Source: Verrucomicrobiota bacterium | GTDB lineage: Bacteria; Verrucomicrobiota; Verrucomicrobiia; Opitutales; Opitutaceae | NCBI GenBank assembly: GCA_016222805.1 | Contig: JACRQG010000011.1 | Location: forward strand, 501,191-565,190 | Direction: 5' to 3' | DNA length: 64,000 bases | Shown here: positions 1-64,000 of the stretch, in pieces | How the letters are laid out: the number at the start of each line of letters is the position of its first letter | Numbering within the stretch: position 1 is the first letter of the stretch | Program-made: the position numbers and the translations under genes | Notes under the pieces: model-generated | What the model was told of the DNA's origin: nothing | Seen by the model: only the letters and a program-made list of their open reading frames with translations | The model's database searches: none

Positions 1-1
1 G

Positions 2-550
2 CTGCGCGACGGCCTGCTGTCCAAGAACGGCGAAGAGCAGAACCGCCTGCTGCAGGCGGCGGACGAGTTTGCCAAAGCCCCCATCTTCATCGACGACTCG
101 AGCGCGCTGTCGATCATGCAGCTCCGCGCGAAGGCGCGCCGCGTGCACTCGCGGCATCCGCTCGGGTTCATCATGGTGGATTACCTGCAATTGCTCAGCC
201 CGACCGATCCGCGGGTGCCGCGCGAACAGCAGGTGGCGGAGGCCTCGCGCGGGCTTAAGGCGCTGGCGAAGGAACTCGAAGTCCCCGTCCTTGTATTATC
301 CCAGCTCAACCGTTCCTCCGAAAAGGACAACCGCACCCCAAAACTCTCCGATCTGCGTGAATCAGGTTCAATCGAGCAGGACGCCGACGTGGTCCTCATG
401 CTGGCACGGCCACGCGATGCGGACGAGAAGTTCCAGGTTGCCGCGGACTCAGCCGAGTTAATCGTTGCCAAGCAGCGAAACGGACCGGTAGGAGAACTGA
501 AACTCACTTTCCTCAGAGACATTACTCGCTTTGAAAACTTTCATCAGTAA
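2..550 (+). CDS. dnaB: Replicative DNA helicase DnaB, C-terminal part (5' end outside window)
   Basis: This is the 3' end of a gene that enters from the left edge; about 182 codons are visible. DnaB is the hexameric 5'-3' helicase that unwinds DNA ahead of the replisome. The visible part is the end of the RecA-like ATPase domain. It shows the Walker B stretch FIMVDYLQLL, the SQLNRSSEKD segment (H3/H4 region) and SGSIEQDADVVLML, and it ends with the usual RNGPVGELKLTFLRDITRFE-type tail containing the arginine-finger region. The Walker A lies outside the window. The stop is at 548-550. The following gene, bamA, either starts 5 bp downstream or overlaps this one by 20 bp, depending on its start. 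Identification is secure; the N-terminal domain cannot be judged. Confidence 0.95.
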   Translation: MRDGLLSKNGEEQNRLLQAADEFAKAPIFIDDSSALSIMQLRAKARRVHSRHPLGFIMVDYLQLLSPTDPRVPREQQVAEASRGLKALAKELEVPVLVLSQLNRSSEKDNRTPKLSDLRESGSIEQDADVVLMLARPRDADEKFQVAADSAELIVAKQRNGPVGELKLTFLRDITRFENFHQ

Positions 551-554
551 CCCC

Positions 555-2909
555 ATGCGCGGGTTAACCGGTATCCTTTTGTTGCTGGCGGCCTTGTGTG
601 CTCCCTCGGGGGCCGTTTGGGCCCAGGCGGGCGCGCAGGCGGCCCAGGGCCAGCGGCAGGGGCCGGCCTACAAGGTGGGGACGGTGACCATCAAGTTCGT
701 CGGCACCGCCAACGTAAACGAGCAGGTGGTCCGCGCCAACATGCAGATTCGCGAAGGCGGCGAGTTCGACGAGGTGATCCTCGATCGCGACATCCGTTCG
801 CTGTACCGAACCGGTCTTTTCGAATTCATCGAGGTCAAGCACGAGGCGGTCGACGCCACGACCTTCAACCTGGTTGTCGAGGTCACCCCCAAGTTCCGCG
901 TGCTCGCGGTCCGGTTCGAGGGCAACACCAAGGTGAAGTCGAACCGCCTTGAGAAGGAGATCAAGGTCAAGGCCAACCAGGCGCTCGACGAGCGGCAAAT
1001 CAAGGAGGACGCCGAGAAACTCCGCGAGTACTACCAAAAGGCGGGGTACAATCAGGTTTCGATCAACTATACGGTGGAGCGCGACCGCGTGGGGGGCTTC
1101 GGGACCGTGGTCTTCAAGATTCGCGAGGGCGACAAGGTCAAGATCTCGGAGATCCGCTTCGCCGGGAACAAGCACGCCACCGCCCGGAAGCTGCGCGGCG
1201 TGATGGAGACCAAGCGGTACTGGATGTTCTCCTGGTTGACTGGCTCGGGCCGTTTCAAGGACGACCAGTTCGAGGACGACCTCGACAAGCTCCGCGACCA
1301 CTATCGCGAGCTCGGTTATCTCGACGTCGAAATCCCGCAGGACAAGGTCCAGTTCAACTATCCGAAGCCGGACCGCCTCGTCCTCGTCATCAACATCAAC
1401 GAAGGGCGGCAGTACCGGGTGGGCGAAATCTCGTTCACCGGCAACAAGCTCTTCAATTCGGCACTCCTGAAGCGGGTGGTGCGGCAGAAGACCGGAGTCG
1501 TCTTCGTGCCGTCGAAACTGGACAAGGACGTGGAGCGGCTGGACGACTTCTACGGCAAGGACGGCTACCTCGACACCCGGGTGCGCCTAAACCGGAAGCC
1601 CAATGTCGCCACCGGGGCGATCGACGTCGAGTACGTGATCAACGAGGGCGAGAAGTTCAACGTCGAGTCGATCGTGATCGAGGGCAACACGAAGACCAAG
1701 AGCACCGTGATCCTCCGCGAACTGGTGCTCGGGCCCGGGGACGTCTTCAGCACCGTCCTGATGAAGATCAGCCAGCTGCGCCTGGAGAACACGCGGTTCT
1801 TCGAGAGCGTGAATGTCAATCACCAGGAGACCAACATCCCCGGCCGCCGCAATATGCGGATCGCGGTGCACGAGGGGCGCACCGGCAACCTGACGTTTGG
1901 CGCGGGCTTCTCCTCGCTGGAACGGGCGACCCTGTTCGCGGAGGTGTCGCAGTCGAACTTCGATCTCTTTAACCGACGGTCATTCTTCCAGGGCGACGGG
2001 CAGAAGTTCCGCCTGCGGATGCAGCTTGGTTCGCTCTCAAGCGAAGTGGTGCTCTCCTTCGAGGAACCGTGGCTCTTCCAACGCCAGCTGGGCCTGGGCT
2101 TCAGTGTGTTCCGCACGAGCTCGGAGTACAACAGCACGTTCTACACGCAGATCCAGACGGGCTTCGAAGTCTATCTCCGCAAGCACCTGTTCGAGCTGTG
2201 GAACGGGCGGCTGTCGTACACCTACGAAATTTTCGACATCAAGGACATCTCCCCAAGCGCCTCGGCCATCATCCAGGCGCTGGCGGGCAGCAATGCCTCC
2301 TCCAGCATTGGGCTGCAGCTCGAGCGCGATACCCGCGACAAGATCATCAACACGACGTCGGGCAACCGCGTGGAGCTCAACCTGCGCTTCGCCGGCGGAC
2401 CGCTGGGCGGAAGCAAAATCAACAACAACTACAGCCTGGAGTTTCGCGGCTCCCAGTTCTTCCCGGTCTTCGAGACGCAGACGCAGGTATTGAGCCTGAT
2501 TGCGCGCGGCGGCGTGATCCAGAACTTCGGCGATTCGACCGACGTCCCGTACTACAACAAGTGGTACCTCGGCGGACCCACGACGCTGCGCGGCTTTGAG
2601 TTCCGCGAGGTGGCACCCCGCGACCAGTTCAACGAACCGATTGGCGGCAAGACCTACGGGTTCTTCAGCGCCGAATACTCCCTGGACATCGTCAGCCCGA
2701 TTCGTTTCGCGATCTTCTACGATGCCGGCTTCGTAAACCGGGGGGCATATGACTTCAACCCGTCCAAGTATGCGGACAACTTCGGCTTCGGTTTGCGGCT
2801 GTTTGTGGCAGGTGCACCGTTGAGCCTCGATTTCGGCATTCCCATCACCGGGGACCCGCTGAGCAAGAAGGGGAATCAGTTTAATTTTTCCTTTGGCACG
2901 CGGTTCTAA
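555..2909 (+). CDS. bamA: Outer membrane protein assembly factor BamA (Omp85)
   Basis: BamA is the core of the BAM complex that folds beta-barrel proteins into the outer membrane. The product is 784 aa from ATG 555, close to the usual ~800. A signal peptide (MRGLTGILLLLAALC... cleaving near VWAQA) is followed by five POTRA repeats over roughly residues 35-430 and then the Omp85 barrel. The conserved loop-6 arginine motif appears as LRGFEF in the barrel, and the protein ends in an aromatic residue (FGTRF), the usual beta-signal. An in-frame TTG at 531 would add MKTFISNP and overlap dnaB. I prefer ATG 555 because it begins directly at the signal peptide. It is followed by skp and lpxD, the classical envelope cluster. 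Confidence 0.96.
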   Translation: MRGLTGILLLLAALCAPSGAVWAQAGAQAAQGQRQGPAYKVGTVTIKFVGTANVNEQVVRANMQIREGGEFDEVILDRDIRSLYRTGLFEFIEVKHEAVDATTFNLVVEVTPKFRVLAVRFEGNTKVKSNRLEKEIKVKANQALDERQIKEDAEKLREYYQKAGYNQVSINYTVERDRVGGFGTVVFKIREGDKVKISEIRFAGNKHATARKLRGVMETKRYWMFSWLTGSGRFKDDQFEDDLDKLRDHYRELGYLDVEIPQDKVQFNYPKPDRLVLVININEGRQYRVGEISFTGNKLFNSALLKRVVRQKTGVVFVPSKLDKDVERLDDFYGKDGYLDTRVRLNRKPNVATGAIDVEYVINEGEKFNVESIVIEGNTKTKSTVILRELVLGPGDVFSTVLMKISQLRLENTRFFESVNVNHQETNIPGRRNMRIAVHEGRTGNLTFGAGFSSLERATLFAEVSQSNFDLFNRRSFFQGDGQKFRLRMQLGSLSSEVVLSFEEPWLFQRQLGLGFSVFRTSSEYNSTFYTQIQTGFEVYLRKHLFELWNGRLSYTYEIFDIKDISPSASAIIQALAGSNASSSIGLQLERDTRDKIINTTSGNRVELNLRFAGGPLGGSKINNNYSLEFRGSQFFPVFETQTQVLSLIARGGVIQNFGDSTDVPYYNKWYLGGPTTLRGFEFREVAPRDQFNEPIGGKTYGFFSAEYSLDIVSPIRFAIFYDAGFVNRGAYDFNPSKYADNFGFGLRLFVAGAPLSLDFGIPITGDPLSKKGNQFNFSFGTRF

Positions 2910-2948
2910 TTCTGCTCCGTTCAACGTTTCCTTTTCAAACCACTACTC

Positions 2949-3608
2949 ATGAAAAACTCCATCAAGTCCCTGCTCGCGTTGGCGCTCGTCGGAGCGTCCG
3001 CGGTTGCAGTTTCCGCCCAGCCGGCGGTGAAGTTGGCCGTCGTCGATATGGCGAAACTGTACGACACGCACTACAAGACCATTGAGCAGAACGCCAAGAT
3101 CCAGGCGGACGACCAGAAGGCGCAGGAGGAGGTCGAGAAGATGAACAAGGAGGGCAACGCCTTGGTGGAGGAATACAAGGCCCTCAATGAGCAGTCGAAC
3201 AGCCCGGCGCTTTCCGCCGAGGCGAAGTCCAAGGCCCAGAACGAGGCGCAGAAGAAGCTGGAAGCGATCCAGAACAAGCAGCGCGAAGTGCAGACTTTCA
3301 TTCAGAACACGCGCAACTCGCTCGGCCAGCGGCTGAACACCTTCCGTAGCCTCATGCTCGAGGAGATCAGCAAGGTGGCGACGGACGTGGCCAAGCGCAA
3401 GGGCGTCACCGTTGTCCTCGACAAGGCCGGGCCGACGGCCATCGGAATCTCCAACCTCATCTACGCGGATCCGGCCTTCGAGATCACCGAGGACGTCCTC
3501 AAGGAGATCAACAAGGACCGCCCGGCGGGCGCGACGGCTGCTCCGGCGGCCGCGGCACCGGCGGCGCCGGCTTCGGTGACGGTGCCCGGTCTGGCTCCGA
3601 AGAAATAA
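2949..3608 (+). CDS. skp: Periplasmic chaperone Skp/OmpH
   Basis: Skp is a trimeric periplasmic holdase that carries unfolded outer-membrane proteins to BamA. The product is 219 aa, longer than the ~160 aa of enterobacterial Skp. It has a signal peptide ([18 protein letters not shown]...VSAQ), a short strand segment ([15 protein letters not shown]) and a long charged, helical arm region at about 45-125. The extra length is largely a Pro/Ala-rich C-terminal tail (about residues 190-212) of low complexity. It lies 39 bp after bamA and is followed by an intrinsic terminator, so bamA-skp probably ends here as a transcript. The family call is strong; the function of the PA-rich tail is unknown. 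Confidence 0.92.
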
Positions 3609-3639
3609 GTCCCGCGAGGTCGTTTCGACCCGTTTTCGA

Positions 3640-3668
3640 CCCCGCCGCATTCCGGCGGGGTTTTTCTT
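3640..3668 (+). terminator. Intrinsic terminator after skp
   Basis: An 8-bp GC-only stem (3640-3647 with 3653-3660, loop CATTC) is followed at once by TTTTTCTTT. It lies 31 bp after the skp stop and upstream of the lpxD start I chose (3757). This placement argues against the GTG at 3676 being the lpxD start. Confidence 0.85.
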
Positions 3669-3756
3669 TGGTGGGGTGACCACCCCGGCGGACGTCTTGG
3701 AGTCCAGCCGTTTTGCCGCATTGCAGGCCGAAAAGGAAATCCGCAGTCTCACCGAC

Positions 3757-4839
3757 ATGCAGTTTGCGTTTTCAACCGATGAAGTCGCCGAAATCACCCA
3801 GGCGGCAGGGCGACGCGGGGCGACGACGGAGAGCGTGCGCAGCATCGCTGCGCTCGCCGAGGCGCAGGCCGGGGATCTGTCCTTCCTTGGCAACGCCAAG
3901 TACAAGACGGAGGTGCCGGCGTCGCGCGCGTCGGTCATCCTGGTGCCGCGCGATTATCAGGGGGAACCGGCGCCCGGGCAGCTTTACCTTTTCGTCGAGA
4001 ATCCGTCGGTTGCCCTTGCGCGCCTGTGTGCGCGACTGGAGCGGCAACTCTGGCCGCAGCCGGTACCCGGGGTGCACCCTTCGGCGGTGGTTGACCCTGC
4101 CGCGAAGGTCGCCGCCACCGCCACGGTGGGTCCCCTCTGCGTGGTGGAGGCCGGCGCCGAGGTGGCGGAGCGGGCCTGCCTGCAGGCGCAGGTCTTCGTC
4201 GGGCGCAACGCGCGGATCGGCGGGGACTCCTGGTTGGCGCCCGGCGTGACGGTTTCGGCCGAGTGCCGCGTGGGGAAGCGCGTGCGCCTGCATTCCGGGG
4301 TGGTGATTGGCGCGGATGGCTTCGGCTACGAGTTCGTGCGCGGGCGCCACGAGAAAGTACCCCAGGTGGGCGACGTGAAGGTGGAAGATGACGTGGAGAT
4401 TGGTGCCAACACGGCCATCGACCGGGCACGGTTTGGGACCACGATCATCGGCGAGGGGACCAAGATCGACAACCTCGTCCAAGTCGGACACAACGTCCGG
4501 ATTGGGCGGCATTGTATCGTGTGCGGGCAGGTGGGGATTTCCGGCAGTGCGAGCTTGGGCGACTACGTGGTGGTGGGGGGACAGGCCGGCGTGGCCGGTC
4601 ATCTGGCGGTTGGCAGGGGGGCCAAGATCGGAGGACAGGCGGGGGTAACGTCGGACGTTGGGGCCGGGGAGTTCGTCAACGGGAACCCGGCCATCCCGTA
4701 CATGCTCGAACGGCGTATTTCCGTGCTGCAACAGCGCTTGCCGGACCTGTTCCGGCGGTTTGGCGAACTGGAGGAGCAAATCGGAGACGGAAAAAAGCTT
4801 TCTCCCGGGCAGTCAGGCAGCAAGATGCCGCCGCCATGA
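3757..4839 (+). CDS. lpxD: UDP-3-O-acylglucosamine N-acyltransferase LpxD
   Basis: LpxD adds the second acyl chain in lipid A synthesis, using acyl-ACP and UDP-3-O-acyl-glucosamine. From ATG 3757 the protein has 360 aa. The N-terminal uridine-binding domain contains the typical [14 protein letters not shown] motif. It is followed by a left-handed beta-helix of hexapeptide repeats (about residues 105-310). The catalytic histidine is expected in the segment [17 protein letters not shown]-terminal helical part ends in a proline/serine tail. A GTG at 3676 would add 27 residues but lies only 8 bp past the terminator hairpin, so I chose 3757, where family homology begins. Its TGA overlaps the prs ATG (ATGA). 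Its presence shows a lipid A-based outer membrane. Confidence 0.94.
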
Positions 4840-5783
4840 TCGACACGCGGCTCAAAATCTTTTCCGGCAACTCCAACCGCCCCCTCGCCGAGGCCATCTG
4901 CCAGTCCATCGGCGAACCGCTGGGCGAGGCCGTGGTGACGAGTTTCCCTGACGGTGAGACCTTCGTAAAGATCAACGAAAACATCCGCGGGCACGACGTC
5001 TTCATCATCCAGTCAACCTGTCCGCCCACGAATCACCATCTGGTCGAGTTGTTGATTATGATCGACGCTGCGCGGCGGGCCTCGGCGCAGCGCATCACCG
5101 CCGTCATGCCATTTTACGGATATGCGCGGCAGGATCGGAAGGATCAGCCGCGGGTCCCGATCACCGCCAAGCTGGTGGCCAACCTCCTCGTGGCGGCCGG
5201 TGCCAATCGCATCCTCACGATGGATCTGCATAGCCAGCAGATTCAGGGCTTCTTCGACATCCCGGTGGATCATCTCTATGCGTCGCCGGTCTTTTTCGAG
5301 CATCTGGCCAAGACCAAGCCCGAGAAGTTCGTGGTGTGCTCCCCGGATGTCGGCGGAATGAAGATGGCGGCCGCCTATGCCGATGTGCTGGGCGCGGGGC
5401 TGGCCCTGGTCGCGAAGAAGCGAAAGAGCGCCACCCGCGTCGAAGCGATCAATGTGGTCGGCGACGTGGATGGGTGTGATGTGCTCCTCGTGGATGACAT
5501 CACCGAGACGGCCGGCACGCTGACGGCGGCGGCGAAGATCCTGCGCGAGCATGGTGCCCGCAGCATCCGGGCGGCGGTGAGCCATTGCATCCTGAACGAC
5601 GTGGCCGTGGAGCGTCTGCGCAGCGGGGTGATCGATGAACTGATCACCACCAATTCAACCCCGATGAACACGCATGGACTGCCCGTCACGGTGCTCAGCA
5701 TCGCCTCGCTGCTGGGGAAAGCGATTCAGCGCATCAACAGCAACGAGAGTGTCACCGGGCTCTTCCGGGTGAAGGGGTTCTAG
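4836..5783 (+). CDS. prs: Ribose-phosphate pyrophosphokinase (PRPP synthetase)
   Basis: Prs makes PRPP from ribose-5-phosphate and ATP for purine, pyrimidine, His, Trp and NAD synthesis. The product is 315 aa, the standard length for class I enzymes. The N-terminal half contains [16 protein letters not shown], the flexible-loop region [14 protein letters not shown] with its catalytic residues, and [19 protein letters not shown], the conserved His-containing segment. The C-terminal half carries the PRPP-binding motif [12 protein letters not shown], where the more usual D-M-I-D is replaced by D-I-T-E. The start ATG overlaps the lpxD stop, so translation is coupled. Convergent with the amino-sugar operon, with 24 bp between them. 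Confidence 0.95.
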
Positions 5784-5807
5784 CGCGATCCTCCGGATCG
5801 GCCGGTG

Positions 5808-6797
5808 CTAGTTCGCGGCGGTGTGCGGTTCGCGGTAGTTGCGCAAGCGCCGGAGAATTCCGGAGGTCAGGGAGATTCCGCTGGCGGAGAGGCTGAGCGC
5901 AGCGGCTCCCAAGACCGGCCGGAGGCATGGTGGCTTCACCGAGATCGGCAGCCTGGCCTGCAGGGCTTTGATCAGGCTGGCGCGAACCCGGCGGTTGTGG
6001 GCGAGGACTCCTCCGAGGAGGAAAACCGGTACGGGCCGAGCGGTCAGACCGGATTGCCGCAGCGCCGCAAGGGCCTGACTGGCCAGTTCGGCTCCGGCGC
6101 GCGTCAGGATCTCGCTAAAGACGGGGTCTGCCCGGGGGAGATACTGCGGGAGCCGGGAAGCGGCGGCTGCGATTTCGTCCTTCGCGCCAGGGGCGTGGAA
6201 GCGCGCCACCGCGGCATCCAGGTTCTCGACGCCCAGGCTCCGGCAGATCGCCCTTTTCAGGAGCGTCTGGCGACCGCGGCCCTCGCGTGCGGCCAGCGCG
6301 GCCCGAAGCGCTTCACGCGCAATCCACCAGGCACTGCCTTCATCGCCCAGCACGTGACCCCAGCCTCCGGCCTGCCCAATCGCACCCTTGCTCCCTCGCG
6401 CAAGGACCATCGAGCCAGTGCCGGCGACAATCACGACACCCGGTTCTCCGAGCGTCGCGCCGAAATGGGCGGTTTGAAGATCGCTGATTACGCGGGCGGA
6501 GGCCAGGGGGAGCAGTCCGGTGCAAAGCGCTCGTTTCTCGGCTCGGGTGGCGTCCGCGAACAGGGCGGCGCAGCCGATGACCGGTCGCTGGAAAACCGTC
6601 CCGGGCGGGAGCTGCCGCCGAAGTCCGGCGAGCAACGACGCCAGCGAACGACGGGCCGTCGGGAGATCGGCCCCGAGGAAGTTCAAGGATCCCGATTGCG
6701 CTGCGGCGAGAATCGTGCCGTCGCGGGAAACGGCCACTCCAAACGAGTGCGTGCCTCCCCCGTCGATGCCCAGGTGAACCGCTGGAGACGCGCTCAT
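5808..6797 (-). CDS. BadF/BadG-type sugar kinase, probable N-acetylglucosamine kinase
   Basis: This 329-aa cytoplasmic protein belongs to the BadF/BadG/BcrA/BcrD ATPase family within the ASKHA fold, which includes GlcNAc kinases and glucosamine kinases. It shows phosphate-1 motif LGIDGGGTHS (residues 9-18), phosphate-2/adenosine segment VIVAGTGSMVL, the GlcNAc-kinase-like stretch GGWGHVLGDEGSAWWI, and a C-terminal LLGGVLAHN glycine motif. The likely reaction is ATP-dependent 6-phosphorylation of GlcNAc (or GlcN) released inside the cell. It is the last gene of the five-gene operon, and its ATG overlaps the TGA of the acetyltransferase gene (ATGA at 6797-6794). Longer in-frame starts exist but lie inside that gene. 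The exact substrate is inferred from the operon. Confidence 0.85.
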   Translation of the reverse strand: MSASPAVHLGIDGGGTHSFGVAVSRDGTILAAAQSGSLNFLGADLPTARRSLASLLAGLRRQLPPGTVFQRPVIGCAALFADATRAEKRALCTGLLPLASARVISDLQTAHFGATLGEPGVVIVAGTGSMVLARGSKGAIGQAGGWGHVLGDEGSAWWIAREALRAALAAREGRGRQTLLKRAICRSLGVENLDAAVARFHAPGAKDEIAAAASRLPQYLPRADPVFSEILTRAGAELASQALAALRQSGLTARPVPVFLLGGVLAHNRRVRASLIKALQARLPISVKPPCLRPVLGAAALSLSASGISLTSGILRRLRNYREPHTAAN

Positions 6798-7435
6798 GCG
6801 TTCAGAGGATCGACCAGGCGCCGCGCGAGATACAGCGTTCCTGGAGCGCGGGCCAGTTCGCGGAAGCCTAACTTGGTGTAGAAGGCGGCAGCCCGGAGGT
6901 TGTCGGACGCCATCGCCAGATGGATGCCGGGAGAACCACGCTCCCGCAGCGCGGAGAGCAGCACCTGCATCAGGGCCCGCCCGTTTCCCCGGCCCTGGGC
7001 GCGGGGCAGCAGATCGATGTGCAGGTGCGAGGGAAAATCGCCATAGGGATCCGGAAGGAAAATTTCCGGATGGTGGTAGAGCTGCCACAGCTGCTGATCG
7101 CGCGACCAGCCGGAGGGATCTCCCTGCGGAGCGGGGTGTCGGGCGCGCAGGGGGGGCAGCCACTCGTTTTCGTAGTGCGAATAAAAGGTCCGGGAATCCA
7201 GGGCGCCGAGAGCATAACCGCAAACTCCGGCCGAATCTTCGAGCAGGAACGCGAACTCCGGCTCGTAGCGGAGGTAGGCGCCGACATAGACGTTGCCGAG
7301 GGCGTCGCGATCATCGTGCAGGTGGGAAGCGTCTTGCCCGCTGTCTCCCGTTTGCAGGCAAACAGCATAGGCGGCGGCGCGGTCGCCGGGTCCGGCGCGG
7401 CGAATTCGGAAATCAGGTGCCGAAAACGTGGTCAT
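6794..7435 (-). CDS. GNAT acetyltransferase resembling the C-terminal domain of human O-GlcNAcase
   Basis: 213 aa from ATG 7435. It has a GNAT fold: FRIRRAGPGDRAAAYAVC at the N-terminus, FAFLLEDSAGVCGYALGALD in the middle, an acetyl-CoA P-loop QGRGNG (residues 147-152) fitting Q/R-x-x-G-x-G, and AAAFYTKLGFREL near the end. From memory, the segments LLEDSAGVCGYALG and YTKLGF closely resemble the C-terminal acetyltransferase-like domain of eukaryotic O-GlcNAcase. The P-loop, reported as degenerate in the human domain, looks intact here. Substrate unknown; candidates are an amino sugar or a protein. It lies between the GH84 gene and the kinase with ATGA overlaps on both sides, so it is surely co-translated with them. 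Confidence 0.85.
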   Translation of the reverse strand: MTTFSAPDFRIRRAGPGDRAAAYAVCLQTGDSGQDASHLHDDRDALGNVYVGAYLRYEPEFAFLLEDSAGVCGYALGALDSRTFYSHYENEWLPPLRARHPAPQGDPSGWSRDQQLWQLYHHPEIFLPDPYGDFPSHLHIDLLPRAQGRGNGRALMQVLLSALRERGSPGIHLAMASDNLRAAAFYTKLGFRELARAPGTLYLARRLVDPLNA

Positions 7436-8805
7436 GGCGAGGCGCCCGTCGGGTGGTGAAACCTCCCGCTCCGGTCCATTGGCAGCAGGCGTTGGAACTC
7501 GGCGGCGAGACCGCCGCAGAAGGTGCCGGCACGGTGCTCGGCCGAGGAGTAGCTCCCGCCCGGTTTGCCTGTGCGCAACCACTCGACGTACCCGAGGAGG
7601 AGCGCCGCCTCTTCCTTCAGCTCCCAAAGGTGGCGATAGAAGGTGTGCAGCAGTTCACGATCATGGAGCAGGGTCAATTTCTCGAACACGTCGATTACCT
7701 CCCGGCCCGTGGCGACAAACCGATCCAATCGGCCATCCCAGAGGGCTGGAGCCGTCTGGCATAACCAGGCGAAGTCTTCCAGCCAGGCGGAGGACCGGGG
7801 CCCTTGGAGATGCGGGAGATGAAAGCAGTCACCCACGAGTTCGAGGGCTGTCAGGGGAATCAGGCTGGAATCGCCCGGGAAAGATCCGGCGATTTGCCAG
7901 CGCGGTTGCCACTCTCGCCAGGCCGCCCGGGCGGCGATCGTGGCTTCGTAGTCGGGCGAAGTTGCCCAGGCGGCGAAGGTCCGCAGCGGCACGAAGTTCG
8001 CGGCGAACTCGCAGTTGGGATTGCAGAGGACACCGGCCACGGTGTCGCGCAGTGCGGCGGGCCGGCCGGAATAGGGACCGAGGTAGAGCCGGCGGAGGTC
8101 GTAGTCGTTGGCGAACAGGTTGTCCCAAATCAGCGGTTTACGCCGGAGAACGGCCGCAACCTCGGCGACATCTTCCGGATGGATCCGTTCGGAGATGATT
8201 TCGGGCCCTGTCCAAAGGACCTGAATGACGGGATCAAGGGCGGCTCCGAGTTGGCGGAGGTAGGTCGATTCCGTCGGAGGGCCCGCCATCCGGCCGCAGT
8301 AGGGTGTCGGACAGAAAAGAAGCTCGGCGGCAGGGTCGCGGTGTCGCTGCAGGCCGAGAAGGTGATGGGCGAAGGCGACCTGTGGACCGACGACCGCGGC
8401 GCCGGTGTCGAGCAGGCCGGAGGCCGGAGAAGCCACGATGTCATCAAACAGCGCCGCAAAGCACGTGCAGCCAAGCCGGAGCAGTTGCCCGGCCTTTTCC
8501 TCGAGGGCTGCGATTCCGGCCGGGGACGCGAAGTCCGGATCCAATCCCGGGGCAAGCGCGTACACGAATGTAATGCCGGCGGCGCGACAGGCGCGGATGA
8601 GAGCGCCAAGTTCCGAGGCCTCGTGCTCCGAATAGCAGGCACGCCAGAGGTGCCGGTGCTTGAGGTCGTCCTTGGGCGCATACAAGTAGGTGTTCAACCC
8701 CCACGCCCGCATCCAGGCGAAGAGTTCCGTGCGCTGGCTCGCAGTCCAGGGGCGACCGTAGAATCCCTCGACGACGCCGGAAAGGAACTGCCGGGAAGGT
8801 GTCAT
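7432..8805 (-). CDS. Cytoplasmic GH84 beta-N-acetylglucosaminidase (O-GlcNAcase-like)
   Basis: A 457-aa glycoside hydrolase family 84 enzyme, which cleaves beta-linked terminal GlcNAc by substrate-assisted catalysis through the 2-acetamido group. The TIM barrel fills about residues 8-300. It has GVVEGFYGRPW at the start, LNTYLYAPKDD, the catalytic acid pair in FAALFDDI (D121, D122), WTGPEII, IWDNLFANDYD (N229, D234) and NPNCEF (N263/N265). These match the active-site residues of human O-GlcNAcase (D174, D175, N280, D285, N313). A helical C-terminal domain follows. No signal peptide is present, so the enzyme should act in the cytoplasm on imported sugar or on protein O-GlcNAc. It overlaps its neighbours on both sides by ATGA. 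Confidence 0.93.
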   Translation of the reverse strand: MTPSRQFLSGVVEGFYGRPWTASQRTELFAWMRAWGLNTYLYAPKDDLKHRHLWRACYSEHEASELGALIRACRAAGITFVYALAPGLDPDFASPAGIAALEEKAGQLLRLGCTCFAALFDDIVASPASGLLDTGAAVVGPQVAFAHHLLGLQRHRDPAAELLFCPTPYCGRMAGPPTESTYLRQLGAALDPVIQVLWTGPEIISERIHPEDVAEVAAVLRRKPLIWDNLFANDYDLRRLYLGPYSGRPAALRDTVAGVLCNPNCEFAANFVPLRTFAAWATSPDYEATIAARAAWREWQPRWQIAGSFPGDSSLIPLTALELVGDCFHLPHLQGPRSSAWLEDFAWLCQTAPALWDGRLDRFVATGREVIDVFEKLTLLHDRELLHTFYRHLWELKEEAALLLGYVEWLRTGKPGGSYSSAEHRAGTFCGGLAAEFQRLLPMDRSGRFHHPTGASP

Positions 8806-10043
8806 GGCGCGGGGGCAGGCGCCTTCCTCAGGCGCTGGAACTCCAGCAGGCGGGCGAAGGGCAGATAGACCAGCATGGCAAGGCCGATGGAGATTGCCCC
8901 CCAGAGTGCCGCGCGCCAGTCACCTCCGGTCACCAGGTAGTGGCCGATGATCGGTGGGGTGGTCCAGGGGATGTTGAGGAAGGGCCGGCCGATCCAGCCA
9001 GCCTGCATCAAGAGGTACGTGCCCGTCGTGAGCAGCAGGGCGTTGAGCACGTACGGGATCATGAGGAGCGGGTTCAGGACGATCGGAATACCAAAGAAGA
9101 TCGGTTCGTTGATTTGGAAGACCTGCGTGGGCAGGGAGAGACGGCACACCTGCCGCAGAGCGGGGTCGGGCGAGCGGAGCAGGAGCAGCGCGAGGGCCAG
9201 GGTGGCACCGGTGCCACCGACATTGACAAAGGTACTGAAGAAACCGTTGGCGGTGACGTAGGGTGCCGGCAGTCCCTGCGTGATGGCGGCGACGTTGTCG
9301 GCCAAGTACTGCAGGAAGATCGGAGCGACGATGGCGTCCATCGCATTGTCGCCATTGATTCCGACCGACCAGAGCAGGGTGACAAGAAAGGCGTAGACCA
9401 GGATGCCCGGAAGGGTGTTGAGGGCGAAGACGAGCGGCGAAAACGCGGCTTGGATGAGTTGATTGAGGTCGAGGCCAAGGACGAAACGCAGGGCCCAGAA
9501 CATCGCGACCAGGCACGCCATGGGCGCGAGGGAAAGGAATGACTCCGCCACGATCTTCGGAACTCCGGGCGGCAGACGGATGACGAGGTTGCGGTCGGTG
9601 AAGGCCTTTTTCACGCGGACCGAGACCAGTGCAATCACGATGGCGGTGAACAGGCCGGCGGAGCCAAGGCCGGAGAAGGTGAGGGCCTCTCCCTTGGCAT
9701 CCAGTTGCAGCAACAGGAAATTCAGGGTCGCCAGCATGGCACTGCCGGCGGGGTCCTGTCCCAGGCGCTGCCCGAGTTCGTATCCGATTGCGAAACACAC
9801 GAAGACGGCCAGGAGCCCGAAAGTGGCGGCGACGGGCACCTGGAGGATCGGGAAGTGGGTGGTGAGATGCCCTTCCCACCCGGGGATTGGCAGATGGGCG
9901 GCGAGTAGGAATACCCCTCCGATAATCGTCAGCGGGACGATCGCCACCATGCCGGCGCGGATGGCGGCAAGGTAGGTGTTGTCCGCGAGGGCGGTCAATG
10001 GCGGCAGGAGGCGCCGCTGGAAGGCTTCGGCGGCGCGGCTCAC
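8802..10043 (-). CDS. Orphan PTS EIIC-type sugar permease (Lac/cellobiose-chitobiose family)
   Basis: A 413-aa membrane protein with about ten hydrophobic helices, alignable to ChbC/CelB-type EIIC subunits. The conserved NEPIFFGIPIVLNP motif (Glu313) of the sugar-binding hairpin is intact. The family motif W-x-x-GIHG reads WSVGING here (residues 225-231), so the conserved active-site histidine is Asn230. No EIIA, EIIB, HPr or EI gene lies in the window. Together with the kinase two genes downstream of GH84, this suggests transport without phosphorylation, probably of a GlcNAc-containing disaccharide or conjugate. The substrate is inferred from the operon. The start overlaps the stop of the upstream secreted protein, and its stop overlaps the GH84 start (both ATGA). 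Confidence 0.88.
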   Translation of the reverse strand: MSRAAEAFQRRLLPPLTALADNTYLAAIRAGMVAIVPLTIIGGVFLLAAHLPIPGWEGHLTTHFPILQVPVAATFGLLAVFVCFAIGYELGQRLGQDPAGSAMLATLNFLLLQLDAKGEALTFSGLGSAGLFTAIVIALVSVRVKKAFTDRNLVIRLPPGVPKIVAESFLSLAPMACLVAMFWALRFVLGLDLNQLIQAAFSPLVFALNTLPGILVYAFLVTLLWSVGINGDNAMDAIVAPIFLQYLADNVAAITQGLPAPYVTANGFFSTFVNVGGTGATLALALLLLRSPDPALRQVCRLSLPTQVFQINEPIFFGIPIVLNPLLMIPYVLNALLLTTGTYLLMQAGWIGRPFLNIPWTTPPIIGHYLVTGGDWRAALWGAISIGLAMLVYLPFARLLEFQRLRKAPAPAP

Positions 10044-12166
10044 GGCTTGGCAATGTACCCGTGGTATAGACCCATGTAGTAGGGGAGGAGGAAAACCGTG
10101 CCGGCCCCCAGGAGGTTGCCCTTGCCCTCGTAATCGAGCTGCCAGGGGTCGGTGTTCCAGTGGTTGAAGTGGCGGTTTTCCACCGGCAGCACCCGCCCAT
10201 TGCCGCGATGACCGCGCCCTTCGTTGCCGGGTTCATAGAAGTCGCGTGCCTGGCTCGCGGGCAGCCGGCGAATGTCCAGGCGATGTGAGTTGCGCGAAGG
10301 CCAGTTGAGCCGATCGAGGGGGAAGCCGTGAAGCGTGGCCATGGACTCGGCGTGCCATCCCGGGGCCGGGGACAAGGGAAACTCGCCCCAGAGATTGCGC
10401 AGGGTGCGTCCCTGGCATTGGGACGCGTAGGCGAAGTTGAAGAAGGGGTTGAGTTCGGCCGCCTCGTTTTGCCAGTAGGCGTAAAACGAAGTGCGGACGA
10501 GGTTCTTCAGGTCTTCGTTGGTCGAATAGCGGAGCAGACTGTAGAAGCACATGAAGGCCATCTCGTCGTCCGACTGATTGCCGGACCCCGGCCCGGATTG
10601 AACTTTGGGATACAGGAGGTTCTGCGCATAGCCATGGCGGTCGATCAGCTCGGCCGCGACGGCGTCGTACTTTGCATCCTGGGTGATGTGCCGGGCCACG
10701 GCCAGGTAGGACAGGAGGCTGAGGGAATTGAGGCCGCGCTCCGCCCACCAGTTGGGATCACGGTTGAGTACCTCCGGGCGGTACATGCCCCAGCGCGTCG
10801 GTCGCCCGTCGTGATCCGTCAGGGTGAAGCCGTGGGCGATCAGGTGGTCGGTCAGCGCCCGCACAACCTCCCGCACGCGCTCGCGCTCCGCTGAGGTTTC
10901 CGCCACGAGGTCGTAGTAAAGCGGGTAAAAGAAGTAGTGTCCGTCGAGTTCGTCGCTGCTCGTATCCGATTTCCAGTACCATTTTCCATCCGCGCTGAGG
11001 GGCCAGCGAGGTTCGTAGGCCTTCCAGAGCGCATCCTCCTGCTGTTTGGCGCGGTCCTGGGCGAGGCGTCCTTGGTTGGGATCCGGCCATTCCACGGGAC
11101 GGATGGTGCGGGCAACATAACCCGCCGGAGGCGCGAATCGACCGCCTTGAGTCACATCCTGCAGGAACTTCAGCGCGGCGAACACCTGATCGGCACGAGC
11201 CTTGGCGGCTGGGTCGCGGGTGGCTCCGAAGGCAAAACACTCGCCAGCTCCGTACATCGCAGTCCAGAGCCCGTCGTTGTCGGAGTCGTGGGGAGCCGCG
11301 GTTGTGCGATCCCCCGCCTGGCGCAGGGGGGCTTCCGCGACGTAGCCGTACGGCGTGCGTTTAATGAAGCGCGCGATCTCGTCTTCGTAGAATCGGGCCT
11401 TGGCCGCCAGCGTCATTGGGCGGCGTTCAATGCAGCCGACTCCACCTTCGGTGGCGAACCATGCTGCCCCGTCTGGTGCGACCGCAATCGCGTGCACCTG
11501 GTCATGGGGCAGCCAGCGCGGACCCTGGCGGTAGTGAAACTCCCGACCGTCCCAGCGAATCGCGCCGCGTTTTGTCCCGAACCAGACCTCACCGTCGGCT
11601 CCCGCGGCGGCGCAGGTGAACTCGTTCCACGGAACGCCATCTTGCGGACCGAAGAAACGCCAGCCGCCGGGAGTGCGGCAGCCAACCCCCGCGAGGCTGG
11701 CGAACCAGAGTTGATCCCGCGCATCGAAGGTCGCTCCCAGAACTTCGTCCGTCGCCCAACGGCGCCCCAGGTTGTCCGGCACCTCCATTGTTTCCCAGCC
11801 GCGCCCCGTGCGCCGGAGCAGGCCATGATTCGTGGCCGCGATCAGTTCGCCGGAGCGGGAGCGCGCGATTTGGTGCAGCGTTACGTCGGGAGGAAGTTCG
11901 GGCGTCGGCGGAGACTCCGGGGGTAGTGCCGGTTGCCACCGGCCGCTTTGGAAGGTGTGCCACGTTCCACCAGCGTGAGCGTGCACCGCGCCGTCGGCGG
12001 AAACCTCGATCCGCGTGACGGACCCGCGGAGGGCGCTGACCGATGGGAGCAGGTGGGAAGCCGACTCCTGCCGGAACTCCTGCGGAGCGACTGGTGCTTG
12101 CGCGTCAGTGGCGGAAAGCAGCGCTGGCGAGAAGGCGCAGACGAAGAGACTGGATCGAAACCACAT
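10040..12166 (-). CDS. Secreted protein: two-component-type propeller repeats plus alpha/alpha-barrel-like domain, function unknown
   Basis: About 708 aa from ATG 12166, chosen because it begins with a signal peptide (MWFRSSLFVCAFSPALLSA). ATGs at 12196 and 12226 are also in frame. Residues ~60-260 contain beta-propeller repeats of the type found in sensor parts of hybrid two-component proteins (LWFASLAGVG, VWFGTKRGAI, AWFATEGGVG). There is no membrane anchor or kinase. Residues ~270-700 are helical and Trp/Tyr-rich (DGLWTAMYGAGECFAFGAT, DPNWWAERGLNSLSLLSYLA), reminiscent of six-hairpin glycosidase or lyase-like domains. I cannot name a catalytic residue. As first gene of the amino-sugar operon it may bind or degrade the outer glycan. 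Confidence 0.75.
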   Translation of the reverse strand: MWFRSSLFVCAFSPALLSATDAQAPVAPQEFRQESASHLLPSVSALRGSVTRIEVSADGAVHAHAGGTWHTFQSGRWQPALPPESPPTPELPPDVTLHQIARSRSGELIAATNHGLLRRTGRGWETMEVPDNLGRRWATDEVLGATFDARDQLWFASLAGVGCRTPGGWRFFGPQDGVPWNEFTCAAAGADGEVWFGTKRGAIRWDGREFHYRQGPRWLPHDQVHAIAVAPDGAAWFATEGGVGCIERRPMTLAAKARFYEDEIARFIKRTPYGYVAEAPLRQAGDRTTAAPHDSDNDGLWTAMYGAGECFAFGATRDPAAKARADQVFAALKFLQDVTQGGRFAPPAGYVARTIRPVEWPDPNQGRLAQDRAKQQEDALWKAYEPRWPLSADGKWYWKSDTSSDELDGHYFFYPLYYDLVAETSAERERVREVVRALTDHLIAHGFTLTDHDGRPTRWGMYRPEVLNRDPNWWAERGLNSLSLLSYLAVARHITQDAKYDAVAAELIDRHGYAQNLLYPKVQSGPGSGNQSDDEMAFMCFYSLLRYSTNEDLKNLVRTSFYAYWQNEAAELNPFFNFAYASQCQGRTLRNLWGEFPLSPAPGWHAESMATLHGFPLDRLNWPSRNSHRLDIRRLPASQARDFYEPGNEGRGHRGNGRVLPVENRHFNHWNTDPWQLDYEGKGNLLGAGTVFLLPYYMGLYHGYIAKP

Positions 12167-12226
12167 TGGGGAGGGGGCAACGTTGAGGACGGGCATGCCG
12201 CGCGTGGCAGGCAAGAAATTTGGCAC

Positions 12227-12480
12227 GGGGCAGGGTTCTGATGAAGCCGGTCCCCGCCAGCACTGCGTCGGCGAATCGCAACCGGCGGTGGCGAATAGGC
12301 CGTGCCTCGTGAATCGGATTTTTTGACGATTTTCCCCTTGAACCGCGGCGTGGATAATCTCATTCGTGAACGCTCCTCTCCGCGCTCAGTGCGGGGAGGC
12401 GGTTCTTTAGCATCGACCGCAGGGCTGTGAGGTATGGCGGCAAACCGCCTGCCAAGTCCCCTGCGGTGGCAATTTGGTAT
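12227..12480. other. Intergenic region between amino-sugar operon and tRNA-Pro
   Basis: No convincing gene is present. This stretch must hold the promoter of the minus-strand amino-sugar operon and probably that of the tRNA. It contains a 9-bp hairpin with one G-T pair (12375-12383 with 12391-12399, loop GCTCAGT) without a clear T-tract, so its role is unclear. I saw no obvious riboswitch. Confidence 0.5.
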
Positions 12481-12557
<77 letters not shown>

Positions 12558-12696
12558 TTTTTCCGAGGTGCACGGTGGTTATTCGGCGCAGCACTTCGAT
12601 GCAGATGCTGGTGGTGTCACTCGGTGAGGTGTGCCCTCACTTTTCCAACCGACGCGAAGAACCCAGAACCGGATGTACAGTGTAGGAGCCCTCCCA

Positions 12697-13371
12697 TCAA
12701 GGGAGCGCCGCGCTGCTGGTGCGTTTCGATTCCCGCCAGGCGCGCCAGGTTTCCCAGACGATCGGCAGCACCGAAAGCACGATGATGGCGACGATCACCA
12801 GCTTGAAGTTCTTCTGCACGAACGGCTGGTTTCCGAACCAGAATCCGGCATAGGTGAGGGAGTAGATCCAGATGAAGCCGCCAAGGATGTTATAGGCGAT
12901 GAACTTCAGGTAGGTCATCTGACCCACGCCAGCGACAAACGGGATGAAGGTGCGGACGATCGGAACAAATCGCGCAAGGATGATGGCACGCCCGCCGTAT
13001 TTCTCGAAGAAGGCATGGGCGCGATCGAGGTGCTTGCGGCGAAGGAAGACCGAGTCTTCCCGCTTGAAGACGGCGGGCCCAATGCGGGCGCCGATCCAGT
13101 AGTTGAGGGTGTCACCCAGGACCGCGGCAGCAAAGAGAAGTCCAGCCATCAGGTGCACGTTGAGCCCGGTCTCGGGCTTGGCGCAGAAGGCACCGGCGGC
13201 GAAAAGCAGCGAGTCGCCGGGGAGGAAGGGCGTGACGACCAAGCCGGTCTCGGCAAAGATGATAAGGAAGAGGACCCCGTAGGTCCAGAGACCGTAGTCA
13301 GCGATGATCTCCGCCAAGTGGCGGTCAATATGCAGGATGAAGTCGATGAGCTTCTTGACGAGGTCGAGCAT
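12697..13371 (-). CDS. DedA family inner-membrane protein
   Basis: A 224-aa DedA/SNARE-associated-type membrane protein. Family members are now linked to undecaprenyl-phosphate or phospholipid translocation and to membrane homeostasis. Diagnostic segments are [20 protein letters not shown] (residues ~39-58), an amphipathic re-entrant motif, and [20 protein letters not shown] with the essential arginines, followed by FVAGVGQM. About five hydrophobic segments are visible. ATG 13371 is used because upstream in-frame sequence runs through the terminator of the small basic protein gene. It follows that gene on the same strand but is separated by the terminator, so it probably has its own promoter or depends on read-through. 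Confidence 0.9.
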
Positions 13372-13399
13372 GGTGCGTTCGGAGGAGCGGCGCCCGGGC

Positions 13400-13432
13400 A
13401 AAAAAAAGGCAGGCAGCGAGAAACTGCCTGCC
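13400..13432 (-). terminator. Intrinsic terminator of the small basic protein gene
   Basis: Read on the minus strand, a perfect 9-bp stem GGCAGGCAG/CTGCCTGCC (13424-13432 with 13408-13416) is followed by a run of about eight T. It lies 20 bp past the stop of the signature protein gene and upstream of dedA. Confidence 0.88.
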
Positions 13433-13451
13433 AAGGAAAGGCTGGTGTGCC

Positions 13452-13607
13452 TCAGACGTCCGGCTTGGTCTTGCGCAGGCCTTGGACGCGATCGCCCACC
13501 TTCCACTGGCCCCGCTTGCGCAGCAATTCCACGCGCTCGAAGCGCTTGAGGACATTGCGTTTGATGACGAGACCAGACGAACTCTGAAGACTCTTGTGCT
13601 GTGACAT
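13452..13607 (-). CDS. Small basic protein, PVC-superphylum signature protein
   Basis: A 51-aa basic protein beginning [10 protein letters not shown] and containing [19 protein letters not shown] and GLRKTKPDV. This pattern matches the short conserved protein reported as a signature of the Planctomycetes-Verrucomicrobia-Chlamydiae superphylum (annotated 'small basic protein'). It is thought to have a housekeeping, probably ribosome-related or nucleic-acid-binding role, and has been discussed in connection with the absence of ribosomal protein L30 in this group. It has its own terminator directly downstream and ends 26 bp after cutA on the same strand. The call is by sequence resemblance; the molecular function is unproven. 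It is the best taxonomic marker in the window. Confidence 0.85.
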
Positions 13608-13633
13608 GATGGAAAGGGTGGTGTGGCGAAGTG

Positions 13634-13954
13634 CTAAAGAGGCGAGGTGGTAGAGTTCGAGGTGGCCCATGACAAGTATTTTTCTCCCACGGAGGCGGCT
13701 GGAAGGGCGATCCACTCGGGAGTGTCGTAGGGATGCCGGGAAAGGACCCTTGTTTCCAGGGCAGGGAGGTTCTTCCGCAGGCACTTCAGACACAAGCGGT
13801 ACTCCTCCGCGGTCTCGACCTTTCCCTGCCATCGGTAGACCGACGTGATCGGGCCCTCGATCTGAACGCACACAGCCAATCCGAGGTCGATCACATCCCG
13901 GGCAATCGCCTGGGCTTCTGCGCGGGTGGCGACGGTAGTCCATGCAAGGTACAT
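13634..13954 (-). CDS. cutA: CutA1 divalent-cation tolerance family protein
   Basis: 106 aa from ATG 13954, the typical CutA1 size. CutA1 forms ferredoxin-like trimers resembling PII proteins and has been linked to copper tolerance, although its real role is unclear. Diagnostic stretches are [20 protein letters not shown] at the N-terminus, [21 protein letters not shown] and EEYRLCLKC in the core, and [13 protein letters not shown] towards the end. Upstream in-frame sequence is proline/arginine-rich without similarity, so the start at MYLAW is preferred. It is divergent from rpsA, with 297 bp between the starts. Confidence 0.9.
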
Positions 13955-14251
13955 GGAGACGGTTTCCGCCACTGCGGGGGACGGCGCAAGCTGTAAGCCG
14001 CCCGCCCAGGTCCGAAGGGAGCCGTCGGGAAGGGGAGGCGGAATAAGGGCCGTTTCAGCTTGCCTGCGCGTCGAACGGCGTGGACGCTGACCTTTCGCGG
14101 TCGTCAGTCGGTCTGGTTGGCGTACTGCCGCGAGCTCCCGCCGACCATCCAACAGTTCGTCAAACCATCAACCCAATCGGTCGGGCTTGCGCTCGATCGA
14201 ACCGCCGGATGGGCGTCCCTGGAGCAGGCGCACGGCCGGCGTTTTCCGAAC
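13955..14251. other. Intergenic region between cutA and rpsA
   Basis: 297 bp between divergent starts. An open frame runs through it in phase with rpsA but has no S1-like sequence, so I treat it as untranslated. It must contain the promoters of both genes and an unusually long rpsA leader. I found no recognisable riboswitch or classical S1-binding motif. Confidence 0.5.
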
Positions 14252-15922
14252 ATGAGTTCAGTAATGCAAGAACTGCTCGCGCAGTCGTCCTTCGATAAGC
14301 TGAAGGAAGGCGCGATTGTCCCCGGTGTCATCACCGAGATTCGCCAAAACGAGGTGGTCGTCGACATCGGCGGCAAGTCCGAGGGCGTGATTCCCGCCAA
14401 CGAGTTCATCGACATCGGTGAACTGCAAATCGGCTCCACCATCGAAGTGATGGTCGAAAAGCTGGAGGACAAGAGCGGAGCCCCGGTCCTTTCCTTCGAC
14501 AAGGCCGAACAAAAGAAGAATTGGGATAATATCCTGACCCGCTTCCCGGAAGGTTCCGTGGCGGCCGGTCGCGTGAAGGCCAAGGTCAAGGGTGGCCTGA
14601 TTATCTCGATCGGGGTCGATGCCTTCATGCCGGCGTCGCACATCGACATCCAGCCGCCCAAGAATCTCGACCAGTACGTGGGCCAGACCTACGACTTCAA
14701 GGTTCTCAAGATCAACCTCGAGCGGAAGAACATCGTCCTTTCGCGTCGCGAGCTGATCGAACAGCAGCGGGCGGAAAAGCGCCGGGCGCTGCTCGACAGC
14801 ATCCAGCCTGGCCAGATCCGCAAGGGCGTGGTCAAGAACATCACCGACTTCGGCGCGTTCATCGATCTCGATGGCATGGACGGCCTGCTCCATATCACCG
14901 ACATGTCGTGGGGCCGCATTTCCCACCCCAGCGAGATGTTGAAGCAGGGTGAGGAGATCCAGGTGATGATCATTGAGGTGAATCGCGAGAAGGAGCGGGT
15001 TTCGCTCGGCCTCAAGCAGACCACCAAGAATCCCTGGGACGAGATCGACCGGAAATACCCGGTCGGCGCCAAGGTTCATGGCAAAGTGGTCAACCTGGTC
15101 CCGTACGGCGCGTTCGTGGAAATCGAACCCGGTGTCGAGGGACTCGTACACATCACCGAGATGTCCTGGACCAAGCGCATCACCAAGCCCTCCGAGTTGC
15201 TCAAGGTCGGTCAGGAACTCGATGCGGTGGTGCTCGGGATCCAGAAGGAGGAGCAGAAAATCTCCCTGGGCCTGCGCCAGCTGGAACCCAACCCGTGGGA
15301 CATGGTTCGCCACAATTACCCGATCGGCGCCCGTGTCCGCGGCAAGGTGCGCAACATGACGACCTACGGTGCCTTCATCGAACTCGAGGAAGGAATCGAC
15401 GGCATGGTGCACGTTTCCGACATGAGCTGGACCCGCAAGGTCAACCATCCGTCGGAGGTCCTGAAGAAGGGAGACGAGGTCGATGCCATCGTGCTCGACG
15501 TCGATGCCCAGCAACAGCGCATCAGCCTCGGCATGAAGCAGCTCTCGACCGATCCTTGGAGCGACATCGATTCCTTCTTCAAGATCGGCGACGTCGTGAA
15601 GGGCAACGTGACCAAGATCACCTCATTCGGTGCCTTCGTGGAACTGAAGGATGGCATCGACGGCCTGGTGCACATCTCGCAGATCAGCGAGGAGCGCATC
15701 GACAAGGTGAAGGACGTCCTGAAGCCCGGGCAGGAGGTAACCGCGCGCGTGGTCAAGATCGACCGCGAAGAGCGTCGCCTCGGCCTGTCCATCAAGGCGG
15801 CGAACTACTCGGACGCCGAACTGGCCGCGGAAACCTCGGCCTACGAGGCGCTGAATCGGAGCGCGAGCAACGACATGATGAACCTTGGCGACATTCTCGA
15901 CGAGGCAGCCAAGAAGGAATAA
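14252..15922 (+). CDS. rpsA: 30S ribosomal protein S1
   Basis: S1 recruits and unfolds mRNA on the small ribosomal subunit. The product is 556 aa, almost the length of the E. coli protein, with six S1 (OB-fold) domains in tandem. The first two, about residues 17-85 and 103-170, are the divergent ribosome-binding type. Four canonical repeats follow with the pattern G-x-V-x-x-(I/M)-T-x-(F/Y)-GAF-(I/V)-x-L and (V/L)HI(T/S)(D/E)MSW. ATG 14252 (MSSVMQELL) is chosen because homology begins there. Upstream in-frame starts would add 64 residues of unrelated sequence. The gene is followed by a strong terminator. Confidence 0.96.
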   Translation: MSSVMQELLAQSSFDKLKEGAIVPGVITEIRQNEVVVDIGGKSEGVIPANEFIDIGELQIGSTIEVMVEKLEDKSGAPVLSFDKAEQKKNWDNILTRFPEGSVAAGRVKAKVKGGLIISIGVDAFMPASHIDIQPPKNLDQYVGQTYDFKVLKINLERKNIVLSRRELIEQQRAEKRRALLDSIQPGQIRKGVVKNITDFGAFIDLDGMDGLLHITDMSWGRISHPSEMLKQGEEIQVMIIEVNREKERVSLGLKQTTKNPWDEIDRKYPVGAKVHGKVVNLVPYGAFVEIEPGVEGLVHITEMSWTKRITKPSELLKVGQELDAVVLGIQKEEQKISLGLRQLEPNPWDMVRHNYPIGARVRGKVRNMTTYGAFIELEEGIDGMVHVSDMSWTRKVNHPSEVLKKGDEVDAIVLDVDAQQQRISLGMKQLSTDPWSDIDSFFKIGDVVKGNVTKITSFGAFVELKDGIDGLVHISQISEERIDKVKDVLKPGQEVTARVVKIDREERRLGLSIKAANYSDAELAAETSAYEALNRSASNDMMNLGDILDEAAKKE

Positions 15923-15950
15923 CCGACGACGCTTCGCGATTGAGATTTCG

Positions 15951-15980
15951 GCCGCCCGGGCAACCGGGCGGCTTTTCCTT
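15951..15980 (+). terminator. Intrinsic terminator of rpsA
   Basis: A 9-bp GC stem GCCGCCCGG/CCGGGCGGC (15951-15959 with 15964-15972) closes a GCAA tetraloop and is followed by TTTTCCTTTCTT. It begins 29 bp after the rpsA stop. Confidence 0.9.
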
Positions 15981-16044
15981 TCTTGGGGCCAAATCACCCC
16001 GCCGTCTGCCGGAATCGCCCCGCCGATTGTCGGAGTGCCACAAC

Positions 16045-16074
16045 AAAAGAGGCCGACCATAGGGTCGGCCTCTT
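16045..16074 (-). terminator. Intrinsic terminator of the sigma factor gene
   Basis: A perfect 12-bp stem AAGAGGCCGACC/GGTCGGCCTCTT (16047-16058 with 16063-16074) has a 4-nt loop. On the minus strand the stem is followed by TTTTGTTG, extending its own run of T. It lies about 30 bp past the sigma factor stop. It could also stop read-through from rpsA in the other direction. Confidence 0.85.
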
Positions 16075-16104
16075 GGGGCACCTGATAGCCTAAAGAAAGA
16101 AGGC

Positions 16105-17184
16105 CTAGTTCGAACCCGCTTTGGTCGTGCCGCCGTTCCGGCTTTCGACGAACTCACGGATGACAGCCATCCGGTCTCGCTGCCGCCGTTCCTGCTCGAT
16201 CTCATCGACCGTGCGGATCGCTTCATTGCGGCTCATCGCCTTGCGCATCTTGTTCAAAGCCAAGTACTCGAGCTGGCGGATACGCTCGCGCGTCACCCGA
16301 AAGCGCTTTCCTACCTCCTCCAGGGTCAATTCCTCCCGGCCTTCCAATCCGAACCGGAGTTTGATGATCTCCGCTTCGCGGGCGTCGAGGGAATTAACCA
16401 TCGCGCTCAGGTCGCTGTTCAGGTTCTTCTCGTGGAGGCCTTCGAAGGGACTTAGAGCGTTTTCGTCGCCCACAATCTCCCCAAACGTTGCCGAGTCGGA
16501 TTCATCCCCAACCGGGGCATCCAAGGAAGCCGGCCGGACACTCACGGATTTCAGATGCGCCACTTTGGAGGTGGGGATCTGCAATTCGATGGCCAACTCC
16601 TCATCCGTGGGTTCGCGCCCCAGCTGCTCAGTCAGGATCATCGCCGTCCGGCGCATCTTGGAAATCTTGTCCACGAGGTGGACCGGCAGTCGGATGGTTT
16701 TGCTCTGGTTGGCAAGGGCGCGCTTGATGGACTGCTTGATCCACCACGCTGCGTAGGTGGAGAGTTTGCCGCCCTTGCGGGGATCGAAGCGTTCCACAGC
16801 TTTCACCAACCCGATTTTGCCCTCGCTGATCAGTTCGAGGAGCGGAAGGCCGAAATCCTTGTAGTCCATCGCGATCTTCACCACCAGCCGAAGGTTCGCG
16901 GAGATCATATGGTCGCGGGCCGCCTTGTCTCCCCGGCGGATTCGCTTCGCCAAGGCAATCTCCTCCTCAATGGTCAGGAGGGGGGTCTTGGCGATTTCCT
17001 GCAGGTAAAGTTGGAGGTTGCTGCGTTCGCCGTGGGCGATGGGTTCGGAAGGCGCCGGCTCAGCCTTTTCCAGAAACGACGGTGGGGTATCGATGACCGC
17101 GGTTTCCAAGGTGGCGGTGGTTTCCGACGGGGCTGAATCATCCGAGCTGGCAAAGGTGCGGAGTGACTTGGATTTTGCAGGCAT
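16105..17184 (-). CDS. RpoD/SigA-like sigma-70 factor (group 1 or 2)
   Basis: A 359-aa RNA polymerase sigma factor. Region 1.2 starts at NLQLYLQEIAKTPLLT (~residue 55). Regions 2.1-2.4 contain NLRLVVKIAMDY, ELISEGKIGLVKAVERFDP and STYAAWWIKQSIKRALANQ followed by SKTIRLPVH. Region 3 has LGREPTDEELA, and region 4.2 has LTLEEVGKRFRVTRERIRQLE. There is no acidic region 1.1, only ~50 unstructured residues. Region 2.4 reads NQSKTIRLPVH, whereas primary factors usually have a form like DQARTIRIPVH. A group-2 (alternative, RpoS-like) role is therefore as likely as the housekeeping role, and I leave the symbol empty. A perfect inverted repeat lies upstream. Confidence 0.9.
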   Translation of the reverse strand: MPAKSKSLRTFASSDDSAPSETTATLETAVIDTPPSFLEKAEPAPSEPIAHGERSNLQLYLQEIAKTPLLTIEEEIALAKRIRRGDKAARDHMISANLRLVVKIAMDYKDFGLPLLELISEGKIGLVKAVERFDPRKGGKLSTYAAWWIKQSIKRALANQSKTIRLPVHLVDKISKMRRTAMILTEQLGREPTDEELAIELQIPTSKVAHLKSVSVRPASLDAPVGDESDSATFGEIVGDENALSPFEGLHEKNLNSDLSAMVNSLDAREAEIIKLRFGLEGREELTLEEVGKRFRVTRERIRQLEYLALNKMRKAMSRNEAIRTVDEIEQERRQRDRMAVIREFVESRNGGTTKAGSN

Positions 17185-17317
17185 GGGTGGGGACGTTGGA
17201 ACTTAGAGGAATCAGGAGAACACTTGTTCCCGAGAAGGAAGCGTAATTCGTACCAGTTCTTCATACGCGCCGGCACTGGGGAGGGATGCAGGCGCGCTCT
17301 TGCTGCGTGGGAAAGGA

Positions 17318-17337
17318 TGACACAAACGCGTGTGTCA
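17318..17337. promoter_or_regulatory. Inverted repeat TGACACA-N6-TGTGTCA upstream of the sigma factor gene
   Basis: A perfect 7-bp inverted repeat with 6-bp spacer is seen, with a further related half-site TGTGTGA at about 17349-17355. It is ~135-150 bp upstream of the sigma factor start and ~90 bp downstream of the trpE stop, both read on the minus strand. The geometry fits an operator for a dimeric regulator, but the binding protein is unknown and a role in RNA structure cannot be excluded. Confidence 0.4.
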
Positions 17338-17425
17338 GCGACCCTCAATGTGTGACAAGATTGTTACCCGCAGCGGGAGCGCCAGATCGAGGGGCAGACG
17401 TACCCCAGTTCCCGCGAGTCCAGCC

Positions 17426-18913
17426 TCAGAATTGCTCGGCCATCGCAACCGCTTTGAGCAGCGCCGAGGCCTTGCTGATGGTCTCCTGGTACTCCGAGGC
17501 CGGAACGGAATCGGCGACTACTCCGGCCCCCGCCTGGATATGGATCAGCCCGTTCTTCAACAACGCGGTACGCAACATGATGCAGGTGTCCATGTTCCCC
17601 TCGTAGCCTACATAGCCCAAGGCGCCGGCGTAGAAGCCGCGTTGGGAGGGTTCATGGTCCGCGATAATCTGCATGGCCCGGATCTTGGGCGCGCCGGTAA
17701 CAGTGCCGGCGGGAAACGTGGCCCGGAGCAGGTCGTAGGCGTTGTGGTTTGGCGCGATCCTCCCTTCCACTTGGGAAACGATGTGCATGACGTGGGAATA
17801 GCGTTCCACCGTCATCATCTCGGGCACCTGCACGCTCCCGTACTGGCACACCCGCCCGATGTCGTTTCGGGCAAGATCCACCAGCATCAGATGTTCGGCG
17901 CGCTCCTTCTCGTCGGCCAAGAGTTCCTTCTCGAGCGCCAGGTCCTCCGCATGGGAGGCCCCGCGGCGCCGCGTCCCGGCGATGGGTCGGATCTCGACCA
18001 ATCCATCGGTCAGCCGGACATGAACCTCGGGTGAGGCGCCCACGATGGAGAAGTCGCCGGCCTCGAGGATGAACATGTACGGCGATGGGTTGACCGTCCG
18101 CAGCGCGCGGTAGAGATCGAGAGCTGGACGGGAGAAGGGGCGGGAAAAGCGCTGCGAAGGGACGAACTGAATGATATCGCCCGAACGAATGAACTCCTTG
18201 CCCTCCGTCACCACGTTTTCGAACGCGGATTGCGAGAAGTTCCCCGGCGGCACGTTGACGGTGGGCACATCGACGAGTGGGGCTGGGGCGAGGGTGCTCG
18301 GATGCCGCAGCAGGTCGTGGAGCATCTCCAACTCAGCCACCGCCTCTTGATAGGCTTTGTCCGCGTCCGTCGGTTGCCGTACGTGCGCGTTGACGCAAAG
18401 GCGGAGAGTCTGTTTCGCGCGGTCGAAGACCAGCAGCGAATCGGACAGCATGAAATAGAGCAGCGGCAGTCCGAGTTCGTCCTGCGAGGGCGACGGGACC
18501 GTGGGCTCGATCCGGCTCACGTACTCGTAACCCACAAACCCTACGGCTCCGCCGGTGAACCGCGGCATCCCGGGAAGGAGAACGGGCCTGAAGCCGCGCA
18601 TTTCCTCTTCAATAAGCGTCAGCGGGTCCGGCGGTGTCGGCAGGCGGGTGGCGGGTTGGCCGGGAACCCGGATTTCCGACTCGACCGGGCCGCAGACAAA
18701 GACCTTGCGCGGACGACAACCGATGAAGCTGTAGCGGGAGAGGTTCTCTCCGCCCTCGACCGATTCGAGGAGGAAGGACGGTCCGGCCGTCTTGAGCTTG
18801 GCGTACGCCGACACCGGGGTTTCGAAGTCCGCCATCAAGTCCGCGTACACCGGAATCACGTTTCCCTCGTGAGCGAGGCGGGCGAAGACTTCGCGGGTCG
18901 GCTGGATGTTCAT
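17426..18913 (-). CDS. trpE: Anthranilate synthase component I
   Basis: TrpE converts chorismate to anthranilate, the first step of tryptophan synthesis, using ammonia supplied by TrpG. The product is 495 aa, as usual. The N-terminal domain has FLLESVEGGENLSRYSFIG, the tryptophan feedback-binding region, with the key LLES segment. The chorismate-binding domain (~230-490) has IQFVPSQRF, VRTVNPSPYMF, EIRPIAGTRRRG, LVDLARNDIG and GTVTGAPKIRAMQII. All other trp genes are absent from the window, including trpG, so the pathway is dispersed. Close relatives such as PabB are less likely because the LLES regulatory motif is present. Confidence 0.94.
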   Translation of the reverse strand: MNIQPTREVFARLAHEGNVIPVYADLMADFETPVSAYAKLKTAGPSFLLESVEGGENLSRYSFIGCRPRKVFVCGPVESEIRVPGQPATRLPTPPDPLTLIEEEMRGFRPVLLPGMPRFTGGAVGFVGYEYVSRIEPTVPSPSQDELGLPLLYFMLSDSLLVFDRAKQTLRLCVNAHVRQPTDADKAYQEAVAELEMLHDLLRHPSTLAPAPLVDVPTVNVPPGNFSQSAFENVVTEGKEFIRSGDIIQFVPSQRFSRPFSRPALDLYRALRTVNPSPYMFILEAGDFSIVGASPEVHVRLTDGLVEIRPIAGTRRRGASHAEDLALEKELLADEKERAEHLMLVDLARNDIGRVCQYGSVQVPEMMTVERYSHVMHIVSQVEGRIAPNHNAYDLLRATFPAGTVTGAPKIRAMQIIADHEPSQRGFYAGALGYVGYEGNMDTCIMLRTALLKNGLIHIQAGAGVVADSVPASEYQETISKASALLKAVAMAEQF

Positions 18914-19028
18914 GGAGGCGAGCGTGGGTTAATGCGTCGCGCGGGACCGGCCGGCAAGGCGAATGAGCCTCCATGCCGATCCGGCGACGCGCTGGGACTT
19001 CCGGTACAGTTCGGGTTCCAGCGCCCGG

Positions 19029-20507
19029 CTATTGCTTGCGGGTCGCTGCCCGTCCGCTCGGCTTGGCGGGGTCGTAGGCGGGGTTGGCCGTGGGAAACCT
19101 CGCCCCAACCTCCTTTTGCCACGCGTGCAGGTCGGCGCGCAGGCTCGCGGTCCGTCGGGGCTCTCGAGCGGAAAGGTCGCTCTGTTCGCCGGGGTCGGCG
19201 GCAAGATGGAAAAGTTCGACCCGGTTGTCTTCGAGCCACTCGATGAGTTTCCACTCGCCGCGGCGAATAGCCGCTGCGGGGGCGCCTCCCTGGTTTCCGT
19301 AGTGGGGATAGTGCCAGTAGAGGGCTCGTTCGGGCATCGGCTTGCCCTTCAGCAGACCGACCAGGCTCTTCCCATCGAGCACCTGACCCGGCGCGGGTTG
19401 GGCGCCGGCGGCCTCCAGAAAGGTCGGGAAGAAGTCCGGGCTGCTGACCGGGGTCGTGATCACGGAACCGGGCGCGGTGACCCCGGGCCAGCGCACGATC
19501 AGCGGTTCGCGGATGCCGCCTTCGTACATCCATCCCTTACCGGCGCGGAAGGGGAGATTGGAGGTCGGCCAGCCTTCGCTGGTGGAAAGCCCGCCGTTGT
19601 CGCTGGTGAAAAGGACGAGGGTGCGTTCGCGGAGTTCGAGGCGGTCCAAGGCGGAGAGAACCTTGCCTACGGCAAGGTCCATCGCCTCGACCATCCCGGC
19701 GTAGACGGCGTGTTCCTGAACGAGCCGGACATCCCGCTCGTGCTCCCGCCCCCAACGGGCCTCCAGGCCCAGACGGCGGCGCTTGGCTTCGTATTTCAAC
19801 CGCAAATCCTCCCGGGCCATCAGGGGCGTGTGCACCGAGTAGAACGGGAAATAGACCAGGAATGGCCGGTCGCGATTGGCCTCGATGAACCGAATGGCCT
19901 CCGAGGCGAGTCGGTCGGGGAGATGCTCGCCCGGGGGGCCGTCAGGCAGGCGCGGATTTTCGTACGGGGAAAAGTACCGCTTTCCGCCATAGGGACCGCC
20001 GCGATCGGTGCCTCCCTTGTTCACATCGAAGCCCTGGTTTTCGGGCCAGTAGCCCTCGGGACCGAGATGCCACTTTCCCGCGAAAAATGTGGCGTAACCC
20101 ACCCCCTTGAGGGCCTTGGCAATCGTGGGCGCTTCGAGCGAAAGGCGGTCCGTGTAGGTGGCCGGAAGTGACTTCGTATTGCGTTTCCACTCGGCCGCGG
20201 TGCGAGGGGCGCCGATGTAGTCGGTGATGCCCGTGCGCTGCGGCCACTGTCCGGTCAGGATGCTGGCGCGGGTGGGGGAGCAAACCGGACACGCGGCGTA
20301 CGCATCCGTGAAACGCGCGCCGTCGCGGGCCAGTTGATCGAGATACGGAGTCTCATAGAAAGTGCTCCCGTAGGCTCCCAAGTCCCGCTGTCCGAGATCA
20401 TCGGCGATGAAGAAAACGATCGGAGGGGGGCGCGTTGAAGCGGTCGAAGGGGCGGCGGCAGTCGCGATGGCCGCGAGGCAGGCCCAGAGGCAGAATCGGA
20501 GGATCAT
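19029..20507 (-). CDS. Secreted arylsulfatase-type sulfatase (1)
   Basis: A 492-aa exported sulfatase, with a signal peptide (MILRFCLWACLAAIATAAA) and the alkaline-phosphatase-like fold. Metal ligand motif FFIADDLGQRDLG is near residue 32. The active-site signature CSPTRASILTG gives Cys76 as the formylglycine precursor. FAGKWHLG and LFTSDNGG provide further conserved residues. It should hydrolyse sulfate esters, probably on polysaccharides, in the periplasm or outside. No formylglycine-generating enzyme lies in the window. A second sulfatase is encoded 51 bp upstream on the same strand, so both are probably one transcript. Substrate cannot be told from the sequence; the S1 family assignment is by motif. 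Confidence 0.92.
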   Translation of the reverse strand: MILRFCLWACLAAIATAAAPSTASTRPPPIVFFIADDLGQRDLGAYGSTFYETPYLDQLARDGARFTDAYAACPVCSPTRASILTGQWPQRTGITDYIGAPRTAAEWKRNTKSLPATYTDRLSLEAPTIAKALKGVGYATFFAGKWHLGPEGYWPENQGFDVNKGGTDRGGPYGGKRYFSPYENPRLPDGPPGEHLPDRLASEAIRFIEANRDRPFLVYFPFYSVHTPLMAREDLRLKYEAKRRRLGLEARWGREHERDVRLVQEHAVYAGMVEAMDLAVGKVLSALDRLELRERTLVLFTSDNGGLSTSEGWPTSNLPFRAGKGWMYEGGIREPLIVRWPGVTAPGSVITTPVSSPDFFPTFLEAAGAQPAPGQVLDGKSLVGLLKGKPMPERALYWHYPHYGNQGGAPAAAIRRGEWKLIEWLEDNRVELFHLAADPGEQSDLSAREPRRTASLRADLHAWQKEVGARFPTANPAYDPAKPSGRAATRKQ

Positions 20508-20558
20508 GACATGAGATAGGGGACGGGAAGACGGAGACGCGGAGGCGAGACCGTCCGT

Positions 20559-22031
20559 TCAATAGTCTGCTCCGCTCAGGCTGCGCTCAACCGAGCGTTG
20601 CCATGCGTGCAACTGCTCCGTCATGCGGCGGACCACCTCCGGGTGGGCTTCGGCGATGTTGTGCTGCTCCTTCGGGTCGGCGAGCAGATCAAACAACTCC
20701 ACTCCGCCCGCCGCCGCCCGCTTCCGCGCCTTGGCGGCGGGACGGGGGACCTCGGTGAGGACCAACTTGTACCGGTTGTCCGTCCAGGCGGCATCGCCAC
20801 TGAAGTCGGAGACCTTGGCCGTCGGGTGCTTGAAGTTGAGGAAATCGATGGCCGGGTTGCGCGTGGTGGGAGTCGTGCCGCGGGCAAGTTCGCCGTCGAT
20901 CCAGCGCCCGTTCGAGCGTTCTGCCTGCGCGTTGTACCGCCAGAACCCAATGGGGGCGGGGCGCGCGGTCATGGTGCCATCGATGATGAGGGGCCGGAGG
21001 CTGATGCCGTCGAGGGGACGTTCCGGCCGGGGCGAGGACAGGCCCAGCACGTCGAGAATCGTGGGAAAGATGTCCGAGGTTACGCATGGGACAGCAGTGA
21101 CACGCCCCTGGCGAATCACGGCGGGCCACTCGATGATTCCCGGCACCCGGAGGCCACCTTCATACACCTCGCCCTTGGCGCCACGCCAGTCACCGTCGAA
21201 CGACAGGCCCTTGTGTTCGCGCGGGAGGCCGTTGTCCGAGTTGTACCAGAGCAGCGTGTCCTCCGCGACCCCGAGGGTCCGCAGCGCCGTGCGAAAACGC
21301 CCGAGGGCCCGGTCCATCGCGGTGATTTCGGCAAAGCGGCGACGCAATTCCTCGTTGGGCACGCTGGCGTATCGGTCGACATCGGACGCCAGGCCGGAAT
21401 AAGGTCCGTGCGGAGACCCGAACCAGAGCACGAGGAAAAAGGGACGGCCTTCCTTGTGAACCTTGCGCAGAAACTCCTCCGCGGCGGCGGCGACGATCTC
21501 GGAGCCTTCACCGCGGTGGATCTCCGGCGGCTCGCCGTTGCGGCTGAGCGGCGGGTTCATCTCGAAAAAATTGTCGTGTGAAAGGTACTCGTCGAATCCC
21601 AGGCGCGCGGGGTTCACCGGAGAGTCCTTCTTCACGGCGCCGAGATGCCACTTGCCAAAGTGGCCGGTGCGATAGCCGGCACGCTGGAGGACCTGGGCGA
21701 GGGTGATCTCCTCCGGCCGCGTGGAGTAGTTGGGCGCAAACGCGCCGGAGCGGTTGGCGTGGCGCCCCGTCATGACGCTCGCCCGGGTGGGACTGCACAC
21801 CGGTGAGGCGGCATAGAAGCGATCCAGGCGAAGTCCGGAACGCGCCATCGCATCGAGCACCGGAGTCTGCACATGGGGATGACCGTTGTAGCCGGTCTCA
21901 CCCCAGGACTGATCGTCCGCCATGACCAGGACCACGTTGGGACGCGTCACGGACGCAGCGGAAACAAAACTGCCGATGAACCAGAGGGCGGCGACGAAGG
22001 CGGCGGCCGGCAGAAGCGGTAGACGGGGCAT
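20559..22031 (-). CDS. Secreted arylsulfatase-type sulfatase (2)
   Basis: A 490-aa exported sulfatase from ATG 22031, chosen because it starts at a good signal peptide (MPRLPLLPAAAFVAALWFIG). It shows VVLVMADDQSWGETGY, the signature CSPTRASVMTGRH with Cys79 as formylglycine precursor, TGHFGKWHLGA, and LLWYNSDNG. It is similar in layout but not a close copy of the following sulfatase, so the pair probably acts on different positions of a sulfated glycan. The C-terminal part (LFDLLADPKEQHNIAEAHPE) is the typical sulfatase tail. It is likely the first gene of the pair. Confidence 0.92.
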   Translation of the reverse strand: MPRLPLLPAAAFVAALWFIGSFVSAASVTRPNVVLVMADDQSWGETGYNGHPHVQTPVLDAMARSGLRLDRFYAASPVCSPTRASVMTGRHANRSGAFAPNYSTRPEEITLAQVLQRAGYRTGHFGKWHLGAVKKDSPVNPARLGFDEYLSHDNFFEMNPPLSRNGEPPEIHRGEGSEIVAAAAEEFLRKVHKEGRPFFLVLWFGSPHGPYSGLASDVDRYASVPNEELRRRFAEITAMDRALGRFRTALRTLGVAEDTLLWYNSDNGLPREHKGLSFDGDWRGAKGEVYEGGLRVPGIIEWPAVIRQGRVTAVPCVTSDIFPTILDVLGLSSPRPERPLDGISLRPLIIDGTMTARPAPIGFWRYNAQAERSNGRWIDGELARGTTPTTRNPAIDFLNFKHPTAKVSDFSGDAAWTDNRYKLVLTEVPRPAAKARKRAAAGGVELFDLLADPKEQHNIAEAHPEVVRRMTEQLHAWQRSVERSLSGADY

Positions 22032-22153
22032 GGCGGGGCGGTGGGCCCCATCGTCGCGGGGAGGCGGGCGGCGGTGCAAGCCCGCTTCGCGATTGGCGCG
22101 CCAGGAAGTTCGGGAGCCCTCCCGGCGCTGCAGTCACGCTCGGGAGCGGGAGG

Positions 22154-24007
22154 TTATTCCACGGTCACCGACTTGGCGAGATTGCGCGGCTTGTCGACGT
22201 CGCAGCCGCGCTCGACCGCCATGTAGTATGCCAGGAGTTGGACCGGAATGGTGGCGACGATCGGAAGGACTGCTTCGTGGCACTCGGGGATGGGAATCAC
22301 CTCGTCGGCGAGACCGTCGGGAAGTTCGGCTCCTTCGGTGGCGATGGCGATGATCGGTCCCTGGCGCGCCTTGATCTCCTGCATCGAGGATACCACTTTG
22401 TTGAACATCTCGCCCTTGATGGCGAAAAAGACCGACGGGCAGCGCTCGCTGACGAGGGCGATGGGACCATGCTTCATCTCAGCGGCTGGGTAGCCCTCGG
22501 CATGGAGGTACGAAATCTCCTTGAGTTTCAGTGCACCCTCGAGGGCGATCGGGTAGAGGGAGAGACGACCCAGGAACAGCATGTCGGTGTACCGGGCAAA
22601 GCGCCGGGCTATCTCGTGGACCCGCGGCGCCTGCTGCAGCGTGCGGCGCACCAGATCCGGCGCGCCCTTCAGCGCGGCGACATACTGCGCGCCGTCACTG
22701 AAACTCATGTCGCGCATGCGGCCGATGTAGAGCGCGAGCATCGCGCCAATCAGCAACTGCGAAGTGAACGCCTTCGTGGACGCGACGCCGACCTCGGGAC
22801 CGGCGTGCTGGTAAATCCCGCCGTCGGCTTCGCGGGCGATGGTCGACCCCACCACGTTGGAGACGGCGAGGACGCGGTAACCCTTGCGCTTGGCTTCGCG
22901 CATGGCGGCGAGGGTGTCGATGGTCTCCCCCGACTGGCTCATGACGAAGAAGAGGCAGTTGCGGTGCAGGGGGGAGTTGCGGTACCGGAACTCGGAGGCG
23001 TAGTCGCACTCGACCGGGACGCGGGCGAAGCGCTCGATCAAGTGCTCCGTCACCATGCAGGCATGGAGCGCGGTGCCACAGGAGCAGAACATGAAGCGTT
23101 CAATCGTGCGAAACTCCGCCGCGGAGATGTTGAGGCCGCCAAACTGCGCCGTGCTTCCGTCCTCGGAGAACCGGCCGCGCATCGCGTTTTCCAGCGCCAC
23201 CGGCTGTTCGAAGATCTCCTTCTCCATGAAATGGGCATGCTGGCCCAGTTCGGCGTCGGAGATGGACCAGGTGACCTTGTCGATGACGGGCTCGACGGTG
23301 TCCGAGGCCTGGGTCGTGATGGCAAAGGTGCTGGGAGTGAGGTGGGCGATCTCGCCGTCCTTCAGATAGACCACGGTCTGCGTGCGACTGACGATCGCCG
23401 CCACGTCGCTGGCCACCAGGCTTTCCCCGTCGCCTAACCCGAGGATGAGGGGCGAGCCCTTGCGGGCGGTCACCAGTTCCCCGGGCGTGTCAAGGGCCAT
23501 GACCACGATGCCATAGGTGCCCTCGGCATGACGGAGCGCCTTGCGGACCGCTTCGACGAAGCGGCTCTCCCCGGAAGGTGGAATCGGTTCCTTGGCGTAG
23601 TGGTACGCGATGAGGTTGCAAAGCACCTCGGTGTCGGTCTCGGAGCGAAAGGAATACCCCTTTTCGAGCAGGAACCGCTTCAGTTTCGCGTAGTTCTCGA
23701 TCACTCCGTTGTGGATCAAGGCGATGACGCCGTCGCTGCTCAGGTGCGGATGCGCGTTGGCGTCCGTGACTCCGCCGTGGGTGGCCCACCGCGTGTGGCC
23801 GATGCCAAAGGTGCCGTGGAACGACTGCTGCGCCACCTCCTGCTCGAGGTTGGCGACGCGCCCGGTCTTCTTGGCGACGTGGAAGCGGCCGCCCTGCTGG
23901 ATCGCGACCCCGGCGGAATCGTAGCCACGGTACTCCAGTCGCTTGAGCCCCTCGAGGATGAGAGGGGCCGCCTTCTGTTTTCCGACGTATCCGACGATGC
24001 CGCACAT
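22154..24007 (-). CDS. glmS: Glutamine-fructose-6-phosphate aminotransferase
   Basis: GlmS makes glucosamine-6-phosphate from fructose-6-phosphate and glutamine, the entry step to UDP-GlcNAc for peptidoglycan and lipid A. The product is 617 aa from ATG 24007, which gives the N-terminal CGIVGYVG with the nucleophilic Cys1 after Met removal. The Ntn glutaminase domain covers ~1-240 (LEYRGYDSAGVAI, GIGHTRWATHG). Two SIS domains follow (FVMSQSGETIDTLAA; GRLSLYPIALEGALKLKEIS). The standard C-terminus DKPRNLAKSVTVE is present. No glmS ribozyme was recognised in the short upstream region. A putative GlcNAc catabolic operon lies ~10 kb away. Confidence 0.96.
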   Translation of the reverse strand: MCGIVGYVGKQKAAPLILEGLKRLEYRGYDSAGVAIQQGGRFHVAKKTGRVANLEQEVAQQSFHGTFGIGHTRWATHGGVTDANAHPHLSSDGVIALIHNGVIENYAKLKRFLLEKGYSFRSETDTEVLCNLIAYHYAKEPIPPSGESRFVEAVRKALRHAEGTYGIVVMALDTPGELVTARKGSPLILGLGDGESLVASDVAAIVSRTQTVVYLKDGEIAHLTPSTFAITTQASDTVEPVIDKVTWSISDAELGQHAHFMEKEIFEQPVALENAMRGRFSEDGSTAQFGGLNISAAEFRTIERFMFCSCGTALHACMVTEHLIERFARVPVECDYASEFRYRNSPLHRNCLFFVMSQSGETIDTLAAMREAKRKGYRVLAVSNVVGSTIAREADGGIYQHAGPEVGVASTKAFTSQLLIGAMLALYIGRMRDMSFSDGAQYVAALKGAPDLVRRTLQQAPRVHEIARRFARYTDMLFLGRLSLYPIALEGALKLKEISYLHAEGYPAAEMKHGPIALVSERCPSVFFAIKGEMFNKVVSSMQEIKARQGPIIAIATEGAELPDGLADEVIPIPECHEAVLPIVATIPVQLLAYYMAVERGCDVDKPRNLAKSVTVE

Positions 24008-24135
24008 GGTGGGTGGTGGGTTGAAAGGGAGGGTAAGACGGTGAGACGCTGGTGGCGCCGGGCGATGAAGCAAGGCCCGCGCCGTTCATGGAACTACTTA
24101 GGCCACCGTCCGCAGGAACCGCGGCGGGGGCGGTG

Positions 24136-25071
24136 TCAGCGGGCGTGGATCAACTCGCGCAGCCCCTCCGCGACCGGAACGCGAGGCGCGAAGCCGAGGG
24201 CCGCGAGGGCTTCGTCGGCGCTACCGCGGGAATGGAGGATGTCGCCGGATCGCGCGGGGCCGTGGACAGGAGCGGCGGCGGCGGGAAACTCCGCTTGAAA
24301 GACACGGAGAACGTCGAGGAGGGAGGTCGCGTGTCCGGTGCAGATGTTCGCGACGCCGGAGCGAAGTCCCGGCGCGGTGGCGGCGAGGACATTGGCTCGC
24401 GCCACGTCGTGCACCGAAATGAAGTCCCGGGTCTGGCAGCCGTCCCCATGGATCGTGACCGCGTTTCCTTCCCGGAAACGGCGGGCAAAGATGGAGATCA
24501 CCCCGGAGTAGGGCGAAGCGGGATCCTGGCGGGGGCCGAAAACATTGAAGTAACGCTGGCAGCGGACCGTGATGCCATAGGTCGCCCCATGCCCCAGCAA
24601 CAGAACCTCACTCGCCAACTTGGCGGCCCCGTACGGGCTGATCGGGGCCTTGGGGGCGTCCTCCCGAATGGGCTGGGTGGGGGCATCGCCGTAGATTGCG
24701 GCCGAGGAGGCGAACACGAGACGCGGCACGCGGTGCATCCGGGCGGCCTCCGCCACCAGGTGCGTCGCGTGCACGTTCAGCCGGAAGTTGAGGTCCGGAT
24801 CCTGGATGCTCTCCTGTACGCTCACGAGGGCGGCGAGGTGGATCAGGGCATCAGGCCGGGCAGTGCCCACCAGCGACGACAGGACCCCGGGAGCGGCGAT
24901 GTCGGCCTCGTGAAAAGCAAAACGCGGCGAAGTCGTGGCGGCGGTGAGATTCTCGCGGCGGCCCGTGCGGAAGTTGTCGACTCCGGTCACCGTGTGGCCG
25001 GCGTGCAACAACTGATCGACGGTGTGACTGCCGATGAAGCCGGCGGCGCCGGTGACGAGGAGGTGGGCCAT
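24136..25071 (-). CDS. NAD-dependent epimerase/dehydratase, UDP-glucose 4-epimerase-like
   Basis: A 311-aa extended short-chain dehydrogenase from ATG 25071. It has the nucleotide-binding motif TGAAGFIGSH (residues ~7-16), VDNFRTGRRENL, HLAALVSV, the catalytic SSAAIYGD and Y-x-x-x-K in PYGAAKLASE, and CQRYFNVFGPRQDP. This pattern fits UDP-hexose 4-epimerases (GalE/WbpP/WbgU type) acting on UDP-glucose, UDP-GlcNAc or uronic acids. The precise substrate cannot be set from motifs. It is divergent from glgC with 89 bp between starts. It lies 128 bp upstream of glmS on the same strand, which may point to UDP-amino-sugar metabolism. Confidence 0.88.
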   Translation of the reverse strand: MAHLLVTGAAGFIGSHTVDQLLHAGHTVTGVDNFRTGRRENLTAATTSPRFAFHEADIAAPGVLSSLVGTARPDALIHLAALVSVQESIQDPDLNFRLNVHATHLVAEAARMHRVPRLVFASSAAIYGDAPTQPIREDAPKAPISPYGAAKLASEVLLLGHGATYGITVRCQRYFNVFGPRQDPASPYSGVISIFARRFREGNAVTIHGDGCQTRDFISVHDVARANVLAATAPGLRSGVANICTGHATSLLDVLRVFQAEFPAAAAPVHGPARSGDILHSRGSADEALAALGFAPRVPVAEGLRELIHAR

Positions 25072-25160
25072 GGTGACGGAAACAGGAATGTGCTGGCGGA
25101 AATTGGGCCGCGCGTAATCATCTCGCAAGGCCGTAGCCGAAATCTCCTTCCTTCTTGCAC

Positions 25161-26447
25161 ATGAGCACCCAGAAACGAGTTCTTGCTGTAATCATGGGTG
25201 GTGGACGCGGGACCCGTCTCCATCCCCTGACCCTCGAGCGCTGCAAGCCCGCGGTGCCGCTCGCCGGGAAGTATCGCCTGGTCGATATTCCCATCAGCAA
25301 CTGCCTGAACAGCGACATCAACCGGATGTTCCTGCTGACCCAGTTCCAGACGCAATCGCTGCACCGGCACGTGCAAAGCACCTATCACTTTGATCCCTTC
25401 GGGGGCGGCTTTGTCGACATTCTCGCTGCGGAGCAAACCGAACGGGGTTCGGATTGGTACCAGGGTACGGCGGACGCGGTGCGGCGCAATCTCCTGCATT
25501 TCCGGAATTTTTCACACGACCTGATCCTGATTCTCTCCGGCGACCAACTGTATCGGATGGACTTCCGCAAGATCATCGCGGAACACGAAGCCAACAAGGC
25601 GGACGTGACCATCGCCTCGATTCCGGTTCCCGTGTCGAAGGTCGCGGGACTCGGCTTGATGCAGGTGCGGGACGACCACGCGATCGCCCGATTTGTGGAA
25701 AAGCCGAAGGATCCGGCGGTCATCGATAGTCTCACGCTCAGCGCCGCCCTGGAGAAGGAACTCTCGCCCTGCGCCGAGAAGCGCTGCCTGGCCTCGATGG
25801 GCATCTATGTCTTCAACCGGGCGGTTCTCGATGCGGCGCTGGACAACGCGATGACCGATTTCGGTAAGGAGGTCATCCCGAGTCTGCTGGGGCAGAAGAA
25901 GCTATTCGCCCACATTTTCGAGGGGTACTGGGAGGACATTGGCACGGTTCGGGCGTTCTTCGAGGCCAACCTCGCGCTCGCGCAGCCCCTGCCGCCGTTC
26001 AACTTTTTCGAGCCCTCGGCGCCCATCTACACCCATGCCCGGTTCCTGCCGGCGTCGAAACTCAACCGCTGTCAGATCGATCATGTGGTGATCGGGGACG
26101 GGTCCATCCTCACCGATTCGGCGCTCAAGCACTGCGTGCTCGGGGTCCGTTCCTTCATCGGGGAAGGCAGTGTCCTGGAAGATTCGATCGTGATGGGCGC
26201 CGATTTCTACGAGACCGACGCGCAGTTAGTCGCGAACCGGGGTCGAGGGCGGCCCAACCTTGGCATCGGCCGGCATTGCCGGATCACGGGCGCGATCATC
26301 GACAAGAACACCCGCATTGGTGACGGCTGCGAGTTGTCCCCGCACGGCAAGGCGGATGGGTCCTACGCCGACGGCCGGGTGATCATCCGGGACGGAGTGC
26401 TGGTGGTGCCGAAGAATGCGGTGCTGCCTTCTGGCACCAAGGTCTAA
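25161..26447 (+). CDS. glgC: Glucose-1-phosphate adenylyltransferase
   Basis: GlgC forms ADP-glucose from glucose-1-phosphate and ATP, the committed step of glycogen synthesis. The product is 428 aa from ATG 25161; a TTG six bases upstream is less likely. The nucleotidyltransferase domain has MGGGRGTRLHPLT, KPAVPLAGKYRLVDIPISNC, a QGTADAVRRNL segment, and FVEKPKDP with the sugar-phosphate-binding lysine. A left-handed beta-helix C-terminal domain begins around residue 290. The protein ends in LPSGTKV, as usual. A phosphohexomutase lies a few genes away (27.8 kb), which could supply glucose-1-phosphate. Confidence 0.95.
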   Translation: MSTQKRVLAVIMGGGRGTRLHPLTLERCKPAVPLAGKYRLVDIPISNCLNSDINRMFLLTQFQTQSLHRHVQSTYHFDPFGGGFVDILAAEQTERGSDWYQGTADAVRRNLLHFRNFSHDLILILSGDQLYRMDFRKIIAEHEANKADVTIASIPVPVSKVAGLGLMQVRDDHAIARFVEKPKDPAVIDSLTLSAALEKELSPCAEKRCLASMGIYVFNRAVLDAALDNAMTDFGKEVIPSLLGQKKLFAHIFEGYWEDIGTVRAFFEANLALAQPLPPFNFFEPSAPIYTHARFLPASKLNRCQIDHVVIGDGSILTDSALKHCVLGVRSFIGEGSVLEDSIVMGADFYETDAQLVANRGRGRPNLGIGRHCRITGAIIDKNTRIGDGCELSPHGKADGSYADGRVIIRDGVLVVPKNAVLPSGTKV

Positions 26448-26474
26448 GGTGGTTTCGCCGCGGCTGGATTTCCG

Positions 26475-26499
26475 GGGCGGGGACTAGGCCTCCCCGCCC
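26475..26499. terminator. Possible bidirectional terminator between glgC and lgt
   Basis: A 9-bp GC-rich stem (26475-26483 with 26491-26499, 7-nt loop) sits between the convergent glgC and lgt genes. It overlaps the lgt stop codon. There is no T-tract on either side, so termination is only suggested by position and strength. Confidence 0.35.
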
Positions 26500-27326
26500 G
26501 GGGTGGTGCGCGGCCCAGATTGGCGGCGGGCGCGGATGAGGAGATAGGCGCCTGCGAGGATGAGGAAAAAGGAGTAGAAGGTCCCCCGGCTGAGTCCGAA
26601 CAGGAGAGGCGCATCGGGCTCGCGGAAGTGCTCGCCCACCATGCGGAGCACGGCGTAGCCGATGAGAAACTCGCCGCTCAACTGGCCGGGCCGCAGGCTC
26701 GAGGGACTGGCCCGCCAGAAGCGCCATTGCAGGTACGCCAGAAGGACTGCGCCTTCCAGCGCGGCCTGGTAAAGCTGCGAGGGATGGCGGGGGAAGGGCC
26801 GCACCAGATGGCGATCAATTTCGTTGTGAGGGAAGATCACGGCCCACGAAACCGTCGTGATCTTTCCGACCAACTCGCCGTTGATGAAGTTGGCGATGCG
26901 GCCGAAAAAAAGGCCGGCGGGGGCCGTGGTCACGATCAGATCCGCCGCGTGCAGGAGCGAAGTCTGCTGGCGTCGCGACCACCACCATAGGGCGACCACC
27001 ACTCCGAGAAATCCTCCGTGGCTCGCCATTCCTCCTTCCCAAACGCGGAAAAGGGCGAGGGGATCGGCGCGGAAGGTATCGAGTTGGTAGAGGAAGAAGT
27101 AACCCAGTCGGCCGCCCACCAGAACCCCAAACACGAGGGCGGTCATCAGATCGGTGACGGCGTTGAACCCGAGGGGAGAGCGCCCGCGCCGATGGTACAG
27201 CACGAGAAGTCCGGCGGCCGCGAGGAAGCCAAGCAGGTACGCGATGCCGTAATAGCGAATGCCGAAGTTCTCCGAGAAGCGGATCAGGAAGGGATCGAAG
27301 TCGTGAACCCAAATGGCCAAGGGCAT
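26484..27326 (-). CDS. lgt: Prolipoprotein diacylglyceryl transferase
   Basis: Lgt transfers diacylglycerol from phosphatidylglycerol to the lipobox cysteine of prolipoproteins in the inner membrane. The product is 280 aa from ATG 27326, with about seven hydrophobic helices. The periplasmic-side IRYYGIAYLLGF segment, the HGGFLG motif in MASHGGFLGVVVAL and the Lgt signature GRIANFINGELVG with essential Arg, Asn and Glu are all visible. A last helix ends in an Arg-rich tail. Longer in-frame starts add only Arg/Gly-rich sequence without homology. Start-to-start distance to the divergent AsnC-domain gene is 164 bp. Confidence 0.95.
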   Translation of the reverse strand: MPLAIWVHDFDPFLIRFSENFGIRYYGIAYLLGFLAAAGLLVLYHRRGRSPLGFNAVTDLMTALVFGVLVGGRLGYFFLYQLDTFRADPLALFRVWEGGMASHGGFLGVVVALWWWSRRQQTSLLHAADLIVTTAPAGLFFGRIANFINGELVGKITTVSWAVIFPHNEIDRHLVRPFPRHPSQLYQAALEGAVLLAYLQWRFWRASPSSLRPGQLSGEFLIGYAVLRMVGEHFREPDAPLLFGLSRGTFYSFFLILAGAYLLIRARRQSGPRTTPGGEA

Positions 27327-27490
27327 GCCCTCAAGTCTACGCGCGGCCCGGGCGAGGCGATTCGAAAAGCACGCCCGGCCGGGTCGGCCCAACCGGGGAC
27401 GGAAGCTGCGCTCTGGCCCTGATTCACCCCGACGCGCCGCTTGCGTCCGCCGCTCGGGTCGGCCAAGACTGGCGTGAACCGCTCCCGAGC

Positions 27491-27763
27491 ATGCCTACTG
27501 CCATCGTCCTCCTGAAGATTGATCATAAGCGCGTCACCGGTACGGCGGAAAAAATCCTGGAAATCCAGGCGGTCACGGACGTCTATTCGGTGTCGGGGCG
27601 CCACGATCTCCTCGTGATCATCAAGTGCCAGTCGATCGACATGATCGAGACGGTCATCACCGACGAACTGCTCAAGGTCGACGGCATCGTCGGCAGCGAG
27701 ACGATGTTCGCCTTTCGGAGTCTGGAAAAGCGGGAAGGCGGCCGGGCGGTCGACGTGGACTGA
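27491..27763 (+). CDS. Stand-alone Lrp/AsnC effector-binding (RAM) domain protein
   Basis: A 90-aa protein consisting only of the alpha-beta sandwich ligand-binding domain of Lrp/AsnC regulators. The pattern AIVLLKIDH...AEKILEIQAVTDVYSVSGRHDLLVIIKC is typical of the RAM domain, with the effector-loop glycine in VSGRHD. The N-terminal helix-turn-helix is absent, and no truncated HTH is visible upstream. Such single-domain proteins form oligomeric rings and may bind amino acids, but they cannot bind DNA alone. They may modulate full-length Lrp proteins. It lies upstream of the sugar operon with an 83-bp gap; whether the two are co-transcribed is unclear. Confidence 0.85.
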   Translation: MPTAIVLLKIDHKRVTGTAEKILEIQAVTDVYSVSGRHDLLVIIKCQSIDMIETVITDELLKVDGIVGSETMFAFRSLEKREGGRAVDVD

Positions 27764-27846
27764 TTGGCGGCCGATCCGTCGACGGCGGAAAACGGATTGG
27801 CAAGTGCGCCGATCTGGGTGTCATGGCTGGCTCCCACACTTGAACC

Positions 27847-29796
27847 ATGAGCATGTCTGAACGCATCGCCGCCGCCGTCCAGGCGGGGCAACTCCTGCCG
27901 ACCGCCGGGGAAAACCTCACCGCCTTTCTGTCCGCCCGCCTGCCGGCCTGGGCCGAGGAGAGCATCGCCGAGCTGGTGTCCCGCGAGGCCTGGTCGGAGT
28001 TGAATGATCGGTTCTATCGATTCCTGGAGTTCGGCACCGGTGGCATGCGCGGGCGCACGATCGGTGTGGTGTCCACGGTGGCGGAGGCCGGAGGCGATGC
28101 GGCGACCGGTTCACCGGCGCACGCGGCGATTGGGAGCAATGTCCTGAACGACTTTACCCTGATCCGGGCGGTGATCGGGCTTCACCGTTATACCGCGCGG
28201 TACCTGGCCGGCCGCGGCGATCCGGCGCGCCCGCGGTTGGTGATCGCGCATGACGTGCGGCATTTCTCGCGGCACTTTTCCGATTTGGCGGCCTCGACGT
28301 GGACGCAGTTGTGCGGAGAGGCGTTCGTGTTCGATGGTCCGAGGCCCACACCGCAACTGAGCTTCTCCGTGCGCTGGCTCAAGGCCCACACCGGTGTGGT
28401 CATCACGGCCAGCCACAACCCTCCCCACGACAACGGATTCAAGGCGTATTTTGACGATGGCGGGCAGGTCGTGCCGCCGCATGACCAGGGCATCGTGGCC
28501 GAGGTGAACGCGGTGCCGCTGGCCGAACTCGGGCGTTTTCTTACTCCCAGGCTCGAGGGAGTGACCACTCTGGGGCGGGAGGCAGACGACGCCTATCTCG
28601 CGGTGGCGTCCAAGGCGGCGCTCGATGCGGGGGTGTTCCGCCAGGCGAAGCTGAAGGTGGTCTTTACGAACATCCATGGCACCGGGGCGGTGCACTCCCT
28701 GCCGCTGCTGCTGCACGCCGGCTGCGATGTCCGGCCGGTTCCGGAACAGTTGGAGGGAGATCCCCGCTTCCCGACGGTGAAGTCGCCGAACCCGGAGAAC
28801 GCCGCCGCCCTGGCCCGGGCCGTGGCGCTGGCCGAAAGCACCGGTGCGGACGTGGTGCTGGCGACGGATCCCGACGCCGACCGGATGGGGTGCGCGGTGC
28901 GGAACCGGGCCGGGCAGATGGAGCTGCTCACCGGCAACCAAATTGGATCGCTGCTGGCGGAATACCGCCTGACGAAGTACAAGGAACTCGGCTGGATTCC
29001 GCGCGCGGGCTCGCCGCGGGCGGCGATCATCAAGACGTTCGTCACGACCCAACTGCAGGACGCCATCGGCCGCGGCCACGGCGTGAAAGTGATCAACACG
29101 CTTACCGGCTTCAAGTGGATCGCGGCCAAGATGCGCGGCTACGAGGAGCAGCTGCGGGCGGCGATGCCCGCCGGTTTCGATTACGACGGGACTCCCTTCG
29201 AGGAGCGGGCCCGACTGCTGCAACAACACAGCACCTTCTATCTCTTCGGCACCGAGGAAAGCTACGGCTATCTGCCCAACGACTATCTGCGCGACAAGGA
29301 CGGCAACTCCGCCTGCCTCATGTTCGCGGAACTCTGCGCCTGGGTGAAGGGACGCGGGCTGACCGTGCCCGAATACCTGGACGAAGTGTACCTCAAGTAC
29401 GGGTTCTACCTCGAGGGCGTGATCAACATCTACTACGAGGGGGCAAGCGGCAGCGCCAAGATCAAGCGGATCCTCGACACGTATCGTTCGAGTCCGCCGA
29501 AGGCGTTTGGGGACGTCGCCGTGGCCAGGTTCCAGGATTTTGGACGCGAGGAGGTTTTCGATGCCGATGGCGAACGCATCCCGCGGCAGGACCTCTACAT
29601 CGTCACGCTGGCCAACGGGTATTCCTTCGCGGCCCGGGGTAGCGGGACCGAACCGAAGATGAAGTTTTACCTGTTCGCCAACGAGCGGGTGGGCTCGGCG
29701 GCGGACCTGCCCGCAGTCAAGGCCCGCGTCCGTGCGACCCTCGATCGCCTGAACCAGCTGATCGAAGCCGACGCCAAGGCGCGGGCCGAGGGATGA
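27847..29796 (+). CDS. Phosphoglucomutase/phosphomannomutase family protein
   Basis: A 649-aa alpha-D-phosphohexomutase of the long PGM2-like branch. The N-terminal segment EFGTGGMRGRTIG is the phosphate-loop region. The active-site serine lies in VITASHNPPHDNG (Ser189). The metal-binding loop is DPDADRMG (~residue 341), sugar-binding FGTEESYGY is at ~475-485, and the C-terminal RGSGTEPKMKFYL phosphate-binding loop is complete. It should interconvert hexose or pentose 1- and 6/5-phosphates; the substrate in this branch varies. It is the first gene of a six-gene sugar cluster, and its TGA overlaps the ATG of the DUF4838 gene (29793-29796). Confidence 0.92.
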   Translation: MSMSERIAAAVQAGQLLPTAGENLTAFLSARLPAWAEESIAELVSREAWSELNDRFYRFLEFGTGGMRGRTIGVVSTVAEAGGDAATGSPAHAAIGSNVLNDFTLIRAVIGLHRYTARYLAGRGDPARPRLVIAHDVRHFSRHFSDLAASTWTQLCGEAFVFDGPRPTPQLSFSVRWLKAHTGVVITASHNPPHDNGFKAYFDDGGQVVPPHDQGIVAEVNAVPLAELGRFLTPRLEGVTTLGREADDAYLAVASKAALDAGVFRQAKLKVVFTNIHGTGAVHSLPLLLHAGCDVRPVPEQLEGDPRFPTVKSPNPENAAALARAVALAESTGADVVLATDPDADRMGCAVRNRAGQMELLTGNQIGSLLAEYRLTKYKELGWIPRAGSPRAAIIKTFVTTQLQDAIGRGHGVKVINTLTGFKWIAAKMRGYEEQLRAAMPAGFDYDGTPFEERARLLQQHSTFYLFGTEESYGYLPNDYLRDKDGNSACLMFAELCAWVKGRGLTVPEYLDEVYLKYGFYLEGVINIYYEGASGSAKIKRILDTYRSSPPKAFGDVAVARFQDFGREEVFDADGERIPRQDLYIVTLANGYSFAARGSGTEPKMKFYLFANERVGSAADLPAVKARVRATLDRLNQLIEADAKARAEG

Positions 29797-32276
29797 ACGA
29801 TCCTGGCCGTCCCGCGAACCACCGGTTGCTGGCGTGGGGGCTGACCCTCGCGTGTGCTTTGGCGGTCAGCATCCCGGTGGCGCGGAAGGACGCCTCCCTG
29901 GCCGTTGCTGAGGCCATAGTCTATGCGGTTGAGCAGCGGGGAATCCCGATCGTCGTGCCCGCCGACGCCACCGAAGGTGAACAACGAGCGGCCGCCACGC
30001 TGGGGCGGATGCTGGCTCGGGCTGCCGGGCGCGGAGAACAGGACTTCCCGATCCTTGTCGAACGAGGGGCGCGCCCGTGGCGGGCAATCTGGATCGGGGA
30101 GACCCGCCGGGGACGGGCCCATCGGAAGACGCGAGACAAGCCGCCCTTCGATTCCAGCGTGGCCTGGGTATCGCAGTCCGGTTCGCTCTTCCTGTTTGGG
30201 GAACATCGCGGGGCAGGGGAAGCGGCGGTAAGCTGGTTTCTGGAGGAGCAGCTCGGGGCGCAGTGGTTCATGCCGGGGCCATTGGGCGAGCACGTCCAGT
30301 CGCGTGCGCAGTTGGCCATCGAGCGAGGTCGGAAGGAGTATCGACCGGGTTTCCTGGACCGTTCGCTCGGGCTGAGCGGTGACGCCGAGTCGGCCGCATG
30401 GTACGGGCGGAACCGACTGGGTGCGCGCCTCGAACACGGGCACGCTCTCAACGAGATTTTTCAGCCCGAGGATTTCCGCCGCATTCCGGCGATGGCGCCG
30501 CTGCGCAACGGGCAACGGTACATTCCGGCGCCCAAGACCTACAATTGGCAACCCGATCTGCTGCAGCCGGAGACGATCCGACACGCGGTGGAGGCGGCAA
30601 ATCGTGCGTTCGATCAGGACCCCGGCCGACTCTCGTTTTCGCTGAGCGTAAACGACTCGGAACGGTACGACGAATCGCCAGCCACGATGAATGCCGTCAG
30701 TCCGCCGCGCTATTTCCGGCATCGCCCCGATTACTCGAACCTCGTCTTTGGGTTCACCAACGCCGTGGCCCGGGAAGTCGCGCGGCGGCATCCGGACCGC
30801 TGGTTGCCGGCCTATGCCTACTATTGGTGCGAGAACTCCCCGTCGTCTGCCGTGGAGCCGAATGTCGTGCCCTTCCTCACCGCCGACCGCAGCCAGTGGT
30901 CGCATCCGGAGTTTGCGGCGGAGGATCGTGCGTTGGTGGAGCGCTGGTGCCGATCCGGCGCCCGCATCGTGGGCGCTTACGACTATTTCTACGGGGCGCC
31001 GCATTTCGCTCCGCGACCGACCCTCTACGCCGTGAGGGAATCAATTCCCTTTCTGCACCGGGCCGGTGTTCGAGCCTACTACGCTGAGACCTATTCCAAC
31101 TGGGCTCTGGATGGGCCAAAGGCCTGGCTGGCGGCGCAACTCCTGTGGGACCCGCAGCGTTCACCGGAGGCTCTCTTGGATCTCTATTTTCGGGAGTTCT
31201 GGCGGGAGGCAGCGGAGCCGATGCGGGAGTTCTTTGCCGTGGCCGAGCGGACCTGGAAGGAGCAGCCCGGCCCGCCGCTCTGGCTGCGTTTCTACCAAGA
31301 CGAGAACCAGTCGTGGATCTATCCCTCTTCCCGACGGGAGGAACTGCGGACGTGCGTCCGCGAGGCGGCGCGCCGGGCCACGGATGAACGAGTGCGGGCG
31401 CGGGTCGCCCTGGTCGAGGCCGGATTCTCCGTGACGGAAGCGTTCTGGTCATTCGCCGCCGCGCGCGAGGAGGCAAGCCGGGCCGCCGAAGGAACGGGCG
31501 ACCCCGCGGAAGTCCTTTCGGCCTGGCGGCGTTACCGATTGGCGCGGGACGAGTTCACGGGTCGGTTCGCCGAAGTGAGACGGAGTCACCCCCTGGCCCT
31601 GGCGGACCAGAAGCTGGAGATTTACTTGCGAAACCAGCCGGATAGCCGCCTGGCGCGGGCTTTGGTGCGGACCCCCAACGGTCGTGAGCTGCTGCAACGG
31701 GACGGATACCTTTCGTGGGGCTCCCTCGGTGCGACCGCCCGGGAAGTGGCGGCGGTGCTTGAGAACGGAAGGGAGAGGCTGGTGGATCCAGAGTGGAAGG
31801 AGTTGCAGCCTCGGGTGCAGAAAGACTGGTCCGTTCGTGATTGGACGGCACCGGGCGCGGTGTGGATGGGATCCGGGGAGATCTGGGAAGGGCGGAAGCT
31901 GGAATGGTCGATCCGGGAGGGAGGCGGGCGCCGGTTGCGGATGAGCGGCTGCCGCACCGAGGGGATCGGGCAGTGGGTCGCGGCGAATCCTGGGGATCTC
32001 TTTGTGGCGACCGCCAAGGTTCGCGCCCGAACGAGCCCCGGGACGGCGACGTTCCTGATTCTCTCGTTTCTCGACGAGTCCGGAAAGCATACGAATCTGG
32101 GGATGGTCGATCGGCTGCCACCCGGGCGCGAAGTGCAGGAGACGTCGTTGTGCGTGATCGCGCGGGCGCCGCCCGGAGCGCGGCATGCCGGGGTGGCGGT
32201 GCGGGCCTTGAACCAAATCAACGACGACTTTGCCGAGTTCGAGCAGGTCTCGTTGCGGCGCCTCGACTCGCGCTGA
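29793..32276 (+). CDS. DUF4838-type secreted protein, putative glycoside-active enzyme
   Basis: An 827-aa protein with an N-terminal hydrophobic segment (LLAWGLTLACALAVSIPVA) that could be a signal peptide or anchor. The layout resembles DUF4838 proteins common in Verrucomicrobia and Planctomycetes. There is an N-terminal alpha/beta domain (~50-165) like that of alpha-glucuronidases, then a TIM-barrel-like part with SLSVNDSERYDESPA, YAYYWCENSP, RIVGAYDYFYGAPHFAPR and AYYAETYSNWALDGPKAWLAA. A C-terminal beta-rich region (~650-827) looks like a carbohydrate-binding module. No activity is established for this family as far as I know. Translational coupling to the phosphohexomutase suggests a role in glycan use. 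Confidence 0.8.
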   Translation: MNDPGRPANHRLLAWGLTLACALAVSIPVARKDASLAVAEAIVYAVEQRGIPIVVPADATEGEQRAAATLGRMLARAAGRGEQDFPILVERGARPWRAIWIGETRRGRAHRKTRDKPPFDSSVAWVSQSGSLFLFGEHRGAGEAAVSWFLEEQLGAQWFMPGPLGEHVQSRAQLAIERGRKEYRPGFLDRSLGLSGDAESAAWYGRNRLGARLEHGHALNEIFQPEDFRRIPAMAPLRNGQRYIPAPKTYNWQPDLLQPETIRHAVEAANRAFDQDPGRLSFSLSVNDSERYDESPATMNAVSPPRYFRHRPDYSNLVFGFTNAVAREVARRHPDRWLPAYAYYWCENSPSSAVEPNVVPFLTADRSQWSHPEFAAEDRALVERWCRSGARIVGAYDYFYGAPHFAPRPTLYAVRESIPFLHRAGVRAYYAETYSNWALDGPKAWLAAQLLWDPQRSPEALLDLYFREFWREAAEPMREFFAVAERTWKEQPGPPLWLRFYQDENQSWIYPSSRREELRTCVREAARRATDERVRARVALVEAGFSVTEAFWSFAAAREEASRAAEGTGDPAEVLSAWRRYRLARDEFTGRFAEVRRSHPLALADQKLEIYLRNQPDSRLARALVRTPNGRELLQRDGYLSWGSLGATAREVAAVLENGRERLVDPEWKELQPRVQKDWSVRDWTAPGAVWMGSGEIWEGRKLEWSIREGGGRRLRMSGCRTEGIGQWVAANPGDLFVATAKVRARTSPGTATFLILSFLDESGKHTNLGMVDRLPPGREVQETSLCVIARAPPGARHAGVAVRALNQINDDFAEFEQVSLRRLDSR

Positions 32277-32331
32277 CGCGAGAAACGGCGTTGCGAAACC
32301 CCGCCTGACTCGGCAGGCACTGAGGTCGACC

Positions 32332-33156
32332 ATGAAATCCGCCGTCACGCTGACATTGGTCCCGGAAACCCGCCAGGGCCCGTTCGTGTTCTCGTCCGGC
32401 CTCGCGGATGGTTTTTCCGCCGCGGCGAAGCTGGGCTTTGGCGGCGTGGAGATCTTCCCGGCGTCGGCAGCGGAAACGGAGGCAGGTGCGATCGAGGAAC
32501 TGGTGGCGACCCATGGCGTGCGCGTGGCGGCGTTTGGGACCGGTGCCGGCTGGGTGCGGCACCGGCTGCGACTGACGGATCCGGATCCGATCGGGCGGCG
32601 AAGGGCGATCGATTTTGCAGCGCAGATCGTGGCCCTGGCGGGGCGGTTCGGTGCGCCGGCCATCATCGGTTCGATGCAGGGGCGCGTGGAGGAGGGAGTG
32701 GAACGGGAGCGGGCCCTCGAGTGGCTGGCCGAAGGCCTGGACGAGTTGGCGACCCGGGCGGAATTGCACGGGGTGCCGTTGCTGTACGAGTTCCTGAACC
32801 GTTACGAAACCAACCTCTGCAACACCACGGCGGACGCCTTGGCGCTGTGCCAGAGATTGCGCTCGGACAACGTGCGCCTCCTGTGCGACCTGTTTCACAT
32901 GAACATCGAGGAGCCGGACATCGCCGCGGCGTTGCGGGCGGCGGGTTCCCGTCTCGGGCACGTGCACTTTGCGGACTCCAACCGTCGGGCAGCCGGGCTG
33001 GGGCACACCGATTTTGCCCCGGTGGTGACGGCTTTGCGCGACCTTCGCTATTCCGGCTACCTGTCCGCCGAAGTTCTGGCCTGGCCGGACCCCGAGACGG
33101 CGGCCCGGCAGACCATGGCATCATTTCGACGGCTGACCGCGCCCGGCGCCGGTTGA
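32332..33156 (+). CDS. Hydroxypyruvate isomerase-like TIM-barrel sugar isomerase
   Basis: 274 aa from ATG 32332. It belongs to the xylose-isomerase-like TIM-barrel superfamily and resembles Hyi/OtnI hydroxypyruvate or 2-oxo-tetronate isomerases. Metal and active-site motifs are visible in order: a Glu in LLYEFLNRYE, CDLFHMNIEEPD, HVHFADSNRRA, LGHTDF, and a Glu in GYLSAEVL. It probably isomerises a short or deoxy sugar acid or ketose. The upstream in-frame extension (32230-32331) has no similarity and overlaps the DUF4838 gene. It is followed after 6 bp by an RbsD/FucU protein, supporting a sugar catabolic operon. Confidence 0.85.
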   Translation: MKSAVTLTLVPETRQGPFVFSSGLADGFSAAAKLGFGGVEIFPASAAETEAGAIEELVATHGVRVAAFGTGAGWVRHRLRLTDPDPIGRRRAIDFAAQIVALAGRFGAPAIIGSMQGRVEEGVERERALEWLAEGLDELATRAELHGVPLLYEFLNRYETNLCNTTADALALCQRLRSDNVRLLCDLFHMNIEEPDIAAALRAAGSRLGHVHFADSNRRAAGLGHTDFAPVVTALRDLRYSGYLSAEVLAWPDPETAARQTMASFRRLTAPGAG

Positions 33157-33162
33157 CTTCCC

Positions 33163-33609
33163 ATGCTCAAGCACACGCTCCTTCATCCTGAGATTTCGGC
33201 GGTCCTGGCTCGCGCCGGACACCACGCGAAGATCCTCGTGGCAGACGGGAATTATCCCGCCTCGACCAAGAAGGGCCCCCACGCGACGGTGATCAGCCTC
33301 AACCTTTCACCGGGGGTGGTCACCGTGGCCCAGGTGTTGCGCGCTTTGTTGAGCGCGGTCCCGGTCGATGAGATCAACACCATGGGAATCCCGCCGGACG
33401 ATCCTTATGCCGCCGCCGGGGAGCCGCCGGCATGGAGCGAGTTCCGCGCGCTGGCGGCCGCCGCGGGCATTGCGGCGCCGGTGACCCCGATCTCCAAATG
33501 GGATTTCTACCGGGCGGTCGAATCCCCGGACCATGTCCTGACCGTCCAGACGGCGGATCAGGCACTGTGGGCCAACGTCCTGCTGACGATGGGGTGCCGC
33601 ACCCAATGA
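33163..33609 (+). CDS. RbsD/FucU family sugar mutarotase
   Basis: A 148-aa protein of the RbsD/FucU family, which speeds anomer or pyranose-furanose conversion of ribose, fucose and related sugars. It has the expected N-terminal catalytic histidine in ARAGHHAKILVADGNYP (His20) and the acidic Asp28. The C-terminal segment VQTADQALWANVLLTMGC resembles the FucU-type tail (TGE/ADxxxYxN). The FucU side of the family fits better than RbsD. It lies between the isomerase and the dehydrogenase, which suggests a deoxyhexose such as fucose or rhamnose as the pathway sugar, but this is inference. Confidence 0.88.
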   Translation: MLKHTLLHPEISAVLARAGHHAKILVADGNYPASTKKGPHATVISLNLSPGVVTVAQVLRALLSAVPVDEINTMGIPPDDPYAAAGEPPAWSEFRALAAAAGIAAPVTPISKWDFYRAVESPDHVLTVQTADQALWANVLLTMGCRTQ

Positions 33610-33682
33610 AGGCGGCAAACAAGAAGCCCTCGTCGGGCCCGGTGGAACCGGAGGCGACCCGGGGCCGCCTTCCTTTGGAATC

Positions 33683-34726
33683 ATGAGAGCCATCCAATTA
33701 GCCAGTCCGCGCACGTTCGTGCCCGTCGAGATTCCGGAGCCCGGTGCGCCGGGCCCCGGCCAGGCCCTGCTTCGGGTGCACCGGGTGGGCATCTGTGGCA
33801 CGGACATAGGCGGCTACCTGGGAAAGATGCCGTTCTTTGGCTATCCGCGGATTCCCGGCCATGAACTCGGGGTCGAGGTTTTGGCCGTGGGGCCGGAGGT
33901 GACCAACGTCCGACCGGGGGATCGGTGTTCGGTCGAGCCGTATCTGAATTGTGGTCACTGCTACACCTGCCGGCGGGGTCACACGAACTGCTGCGAGTCC
34001 AACCAGACGCTCGGGGTCATGTGCGACGGCGGCCTGTGCGAGCGCATCGTGCTGCCGGCGCGGAAGCTGCATGCCTCCGCGCGATTGAACTACGATCAGC
34101 TCGCACTCGTGGAGACGCTGGCGATCGGCTGCCATGCCGTGAATCGGGGCGAGCCGAAGCCGGGCGAGCATGTGCTCGTCATCGGGGCGGGCCCCATCGG
34201 ATTGAGCGCCATCGAGTTTGCCCGCCTCTCGGGGGCCAAGACGATCGTGATGGACATGGTGGCCAGCCGGCTTGCGTTCGTGCGCGAAAAGATGGGTGTG
34301 CCGGACACGATTCTAGTCAACGGCAGCGGGGAGGAACTCGCGCAACTGACCGCGCTGACGGCGGGACAGCTGGCCGATGTGGTGATTGATGCGACCGGCA
34401 GCCATCGCTCGATGAGCCAGGCTCTGGGCTACTGCGCGTTCAAGGGTCGGCTGATCTATGTCGGCATCACGCAGGCCGAGCTGGCCTTTCCCCACGCCCC
34501 GGCCTTGCATCGCCGTGAGTTGGACATCCGCGCCAGCCGGAATGCCCTGCCGGGGGACTTCCGCCGGATCATCCAGTTGATCGAGGAGGGCAGAATCGAC
34601 ACCGGGCGGTGGATCACCCACCGGGCGGATTTCGGGACGATGATCGAGACCTTCCCTGGCTGGGCGCAGCCGGAAACCGGGGTGATCAAGGCGATGGTGT
34701 CGGTCACCGGGGTGACGGAGCGATGA
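33683..34726 (+). CDS. Zinc-dependent alcohol/polyol dehydrogenase (MDR superfamily)
   Basis: A 347-aa medium-chain dehydrogenase. The catalytic zinc ligands are Cys38 in VGICGTDIGG and GHE in RIPGHELG. The structural zinc site has four cysteines in NCGHCYTCRRGHTNCC. The Rossmann motif is VIGAGPIGLSAIEFA. The family includes sorbitol, L-threonine, galactitol and L-fucose/L-galactose dehydrogenases; the substrate here is unknown, but the flanking RbsD/FucU and isomerase genes favour a sugar or sugar-alcohol. A 73-bp gap separates it from the mutarotase. Its TGA overlaps the next ATG (34723-34726). Confidence 0.9.
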   Translation: MRAIQLASPRTFVPVEIPEPGAPGPGQALLRVHRVGICGTDIGGYLGKMPFFGYPRIPGHELGVEVLAVGPEVTNVRPGDRCSVEPYLNCGHCYTCRRGHTNCCESNQTLGVMCDGGLCERIVLPARKLHASARLNYDQLALVETLAIGCHAVNRGEPKPGEHVLVIGAGPIGLSAIEFARLSGAKTIVMDMVASRLAFVREKMGVPDTILVNGSGEELAQLTALTAGQLADVVIDATGSHRSMSQALGYCAFKGRLIYVGITQAELAFPHAPALHRRELDIRASRNALPGDFRRIIQLIEEGRIDTGRWITHRADFGTMIETFPGWAQPETGVIKAMVSVTGVTER

Positions 34727-35820
34727 ACCCGCGCTGGTTATTCCTGTTCTTGGTGCTGCTGCCGGCGATGCGGGTGGGCGCTGCGTCCTGGGTGGTGTCC
34801 GACGTGGCGGGCACCGGACAACGCGGCTTTGCCGGCGACGGCGGGCCGGCGACCGGGGCGCAGGTCAACGATCCCTTCGGCGTCGTGCGGGGACCGGACG
34901 GCGCGTTATGGTTCTGCGAATACGGCGGACAGCGCATCCGCCGGATTGGGCCGGACGGCACCGTGACCACCGTGGCCGGCACCGGCGCGACCGGCTACGG
35001 GGGCGACGGCGGTCCAGCCCGGTCGGCCACGTTCAACCGGCCGCATGAGATTCGCTTCGATCGCGAGGGCAACTGCTTCGTGGCCGACATGGCCAACCAC
35101 GCCATTCGACGCATCGACGCCCGCAGCGGGATCATCACGACCTTTGCCGGCAGGGGAACCAAGGGGTACACCGGCGACGGCGGACCGGCCCGAGAGGCGG
35201 CGTTGAGCTCGCCGCACTCCCTTCAGTTCGGTCCGGACGGGTCGCTGTACATCTGTGACATCGGAAACCACGTCATCAGGCGGGTCGATCCGCGCTCCGG
35301 AGTGATCGCGACCTTTGCCGGCACGGGCAAACCGGGTCCGACACCGGACGGAGCGCCGATTGCCGGAACGCCGCTGCGCGGGCCACGCTCGCTGGACTTC
35401 GACCGGGAGGGAAACCTCTGGCTCGTGACCCGGGAAGGAAACCAGGTGTTCCGCTTTGACCTGGCGGCGGGTCGGATTCACTGGGTGGCAGGGACGGGCC
35501 AGGCGGGATTCACGGGCAACGGTGGCCCGGCGCGCGAGGCGACGTTGAGCGGCCCCAAAGGAATCGCGATCGACCGGGACGGCAATGTCTGGCTGGCCGA
35601 CACGGAGAGCCACACCATCCGGATGATCGACCGTGAAAGCGGACGCCTCGAATGGATCGCCGGGACGGGACGCAAGGGTGACGGCCCGGTTGGAGATCCG
35701 CGGCGGTGTCAGCTGGCCCGTCCCCACGGGGTTTTCGCCGATGCGGATGGTGCGGTCTACGTCGGCGACAGCGAGGCGCATCGCGTTCGCGTCCTGCGCC
35801 GCCAGCCGGACCGGCGCTGA
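34723..35820 (+). CDS. Secreted NHL-repeat beta-propeller protein
   Basis: 365 aa with a signal peptide (MNPRWLFLFLVLLPAMRVGA). It is built of six NHL-type repeats of about 56 residues with the pattern DVAGTGQRGFAGDGGPA... followed by P-x-x-(V/I)-x-x-(D/G)-x-(D/E)-G-x-(L/V)-(W/Y)-(F/I)-x-D-x-x-x-(H/Q)-x-I-R-R-I. GDGGPA or a close variant recurs in four of the blades. NHL propellers bind ligands or proteins and sometimes act as enzymes such as lactonases. A sugar lactonase role would fit the upstream dehydrogenase but is not shown by any residue I can point to. It is the last gene of the cluster and is coupled by ATGA to the dehydrogenase. Confidence 0.85.
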   Translation: MNPRWLFLFLVLLPAMRVGAASWVVSDVAGTGQRGFAGDGGPATGAQVNDPFGVVRGPDGALWFCEYGGQRIRRIGPDGTVTTVAGTGATGYGGDGGPARSATFNRPHEIRFDREGNCFVADMANHAIRRIDARSGIITTFAGRGTKGYTGDGGPAREAALSSPHSLQFGPDGSLYICDIGNHVIRRVDPRSGVIATFAGTGKPGPTPDGAPIAGTPLRGPRSLDFDREGNLWLVTREGNQVFRFDLAAGRIHWVAGTGQAGFTGNGGPAREATLSGPKGIAIDRDGNVWLADTESHTIRMIDRESGRLEWIAGTGRKGDGPVGDPRRCQLARPHGVFADADGAVYVGDSEAHRVRVLRRQPDRR

Positions 35821-36044
35821 GCAGGAGAACCTGCGGCGGCGTGGGAGTTCCGGCACGAGGTCACCATCAACCGTCCAATCTGTAGTGCCGGCGTGCGAAT
35901 GGCATCGACGGCCCTGCGCCGGAGTGACAATCTCCAGAAACGGCGAAGCGCCCGGCGAGTGGATCTCAGCACTCGTCCTTCCGCACGGGGAGCACTGGTG
36001 CCCCGGGACGTCTTGCGTCGATAACAACCAACCCGAAAGAACCG

Positions 36045-36110
36045 ATGGCAAAGTCCAAGAAAGCGACCAAGGCGCCGGCCAAGAAGAAGAAGGCGGCCAA
36101 GAAGAAGTAG
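36045..36110 (+). CDS. 21-residue Lys/Ala-rich basic peptide, histone-tail-like
   Basis: A short frame ATG...TAG encodes MAKSKKATKAPAKKKKAAKK plus a final Lys: eleven lysines and no acidic residue. It resembles the (K/A/P)-rich tails of bacterial histone-H1-like proteins and HU extensions. A possible ribosome site GAAAG lies about 7 bp upstream. A strong hairpin follows 77 bp downstream. There is no longer frame into which it fits, and the region 35821-36224 is otherwise empty. It could be a real nucleic-acid-binding mini-protein or a relict of a longer gene. Existence is inferred from composition and position only. Confidence 0.45.
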   Translation: MAKSKKATKAPAKKKKAAKKK

Positions 36111-36186
36111 CATCGTAGCGGTTCGGCCTTGGAGAGGCGACGGACGGCGCTGCCGCCGGCGCCATCCAGGGCGGAATCGCTTCCGC

Positions 36187-36222
36187 GGGCCGACGGGGAT
36201 TTCCTCCGTCGGCCCGTTCGTC
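36187..36222 (+). terminator. Probable terminator after the basic peptide
   Basis: A perfect 10-bp stem GGGCCGACGG/CCGTCGGCCC (36187-36196 with 36206-36215, 9-nt loop) is followed by GTTCGTCTTT. The T-tract is imperfect. It ends just before the convergent gene at 36225, so it may serve transcripts from both sides. Confidence 0.6.
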
Positions 36223-36224
36223 TT

Positions 36225-36950
36225 TCAGCGCTTCGTCGCGCGAGCCTGCTGGGCAAAAACCACCGACATCTCCGCGTCGAGCGATTTCACCCAGAACGCC
36301 GTGCCCCGCATCGAGGTCTCGACCCGCTGCAGAAGACTGGGCGTGTCGCCCGCGGGCAGGCTGTACGTGAGTCGGGTGCGGAGGGCGGTGATCTTCACGC
36401 CCAGGGTTGGGCTGAAGGGCGCCGGCGCATTCAGTTCGATGGACTCGATGCTACCGGTGGCGCGATGCACGACCACGGTCGCGCGGAGAAAGGCGGCGGT
36501 CCGATCTCCCCGCTCGAGCGATTTCAAGCGGCACTGGTAGGTGGCGCGAACTCCGTCGTCAGCGACGCATTCCGCGCTGGTCAAGTCCAGTTGCTCGGCG
36601 ATTTTTGGCGCGGTGCCGCCTCGGGAGCGACGGGAACGTGCCTCAAGGTAGGCCTGCCGCTCGGCGTCGGTCGGAGGGCGTCCGTCCTTCTCCAGAAGGG
36701 ACCAGCGATCCCAGGGAGGTTTCGCGGCATCACAACGTTCCACTGTCGACCGACCTTCGGCGGTCGTCGTCTGGGTGTAGGACCAACCGGGAGGGGGATC
36801 GGCCCGGAAGCGCCCGAGCGCCGCCGCCAGTTCTGGCGGGCCTGCCGTCGGCTCCGCCCCGGACAAGAGTGGAAGCAGGAATCGGGCGAGGCAGAAAACC
36901 GACCACCGCGGGAGGCGGCGGGACGCGCGCGGGGTTTCAGTCGGCGTCAT
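36225..36950 (-). CDS. Exported protein of unknown function
   Basis: A 241-aa protein that I do not recognise. Residues ~14-32 are hydrophobic (RWSVFCLARFLLPLLSGA), fitting a signal peptide. The mature part has a WSYTQTT strand, a cysteine in VERCDAAKPPWDRW, two more cysteines (SAECVADDGVRATYQCRL) that could form a disulfide, and repeated amphipathic strands up to the end. This suggests a small beta-rich periplasmic domain. It overlaps the end of the upstream sialidase-like gene by 14 bp, so the two are probably co-expressed, and it may assist or follow that protein. Confidence 0.7.
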   Translation of the reverse strand: MTPTETPRASRRLPRWSVFCLARFLLPLLSGAEPTAGPPELAAALGRFRADPPPGWSYTQTTTAEGRSTVERCDAAKPPWDRWSLLEKDGRPPTDAERQAYLEARSRRSRGGTAPKIAEQLDLTSAECVADDGVRATYQCRLKSLERGDRTAAFLRATVVVHRATGSIESIELNAPAPFSPTLGVKITALRTRLTYSLPAGDTPSLLQRVETSMRGTAFWVKSLDAEMSVVFAQQARATKR

Positions 36951-39633
36951 AGATCTCGATCAGGGCGAGACCGCTTCGCCCATCCGCACCGGTGACAATG
37001 GCGGTGTAGGCCCCGGGCGGAAGCGTGAGGAGCAGTGCGGCATCGAGACTGGAGCGCGGGAGTGCAAACGCCCCGACTTGCTGCGCCGAGGCGGCGACCG
37101 CCGCGGGACTGCGACCGCGTTCCCAGTCGTCGTTGGACGCGAGGAGTTGATCGCCGCGGAAGATCTCTACCCGGGGATCGGGAAGGTACCCGCTCATCCC
37201 GAATTGGCCGAGCCCCGGGCCGACCGCGCGAATCAGGACGCGCCGGGGCTCCGTACCGGACAACACAAAGCCGGCGATCAGGGCGTCAGCTCCGGCGCCG
37301 GCTTCGCCGCGGGTGGAGAGGTTGGCAAAGCGCGCCCCTCCGGCGGCGCCGGGCCGAGTCTCGGCGTCGTACGCCTCCACGATTGCGACCCCGCGCGATC
37401 CTTCAGGGGAGGTAACGACCACCGAGTAGCTCCGGGCTTCGAGTGAGACGAGGAGCGCGGCATCGAGGCTTCCCGGGGCGAAGGGAAAGGCCCCCAGGCG
37501 ACTGAAGAGGGCGGGCGTCGTGTTACCGGACGACCAGTTGTCGTTGGCCAACGCGAGCGTGGAGGAGGCGCTCGAGAGACTGAGTCGAGGGTCGGCGAGC
37601 ACGTTGCGCAGACCGAGGGCGGCCAGGGCCGGGCCGGCCGCGCGGACGAGCACGCTCTTGGGCCCGTCGAGTACAAAGCCGACGATCGGCGGGCTGGTGC
37701 CGTCACCGGTGACTGCCCGCGTGGAGAGATTGACCAGCCGGGCGTCGGTTCCGAAGGCAGTTCCAGGACCAGGGAGGTTGAGGGCCGGGAACCGACTTCC
37801 AGTCAAGCCGTCCGCCTCCACCTGAAAAGCGAGACTGGCGGAGGTACCGACGCCCTGGCGCACCTCGGCGGTGCGCCACTCCAGGCCAATCGGCGGGAGC
37901 AGCGTCGGTGAACGGCCGCCACCCAAGGTCGGTTCTCCGGCTGGGTTGGCCGCGACCCGGAACAGCGGCGGCTCCGGCAGGGCCGCGCGCTGCGTCCAGG
38001 AGACCGAATAGCCTCCGCTCGGCAGGTGTTCGACCACGAACGGATCGCCATGGTCGGCGGCGAGAGGATCAGTTCCCAGTTGGTACTCGAAGAGGTTCGA
38101 CAGGCCGTCACCATCGGGGTCTCCCGCCGCGGAGCTCCGACCGGCGGTGGTGTGGTCGGCAGCCCGGAACCGCGCGATTCTCCAGGCGTCGAACGATGCC
38201 TCGGGCACGGGGGCGAACCGGGCCACGAAGGGGTCCGCATCGCCCGTCCGCGTGTCACACCAGATCGCTACCCAAGGTTCGTTAAGCGTGGGGGAAGGAA
38301 CGACGGCGAAATAATCTCCCAGCATCACGCCGCGCGAAGTCTGGGGTCCGTACCGCAGTTCGCTGCTCTGATCGGTGAGGCGAAGATTGGGCTGCCAGGT
38401 GATCCCGCCGTCGAAGGATAGAGCGAGGTAATTGTCGACGAAGTCGCGGCCGTTCGGGGCGTCGCGTTTGTCCATGAAGACGACGGCCACGGTTCGGCCA
38501 TCGGCCGAGGTTGCCACCGCGGGGTTCATCACGCTGATGCCGGCAGGCTGATCGCTCACCACGATCGGAGCGTTCCAGGTGGCGCCGGAGTCCGTGGAGT
38601 GGGTGACGAAGACTCGCGGTGTCCCGGCGAGCATCGCGACGTAGGACACGAAGATCGTGCCCGCCGACCGGGCGACCGCGGCCGAGGGAAGGAAGACACC
38701 GTCCCGGAGCTGGGGATCGTCCCAACCTTCGAGCAACGGCACGATCCGGGTGGGGGCGGCGGGAAAGGACCGGCCACCATCGACCGAGCGCTTGTAGTCG
38801 AGGGCGAGGGTAGTGACGTTTGCGGGGTTGAGAAAGGTGATGTAGACGAGCCCAAGCGAGCCATCGGGCAGGAAGAGCGGTTGGGATCCCTGGTTCACCG
38901 AATTGGCCGGGGTGACAGGAACGGGGGCGCTCCAGGTGGAACCGCGATCGTCGCTGACGGAGGCGACAATGTTGGCGCTCAGCGTGGCCCCGGCGGCATT
39001 GCGGAGGAAGTTCGTCCAGGTCGAAACCAGGCGTCCGGAGTTGGGGCGTCCCGGATAGTCATTGACCGCCAGCCAGTTCTTGTCGGGAAACGTGGTGGCA
39101 ACGGCGGACTCGAAGATGGTCATCGGAGGCGTCCAGGTGTCGCCGCCATCGAGCGAACGGCTGATCACCAGGCCGCCGAGGTTGAAGGCTCCGTCGATCG
39201 AGACGAGGTTCTGCAGATAGAGCTCTCCCTGGGGGCCGGCGCCGGCGACGGGGTCGGTGGCCCGGTTGTAGCGTCCGCCGTTCAGCGCGACGAGGGACGG
39301 AACGAGCGCTCGTCGCCACGTAAGGCCGCCGTCACGAGAAACCGCATATCCACAAGAGACTGCTCCGGCATCGGGAAACCGACCTTCCTGGAAAGTGGCG
39401 AGAAGGAGACTTGGATCGGTGGCGCTTCGGATGAGATGGGGCTCAGCCTGCCCGCGCTGGGTGGAAGGGAGCAACGACGGGTCGTCGCCGAGGCGAAGGC
39501 TCGGGCCAATCCTCGCGTCGAGCACCAACGGCGGCCGACCTTTGGACAGGTCAGCTGCGTCGCTGAAAGAGGCTACTCCCAGCGCCAAGGCAACCAGAAC
39601 CGGTTGGAAGGAGGGGAGGGAGAACTGCGGCAT
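36937..39633 (-). CDS. Secreted sialidase/BNR-repeat protein with tandem C-terminal repeats
   Basis: 898 aa from ATG 39633, which starts a signal peptide (MPQFSLPSFQPVLVALALGVASFSDA). Residues ~60-480 form a sialidase-like propeller with Asp-boxes of the S-x-D-x-G-x-(T/S)-W type (SRDGGLTWRR, SLDGGDTWTP, SDDRGSTWSA, SVDGGRSF, STDSGATWNA, SFDGGITWQP). A DPDGDGLSNLFEYQLGTDPL segment (Ca-binding, thrombospondin-type-3-like) follows. The last ~260 residues are two copies of a ~125-residue repeat starting RLVNLSTRA and RFANLSTRG and containing (V/L)(V/I)RA(A/V)GP. I have seen this repeat type in Opitutus-like secreted proteins. Catalytic sialidase residues were not verified, so a non-enzymatic role is possible. 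Confidence 0.82.
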   Translation of the reverse strand: MPQFSLPSFQPVLVALALGVASFSDAADLSKGRPPLVLDARIGPSLRLGDDPSLLPSTQRGQAEPHLIRSATDPSLLLATFQEGRFPDAGAVSCGYAVSRDGGLTWRRALVPSLVALNGGRYNRATDPVAGAGPQGELYLQNLVSIDGAFNLGGLVISRSLDGGDTWTPPMTIFESAVATTFPDKNWLAVNDYPGRPNSGRLVSTWTNFLRNAAGATLSANIVASVSDDRGSTWSAPVPVTPANSVNQGSQPLFLPDGSLGLVYITFLNPANVTTLALDYKRSVDGGRSFPAAPTRIVPLLEGWDDPQLRDGVFLPSAAVARSAGTIFVSYVAMLAGTPRVFVTHSTDSGATWNAPIVVSDQPAGISVMNPAVATSADGRTVAVVFMDKRDAPNGRDFVDNYLALSFDGGITWQPNLRLTDQSSELRYGPQTSRGVMLGDYFAVVPSPTLNEPWVAIWCDTRTGDADPFVARFAPVPEASFDAWRIARFRAADHTTAGRSSAAGDPDGDGLSNLFEYQLGTDPLAADHGDPFVVEHLPSGGYSVSWTQRAALPEPPLFRVAANPAGEPTLGGGRSPTLLPPIGLEWRTAEVRQGVGTSASLAFQVEADGLTGSRFPALNLPGPGTAFGTDARLVNLSTRAVTGDGTSPPIVGFVLDGPKSVLVRAAGPALAALGLRNVLADPRLSLSSASSTLALANDNWSSGNTTPALFSRLGAFPFAPGSLDAALLVSLEARSYSVVVTSPEGSRGVAIVEAYDAETRPGAAGGARFANLSTRGEAGAGADALIAGFVLSGTEPRRVLIRAVGPGLGQFGMSGYLPDPRVEIFRGDQLLASNDDWERGRSPAAVAASAQQVGAFALPRSSLDAALLLTLPPGAYTAIVTGADGRSGLALIEIYDAD

Positions 39634-39684
39634 AAGGGTGCGGTTCGAAGCGGTGCGAGACCGGCGCCGCCGCAAGGGCGAGGC

Positions 39685-40233
39685 TTACTCGACATGGGTG
39701 ATCGGCGTGGGAGAGCGGGACCCGCCTCCCGGCAGGAGAATCGTGTCGCCGACGCGCCTTCCGACCAACTGGCGCCCGACGGGCGACTGCGGGGTGATGA
39801 CGAGAATCTTCCTTCCGTCGACCTCGCACTCGAGGCCGCCGGCACGCGGACCCATGAAGTACCAGGAGGTGTGGTTGCCCGTTTGTACGCCGACAATGGC
39901 GCCGACCGCAATTGCGTCGCCCTTGGCAAACTCCGGCATCGGGAGTGACTGGTAGAACGCGAGGCTCTCACCGATCTCGATGACGAGGCGAGCCTGACCC
40001 TCGGCAAGGTAGGCGGCCTCTTGGCTGTGGGTGTCCCACTTGTTCTCAGGCTGGCTTTCCTCGCTGATGGCCTCGTCGCGGGCCAGCGCCGCGGCTTTGG
40101 CCTGGCGGTCCAGTTCCTCGTGAAGTTCCTGGAGGATGGCGGTGCGCAGGGCTGATTTCGTCACGGGAGGCAAGTCTTCCCAACTCCTTTCCAGTAGGTT
40201 TTTTCTCTCGCGCCACTGAAGGCGGAGTAGCAT
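39685..40233 (-). CDS. GreA/GreB-like transcription factor with atypical N-terminus
   Basis: 182 aa from ATG 40233; an ATG at 40269 adds 12 residues but leaves only 5 bp to the divergent parA start. The C-terminal ~90 residues are a GreA/GreB FKBP-like domain: FAKGDAIAVGAIVGV, WYFMGPRAGG, ILVITPQSPVGRQLVGRRVGDTI. The N-terminal ~80 residues are helical and charged. They would give a coiled-coil, but they lack the LT-x-x-G start and clear tip acid motif of true GreA. It could bind the RNA polymerase secondary channel with a different effect, as Gfh1 or Rnk do. Gene order with the downstream sialidase is probably coincidental. Confidence 0.78.
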   Translation of the reverse strand: MLLRLQWRERKNLLERSWEDLPPVTKSALRTAILQELHEELDRQAKAAALARDEAISEESQPENKWDTHSQEAAYLAEGQARLVIEIGESLAFYQSLPMPEFAKGDAIAVGAIVGVQTGNHTSWYFMGPRAGGLECEVDGRKILVITPQSPVGRQLVGRRVGDTILLPGGGSRSPTPITHVE

Positions 40234-40274
40234 CTTCACCCCAGTCCTGTCCGGCTTGTCAACGGGCATCCTGC

Positions 40275-41171
40275 ATGGCGCGAAAAATCAGTTTCCTCAA
40301 TTACAAGGGTGGCGTTGGTAAGACGTCCCTCATCGTCAACACGGCGGCTGCCCTCGCCAAGCTCGGCAAAAAGGTGCTCCTGTTCGATTTCGACACCCAG
40401 TCGAACGCCAGCATCTGGTTGTTGAAGCTCGAGCGTTGGAACAAGATCAACGCCACGGGAGACGGGGCCATCTACTCGATTTTCGATCCGGGCCGGGCAC
40501 AGGTGAAGGATCTCGTGATCAAGGACGTGGTCGAAAGCAAGACGGGGGAGAAGCTCCTGCCCGGGCTCGATCTGGTACCGACGACCTTCAATCTTGTCGA
40601 TCTGGAGAACGAGTACAACGGCGACCCGAAGCGTCCGCCGTACCTCGTGTTCTACGATCAGTTGGCCGCCATCGAGGCCAACTATGACTACATCCTGTTC
40701 GATTGCCCGCCGAACATCCTGCGCGCCTCGCAATGCGGGGTTTTCGCTTCCACCGAGATCTATGTGCCGGCCAACCCGGATGCCCTCAGCCTGATCGGTT
40801 TCACGCTGCTGATCGAAAAGCTGCAGAAGTTCCACCAGCTGTCCGCGAGTTTCCGCCGGGCAGGCATGGGACCGGCCGCGCAGGTGCACGGGATCATCTT
40901 CAACTCAATCAAGACTGGCGTGGACATCGAGGTGCCGAAGATGCGCATGCAGCTTCGGCTGAATCAGTTCAAGGCGGCGAAACGAGCCGCCCCCAATGCC
41001 AAGATCTTCGACACGCTGATCCGCGACGCGATGGTAGTGCGGCGGGCGGTGGCCCTGGGGCTGCCGGTCTCGCTGGTCAGCGCCGAGGCCACCGATGCGG
41101 GACCGGCCGGGGACAATGTCATCACGGACTATCGCAAGGTCGCGGGGGAGCTGGTCCAGCTGGTCCAATAG
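40275..41171 (+). CDS. Orphan ParA/Soj-family ATPase
   Basis: A 298-aa P-loop ATPase of the ParA/MinD superfamily. The deviant Walker A is KGGVGKTS (residues ~11-18), switch I is LFDFDTQSNASIW, Walker B is YDYILFDCPPN, and the adenine-recognition region has NPDALSLIGF. ParA proteins dimerise with ATP, bind DNA non-specifically and position cargo. No parB or parS is adjacent. Instead, two genes for unknown proteins follow on the same strand, so this is an orphan ParA, more like MipZ, PomZ or ParC-type cargo-positioning ATPases than a chromosome segregation pair. It lacks an obvious C-terminal membrane helix of MinD type. Confidence 0.9.
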   Translation: MARKISFLNYKGGVGKTSLIVNTAAALAKLGKKVLLFDFDTQSNASIWLLKLERWNKINATGDGAIYSIFDPGRAQVKDLVIKDVVESKTGEKLLPGLDLVPTTFNLVDLENEYNGDPKRPPYLVFYDQLAAIEANYDYILFDCPPNILRASQCGVFASTEIYVPANPDALSLIGFTLLIEKLQKFHQLSASFRRAGMGPAAQVHGIIFNSIKTGVDIEVPKMRMQLRLNQFKAAKRAAPNAKIFDTLIRDAMVVRRAVALGLPVSLVSAEATDAGPAGDNVITDYRKVAGELVQLVQ

Positions 41172-41249
41172 CGACCGCATGTCGCCGGCACCCGATTCGC
41201 GCGGGAGATGACTCCCGGCCTTCCGTACGCCTTTCCACCCACCCCTCCG

Positions 41250-42089
41250 ATGAAATCCACCGCCAAAGACTGGGATGAAGTACGCAGCGCCTTTGCGACC
41301 TCCATCATGGTCGACACCGCGCTCAATAGCCTCGCCCAGAACCTCGATGGCCCGGAATGGCCGATCAAGGGTAAGGACGAAACGCCGGCGAAGTACATCG
41401 ACCTCAATTTCGACGAAGCCGTCGAACTGCTGCAGCTGAAGGGGCAGAAGCCCGAACGCATGGATCAACTGATCTCCATCCTGCGGGAGACCCTCGCGTT
41501 CGACAGTCCGTTCGGAGAGATGGTCGAGCAGACTCAGGCGGCGTCGGAGCGGGACAACCCGCTGCGGAAGAACCTGGCCAAGCTCGGAATTCCGGAGAAC
41601 TTCCCCATTGCCCTGACCGCGCTGGACGAAGGGACGCAGGAGTTCTGCAAGTTGGAGAAGCTGACCACGCTCGGGGAGTTTGCGGTCTTCGCGCAGTCGA
41701 TGTCGCAAAACGTGATCGTCGGCGGCGACTTCAAGAAACTTCTCAATGCACTTTCCCACGTCGACGAGGGCGCGCTCGCGGAGGTTCTGCCTTTCCGCCG
41801 CGGGCACAAGGGGCTGCACCTAATCGAGGCCCTGGTGCAGGTGGCGCCACGGCCGGATGCCGCCAACCGGGTCGAAATGGCCACGAACTGGTTCCGCGAC
41901 GACCTGGCGGCCCTGGAAAAGGACCTGGGCGCCGGCGGGACACTTTCACGTCACCTGGCCGGAATCGGCAATCCGGAGGTGGAGAAGCGGATCGCCGAAC
42001 TGCTCCGGCCGCACCTGCGCGTGGCACTGCCGAAAGCGGCGCCGGAAAAGAAGAAGGGCGGGCTCTTCTCCTGGTTCAGCCGGAAGTAG
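41250..42089 (+). CDS. Unknown protein of the ParA module
   Basis: 279 aa from ATG 41250; an ATG at 41208 is in frame and would add 14 proline-rich residues. I recognise no named domain. The protein is soluble, mostly helical and acidic in its first two thirds (FDEAVELLQLKGQKPERMDQ, LAKLGIPENFPIALTALDEG). It ends in KKKGGLFSWFSRK, a short basic-aromatic amphipathic tail of the kind that can target membranes or interact with a partner. The gene follows parA by 78 bp and precedes the coiled-coil gene by 3 bp, so all three are likely one operon. An adaptor or cargo role for the ParA ATPase is inference. Confidence 0.75.
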   Translation: MKSTAKDWDEVRSAFATSIMVDTALNSLAQNLDGPEWPIKGKDETPAKYIDLNFDEAVELLQLKGQKPERMDQLISILRETLAFDSPFGEMVEQTQAASERDNPLRKNLAKLGIPENFPIALTALDEGTQEFCKLEKLTTLGEFAVFAQSMSQNVIVGGDFKKLLNALSHVDEGALAEVLPFRRGHKGLHLIEALVQVAPRPDAANRVEMATNWFRDDLAALEKDLGAGGTLSRHLAGIGNPEVEKRIAELLRPHLRVALPKAAPEKKKGGLFSWFSRK

Positions 42090-42092
42090 CGC

Positions 42093-42824
42093 ATGCCTGA
42101 CCCAGCACCGATCCGCTTTCCGGTCGCCAAGCCCAAGCCGCCGGAGTTCCTGTCGCTGCGCAAGTCGCGTCCCGTGCAGACCCGCTCGCCGTTCGAGCGG
42201 GCGGAGGCGTTCGAAGCCGATCGGGAGCGCCTGAAGAAGCTTGAGGCGTCGGCGACGCGCCCACCCATCCCGGGAGCGACCGCACCCGATCCGGCCGCCA
42301 CGCAGAAGCTGTTGCGGGAACTCGAGGCCTCCCTGGCGGATCGCGAGCGCCGTTTGGCGGAGTTCGAGGCCCGGGCGGCGGATTACGAACGGGACCTCGC
42401 CAACCTTGCCGAGCGGGAGCGAGACCTCGCCGAGGCCGAGGCGCTGCTGGCGGCCCGCGAGCGCCTGGCGAATGCCTCGCGTCGCATCGCCGCTCCCAGT
42501 CCGGCGCCGGTGGCGGTTTCCGCGGAGGAGAAGCAGGCCCTGGAGGAATTGCGCGCGGAGTTGGAACGCCAGGAAGAGAGCCTGAAAGAGGCGAAACAGG
42601 CGCTGCGGGAACGCGAACAGTTCCTCGACGAGTCCGAGGCCAAACTTTTCGAAAAGGTCCAGGCGCAGCAGGAAAAAGAGATCGAACTCGAACAGCGGGA
42701 CGAGGACATGAAGGCGCGCGAACGACGTCTGCGGGAGCGGGAGGCGGCCGTGGATCCCGAGGCCGCTGCCCGGCTGAAGGCCGACGACGAGAAGGCCCGG
42801 CAACGGGACGAATTCAACGAGTAG
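42093..42824 (+). CDS. Coiled-coil protein of the ParA module
   Basis: A 243-aa highly charged protein of unknown function. A short proline-rich N-terminus (PDPAPIRFPVAKPKPPEFLSLRK) is followed by long Ala/Glu/Arg heptad regions, at about residues 45-60, 70-125 and 145-235, predicted as coiled-coil by eye. A Pro/Ala hinge (AAPSPAPVAV) separates the last two. No enzyme motif or membrane segment is seen. Start follows the preceding stop by 3 bp. A structural scaffold recruited or positioned by the ParA protein is plausible, comparable in kind to PomX/PomY partners of PomZ, but no homology is claimed. Confidence 0.78.
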   Translation: MPDPAPIRFPVAKPKPPEFLSLRKSRPVQTRSPFERAEAFEADRERLKKLEASATRPPIPGATAPDPAATQKLLRELEASLADRERRLAEFEARAADYERDLANLAERERDLAEAEALLAARERLANASRRIAAPSPAPVAVSAEEKQALEELRAELERQEESLKEAKQALREREQFLDESEAKLFEKVQAQQEKEIELEQRDEDMKARERRLREREAAVDPEAAARLKADDEKARQRDEFNE

Positions 42825-42844
42825 GTTCCCGGCGGCGCCGGGCG

Positions 42845-42876
42845 AAAAAAAGCGCCCGCCGGGAACTGGCGGGCGC
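42845..42876 (-). terminator. Intrinsic terminator of the hibernation factor gene
   Basis: On the minus strand a perfect 9-bp stem GCGCCCGCC/GGCGGGCGC (42868-42876 with 42852-42860, 7-nt loop) is followed by a run of seven T. It lies 30 bp past the stop of the convergent hpf-like gene and just past the end of the coiled-coil gene. Confidence 0.88.
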
Positions 42877-42905
42877 GGAGGTGGGAAGAAAAGCGGGTCG
42901 AGCCT

Positions 42906-43280
42906 TCAGGCCACCGCTTTCGGAATCTCCGCAGCGAGTTCGACCGGGTGCGGATGGTTGCGTTTGACCCGGTGAAGCTGATGCCGTCGCTGCAGCATCC
43001 GGTCGAGCTTGTCGATCAGCATTGAGACGGCCTTGTGACATTCGTCGGCCTGAACGGAGGCGTTCATGTCGGGACCGTGAATCTGGATGTGGCCTTTGGC
43101 GGTGAACTGCATGCCAACCGCGGGGCTACGGTCGCATTCCAACTCCACGCGGAGCCGAACAATGCGCTCCTCGTGGCGAAACAGACGCTCGGCTTTCTCG
43201 CGCACGTACGTCTTGAGGGACGGAGTGAGTTCGAGGTGGATGCCGGAGACGATCAGTTCGTGGTGGTTTTGGCTGTTCAT
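42906..43280 (-). CDS. hpf: Ribosome hibernation-promoting factor (HPF/RaiA family)
   Basis: A 124-aa protein with the S30AE fold: ELIVSGIHLELTPSLKTYVREK, RLFRHEERIVRLRVELECD, FTAKGHIQIHGPDMNASVQADE and AVSMLIDKLDRMLQRRHQLH. The last is the conserved basic helix that inserts into the mRNA/tRNA channel of the 30S subunit. These factors silence and dimerise ribosomes under starvation. It is of the short type, lacking the ~60-residue C-terminal dimerisation domain of long HPF, though a ~20-residue Pro/Ala tail is present. Single gene with its own terminator. Confidence 0.9.
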   Translation of the reverse strand: MNSQNHHELIVSGIHLELTPSLKTYVREKAERLFRHEERIVRLRVELECDRSPAVGMQFTAKGHIQIHGPDMNASVQADECHKAVSMLIDKLDRMLQRRHQLHRVKRNHPHPVELAAEIPKAVA

Positions 43281-43366
43281 GTTTCTACGTATGGGTTCGT
43301 TTGAAACAGGGCCGGGAATTCTTCCGGCTCTGTGGAAAAAACGCGCTCCTCCGCTCTCCCGCCGCC

Positions 43367-44194
43367 ATGCCCGATCCCGGGAAACACCTTGCCTCGTATT
43401 CTGCCGTCGTCGTGACGGGGGGATCTTCCGGGATTGGAAAATCGTTCATTGAGCTGGGGGCGAAGCTGAATCCGGAACTCGTTTTTTGCAACCTCTCCCG
43501 GCGATCTCCCGGGGAAAAAATCGCCTCCCTCCTGGGAAAAAGATTGAACCATTTTGGGTGTGACCTGTCGCGCGCGGGCGAGGTCAGGCGGGCGGCCGAA
43601 GCGGTCCAGTCCTGGCTGGAGAAGGCGGTTCCCGAAGGGCGCATCCTGCTCATCAATAACAGTGGTATCGGCGCGTTTGGGGAGTTCCCGCAGCCGAATC
43701 TCGAGCGCCAGCTTGAGATCGTGGACCTGAATGTACGGGCGGTCGTCGAAATGACGGGGTGTTTCCTGCCCCTGTTGCGGCGTCGGGGAGGGGGCATCAT
43801 CAATGTGGCCTCGACCCTGGGTTTCTTCCCCGCGGCGTTTTCTGCAACCTATTCGGCATCCAAGGCCTTCGTGCTGCATTGGAGTCTCGCGCTGAGGGAG
43901 GACTTGCGTGGTTCAGGGATACGGGTGCTGGCGCTCTGCCCGGGAACGACCTCCACCGAGTTCTTCGCGGCGGCCGGGCAGGGGCAGGGGGCGGTGGTGG
44001 GCGTGCTGACCCATCAGCCTGACGAGGTGGCCAGGAAGGCCCTGAGCGCGCTGGCGGCCAACCGGGCGCTGGTGGTCCCGGGCGGGGTCAACGGCCTGTA
44101 CACGACCCTCGGGGCTCGCCTGCCCAAACGTTGGGTGGCTGGCCTGGCCGGGGACCTGATGCGCCGCCTGCGACGGACACCGAATCACGAATGA
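43367..44194 (+). CDS. Short-chain dehydrogenase/reductase
   Basis: 275 aa from ATG 43367, a classical SDR. It has VVTGGSSGIGKSF as the coenzyme-binding motif (TGxxxGIG), ILLINNSGIGAFGEF (NNAG-like, here NNSG), INVASTLG with the catalytic Ser, and YSASK with catalytic Tyr and Lys, followed by LCPGTTSTEFF. The fold fits members of the DltE/YdfG type. Substrate unknown. The upstream in-frame extension to 43301 is unlikely because homology begins after 43367. Its TGA overlaps the ATG of the pseudouridine synthase gene (44191-44194), which suggests co-translation rather than a common function. Confidence 0.88.
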   Translation: MPDPGKHLASYSAVVVTGGSSGIGKSFIELGAKLNPELVFCNLSRRSPGEKIASLLGKRLNHFGCDLSRAGEVRRAAEAVQSWLEKAVPEGRILLINNSGIGAFGEFPQPNLERQLEIVDLNVRAVVEMTGCFLPLLRRRGGGIINVASTLGFFPAAFSATYSASKAFVLHWSLALREDLRGSGIRVLALCPGTTSTEFFAAAGQGQGAVVGVLTHQPDEVARKALSALAANRALVVPGGVNGLYTTLGARLPKRWVAGLAGDLMRRLRRTPNHE

Positions 44195-45033
44195 ACGGCG
44201 CCGAACCGGAGTATCCCGACCTGTTCGCGCGCCGGGCCTGTGCCTGGCCCCGACGACCGAAGGAGACTCCGCGCGTGCGTCTGATTCGACCCGAGGAGGT
44301 GCCGGCTTGGATTGTGTTCGAGGACGAACAGTTGCTCGTCGTCAACAAGCCGGGGGATGTGGTGTGCCATCCGTCGAAGGCGGGTCCATGGTCGAGTCTG
44401 GTCGGTGCCCTGCGCGAATACAGCGGGCGACCGACCGTGCACCTGATGTTCCGACTGGACCGCGAGACCAGCGGCGTGGTCGTGCTCGCCAAGGACCCCG
44501 ACACCGCCAGCCGACTGCAGCGGGCCATGCAGTCCCGTCGAATCGGCAAGAAATACCTGGCAATCCTCTGCGGACGGCTCGCTGGCGCGGTGACCGTGGA
44601 TCGCCCGCTGGGCGACGACGTGACCAGCCCGGTATTTCTGAAGTCGGCGGTGGTGGAGACAGGGGAGGGGCAGGCGGCCGTGACGGAGTTTCAACCCCTC
44701 GGGCATTCTCCCGACGGCAGCTTCACGCTGGCACAGGTATTTCCCGCCACGGGCCGGAAACACCAGATTCGGGCGCACGCCCAGTGGCTCGGGCATTCGC
44801 TGGTTGGGGACAAGATCTACGGCCCCGATGCGAGACTCTACCTGGACTTCATCGATCGGGGTTGGACGCGGGAATTGGAAGAGAAGCTCCTGCTGTCGCG
44901 CCAGGCGCTTCATTGTGCCGAGATCGACCTCCGCCCCGCGGGACTACCGTGGGTGTTCGCGGCGCCGTTAGCCGCCGACCTTGTGGACTTCTGCCGGACG
45001 CGCGCGATTGTCGGTGCGCCGGTGCCGGCCTGA
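44191..45033 (+). CDS. RluA-family RNA pseudouridine synthase
   Basis: A 280-aa enzyme that isomerises uridine to pseudouridine in rRNA or tRNA. Motifs are VVNKPGDVVCHPSK, the catalytic aspartate in MFRLDRETSGVVVLAK (HRLDxxTSG with Phe for His), KKYLAILCG, and TGRKHQIRAHAQWLGHSLVGDKIYG, all in family order. There is no N-terminal S4 domain, as in RluA and TruC types. The target site cannot be fixed from sequence. Coupled to the preceding SDR gene by ATGA. Confidence 0.9.
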   Translation: MNGAEPEYPDLFARRACAWPRRPKETPRVRLIRPEEVPAWIVFEDEQLLVVNKPGDVVCHPSKAGPWSSLVGALREYSGRPTVHLMFRLDRETSGVVVLAKDPDTASRLQRAMQSRRIGKKYLAILCGRLAGAVTVDRPLGDDVTSPVFLKSAVVETGEGQAAVTEFQPLGHSPDGSFTLAQVFPATGRKHQIRAHAQWLGHSLVGDKIYGPDARLYLDFIDRGWTRELEEKLLLSRQALHCAEIDLRPAGLPWVFAAPLAADLVDFCRTRAIVGAPVPA

Positions 45034-45052
45034 GGGAAACCGAACTGGACGG

Positions 45053-45841
45053 TCAGCGCTTCCCGCGGGCACGGGGCCGAGGTTTCTCGTCCTCGTCGTC
45101 CGAGGACTCCTCCTCGTCATCGTCTTCGCCGTCCTTTTCCTTGTCCTTGTCTTTGTTCTCGTCGTCGTCGCCTTCCTCCTCGTCCTCGTCCCACTTCAGC
45201 GACTCGTCGTTCTTCAGCTTCTCCTCCTCCTCCTCGTCGAGTTCGGGCAGATCGTCGTCATCGCTCTCCTCTTCGACGCCCTTGGCGGGTGCTTCCTCGT
45301 CGGGATCGTAGCCTGCCGGCATGTAGTCGAGAATGGCGGTCAGTTCCTCGAAGCAGTGAACCGCCTTGCCCTGGATGAAGCTGCTGTTCTGGTCCTCGCG
45401 GATTTCGTCCTCCACCTCGTCCACGGTGAGCTTGGATTCGAACTTGAACAGGTCATTGAGCATCTTCACGCGGCAGCGCGTGAGGTGATCGAGCAGATCG
45501 GCGTAGGGGCCGTTTTCCTCGTCAAGGATGTCCGGTAGCGCAAAGAGCTTCTCGTCCGACTCGAACAGGGACTCCTTCATGCGTCGCAGCCGGACCTTTC
45601 CGTGGCCGAGATCCTTGTCGATGCGGAACGGGATGAAGGCAGCCTCGAAGACGTCCTGGTCGAAGCCATAGTCCCGCAGGGGATCCACGAGCTCTACGAG
45701 ATACTGCACTTGGCGCGGATCGACGATGCTCAGGCCGTCCACATCCCAGCGAACCGGGTCGCTGGTTTCGGCGACCCACCAGTTATGATCGTCGCCGAGG
45801 CGAACAACAACCCAGTCTAGAGCGGAGATAGCTTTGGCCAT
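45053..45841 (-). CDS. Unknown protein with long polyacidic C-terminal tail
   Basis: A 262-aa protein that I cannot assign. The first ~175 residues look like a folded, tryptophan-containing soluble domain (LDWVVVRLGDDHNWWVAETS, IVDPRQVQYLVELVDPLRDYG). Residues ~180-250 are an almost uninterrupted Asp/Glu/Lys tract (LDEEEEEKLKNDESLKWDED and following). The final eight residues are basic (RPRARGKR). Such tails occur in chaperone-like or nucleic-acid-mimic proteins. Plus-strand readings through the tract are artefacts. It is convergent with the RluA gene and divergent from pyrD, with 181 bp between starts. Confidence 0.72.
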   Translation of the reverse strand: MAKAISALDWVVVRLGDDHNWWVAETSDPVRWDVDGLSIVDPRQVQYLVELVDPLRDYGFDQDVFEAAFIPFRIDKDLGHGKVRLRRMKESLFESDEKLFALPDILDEENGPYADLLDHLTRCRVKMLNDLFKFESKLTVDEVEDEIREDQNSSFIQGKAVHCFEELTAILDYMPAGYDPDEEAPAKGVEEESDDDDLPELDEEEEEKLKNDESLKWDEDEEEGDDDENKDKDKEKDGEDDDEEESSDDEDEKPRPRARGKR

Positions 45842-46022
45842 GGAAATTCGGAGGGAATTTTCGCGCAGCGTGCGAGCCGAGTTTCAAAAAACAAGCACAA
45901 AAGCGCCGTTTGCGACAGAGATGCTGAGATGGTGCTCCGGCGCCGGAAAATCCTCGATTTGCGAGGGTTCGGATATTTGCGATCCTTGCCAAACGCGGAG
46001 CCGGATTCCAGCCTCGGGGATC

Positions 46023-47087
46023 ATGGGGAGATATTACGAATCGTTGGCGCGGCCCTGGATTTTCCGCCTCGACTGCGAGCGCGCGCACGAGCTGGCGGTG
46101 GACGCCATGGCAATGCTGGCGGCGCTCGGTCCGGTGCGTGGTCAGTTCGAGCGCTGGGTCCAGCGCGGCTGGAGGGGCGCTCGTCCGATCGAGGTGCTGG
46201 GTCTCAAGTTTCCCAACGCTGTCGGGCTGGCGGCGGGTTTCGACAAGGATGCGCGCGCGTGGCCGGCTGCGGCGGCCCTGGGGTTTGGTCATGTCGAAGT
46301 GGGCACCGTGACGGCGCTGGCCCAGCCGGGAAATCCAAAGCCGCGCGCCTTCCGCTACCCGGAGGAGGAGGCGGTGATCAACCGGATGGGCTTCAACAAT
46401 CCCGGGGCCGAGGCGATGGCGGCTCTCCTCGCCCGGCAACCGCCGGTGGGGTCGCGGCGCATCCCCCTGGGAATCAATCTCGGCAAGTCAAAGGTGACGG
46501 ACCTCGAGCGGGCGACGGCCGACTACCTGGCGAGTTTCCGGCTCCTGGCCGACTACGCCGACTACATCGTGCTCAATGTTTCGAGCCCGAACACCCCGAA
46601 CCTGCGGCAGCTGCAGGACGAATCGCGGCTGCGCGAGTTGCTGGCCGAAGTCACGTCCGCCAATCGGGCCCGCGTCGTCCAGGCGGGTGGGCGCCGGGTG
46701 CCCATCCTGCTGAAGATTGCGCCGGATCTCACCTGGCCCCAAATCGACGCGGTGCTGGGCGTCATCGCCGAGCACGGGCTCGACGGGATCATCGCCACGA
46801 ACACGACGCTCGCGCGGCCGGGCCGGTTTGCGAGCGTGAACGAGGCCGGAGGCCTGAGCGGGGCTCCCGTGCGGCAGCGCTCGACCGAAATCATCCGCTA
46901 TCTCGCGCGAGCCACGCACGGGCGGCTTCCCATCATCGGTGTCGGCGGAATCGTCGACGCGACCTCGGCGGCCGAGAAGCTCGATGCCGGCGCCGCGCTC
47001 GTGCAAGTCTATACGGGCATGATTTATCGCGGACCGTTCTTTGCGGCGGATCTCGCGCGGGCTCTGGTGGAGCGGCAGATTCGGTAA
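46023..47087 (+). CDS. pyrD: Dihydroorotate dehydrogenase (quinone), class 2
   Basis: PyrD oxidises dihydroorotate to orotate in pyrimidine synthesis, passing electrons to membrane quinones. The product is 354 aa from ATG 46023, with the membrane-associating N-terminal helices (FRLDCERAHELAVDAM) that mark class 2. It shows FPNAVGLAAGFDKDARAW, GFGHVEVGTVT, RMGFNNPG, the catalytic Ser in NVSSPNTPNLRQLQ, LLKIAPDL and IATNTT, and GVGGI. An in-frame upstream extension to 45834 lacks homology. FMN and dihydroorotate sites look complete. Confidence 0.95.
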   Translation: MGRYYESLARPWIFRLDCERAHELAVDAMAMLAALGPVRGQFERWVQRGWRGARPIEVLGLKFPNAVGLAAGFDKDARAWPAAAALGFGHVEVGTVTALAQPGNPKPRAFRYPEEEAVINRMGFNNPGAEAMAALLARQPPVGSRRIPLGINLGKSKVTDLERATADYLASFRLLADYADYIVLNVSSPNTPNLRQLQDESRLRELLAEVTSANRARVVQAGGRRVPILLKIAPDLTWPQIDAVLGVIAEHGLDGIIATNTTLARPGRFASVNEAGGLSGAPVRQRSTEIIRYLARATHGRLPIIGVGGIVDATSAAEKLDAGAALVQVYTGMIYRGPFFAADLARALVERQIR

Positions 47088-47166
47088 GGCGGTCGGCCCT
47101 CAGCCGAATCGCACTCCGCTCTCGCCATCGTCGCGGCTGCTCTTCATAAGACCGGCTTTCCCAACC

Positions 47167-47475
47167 ATGCCCACGTACGAATACGCCTGCAAAAACTGCG
47201 ACCACGAGTTCGAGCAGTTCCAGTCGATGCGCGACGAGCCGTTGAAGAAGTGCCCCGAGTGCGGCAAGAACTCGTTGCGGCGCAAGGTGGGACGAGGAGC
47301 CGGTCTGATTTTCAAGGGCTCCGGCTTCTACATCACCGACTACAAGAATAAGGGAACGGGCGCCTCCAAGACGAGCGACCCGAAGCCGGGTGGCGATGCC
47401 AAGCCGGCGCCGAGCACCACGGCGGCGGGTGCGTCCGGGGCGGCAAAGAATTCGGCTCCGGCCACCAAGTCATAA
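47167..47475 (+). CDS. FmdB-type zinc-ribbon protein
   Basis: A 102-aa protein with the FmdB/CxxC_CxxC_SSSS zinc ribbon at residues 1-45: MPTYEYACKNCDHEFEQFQS then KCPECGK. The SGFYITDYKNK segment after the ribbon is a common feature of this family. The rest is an Ala/Pro/Lys/Thr-rich disordered tail. FmdB was named as a regulator of formamidase expression, but the family is broad and its function is mostly unknown. Homology starts at the ATG 47167. The next gene follows by 8 bp. Confidence 0.88.
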   Translation: MPTYEYACKNCDHEFEQFQSMRDEPLKKCPECGKNSLRRKVGRGAGLIFKGSGFYITDYKNKGTGASKTSDPKPGGDAKPAPSTTAAGASGAAKNSAPATKS

Positions 47476-47483
47476 GGGGTCCC

Positions 47484-48215
47484 ATGAGCGCCAAGATCGA
47501 CCGGGCCCGTCATGGCCCCAGCTGGGCTGAAGTAATCCTCGGGGCGGCCCTCAGCGTTATTCTGGGAGCGGTGTTGGGCGCGGTCCTGCTGATCGTCCGT
47601 CCGGTGGCCAAGGAACCCACCAAGGCAGAAGAACGCGTCAGGGGAGTCGTCTACTACACGGAAGGCTCCCGGGACCCCGGCAAGGCCAGACAGGCGCTGC
47701 AGAAGCGCAAGGCCTTCGTCGAAGGCCAGTCGATCTCGTTGGTGGAGGAGGAACTCAATGCCCTGGCGAATCCGGGGGCGGCGACGCCGCCGCCGGCGGG
47801 CAAGGCGCCGGAGAAGGGCAAGGCGGCCGACAAGGGAAAGACGGCGGAAAAATCCAAGGAAGCGGAGAAGCCGGCCGGAGGTGGAGGGATGCTCGCGGTG
47901 GGAGCCCCCGTGTTTCGCCTGCGCGACGGTCAGTTGCAGATTGGAGTGCCGGTGACGGTGAATGCGCTGGACCTCGGCCTGAAGCTCGTGGCCCACGCCC
48001 GCGGTGGAATCGCCAAGCAGGGCGATGGTTTTCAGTTTGAGTTCGCCGAAATGTACCTGGGGTCCTGCCCCGTGCATCGTCTGCCGTTTCTCGGGAACTA
48101 CGTGCGTGATCAGTTCATCGCGGCGCAGACGCTTCCGGAGGATGTGAAGGCCTCGTGGGCGAAGCTCGCCTCCGCCAAGATTGAAGGAAACCTCCTGAAA
48201 CTGACGATGCCGTGA
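47484..48215 (+). CDS. Single-pass membrane protein of unknown function
   Basis: 243 aa with one transmembrane helix near the N-terminus (VILGAALSVILGAVLGAVLLIV, ~residues 17-38). A Lys/Glu/Ala/Pro-rich linker (~95-135) is followed by a C-terminal beta-rich domain (VFRLRDGQLQIGVPVTVNAL, FEFAEMYLGSCPVHRLPFLG). This layout suggests a periplasmic domain held to the inner membrane by a flexible stalk. I recognise no named family. Its stop overlaps the GTG start of the next gene (GTGA, 48212-48215), so the two are coupled, and together they precede murJ. Confidence 0.72.
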   Translation: MSAKIDRARHGPSWAEVILGAALSVILGAVLGAVLLIVRPVAKEPTKAEERVRGVVYYTEGSRDPGKARQALQKRKAFVEGQSISLVEEELNALANPGAATPPPAGKAPEKGKAADKGKTAEKSKEAEKPAGGGGMLAVGAPVFRLRDGQLQIGVPVTVNALDLGLKLVAHARGGIAKQGDGFQFEFAEMYLGSCPVHRLPFLGNYVRDQFIAAQTLPEDVKASWAKLASAKIEGNLLKLTMP

Positions 48216-49393
48216 TCCGCCGGCTGCTCCTGTGCCTCGTCGCGGGCGGGGCGGGTGCCGTCCCGGGCGGGGCGGCTGCGGAACCACGTCCGGTGCTGGT
48301 GCAGAGCGCACCGGGACGCTTTGAGGTGGCGGCCTCGGATCCAACGGTGGCCCATGCCGTCGCCGCTGCCGCCGAGGAAGCCTGGGCGCACCTGGCGCAG
48401 CCGCTCGATTTGCCGGCGGCGTTCTCTTCGCCGGTATTCGTGCGGGTTTCGGATCGGGGTGACGCGAGTCTGACCGACGCGCCGCACCGGGCGGTGGTCG
48501 AGCCCGGGGGAGTGGTGACACTGCGCCTTCCCTTTGGCGCCTGGCAGGACGGTTCGCTGCACCGGGCCTTGATTCACGGGCTGCTCACGAGGCTCGGGGT
48601 CGCCTGGTTCGGCGGCAGCGTGGTTCCGGTGGTGCCGCGTTGGCTGGAAGTGGCGTGCGCCGCGTGGTGGGAGACGAGACTCAATCCGGCGCAGTTCGAC
48701 GCGTGGAGGCAGAGGGCGGCGGGAACGACGCCGCCGGGCATCGCGGCCATCCTCGACTGGCGGCGGGAGGGGCCGCCGCCGTTACGGGCGCGGGAAGGCG
48801 CGCTCGGGTTGTTCCTCTTTCTCCAGGCCGAGTCAGGCCGCGACGGGGAATGGTTGCACCTCGTGCGCCGACTCCTCGCCGGGATGGACCCGCAGGCGGC
48901 GCTGGCGGCCTGTTACCCCGGCCGATTCCACGGGGTTGAGGCCCGGGAGTTCTGGTGGCAGACGGGATGGCACCACCACAGCCGGGTGCGGGCACTGCCG
49001 GTGATCGAGGCGGCCGAGTCCCGCTGGCTGCTGTCCGCGCTGGCCCGGTTCGTGTTCGCGGGGCCGGAGGCGAGCGTCGATCGGCTCCTGCCTTTGGCCG
49101 CGGTGCTCGAGCGGCGGGCGGAGCCACTGGTGGCGGCGGAGATCGCCCGGCGGGCAGCCGAGTTGGAGCGACTGGTGCCGGCGCTGCATCCCTTCTACCG
49201 CAATGCAGGACTCTCGCTGGCGGAAGCGCTCGGTTCCGGCGCAGGCCCGAAGGAAGCCGCCAAGATCGCGGCGCGGTGCGCGGCCTTCGCGCAGGACTGG
49301 AAGGCCGGGCTCGATCTCGAGGCGGCGGCGAACGCCGCCCTGGACGCCCTGGAATCCCGCAGCGCGGGCCGCGACGGGTCGGATCCCGGGTAA
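48212..49393 (+). CDS. Secreted protein of unknown function
   Basis: 393 aa from a GTG start that overlaps the preceding stop. A signal peptide (MIRRLLLCLVAGGAGAVPGGAAA) is followed by a mostly helical mature part. It contains a MA-clan-like layout with AVVEPGGVVTLRLPFGAW, a helix LHRALIHGLLTRLGVAW, and VPRWLEVACAAWWETRL. These recall peptidase-MA-like proteins, but the HExxH zinc motif is absent, so activity is doubtful. A Trp/His-rich EFWWQTGWHHHSR segment is notable. The end lies 39 bp before the murJ start used here. Confidence 0.7.
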   Translation: MIRRLLLCLVAGGAGAVPGGAAAEPRPVLVQSAPGRFEVAASDPTVAHAVAAAAEEAWAHLAQPLDLPAAFSSPVFVRVSDRGDASLTDAPHRAVVEPGGVVTLRLPFGAWQDGSLHRALIHGLLTRLGVAWFGGSVVPVVPRWLEVACAAWWETRLNPAQFDAWRQRAAGTTPPGIAAILDWRREGPPPLRAREGALGLFLFLQAESGRDGEWLHLVRRLLAGMDPQAALAACYPGRFHGVEAREFWWQTGWHHHSRVRALPVIEAAESRWLLSALARFVFAGPEASVDRLLPLAAVLERRAEPLVAAEIARRAAELERLVPALHPFYRNAGLSLAEALGSGAGPKEAAKIAARCAAFAQDWKAGLDLEAAANAALDALESRSAGRDGSDPG

Positions 49394-49432
49394 GACTTGC
49401 TCGCCGGGTCGGCCGCCGCGCACACTCCCCGC

Positions 49433-51022
49433 GTGTCGAAGAGCTTCAAGAACATCAGCGTCGTCGCGGTGGCGACCATGGCCTCGCGCGTGCTGGGCTT
49501 GGGGCGCGACATGCTGGTGACCATGGTGTTCGGCGTGGAATCGCTCGCGTCCGCATTTTACACCGCTTTCACCCTGCCCAACCTGTTCCGCCGCCTGCTC
49601 GGTGAGGGGGCGTTGACGGCGGCGTTCGTGCCGACCCTGAGCGAGGAGTTGAAGGCGCGGGATCGCCGCGGGGCCTTTGCGTTGGTGAACCAGGTGTCGA
49701 CGTGGCTCCTGGTGGTGAGCGGGGGAATTGTCGCGCTGGCGATGGCGCTGCTCGCGCTTTTTCCCCGGGCCGCGGGACGACTGCAAGCGGCGGGCGTGGA
49801 GTCCGATACCGTGCAGCGCTGGGTCGAGGCGGCGGACCTCGGCGTGATTCTCTTTCCCTACCTCGTGTGCGTGTGCCTCGCCGCCGCCTTCAGCGCCGCG
49901 CTGCAGACCCTCGGGCGATTCGTTGAGCCGGCGCTTTCCCCGATTTGGCTGAATGTGGCGATGATCACCTTGCTGGCAGGCGGCGCCTACGGCGGCTGGG
50001 CGGCCAGCGCCGGGGGCGCCATGCTCTGGTTGTGCGCGGGAGCGCTGGGGGGCGGGTTTCTGCAGATGATGGTGCCCGCGCTGGCCTTGGCGCGCGAAGG
50101 CTGGCGGCCAAGATTCGATCTCGGGGTCAACGAGCCGTTCCGGCAAATCGTGCGACTGATGGCGCCGACGCTGTTCGGATCCGCCATCTACCTCATCAAC
50201 ATCTCCGTCTCGCGGTTTCTCGGGTTGTCACTGAACGACTCCGCCGTGGCCACGCTCAACCTCGCGACGCGATTGATGGAGCTGCCCATCGGCGTCTTCA
50301 CGGTGGCGGTCTCCACCGTCGTCTTCCCGCTCATCGCGCGGCATGCCGCGGCGGGGGAGTGGACCCAACTCGCGGGGTCGTACCGCAAGGGACTGCGGCT
50401 GATCCTGGTGATCAACGTGCCGGCGGCGGTGGGGCTGATGGTGCTGGCAACCCCGATCATCCGGGTCCTGTTTCAGCGGGGCGCGTTTGACCGGGGCGAC
50501 ACCGCCGCGATGGCGCCCGTCCTGGTGGTCTTTGCCCTGGGCCTGCCGCTGCTGTCGTTTGTCAACATCGTGCTCCGGGCGTTCTATGCGCTCAAGGACA
50601 CCGGCACGCCCGTCCGCGCTGCGGCGCTGAGCTTCGTGGTCAACCTCGCCTTGAGCCTCCTCTTGATGGACCGGCTGGGGACGGTGGGCCTGGCGGTGGC
50701 GAGCAACGCGGCGATTCTGGTGCAGGCCGTTTACCTGCAGCGACAGCTCACCCGGAAGCAAGCGGGCCTGGCGTTTCTTCCCGTGATGGGAGACCTGATC
50801 AAGGTGGTGGCGGCGGCGGGAGTGATGGGGCTGGTGGTGGCCGGGGGGTGGCACTTGTGGACGATGTGGACGCGGGATGGATCCGTGGTGACGGCGTTCG
50901 GCCTGCTCCTTGTCATCGTGACAGGTATCGCGGTGTACGGGGGGCTGGTGTGGACATTACGGATTGAAGGGCGCGACGATCTGGCGGCGGTGCTGGAAAA
51001 GGTGCGCGCCCGGATCGGCTGA
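49433..51022 (+). CDS. murJ: Lipid II flippase MurJ (MviN)
   Basis: MurJ flips lipid II across the inner membrane for peptidoglycan synthesis. The product is 529 aa from GTG 49433, with about 14 hydrophobic helices. N-terminal SRVLGLGRDMLVTMVFG contains the essential arginines of TM1, and FRRLLGEGALTAAFVPTLSEE is the family signature. VRLMAPTLFGSAIYLINISV begins the second half. TTG 49397 would add 12 unrelated residues. It is followed after 5 bp by a transporter gene. Presence of MurJ together with glmS and lgt indicates a conventional peptidoglycan-containing Gram-negative envelope. Confidence 0.94.
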   Translation: MSKSFKNISVVAVATMASRVLGLGRDMLVTMVFGVESLASAFYTAFTLPNLFRRLLGEGALTAAFVPTLSEELKARDRRGAFALVNQVSTWLLVVSGGIVALAMALLALFPRAAGRLQAAGVESDTVQRWVEAADLGVILFPYLVCVCLAAAFSAALQTLGRFVEPALSPIWLNVAMITLLAGGAYGGWAASAGGAMLWLCAGALGGGFLQMMVPALALAREGWRPRFDLGVNEPFRQIVRLMAPTLFGSAIYLINISVSRFLGLSLNDSAVATLNLATRLMELPIGVFTVAVSTVVFPLIARHAAAGEWTQLAGSYRKGLRLILVINVPAAVGLMVLATPIIRVLFQRGAFDRGDTAAMAPVLVVFALGLPLLSFVNIVLRAFYALKDTGTPVRAAALSFVVNLALSLLLMDRLGTVGLAVASNAAILVQAVYLQRQLTRKQAGLAFLPVMGDLIKVVAAAGVMGLVVAGGWHLWTMWTRDGSVVTAFGLLLVIVTGIAVYGGLVWTLRIEGRDDLAAVLEKVRARIG

Positions 51023-51027
51023 TCCTC

Positions 51028-51990
51028 ATGAATCTGAAACGGGACTGGTTTCTGATCGGCATGGTCGCAGCCACGGTGCTGGCGTGGTGGCTGCCGGAGC
51101 CGGGGGCGGTCGGTGGCTGGCTTCATCCCGAACTGCTGACCAAGGCGGGAGTGGCGCTGATCTTTTTCCTGCACGGCCTGACCCTCTCGTTCGCGTCCCT
51201 GCGGGCGGGGGCCCTGAACTGGCGCCTGCACGCGGTCGTGCAGGGATGTACGTTCGTGCTGTTCCCGATCCTCGGGTTGGGGCTGATGTTCCTCCTGGAG
51301 GGAAGGACCGGGCCGGAACTCACCCTCGGCGTCTTCTTCCTCTGCGCCTTGCCGTCGACGGTATCCTCCTCGATCGCGATGACCGCCACGGCGCGCGGCA
51401 ACGTTGCCGGGGCGGTGTTCAATGCGACGCTGTCGAGTCTGCTCGGCATCGTGGCCACGCCGCTGTGGGTGGCCTTGGTGACCCAGACGACGGGCGAGGT
51501 GCGCCCCATCGGCCCGGTGATTGTGGACCTGCTGCGATGGCTGGTGCTGCCGCTCGGGATCGGTCAGGTGCTGCGCCCGTGGCTCGGAACGTGGGCGGGC
51601 CGGCACAAGGGAGGAATCAGCGTGGTGGACCGGCTGACCATCCTCATGCTGGTCTACACCTCGTTCTGCGACTCCTTCAAAGACGACCTTTGGACCCGCC
51701 ACGGCCTGGCTCCGGTGCTGTTGGTCAGCGGGCTCTGTGTCGCGCTCTTCGCCCTGGTACTGGCAATCACCTCCTGGCTGGCGCGGGCCCTGGGCTTGCC
51801 GCGGGAAGATCGAATCGCGGCCATCTTCTGCGGTTCGAAAAAGACCCTCGCCTCGGGAGTGCCCATGGCGAAGTTGATATTTGGCGCCCATCCCGGTTTG
51901 GGGATGATCCTCTTGCCGATCATGATCTATCACCCGCTGCAGCTCCTCGTCGGCGGGGTGCTGGCGCAGCGGTGGAGTCGCGACGATTAG
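51028..51990 (+). CDS. SLC10A7-like bile acid:sodium symporter family transporter
   Basis: A 320-aa membrane protein with about ten helices, of the SBF-like DUF4137/YfeH branch related to human SLC10A7. Motifs are IFFLHGLTLSFASLRAGALN, FLCALPSTVSSSIAMTATARGN (crossover helix), and FCGSKKTLASGVPMAKLIF near the C-terminus. The transported substrate of this branch is not settled. It begins 5 bp after murJ, so it is very likely co-transcribed with it; functional linkage is not implied. Confidence 0.9.
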   Translation: MNLKRDWFLIGMVAATVLAWWLPEPGAVGGWLHPELLTKAGVALIFFLHGLTLSFASLRAGALNWRLHAVVQGCTFVLFPILGLGLMFLLEGRTGPELTLGVFFLCALPSTVSSSIAMTATARGNVAGAVFNATLSSLLGIVATPLWVALVTQTTGEVRPIGPVIVDLLRWLVLPLGIGQVLRPWLGTWAGRHKGGISVVDRLTILMLVYTSFCDSFKDDLWTRHGLAPVLLVSGLCVALFALVLAITSWLARALGLPREDRIAAIFCGSKKTLASGVPMAKLIFGAHPGLGMILLPIMIYHPLQLLVGGVLAQRWSRDD

Positions 51991-52063
51991 GGGAGTGGCG
52001 AAAGTGGTCCGCCACGGCGGAGGGAGATTTGCGTTTGGAGCAGAATCGCGGGAGAGTCGCATC

Positions 52064-52360
52064 ATGGAGAAGACGCAAGAGGCAGGTGCCGTGCGGCATA
52101 ACGAAGCGGAGCAGCGTTTCGAGATCGCGGTCGGCACCAGCCTGGCCGTGGCCGAGTACACGCGGAACACCGACGGCATCGTCATGACGCACACGTTTGT
52201 ACCTCCGGATCTGCGTGGACGGGGCTTGGCGGAGCGGTTGGTGCGGGCGGCCCTGGAGCACGCGCGGGCCCAGAACTGGCGGGTGGTGCCGGCCTGTTCA
52301 TATGTGGCCGGGTTTATCGAAAGACACCCTGCCTACCAGGACTTGCGGGCGGGGCGCTAA
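52064..52360 (+). CDS. Small YjdJ-type GNAT acetyltransferase-like protein
   Basis: A 98-aa protein of the compact GNAT branch (YjdJ/GTLF3B type), which is shorter than usual acetyltransferases. Visible are the N-terminal strands RHNEAEQRFEIAVGTSLAVAEY, DGIVMTHTFVPPDLRGRGLAERLV with the acetyl-CoA pyrophosphate-binding R-G-R-G-L-A, and VVPACSYVAGFIERHPAYQDL at the end. Partner and substrate unknown. The upstream in-frame extension (51995) starts inside spacer sequence and is not supported. Confidence 0.88.
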   Translation: MEKTQEAGAVRHNEAEQRFEIAVGTSLAVAEYTRNTDGIVMTHTFVPPDLRGRGLAERLVRAALEHARAQNWRVVPACSYVAGFIERHPAYQDLRAGR

Positions 52361-52381
52361 TCCGCCGACATCGATCGCGTG

Positions 52382-53035
52382 ATGCAAGCCCTGCCACCTT
52401 CCCAACTGCTCGAGGCCCTGCACTGGCGTTACGCCACCAAGAAGTTCGATCCGAACCGGGTGATTCCCGCCGAAACGTGGGATGCCCTCGAACAGGCCCT
52501 GGTGCTCACGCCTTCGTCGATCGGGCTGCAGCCGTGGCAGTTCGTGGTCGTGACGAATCCCGAGAAAAAGGAGGCGCTGGCCGCCGCATCGTACCGACAG
52601 GCGCAACCTCGCGATTGCTCGCACCTGGTCGCCTTCGCGGTGCGGCGGGATCTCGACGCGGCGCACGTGGACCGGCACGTCGCCCGCATGGCGTCCGTTC
52701 GCGGGATCACCGTGGAGTCGCTGGCGAAGTTCCGGAGCATGACCATGGGCAACCTCGATCGGGCGCGCGCGGCGGGCACCTTGGACACCTGGCAGGAACA
52801 CCAGGTTTACATCGCCCTCGGGCAGTTCATGGCCAGTGCCGCGTTGCTCGGTGTGGACACCTGCCCGATGGAAGGAATCGAGGCGGAGCGATATGATGCG
52901 ATCCTCGGCTTGGTTGGGAGCGGGTACACCACCGCGGTAGCCTGCGCCGCTGGCTACCGGATGGCGGATGACAAGTACGCGACCATGCCGAAAGTGCGGT
53001 TCCCCGCGGCTGAGGTGATTCGGCGGGAGGCGTAG
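52382..53035 (+). CDS. NAD(P)H-dependent nitroreductase family protein
   Basis: A 217-aa FMN-dependent oxidoreductase of the NfsB-like family. It has a typical start LLEALHWRYATKKFDPNRVI, the FMN-binding stretch ALVLTPSSIGLQPWQFVVVT, EHQVYIALGQFMASAALLGVDTCPMEG, and an Arg-containing C-terminal segment KVRFPAAEVI. A GTG one codon upstream (52379) is also possible. These enzymes reduce nitroaromatics, quinones or flavins. Independent of neighbours as far as can be seen; the next gene is convergent. Confidence 0.9.
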   Translation: MQALPPSQLLEALHWRYATKKFDPNRVIPAETWDALEQALVLTPSSIGLQPWQFVVVTNPEKKEALAAASYRQAQPRDCSHLVAFAVRRDLDAAHVDRHVARMASVRGITVESLAKFRSMTMGNLDRARAAGTLDTWQEHQVYIALGQFMASAALLGVDTCPMEGIEAERYDAILGLVGSGYTTAVACAAGYRMADDKYATMPKVRFPAAEVIRREA

Positions 53036-53071
53036 CGACGTTTTCGGGAAAGGCGGTCAATCGGCCATCCT

Positions 53072-53641
53072 TCAGCGGAAGACGGCCGCGCGCCCGGAGG
53101 CATCGAGTTCACGCCGCTGCCCTGGAGCGAGATCGCCGAGAACAAGGTCGCCGATGCGGACCCGCACCAGTCGCAGCGTCGGGTGGCCGATGGCGGCCGT
53201 CATGCGGCGGACCTGACGGTTCTTTCCCTCGGTCAACTCGAGGGACAGCCAGGCGTCGGGCACGGATTTCCGGAATCGCACCGGAGGCGTGCGAACGGGG
53301 AGCGAAGGCGGCTCGTCCAGCAGGCGAACCTGGCAGGGGCGGGTGACGAAGTCGCCCACGCGCAGGCCCCCTTGGGCGAGGCGCCGGAGAGAGGCGGAAT
53401 CGGGTACGCGCTCCACCTGCACCCAGTATTCGCGGCGATGGCCGTGCTGCGGATCCAGCAGACGGGAATTGAGGCCGGGTTCGTCACTCAACAACAGGAG
53501 GCCCTCTGAATCCGCGTCGAGCCGGCCCAGCGGATAGACTCGGGGCGGCAGCCCGAAATCGGCCAGGCAGCGCCAACGCGATCCCGGTTCGGGAGTGAAC
53601 TGCGACAACACCCCGTAGGGCTTGTGGAAAGCGAGGAGCAC
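53072..53641 (-). CDS. RsuA/RluE-family RNA pseudouridine synthase
   Basis: 189 aa if the GTG at 53641 is used (MLLAFHKPYGVLSQF). Longer in-frame starts reach 53899 but cross the divergent oxidoreductase gene and add Pro/Arg-rich sequence. Motifs are the catalytic aspartate in PLGRLDADSEGLLLLS, EYWVQVERVPD, and LTEGKNRQVRRMTAAIGHPTLRLVR. There is no S4 domain, as in RluE, which modifies 23S rRNA U2457 in E. coli; the target here is unverified. The start is the least certain point. Confidence 0.86.
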   Translation of the reverse strand: MLLAFHKPYGVLSQFTPEPGSRWRCLADFGLPPRVYPLGRLDADSEGLLLLSDEPGLNSRLLDPQHGHRREYWVQVERVPDSASLRRLAQGGLRVGDFVTRPCQVRLLDEPPSLPVRTPPVRFRKSVPDAWLSLELTEGKNRQVRRMTAAIGHPTLRLVRVRIGDLVLGDLAPGQRRELDASGRAAVFR

Positions 53642-53793
53642 GCCCGGTGAGTGGCGGGGGCGAGCGCCCTTGGCAAGTACGGGTGGGGCGGAGACGGCCT
53701 CCCGGGCCGCACGGGGCCGACCTGACGGCGGCTGGCCGGTTCGTCCGCGTCGGGTGCTTGCCACCCGTTCTGGACTCCCGCCAGACTCTGCGG

Positions 53794-54789
53794 ATGCGCG
53801 CGATTCAACTGCTGGCGGCCGATCAACTCGCGGTGGTGGACGTTCCGCCGAAGGCGGCCGGACCGGGCGAAGTGGTGGTGGCTGTGCGCGCGGCGGCACT
53901 CAATCATCGCGACGTGTGGATCAAGTCGGGCAAGTATGCGGGGCTGAAGTGGCCGTGTGTTCCCGGGTCCGACGGCGCGGGCATGGTGCAGTTTGTGGGC
54001 GAAGGCGTGGACTCCGCCTGGATCGGCCGGGAGGTGATTCTCAACCCTTCGCTGGCGTGGGGCGAAGACGAGCGGGCGCAGGGGAGCGGCTTTGAAATCC
54101 TCGGCCTGCCGCGCGACGGCACGCTGGCGCAGGAGGTCGTCGTACCGGCCGAGCAACTGGCGGAGAAGCCACGACACCTTACGTGGGAGGAGGCGGCGGC
54201 ACTGCCGCTGGCCGGGCTGACGGCTTACCGGGCGGTCGAGAAGCGGGCGGCCGTGAAACCGGGCGAACGGGTGCTGGTGACCGGAATCGGAGGCGGCGTG
54301 GCGGTTTTCGCCCTGCAATTTGCGGTGGCGGCGGGGGCGGAGGTGTGGGTGACGTCAAGTTCGGGGGCGAAGATCGCGCGCGCCGTGGAGTTGGGGGCGC
54401 GGGGCGGTTTCGACTACACGAACCCGGAGTGGGCGACGGCGGCCCTGCGCGCGCCGGGAGCCTTCGATGTCGTGATCGACAGTGCGGGAGGAGAGGGATT
54501 CGGCCGGTTGATTGACGTGAACGCGCCCGGCGGCCGCCTGGTCTTCTTCGGGGCGACCCGGGGCGACGCCGCCCTGCCGATGCGCAAGGTCTTCTGGCGG
54601 CAGTTGACGCTGCTCGGGACAACCATGGGATCTCCGGCCGACTGGCAGGCGATGTTGGCACAAGTGGCGGCGGCGGGGATCCGACCGGTGGTTGGGGCCG
54701 TGTATCCGATGGGCCAGGCGGAGCGCGCGTTTGCGCTGATGGAAGAAGGCGGGCAGTTCGGGAAGATCGTGTTGCGGATCGAAGCGTGA
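53794..54789 (+). CDS. Zinc-free MDR oxidoreductase (quinone oxidoreductase-like)
   Basis: A 331-aa medium-chain dehydrogenase/reductase. It shows AAALNHRDVWIKSGKYAGLKWP, VPGSDGAGMVQFVGEGV, EEAAALPLAGLTAYRAV, the coenzyme-binding VTGIGGGVAVFALQFA and YTNPEWA. The four-cysteine structural zinc loop is absent, as in the quinone oxidoreductase/YhdH group. It probably reduces quinones or enones with NADPH. It is followed by manC after 48 bp on the same strand; a functional relation is not evident. Confidence 0.88.
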   Translation: MRAIQLLAADQLAVVDVPPKAAGPGEVVVAVRAAALNHRDVWIKSGKYAGLKWPCVPGSDGAGMVQFVGEGVDSAWIGREVILNPSLAWGEDERAQGSGFEILGLPRDGTLAQEVVVPAEQLAEKPRHLTWEEAAALPLAGLTAYRAVEKRAAVKPGERVLVTGIGGGVAVFALQFAVAAGAEVWVTSSSGAKIARAVELGARGGFDYTNPEWATAALRAPGAFDVVIDSAGGEGFGRLIDVNAPGGRLVFFGATRGDAALPMRKVFWRQLTLLGTTMGSPADWQAMLAQVAAAGIRPVVGAVYPMGQAERAFALMEEGGQFGKIVLRIEA

Positions 54790-54837
54790 TTCGTGCTTGG
54801 CGCGGGACGGGGCGGTTGGGAGAAAGGGCGTTCTCCA

Positions 54838-55908
54838 ATGACCCACTCCCCGAATCATTTCGCGTGCATAATGGCCGGAGGCAGCGGCGAGCGTTTCTGG
54901 CCGATGAGCCGCGCGCGGACGCCCAAGCATCTCCTGAAACTCCTCTCGGACCGCACGCTCGTGGAGGAGACCGTCCGGCGGGTGGCTCGTGTGGTTCCTC
55001 CGGAGAACATCTTCGTCCTGACCAATGCCGTGCAGTTGCCCGCCACGCAGGCGGCGCTGCAGGGGTTGATCCCGGCCGGGCAGATCATCGCCGAGCCGGC
55101 CAAACGGGACACGGCGCCGGCGGCGGCCCTGGCAACCGCGCTTGTCCGGGCGCGCGGAGGAGAGGAGGCGGCCCTCGCCCTGTTGCCCGCGGACGCCTAC
55201 ATCGCGGATCAAGCGGGCTTCGCGCGGCAGCTCGCCGCGGCTTTGCCGCGGGCTGCCGGCGGCGACGCGATTCTTACGATTGCGATCAAGCCGGATCATC
55301 CGGCGACCGGGTTCGGCTACCTGGAGATGGGACCGGAAACGACCCGGAGCGAGGCCGGGGTGTTTCGCCAGGTCCGGCGTTTCGTGGAGAAACCCGACGT
55401 CGCGAAGGCGGCTGCCTACCTCGCGAGTGGCAATCATGCCTGGAACGCCGGGATGTTCTTCTGGAGCGTGCGCACCTTTCTGCGGGAGGCGCGGGCGCAC
55501 GCACCGGCGCTGGCTGATTTCATTGCGGGATTTCCGCAGGGAGACTTCTCCGGCTTCCTGGCGGCGCGTTTTCCAGCGCTGCCGAAGATCTCCGTCGATT
55601 ACGCCATCATGGAAAAAGCCGGGGCCGTGGAGACGCTGCTCGCCGGATTCGATTGGGATGACGTGGGGTTGTGGACGGCCCTGCCAAAGCATCTCCAGTC
55701 GGATGGAGCGGGCAACGCACTGCGCGGCGCCGTGGTCGTGGCGCAGGCCGCCAACAACATCGCCGTCAGCAACGGACGGACGATCGCCCTGTGCGGCGTG
55801 AAGGACCTCGTGGTGGTGGAAACGGCCGATGCCGTGCTGGTCTGCCACCGCGATGCGGTGCAGGACATCAAGCAAATCGTGCAGCAACTGCCACCGGCCC
55901 TGCAATAG
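54838..55908 (+). CDS. manC: Mannose-1-phosphate guanylyltransferase
   Basis: Makes GDP-mannose from mannose-1-phosphate and GTP, the donor for polysaccharides and for GDP-fucose. The product is 356 aa from ATG 54838, with only the nucleotidyltransferase part (type II GMPs have an extra isomerase domain). Motifs are CIMAGGSGERFWPMSR, TPKHLLKLL, LLPADAYI, RFVEKPD, NAGMFFW and DWDDVGLWTAL. Substrate could also be another hexose-1-phosphate, but the GERFWPxSR-type signature fits GMP best. It is convergent with typA; a small GC hairpin without T-tract lies between them. Confidence 0.92.
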   Translation: MTHSPNHFACIMAGGSGERFWPMSRARTPKHLLKLLSDRTLVEETVRRVARVVPPENIFVLTNAVQLPATQAALQGLIPAGQIIAEPAKRDTAPAAALATALVRARGGEEAALALLPADAYIADQAGFARQLAAALPRAAGGDAILTIAIKPDHPATGFGYLEMGPETTRSEAGVFRQVRRFVEKPDVAKAAAYLASGNHAWNAGMFFWSVRTFLREARAHAPALADFIAGFPQGDFSGFLAARFPALPKISVDYAIMEKAGAVETLLAGFDWDDVGLWTALPKHLQSDGAGNALRGAVVVAQAANNIAVSNGRTIALCGVKDLVVVETADAVLVCHRDAVQDIKQIVQQLPPALQ

Positions 55909-55936
55909 AGGGCCGGGTTCGGCTCCCGCCGCGCGG

Positions 55937-55960
55937 CCGCGGGACCCAAGTCTCCCGCGG
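55937..55960. terminator. Possible terminator hairpin between manC and typA
   Basis: An 8-bp stem CCGCGGGA/TCCCGCGG (55937-55944 with 55953-55960, 8-nt loop) lies between two convergent genes. No T-tract follows in either direction, so it is only a candidate. Confidence 0.35.
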
Positions 55961-55980
55961 CAGCCGACAACCGTCCGGGC

Positions 55981-57804
55981 TCAGTCTGCGGACTTGGACG
56001 CGCGGGCGAGTTTCCGACGATCGACTTCCTTCAACACCCGCTTGCGCAGGCGGAGGTTCTTCGGGGTGACCTCGACGAACTCGTCGGCCGCGATGTACTC
56101 AATGGCGCGCTCGAGCGACAGCTTGGTGGCCGGGGTCAGGCCGGTTGCCACGCCTTCGCCCTGCGAGCGGAAATTGGTGAGCTTCTTCTCGCGCACGGCA
56201 TTGACGGCGATGTCCTCGTTTCGCGGGTTTTCTCCCACGATCATGCCCTCGTAGACCTGCTCGCCGGGGCCGACGAAGAGCTTGCCCCGCTCCTGGCACA
56301 TCACGAGCGCGTACGTCGTGGTTTCGCCGGCCTCGGTGGCGATCAGGGTGCCGGTGAGGCGGGTCAGGACTTCGCCGGCATGGGGGCCGTACTCCTTGAA
56401 CAGGTGGCTCATCACGCCTCGGCCGCTCGTCATGTTGACGATGTCGATCTCCATCCCGATGAGGCCGCGGGTTGTGATTGTCGCCTCAACCATGGTGGAG
56501 TGCGGGTGCTTCTCCATGTTCGTCATCTGACCCTTGCGGTTGGCGAGGTTCTGCATCACGGCGCCGACGCACTCGTCCGGAACCTCGATCCAGACGGTTT
56601 CATAGGGTTCATGGCGTTTGCCGTCGACGAGGCGCTCGATGACGGTCGGGCGGGAGACGAGGAACTCGTAGCCCTCGCGGCGCATTGTTTCGGCGAGCAC
56701 CGCGACCTGCATCGCCCCGCGGGCCTTGACGGTGTAGACGCCGGCCTTGTCGCTGTCCTCGACGCTGATGGAGACGTTGGTTTTCAGCTCGCGGAACAGT
56801 CGTTCGCGCAGCTGGCGCGACGTGACGAGCTTGCCTTCCTGTCCGACGAGGGGGCCGTCGTTGACGCAGAACTGCATCTCCAGCGTCGGGGGATCGATCT
56901 GGGTGAACGGCAGTGCGTGGCCGTTCTCGTCGACGGTCAGGGTATCGCCGATGTCCACGTCCTCGAAGCCGGACAGGCCGACGATGTTGCCGGCGATGCC
57001 CGCGACGGATTCCTGGGTCGCGAGGCCCGAGTACTCGAAAACCTTGGTGATCTTGGAGCGGATGCGCTGGCCCGTGGAATGGCGGACGGTGAAGACCGTG
57101 TCCCCGACATTGACCCGACCGGCGAGGATCTTCCCGACGGCGATTCGGCCCACGTAGTCGCTCCAGTCGATGTTGGAAACGAGCATGTGGAAGGGATCGT
57201 TCGGCTTGGCGAAGGGCGGCGGCACGTGGTCGAGGATCGTCTCGAAGAGCGGTGTCATGTCCTTCTTCTCGTCGCCGAGATGGTACATCATGTAACCATC
57301 GCGGCCGGATCCGTAGACGACCGGGGCGTCGAACTGCTCCTCGGTGGCGTTCAACTCCATCAGGAGTTCGAGCACCTTGTCATACATCTTGGCCGGCTCG
57401 GCGTTCTCACGATCGATCTTGTTGATGACGATGACGACCTTGAGTCCGTGCTGCAGGGCCTTGCGGAGCACGAAACGGGTCTGGGCCTGCGGGCCGTCGT
57501 AGGCGTCGACCACGAGCAGGACACCGTCCACCATCCGAAGGGCGCGTTCGACCTCGCCGCCGAAGTCCGCGTGTCCGGGGGTGTCGACGATGTTGATGAT
57601 CTTGTCCTTCCAGTGGACGGAGGTGTTCTTGGCCTTGATGGTGATGCCCTTTTCGCGCTCGAGGTCCATGGAGTCCATGGCGCGCTCCTCGACCTGCTGG
57701 TTGGCGCGGAAGACACCGCCCTCCTTGAGGAGCTTGTCGACCAGGGTGGTCTTCCCGTGGTCAACGTGGGCGATGATGGCGATATTGCGGATGCTCTGGT
57801 TCAT
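55981..57804 (-). CDS. typA: Translational GTPase TypA/BipA
   Basis: A ribosome-associated GTPase of the EF-G type, involved in stress, cold growth and large-subunit assembly. The product is 607 aa from ATG 57804, the family length. G1 is [14 protein letters not shown]2 is [12 protein letters not shown]3 is [17 protein letters not shown]4 is VINKIDR. Domains II and III ([11 protein letters not shown]) and the BipA-specific C-terminal domain ([28 protein letters not shown]) are complete. Upstream in-frame sequence to 57867 shows no homology. Confidence 0.96.
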
Positions 57805-57909
57805 GGGCGGACGGCCGGCGGCAGTTGGAAAAGGATCCAACGTGCCGACCGCAACCGGTGAAAGCAAGGCAAGGTTTTGGGCCGACCAAAACCCAAATCT
57901 GGCGGCGAC

Positions 57910-58842
57910 TTAACGAAGGAAGGCGCGCTCCTTGAACCAGTACAACAACTGCTCCGCCCACGGCGGGGCCTCGCGACCCGGTCGACCGAAGCCAAGGCCG
58001 TGCGGCCCTTTCTCGTAGATGTGCAGCGAGAACGGAACCCCGGCGCGGCGCAGGGCGGAGGCGAAGAGGAGAGCGTTTTCCACCGGCACGGACTTGTCCT
58101 CAACCGTGTGCCAGACGAAGCACGGCGGGGTGTCCTTCGTCACCTGCAGTTCGTTGGACAGGGAACGCACGAGGTCCGGCGGCGGGTTGTCGCCCAGGAG
58201 ATTGCGCCGCGATCCGGTATGGGCGTGTTCGAGGAGGGAGATCACCGGGTAGCAGAGGATGCCAAGGTCGGGCCGGGAGCTTTCACGCTCGACCGGGTCG
58301 GCAGCCTCCGGCTTGCCGGCATCAAAGTGCGTGACGAGGGTCGAGACGAGGTGCCCGCCCGCCGATGAGCCGATCACGCCGATCCGGGCCGGATCCAGGC
58401 CGTCGCGACGGGCGAACGTGCGGACCAGGCGCAGCGCGCGGGCGGCATCCCCGAGCATGATCGGATGGCGGTAGCCGTTGGATCCGAGTCGGTACTTGAG
58501 GACGTAGGCGGTGATGCCCTGGGCGGCGAACCACTCGGCATAGCCCGTGCCCTCGTGCTCCGCGAGGCTGCCGTATCCTCCGCCCGGAAGGATGAGCATG
58601 GTGGCGCCGTTCTTCTTGGCGGCGGCGGCAGGGAACGGCGTCAGCGTGGGGATATCCTGTGGACGCTGGCCTAGGGCGCCGGGCGCATCACCCTCCCACA
58701 GCCGAATTGGCCCCAGGATGAGCGGGTAGGGAGTCGGACCCTGGGAGGCTGCCTTCTTTTCGGCGGCGAAAAGAGGGCAGGCCACGACAGCGGCAGCGAC
58801 AAAGGGGAGCAGGGAACGGGCGAAGAACGGGGCTTGGGCCAT
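57910..58842 (-). CDS. Secreted alpha/beta-hydrolase, probable carbohydrate esterase
   Basis: 310 aa from ATG 58842 with a signal peptide ([20 protein letters not shown], cleaving near PLFA). The alpha/beta-hydrolase catalytic parts are [20 protein letters not shown] (oxyanion HGG-like), [14 protein letters not shown] with nucleophile Ser, an Asp in [10 protein letters not shown] and a His in [10 protein letters not shown]. This matches exported acetyl esterases (BD-FAE/acetylxylan-esterase-like) often found with polysaccharide-degrading systems in this phylum. Substrate is unproven. It lies 106 bp from the start-side of typA on the same strand. Confidence 0.88.
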
Positions 58843-59064
58843 GAGGAATCTCTGGGCATGGAATCGGGCCGCGGCAACTCCATAGCCGGGAAGCCGGCCT
58901 GGGTTCGTTTGCAACGCGGCAGGAGGTTACCTCCGGACGCGCGGCGTGAAGAACGGCATCGCTTCGATGGCGGGGGCGGACATGCTCACGCACAGACCTG
59001 AGGCGCGTCGCGCGTCCGGTCGCCCGTTCCGCTGCCAGAGTTGCCTGCTCACGTCCTTTTCCCC

Positions 59065-62000
59065 ATGCGCGATTGCCCTCCTGGTGCCCCCGACAACCAC
59101 GAGTCCCAAACCGTGCCCGCTGCGCAGAAACGGTTGGGACCCTCGAATGGCCCTCGCGACGAGTACGGTCGAATCGAGCGCGACCTGATGGTGGCCTTGG
59201 CCGCGACGACCGTGTTGGAGACCGGCCTCCGTCTCTGCCTTGAGGCGTCGCTTCGCCTGCAGGGGCTGGACGCCGGCGGATTCTACTTGCGCGATGACGC
59301 GAGCGACGCGCTGGACCTCTCCTGTCACATCGGCCTGTCCCCGGAGTTCGTCGCGAGCGCAAGGAGCTTCGGGGTGGAAACTCCCCAGCACGCCTTGGTG
59401 CTCACGGGAAGACCGATTTACTCGCGCTATCCGGAGCTCGGGATGGCGGTGCCGGAGGCCCGGCGGCAGGCGGGCCTGCGGGCGTTCGGCATCATTCCCA
59501 TTGAGGATCACGGGCGGGTTGTCGGTTGTCTCTATGTTGCCTCCCGCACAGTCGAGGAGATTGGAGCCGAGGAACGACTGGCGCTTGAGACCATCGCGGC
59601 GGGTGCCGCCCAGGCGGTGGTGCGACTGCGGACCCAGGAGTCGCTGCGCGCGAGCGAGGCGAATTATCGTACGCTGTTCCATACGATCGAGGATCTGATC
59701 CTGGTCGCCGCGATTGACGGGCGCCTGCTCCATGGCAATGCGGCCGTGGAGCGGAAGCTCGGCTACGCCCCGGCGGAACTACAGAGGCTGACGGTGGCGG
59801 ATCTGCATCCCGCGAACCTGCGGGAAGAGGCCGCGGTGATTCTCGCGGCAATGCTGCAGGGGGAACGGCAGACTTGTCCCCTGCCGCTGGCCCGCAAAGA
59901 CGGGACCCTGTTGCCGGTGGAGACCCGAGTCTGGTTCGGGGAGTGGGCCGGGCAGCGATGCCTGTTTGGGATTTGCAAGGACCTCAGCGGCGAGCAGGAG
60001 GCACAGCAACGGTTCGAACGCCTTTTCCGCCACAACCCGATGCCCATGGCGCTGTCCAGCCTGCCCGATCGGCGGGTGGCGGACGTCAACGATGCCTGGC
60101 TGGAACTGCTCGGCTACGAGCGGAGCGAAGTGATTGGCAAGACGACCCGGGAGCTGGGAATCTTCGTCGACCCCCACCTGCTGGACGACATCGCGGTCCA
60201 GTTGCGGACGCACGGCTTCATCCAGGCCGTGGAGCTACGCGTGCGGGCCAAAGACGGCAGTCTGCGCGACGGGGTCTTTTCCGGGGAGATCTTCCACAGC
60301 CAGGGAAAGAGCTTCGTGGTCTCAGTGATGGTGGACATCACCGGTCGACGGCAAGCGGAGGCACTCCTGCGCGACCGATTGGAACTGCAGGACCAACTGA
60401 CGAAGGTGGCGGCGTCGGTGCCGGGCCTGATTTGTGCGTTCCGCCTGCGGCCCGACGGGTCGGCGTGCATGCCCTTCGCGACCGACGCCATCGGGGACCT
60501 CTACGGTCTTACCCCCGCGCAGGTCCGGGAGGATTTCTCCCCGATTCTAAACTTGGTCCACCCGGATGACCGCGCGCAACTGGGGCGCAGCATCGCCGAG
60601 TCCGCTCGCACGATGCAGCCCTGGCACGACTCCTTTCGGGTTCTCCACCCGGTCAAGGGGCTCCGGTGGATGGAGGGGAATTCGGTCCCGAGGCCCGAGG
60701 CCGATGGTGGCATCCTGTGGCACGGTTTCGTGCAGGACATCACCGCGCGGAAACAGGCGGAGGAGGAGCTGCGGAATCGCGAATTCCTCCTCGGGGAGAT
60801 GGGGCGGCTTGCCCGGGTGGGTGGATGGGAAGTGGACGCGGCGACCGGCCAGGGCCGGTGGACCGACGAGGTCGAGCGGATTCACGATTTCGATTCTCCG
60901 CAGGAACCCAGCCGGGAGATGGGATACCGGTTCTACCCCGGAGAATCGCGCCGGAAGATCGAGGCGGCGGTGGAGCGGGCGCTGAGCTCCGGCGAATCCT
61001 ATGATCTGGAGCTTGAGTTTGTCTCGGCGAAGGGCGTGAGGAAATGGGTGCGGACCCAGGGGCTTCCCGTTGTCGAAGGCGGGCGGATCGTAAAGCTGCG
61101 CGGCACGCTTCAGGACATCACCGAACGCAAGCGGGCGGAAGCTCGGGTGGCCCGGGAACGGCGGCGCACCGAGTTCCTGCTCGAACTGCACCAGCGGGCC
61201 GGGCAGATGAGCGACAAGGAACTTTTCGACCATGTCCTGGAGCAGGCAGTGCAGCTGACGGAGAGCGCGATCGGTTTCTTTCACCAGGTGGCCGAGGACC
61301 AGAGCACGCTGGTGCTGACGACGTGGAACCGACGGGCGCTGGAGAACTGCACGGCGACCTTCGAATCCCATTATCCGATCAACCAGGCGGGCAACTGGGT
61401 CGATTGCATCCGGCTGCAGCGGCCGGTGGTCTACAATGACTACGCCCACTCTCCAAACCAGCGAGGCCTGCCGCCGGGGCACGCCCGGGTGGAGCGGTTC
61501 ATGAGCGTGCCGGTAATTCAGGACGGCAAGGTGCGGATTATTTTCGGCGTCGGCAACAAGGCCGAGGATTACGACGATGAGGACGTGTCGCAGGTACTCG
61601 TCGTCGCGAACGAGCTGCACAAGATCATGCGGCAGCGGGCGGCGCAGAGCCAGGTCAGGCAGCTTTCCCGGGCCGTGGAACAAAGCACGGTCAGCATCGC
61701 GATCATGGATCCCGGCGGAGTCATCGAGTACGTGAATCCCCGCTTCACCCAGTTGACGGGCTACACCATCGAGGAGATTCGGGGACGGAATCCACGGATC
61801 CACGCGGGTGCTCCAGCCGGGTCCGTCGACGGGCCGGAGCCCTGGTCGGCGGTGCGTGCCGGAGGCGAGTGGCACGGGGAGTTCCTGCACGCCCGCAGGG
61901 AGGGCGAGCCCTTCTGGGCGTCGGCCTCCTGCTCCCGTCTCACGAATTCCAGCGGGGAAACCACCCACCTGGTGATGGTGGCGGAGGACATCACCGAGCG

Positions 62001-64000
62001 GAGGCGGTTTGAGTCCCAGCGAGAGGCGTTGTTGTCGCTGGGGCGGCAGTTGAACAGCGCGCGCGATGCCGCGAGCGCGGGCCGTGCCCTGCTCGGGGCC
62101 GTGGATCGGCTGTGGCACTGGGATTCGGCGGCGCTCGACCTGCTTACGGACGGGAGCAACCAGGTCCGGGCGGTGCTGCGCATCGACACGATTGACGGAG
62201 TGCGACGCGAGGTTCCGACCGGCGAGGGGCGGATGACCGAACGCATTCGTCGTGTGATGGAACGAGGCGCCGAACTGATCCTGAAGGACGGGGCATCGGG
62301 CTTTTCCCGGGATGGCGTGCCGTTTGGCGATGTCGCCCGTCCGTCTGCCACGATCCTGTGCGTGCCGATTCACCGGGAAGGCAACGTGGTGGGGATCTTC
62401 TCCCTCCACAGCTATCAATCCCGCGCTTACGGGGCGGAGGATCTGCGCGTCTTGCAGGCGCTCGCGGACTACTGCGGAGGAGCCCTGGAGCGTATCCGAT
62501 CGGAGGAGACCGGGCGCGAGAGCGAGGAGCGTTACCGCAACCTGGTGGAGGCCACCTTCGAGGTGATCTGGGAGCTCGATGCCGAGGGACGGTATTCGTA
62601 TGTGAGCCCGCGCATCGGCGAATTGCTTGGGTTCACGCCGGAGGAGATCCAGGGGCGGGCGGTTCGCGCGCTGATGCCCGAGGCCGAAGGGCGGCGGTTC
62701 GAAGCGGCGCTCCGCCAGGCGGCGGAGAGCCGGACGGCCTTTGCCGGGGTTGAGGGTCCCCTCAGTCATCGGGACGGCCATTGGGTGATCTTTGAACACA
62801 CGGGGATTCCCTTGGTGGGCGAAAAGGGGCACCTGCGCGGTTTCCGGGGGATCAGCCGCGATGTGTCCGAACGCCGCCGGCTTGAGGAGCAGATTCGCCA
62901 GTCGCAGAAGATTGAAGCCGTGGGGCGGCTGGCCGGCGGCGTGGCGCACGACTTCAACAATATCCTGGCGTCGATGATGATCACTCATGGGCTGCTGCAA
63001 CAGAACCCCACCCTGAATGCCGAGGCCCGTCAGGCCGTGGAGGAGCTGGGGCGGGAGGCTCAGCGGGCGGCCGGATTGACGCGGCAGTTGCTGATGTTCA
63101 GCCGGCGCTCCGTCCTCTGTGTGCGGTCACTGGACGTCAATGAACTGGTGGACAACCTGCTGAAGATGCTGCGGCGGCTGATTGGCGAGCAGGTTGCCCT
63201 GCGGTTCGACGCCATGACCGGGCTGCCGCCGGTGGAGGCGGATGCGGGCATGCTGGAACAAGTGCTCGTCAATCTGGTGGTCAATGCCCGAGACGCGATG
63301 CCGCGTGGCGGACGCATCACCCTTGCCACCGGTCTGGAGGTCTTTGCGGAAACGGACCTTGTCGGGCGGCCCGAGGCCCGCGCCGGGCGGTTTGTCCGAC
63401 TCCTGGTGGCCGACACCGGGTCCGGCATTTCGGCGGAAACCATGAAGAGAATCTTCGAACCGTTCTTTACCACCAAGGAGCCAGGCAAGGGAACGGGACT
63501 GGGGCTGGCGACCGTGCACGGCATCGTGGCCCAGCACAAGGGCTGGGTGGAGGTCACGAGTCGGGTGGGCGAGGGGGCGGCCTTTCGCGTGTTCCTCCCG
63601 GCGGTTGACCGCCCCCGGGAGACGACTTCCACCCCGGAGGCGGCGGTCGGCCTGCCTCGGGGGACCGAGACGATTCTCCTCGTGGAGGACGATCCCACCC
63701 TTCGCCACATCGCGACGCTGGCGCTGCGTTCGTTCGGTTACCAGGTGCACACCGCGGTCAACGGCCGCGAGGCGCTGGCCGTCTGGGAGCGGGTCGGCGT
63801 CGGCGTGAGTCTCGTTCTGACCGACATGGTCATGCCCGAGGGTATAAACGGCCTCGAATTGATCGAGCACTTGCGCCGGTTGAAACCGGGACTGAAGGCC
63901 ATTCTCTCCAGCGGCTACAGCACCGAGATCGCCCGGCCGGGCGTACTCGCGCAGGCCGGCGTGGTCTACCTGCCGAAGCCGTACGAGGCGACCGTGCTCG
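59065..64000 (+). CDS. Large multi-sensor hybrid histidine kinase (3' end outside window)
   Basis: An open frame of at least 1645 codons runs from ATG 59065 off the right edge. Domains in order: GAF (~35-190), PAS domains near 200, 320, 450 and 575, a second GAF (~700-860), PAS (~875), a third GAF (~1000-1150), PAS (~1160), HisKA with the phospho-acceptor in GGVAHDFNNIL (His1295), HATPase_c with NLVVNARDAM, DTGSGI and GKGTGLGLATV, and a receiver domain starting LLVEDDPT with Asp1587 in LTDMVMP and Lys in LPKPY. No transmembrane segment or signal peptide is seen, so it is cytosolic. The REC continues past the edge. An in-frame TGA at 58999-59001 limits the start. Confidence 0.93.
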   Translation, partial: MRDCPPGAPDNHESQTVPAAQKRLGPSNGPRDEYGRIERDLMVALAATTVLETGLRLCLEASLRLQGLDAGGFYLRDDASDALDLSCHIGLSPEFVASARSFGVETPQHALVLTGRPIYSRYPELGMAVPEARRQAGLRAFGIIPIEDHGRVVGCLYVASRTVEEIGAEERLALETIAAGAAQAVVRLRTQESLRASEANYRTLFHTIEDLILVAAIDGRLLHGNAAVERKLGYAPAELQRLTVADLHPANLREEAAVILAAMLQGERQTCPLPLARKDGTLLPVETRVWFGEWAGQRCLFGICKDLSGEQEAQQRFERLFRHNPMPMALSSLPDRRVADVNDAWLELLGYERSEVIGKTTRELGIFVDPHLLDDIAVQLRTHGFIQAVELRVRAKDGSLRDGVFSGEIFHSQGKSFVVSVMVDITGRRQAEALLRDRLELQDQLTKVAASVPGLICAFRLRPDGSACMPFATDAIGDLYGLTPAQVREDFSPILNLVHPDDRAQLGRSIAESARTMQPWHDSFRVLHPVKGLRWMEGNSVPRPEADGGILWHGFVQDITARKQAEEELRNREFLLGEMGRLARVGGWEVDAATGQGRWTDEVERIHDFDSPQEPSREMGYRFYPGESRRKIEAAVERALSSGESYDLELEFVSAKGVRKWVRTQGLPVVEGGRIVKLRGTLQDITERKRAEARVARERRRTEFLLELHQRAGQMSDKELFDHVLEQAVQLTESAIGFFHQVAEDQSTLVLTTWNRRALENCTATFESHYPINQAGNWVDCIRLQRPVVYNDYAHSPNQRGLPPGHARVERFMSVPVIQDGKVRIIFGVGNKAEDYDDEDVSQVLVVANELHKIMRQRAAQSQVRQLSRAVEQSTVSIAIMDPGGVIEYVNPRFTQLTGYTIEEIRGRNPRIHAGAPAGSVDGPEPWSAVRAGGEWHGEFLHARREGEPFWASASCSRLTNSSGETTHLVMVAEDITERRRFESQREALLSLGRQLNSARDAASAGRALLGAVDRLWHWDSAALDLLTDGSNQVRAVLRIDTIDGVRREVPTGEGRMTERIRRVMERGAELILKDGASGFSRDGVPFGDVARPSATILCVPIHREGNVVGIFSLHSYQSRAYGAEDLRVLQALADYCGGALERIRSEETGRESEERYRNLVEATFEVIWELDAEGRYSYVSPRIGELLGFTPEEIQGRAVRALMPEAEGRRFEAALRQAAESRTAFAGVEGPLSHRDGHWVIFEHTGIPLVGEKGHLRGFRGISRDVSERRRLEEQIRQSQKIEAVGRLAGGVAHDFNNILASMMITHGLLQQNPTLNAEARQAVEELGREAQRAAGLTRQLLMFSRRSVLCVRSLDVNELVDNLLKMLRRLIGEQVALRFDAMTGLPPVEADAGMLEQVLVNLVVNARDAMPRGGRITLATGLEVFAETDLVGRPEARAGRFVRLLVADTGSGISAETMKRIFEPFFTTKEPGKGTGLGLATVHGIVAQHKGWVEVTSRVGEGAAFRVFLPAVDRPRETTSTPEAAVGLPRGTETILLVEDDPTLRHIATLALRSFGYQVHTAVNGREALAVWERVGVGVSLVLTDMVMPEGINGLELIEHLRRLKPGLKAILSSGYSTEIARPGVLAQAGVVYLPKPYEATVL

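What the first reader, a model, noticed from the sequence alone, without database searches (positions are those of the whole stretch)
6794..8805. The two halves of human-type O-GlcNAcase occur as adjacent overlapping genes
The GH84 gene (7432-8805) carries, in order, GVVEGFYGRPW, TYLYAPKDD, FAALFDDI, IWDNLFANDYD and NPNCEF. These read almost like the catalytic half of human O-GlcNAcase and keep all its active-site residues. The next gene, sharing the ATGA overlap, is a GNAT whose VCGYALG and FYTKLGF stretches resemble the human enzyme's C-terminal acetyltransferase-like domain. In animals these are one polypeptide. Here they are two translationally coupled genes, a bacterial Rosetta-stone pair that bears on how the eukaryotic fusion arose. 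No signal peptide is present, so the hydrolase should be cytoplasmic like the human enzyme.
Basis: partly seen in the sequence, partly recalled or inferred. Interest (0 to 1): 0.88.

Follow-up and report, generated by a model that had tools for sequence, protein, structure and literature searches.

The report
Bacterial gene pair matching human O-GlcNAcase
A bacterium carries the two halves of the human sugar-removing enzyme O-GlcNAcase as overlapping genes in what looks like a sugar import and breakdown operon, and some planctomycete relatives carry them already fused with the acetyltransferase half apparently intact, which hints at what the inactive half of the human enzyme may once have done.

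Summary
GH84 (7432-8805, minus) and a GNAT (6794-7435, minus) overlap by ATGA. Both are specifically related to the halves of human O-GlcNAcase (OGA): TIM barrel 47.7% identical, stalk matched, GNAT 30.5% identical. Eight active-site residues checked are kept. The arrangement itself is published (Rao et al. 2013, Oceanicola). New here: (1) the pair sits in a five-gene chain with 4-base overlaps: predicted exported propeller protein, orphan PTS-type EIIC permease, GH84, GNAT, BadF-family kinase; Oceanicola shows ABC importer, GH84, GNAT, BadF kinase. (2) All 7 OGA-type GH84s met in four phylum samples have the GNAT next door or fused (3 of them were search centres). (3) One planctomycete family has true fusions (8 of 72 genomes), acetyl-CoA site largely intact. 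(4) Animal OGAs fall in the same GH84 clade, but a common clade with the fused bacterial forms is rejected (p=0.0014), so fusion probably happened twice. Best reading, unproven: the GNAT N-acetylates glucosaminides so that GH84, which needs the 2-acetamido group, can cut them; the human pseudo-acetyltransferase would be its relic. Against: the kinase is in only 4 of 38 paired loci, most unpaired GNATs show no amino-sugar neighbours, and no substrate was tested.

The parts
7432..8805 (-). GH84 beta-N-acetylglucosaminidase of OGA type: TIM barrel plus stalk, 457 aa, no signal peptide
   Evidence: active-site residues G14 K45 D121 D122 Y169 N229 D234 N262 equal to human
6794..7435 (-). OgpAT-type GNAT acetyltransferase, 213 aa; P-loop Q147-G-R-G-N-G152, candidate base H139
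7432..7435 (-). ATGA overlap of GH84 stop and GNAT start
   Evidence: a 4-base start/stop overlap is present in 24 of 39 other distinct unfused pairs
5808..6797 (-). BadF/BadG/BcrA ATPase-family protein, probably a sugar kinase; ATGA overlap with GNAT stop
   Evidence: Pfam PF01869 2.3e-23; NCBIfam NagK_SO3507 2.7e-21 but under its cut-off; translation
8802..10043 (-). Orphan PTS EIIC permease, lactose/cellobiose (LacE) subfamily, overlaps GH84 start
   Evidence: NCBIfam lacE subfamily 297.8 bits, cut-off 236; no PF02302 (PTS_IIB) and no PF02255 (PTS_IIA) match in the genome; overlap
10040..12226 (-). Predicted exported protein (hydrophobic N-terminus, judged by eye): beta-propeller plus alpha-helical domain, function unknown; start codon uncertain
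   Evidence: Reg_prop; model pLDDT 73.7, propeller matches; C-terminal part only weakly like (alpha/alpha)6 sugar enzymes, no match at E <= 0.001; overlap

Best explanation
An amino-sugar salvage operon built round the bacterial homologue of O-GlcNAcase. Shown: homology, gene order, intact catalytic residues. Inferred: an oligosaccharide or glycoside with a terminal beta-linked GlcNAc or GlcN enters through the EIIC permease unphosphorylated (no EIIB or EIIA of this type was found in the genome) or, in other lineages, through an ABC importer. Inside, the GNAT uses acetyl-CoA to N-acetylate terminal glucosamine; the GH84, which uses the substrate's own 2-acetamido group and should not cut a free-amine glucosaminide, then releases GlcNAc; in the window and a few other lineages a BadF-family kinase phosphorylates it. 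Overlapping genes keep the two enzymes in step; a planctomycete family fused them. Animals inherited homologues of both, probably fused them separately, and lost the acetyl-CoA site, leaving the pseudo-acetyltransferase of human OGA.
For: Homology of both halves. H137, H139, D141 and N179 invariant in 46 of 46 aligned bacterial pair GNATs (7 fused included); P-loop Q147 in 42, G150 in 45, G152 in 46; in human and Trichoplax the P-loop, H139 and N179 are gone. GH84 active-site residues equal in 46 of 46 bacterial rows, save one X at one site. OGA-type GH84s (250 bits or more to the window GH84) met in four phylum samples: 7, all with the GNAT beside or fused; 3 of the 7 are the search centres (window, Oceanicola, G336), the other 4 (G1125, which is the genome of L107, and G684, G518, G489) were not picked beforehand for these searches, though the query held GH84 and GNAT together. 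Importers: EIIC in 30 of 44 loci of the verrucomicrobial, planctomycete, acidobacterial and unnamed set; ABC permeases before the pair in L057, L107, L111, L113, L127. BadF kinase after the pair in the window, L088, L107, L113 (Oceanicola) and L127. A GNAT joined to a SIS phosphosugar domain behind GH84 in L148. GNATs without GH84: beside nagB, BadF and ROK genes in Falsirhodobacter, ABC sugar importer, ROK and BadF in Duffyella, a PIG-L deacetylase with nagA nearby in Deinococcus. 7 of 32 unpaired loci elsewhere have an amino-sugar gene within about 6 kb against 0 of 20 control stretches (one-sided Fisher p 0.025). Functional parallel: fungal RmNag, a GH3 N-acetylglucosaminidase whose GNAT region has shown glucosamine N-acetyltransferase activity (PMC4680927).
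Against: No substrate tested by me or, as far as I found, by anyone for this GNAT subfamily. The kinase is not a constant partner: within the paired loci a BadF hit is in 4 of 38, and none was detected in the short stretches of the window's nearest relatives L003-L006 or in L054. Of 38 paired loci only 7 show any further amino-sugar gene looked for. 25 of 32 unpaired loci outside the main group and 10 of 10 inside it show none. Of 7 plasmid loci opened (of 30 hits), L137, L138 and L140 show nothing of the kind and L136 only a ROK regulator and a Gfo/Idh dehydrogenase. A DegT aminotransferase stands between GNAT and EIIC in some loci (Pfam for L074; by eye in L066, L073, L079, L080; in L087 behind the GNAT), so another amino sugar is possible. 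The kinase is below NCBIfam's cut-off for NagK. nagA, nagB and OGT were not looked for in the window's genome. SsAT's authors could not exclude peptides as acceptors. In fungi a GH3-GNAT protein, Ngs1, is a GlcNAc-activated regulator, not a salvage enzyme (PMC5063960, passages).
Confidence: 0.5

Rival explanations
1. A regulatory pair: GH84 removes GlcNAc from cytoplasmic proteins, or senses GlcNAc, and the GNAT acetylates proteins or peptides.
For: Window GH84 barrel is closer in identity to human OGA (47.7%) than OgOGA is (40.7%); stalk present; Thermobaculum has an OGT/OGA couple (PMC4683255, passages); fungal Ngs1 couples a GlcNAc-binding GH3 domain to a histone-acetylating GNAT (PMC5063960, passages).
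Against: Permease in the same overlapping chain and importers in other lineages point to catabolism; Rao 2013 states that reversible intracellular O-GlcNAc was not detected in bacteria. No OGT search was made here.
Confidence: 0.13
2. The GNAT acetylates a different amino sugar (for example one made by the DegT aminotransferase or handled with Gfo/Idh dehydrogenases), and GH84 acts on a glycoside of that compound.
For: DegT gene between GNAT and EIIC in several loci; Gfo/Idh neighbours in L135, L136.
Against: No DegT among the five genes of the window's chain; GH84 residues that hold GlcNAc are unchanged. DegT was not searched systematically.
Confidence: 0.2
3. The GNAT has an unrelated housekeeping or detoxifying role and the pairing is a matter of co-inheritance.
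For: 25 of 32 unpaired loci outside the main group and 10 of 10 within it lack the amino-sugar genes looked for.
Against: 7 of 7 OGA-type GH84s are paired across three phyla (3 of them search centres), 24 of 39 distinct unfused pairs have a 4-base overlap, and fusion occurred.
Confidence: 0.12
4. Animals received the already fused bacterial gene.
For: Fused genes with the same order TIM-stalk-GNAT and short linkers exist in bacteria.
Against: AU test rejects animals plus fused forms as one clade, p 0.00137; the joint tree puts the seven fused rows used there in a 100/100 clade without animals. Only two animal sequences were available.
Confidence: 0.05

Closest known systems
OgOGA-OgpAT neighbouring genes of Oceanicola granulosus (Rao et al. 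2013, PMC3814719)
   Same: GH84 with stalk followed by GNAT with intact P-loop and His-Ile-Asp; a BadF-family kinase gene downstream, as in the window (found here)
   Different: Oceanicola has an ABC importer; the window has an orphan EIIC and a propeller protein, and the ATGA overlap that Oceanicola's GH84 stop lacks
Human and Trichoplax O-GlcNAcase
   Same: Domain order TIM barrel, stalk, GNAT fold; eight hydrolase residues checked
   Different: One polypeptide; acetyl-CoA P-loop and candidate base lost; nucleocytoplasmic protein regulation
SsAT of Streptomyces sviceus (4bmh, PMC3919268)
   Same: Same GNAT subfamily, 42% identical to the window GNAT
   Different: Actinobacterial; the actinobacterial loci fetched here carry no OGA-type GH84 beside the GNAT
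RmNag of Rhizomucor miehei (GH3 N-acetylglucosaminidase with glucosamine N-acetyltransferase region, PMC4680927)
   Same: N-acetylglucosaminidase coupled to a GNAT; the parallel proposed here is functional
   Different: GH3, tandem GNAT domains; not compared by sequence here
Ngs1 of Candida albicans (PMC5063960)
   Same: N-acetylglucosaminidase-like domain joined to a GNAT
   Different: GH3-like sensor; GlcNAc binding switches on histone acetylation (abstract and passages)

Membership tests
GH84, OGA type | NAGidase domain over the curated cut-off | tested here: met
   243.7 bits and 242.5 bits against 25
GH84, OGA type | Catalytic Asp-Asp and sugar-binding residues | tested here: met
   8 of 8 sites equal to human; Asp174/175 read, the other site numbers are recalled
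GH84, OGA type | Helical stalk homologous to human OGA | tested here: met
   residues 316-447 match the isolated human stalk at 2e-14
GH84, OGA type | Clade with animal OGA rather than with secreted NagJ/BtGH84-like GH84s | tested here: met
   52-row clade 100/99 against 9 other GH84 rows; NagJ and BtGH84 themselves were not in the tree but score far lower; order inside the clade not settled
GH84, OGA type | Hydrolysis of beta-GlcNAc | not testable with these tools
   needs assay
OgpAT/OGA-HAT GNAT subfamily | Best match to OgpAT, SsAT and OGA C-terminal domains, not to other GNATs | tested here: met
   9.5e-51, 1.1e-42, 3.1e-25 against 3.9e-6 for the next
OgpAT/OGA-HAT GNAT subfamily | P-loop [QR]xxGx[GA] and active-site His | tested here: met
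   QGRGNG, H139
Glucosamine/glucosaminide N-acetyltransferase (function) | Acetyl transfer to GlcN or a glucosaminide | not testable with these tools
   needs assay; no measured acceptor of this subfamily was found in the papers read
GlcNAc kinase NagK (BadF type) | NCBIfam equivalog cut-off | tested here: not met
   76.3 bits, cut-off 370; called only a BadF-family protein, probably a kinase
Phosphorylating PTS for this sugar | Cognate EIIB (PF02302) and EIIA (PF02255) | tested here: not met
   0 matches each in the 95.6% complete genome, while 6 and 3 of 14 control genomes rang; an Enzyme I N-terminal domain protein is present; other EIIB/EIIA families not tested

The most novel reading that the evidence does not exclude
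The pseudo-acetyltransferase of human O-GlcNAcase is the remains of a glucosaminide N-acetyltransferase that once prepared substrates for the hydrolase in a bacterial amino-sugar operon; the two genes were fused at least twice, once in planctomycetes with the acetyltransferase still alive and once on the way to animals with it dead.
Probability: 0.42. Interest if true: 0.82.

Novelty: new variant of a known kind. Interest (0 to 1): 0.6.

Why it matters
A 2025 structural paper (PMC12494797, sections 7 and 12 read) still classes the acetyltransferase-like domain of OGA as of unknown function, names fusion to it for metazoans and other partner domains for bacteria, and reports pHAT pockets facing the hydrolase active sites. 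Bacterial operons, and fused bacterial enzymes with a largely intact acetyl-CoA site, give a concrete and cheaply testable guess for the original acceptor and for why the two domains belong together, and supply natural full-length models. The window pair alone is a new member of a published kind; the chain around it and the fused relatives make the variant.

Tried and rejected
Fused forms in the window's genus: none seen; the long frames in L003-L011 are run-on frames, GH84 and GNAT being in separate frames. L091 and L147: GH84 and GNAT lie in one phase but a stop codon divides them, so not counted as fused. L093/L144: long frame without a recognised GH84 part.

Animals with the window's immediate group alone: rejected, p 0.0148; animals as sister of all bacterial OGA-type GH84s: not rejected, p 0.243, so I claim no donor lineage. 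The GNAT tree leaves the animal domains on long branches in an open fork. A test of animals plus Rhodobacterales was queued, did not finish and was not repeated.

The propeller protein: two models; propeller half clear; helical half only weakly like sugar epimerases, GH76 and GH9 exo-glucosaminidases, none at E <= 0.001. I draw no substrate from it.

Literature: in the listed results of searches (open-licence papers; lists capped, for example 15 of 1,244) I saw no report of a bacterial GH84-GNAT fusion or of this operon. GlmA of Clostridium acetobutylicum, a glucosaminide N-acetyltransferase encoded near a kinase and a glucosaminidase, is recalled; searches did not give its paper, and no sequence comparison was made.

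So, which print 47 of 89 and 30 of 45, give 41 of 83 and 24 of 39 distinct loci. The kinase's rarity (4 of 38) was added and odds lowered slightly (best reading from 0.55 to 0.5, novel case from 0.45 to 0.42).

Rows dropped: near-identical and contig-cut rows before the trees (scripts). Of 53 verrucomicrobial-phylum genomes with a GH84, 30 loci besides the window were fetched and scored, all under 150 bits; 22 genomes were not scored. The 80 loci are the best by likeness to the window GNAT from a list that had reached its limit, so pairing there (38 of 80) is no prevalence; 4 unpaired ones have under 1500 bases upstream.
Full report
WHAT IS THERE. On the minus strand of 5808-12226 five genes follow each other, each start overlapping the previous stop by four bases: a predicted exported propeller protein (10040-12226), an EIIC permease (8802-10043), GH84 (7432-8805), GNAT (6794-7435) and a BadF-family protein, probably a kinase (5808-6797). 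A tRNA-Pro gene lies upstream at 12481-12557, plus strand. Same-genus loci coincide with contigs titled Opitutaceae or Verrucomicrobia (L007=L060, L008=L063, L003=L054), so the window is verrucomicrobial.

HOMOLOGY. PDB sequence searches put the GNAT with OgpAT (9.5e-51), SsAT (1.1e-42) and animal OGA C-termini (3.1e-25, 1.3e-22); the next GNAT is at 3.9e-6. The GH84 matches human OGA (2.9e-103 best construct) and OgOGA (7.5e-91) far above NagJ and BtGH84, stalk included. Identity: barrel 47.7% to human over 279 sites, 46.2% to Trichoplax; OgOGA to human 40.7%. GNAT 30.5% to human, 30.9% to Trichoplax, 46.6% to OgpAT. Eight hydrolase residues are the same in the window, human, Trichoplax and 46 bacterial rows, save one X.

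ALREADY KNOWN. Rao et al. 2013 (PMC3814719; parts 1-3 of 5 of the full text) report OgpAT immediately downstream of OgOGA, the likeness of this order to human OGA, acetyl-CoA binding by OgpAT and none by the human domain, with the acceptor unidentified. He et al. (PMC3919268; sections 4, 15 part 1, 19, 20) describe SsAT with unexplained density in its acceptor pocket. So the pairing itself is published.

HOW GENERAL. In 57 related genomes, 10 counting the window's have a close GNAT (E 6.3e-67 or better), and all 10 have the GH84 before it. Of 80 loci chosen by GNAT likeness, 38 have an OGA-type GH84 (250 bits or more against the window GH84) on the same strand: 34 of 44 in the verrucomicrobial, planctomycete, acidobacterial and unnamed set, 4 of 36 elsewhere. 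With the three relatives that are not duplicates that makes 41 of 83 distinct loci, and 24 of the 39 unfused pairs share a 4-base start/stop overlap. Phylum samples with a GH84 or GH84-containing query show OGA-type GH84s to be rare: 2 of 398 Pseudomonadota-phylum genomes, Oceanicola (the search centre) and G1125 (the genome of L107), with 7 more carrying a lower-scoring GH84 and no GNAT in the stretch held; 0 of 396 Actinomycetota-phylum genomes, 16 with lower-scoring GH84; 4 of 392 in the planctomycete sample, G336 (centre), G684, G518, G489, with 3 lower-scoring; and of 288 in the window's phylum the window itself, 30 other loci scored, none OGA-type, 22 genomes not scored. All 7 are beside or fused to the GNAT; without the three centres, 4 of 4.

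FUSED BACTERIAL FORMS. L095 and L103, from two planctomycete MAGs, hold GH84 and GNAT in one frame (Pfam). In their family 12 of 72 genomes match the fused protein; 8 have barrel, stalk and GNAT in one uninterrupted frame, with 4-14 residues between the aligned parts, followed by an EIIC frame (in L159 only its start is held); 2 are cut by contig ends; 2 show the GNAT alone. The human linker is 15 residues (PMC12494797). Seven genomes at 54-72% identity to the eighth make an assembly artefact unlikely. Of the seven fused rows aligned all keep H137, H139 and D141; L156 has Ser for G150, L161 has Cys-Leu at 148-149. Over all bacterial domains held, duplicates included, 116 of 117 contain [QR]xxGx[GA] and 116 of 117 HxH[IVL][DN] somewhere.

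TREES. GH84 (61 rows): animals inside the 52-row OGA-type clade (100/99), within the 48 rows that leave out Oceanicola, L107 and Trueperaceae (98/89), in an open group with the window's lineage (88/90). Tests: animals plus fused forms rejected, p 0.00137; animals outside all bacterial OGA types not rejected, p 0.243; animals plus the window's immediate group rejected, p 0.0148. GNAT (99 rows): animal domains on very long branches in an open fork of a 78-row clade (96/83). Joint tree (55 rows): animals with L057 and L083 (82/81) inside a 43-row clade (96/97); fused forms in a separate 34-row clade (100/100). Animal and planctomycete fusions thus look independent; the donor is open, with only two animal sequences in hand and bacteria sampled largely by the GNAT.

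FUNCTION. The genome has a LacE-type EIIC but no PF02302 or PF02255 match; 6 and 3 of 14 control genomes rang. An Enzyme I-type protein is present. An EIIC without EIIB should pass sugar unphosphorylated, which fits an intracellular GH84 (inference). EIIC accompanies the GNAT in 30 of 44 loci of the main set. In Oceanicola (L113), L107 and Trueperaceae (L111, L127) the pair follows ABC sugar-permease genes, and in L107, L113 and L127 precedes a BadF-family gene. A GNAT joined to a SIS domain follows GH84 in L148. GNATs without GH84 lie beside nagB, BadF and ROK genes in Falsirhodobacter, importer, ROK and BadF in Duffyella, a PIG-L deacetylase with nagA nearby in Deinococcus. Against this: a BadF hit is in only 4 of 38 paired loci and any further amino-sugar gene in 7 of 38; in unpaired loci such genes appear in 7 of 32 outside the main set (controls 0 of 20, one-sided Fisher p 0.025) and 0 of 10 within it; the window's nearest relatives show no kinase directly behind the GNAT. 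OGA works by anchimeric help from the 2-acetamido group (abstract of PMC10636738 as listed), so a terminal glucosamine should block it and a GNAT that acetylates it would unblock it. RmNag shows that an N-acetylglucosaminidase can be joined to a glucosamine N-acetyltransferase (PMC4680927, part 1 and passages); Ngs1 shows that such a joint can also be regulatory (PMC5063960, passages).

INVARIANT SIDE CHAINS. T29, G33, D35, D42, H137, H139, D141, H172 and N179 are invariant in 46 of 46 bacterial rows and mostly replaced in the two animals (human keeps G33 and D141, Trichoplax H137). By the ungapped alignment window H139 is OgpAT His135, the base proposed by Rao et al., and D35 and D42 are OgpAT residues 31 and 38, inside the 27-41 loop insert that narrows the acceptor tunnel. 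I read them as candidate sugar-hydroxyl binders (inference).

VERDICT. Observation right; homology reading right; the neighbour pair already published; context, fused bacterial forms and independent fusion not seen in the papers searched; the substrate proposal is a plausible, untested guess.

Noticed in passing
L095:2961-5489, L103:2-1984, L141, L142, L156-L161: Planctomycete family with GH84-stalk-GNAT fused in one gene, acetyl-CoA site largely intact, EIIC next (L095=L142, L103=L141).
   Followed up: yes
L148 (1440-4130): GNAT of the OGA type joined to a SIS_2 phosphosugar domain directly behind an OGA-type GH84 gene.
   Followed up: partly
L066, L073, L074, L079, L080, L087 behind the GNAT: A DegT/DnrJ/EryC1 aminotransferase gene (Pfam only for L074, the rest by eye) follows the GNAT, mostly before EIIC; suggests another amino sugar.
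   Followed up: partly
L091:5926-5928 and L147: GH84 and GNAT close together in one phase but separated by a stop codon: near-fusions.
   Followed up: partly
L012:841-1743: In a same-genus genome a GNAT fragment (45% identity, residues 76-160) with an internal TGA in the match: possible decayed copy.
   Followed up: no
window 12481-12557: tRNA-Pro (cgg) on the plus strand upstream of the operon.
   Followed up: no
window 10040-12226: Propeller plus helical-domain protein family without a Pfam match in its C-terminal half, found near several of these pairs.
   Followed up: partly
L139:8635-9687: Deinococcus radiodurans OGA-type GNAT (28.5% identity) lies next to a PIG-L deacetylase and near nagA.
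   Followed up: no
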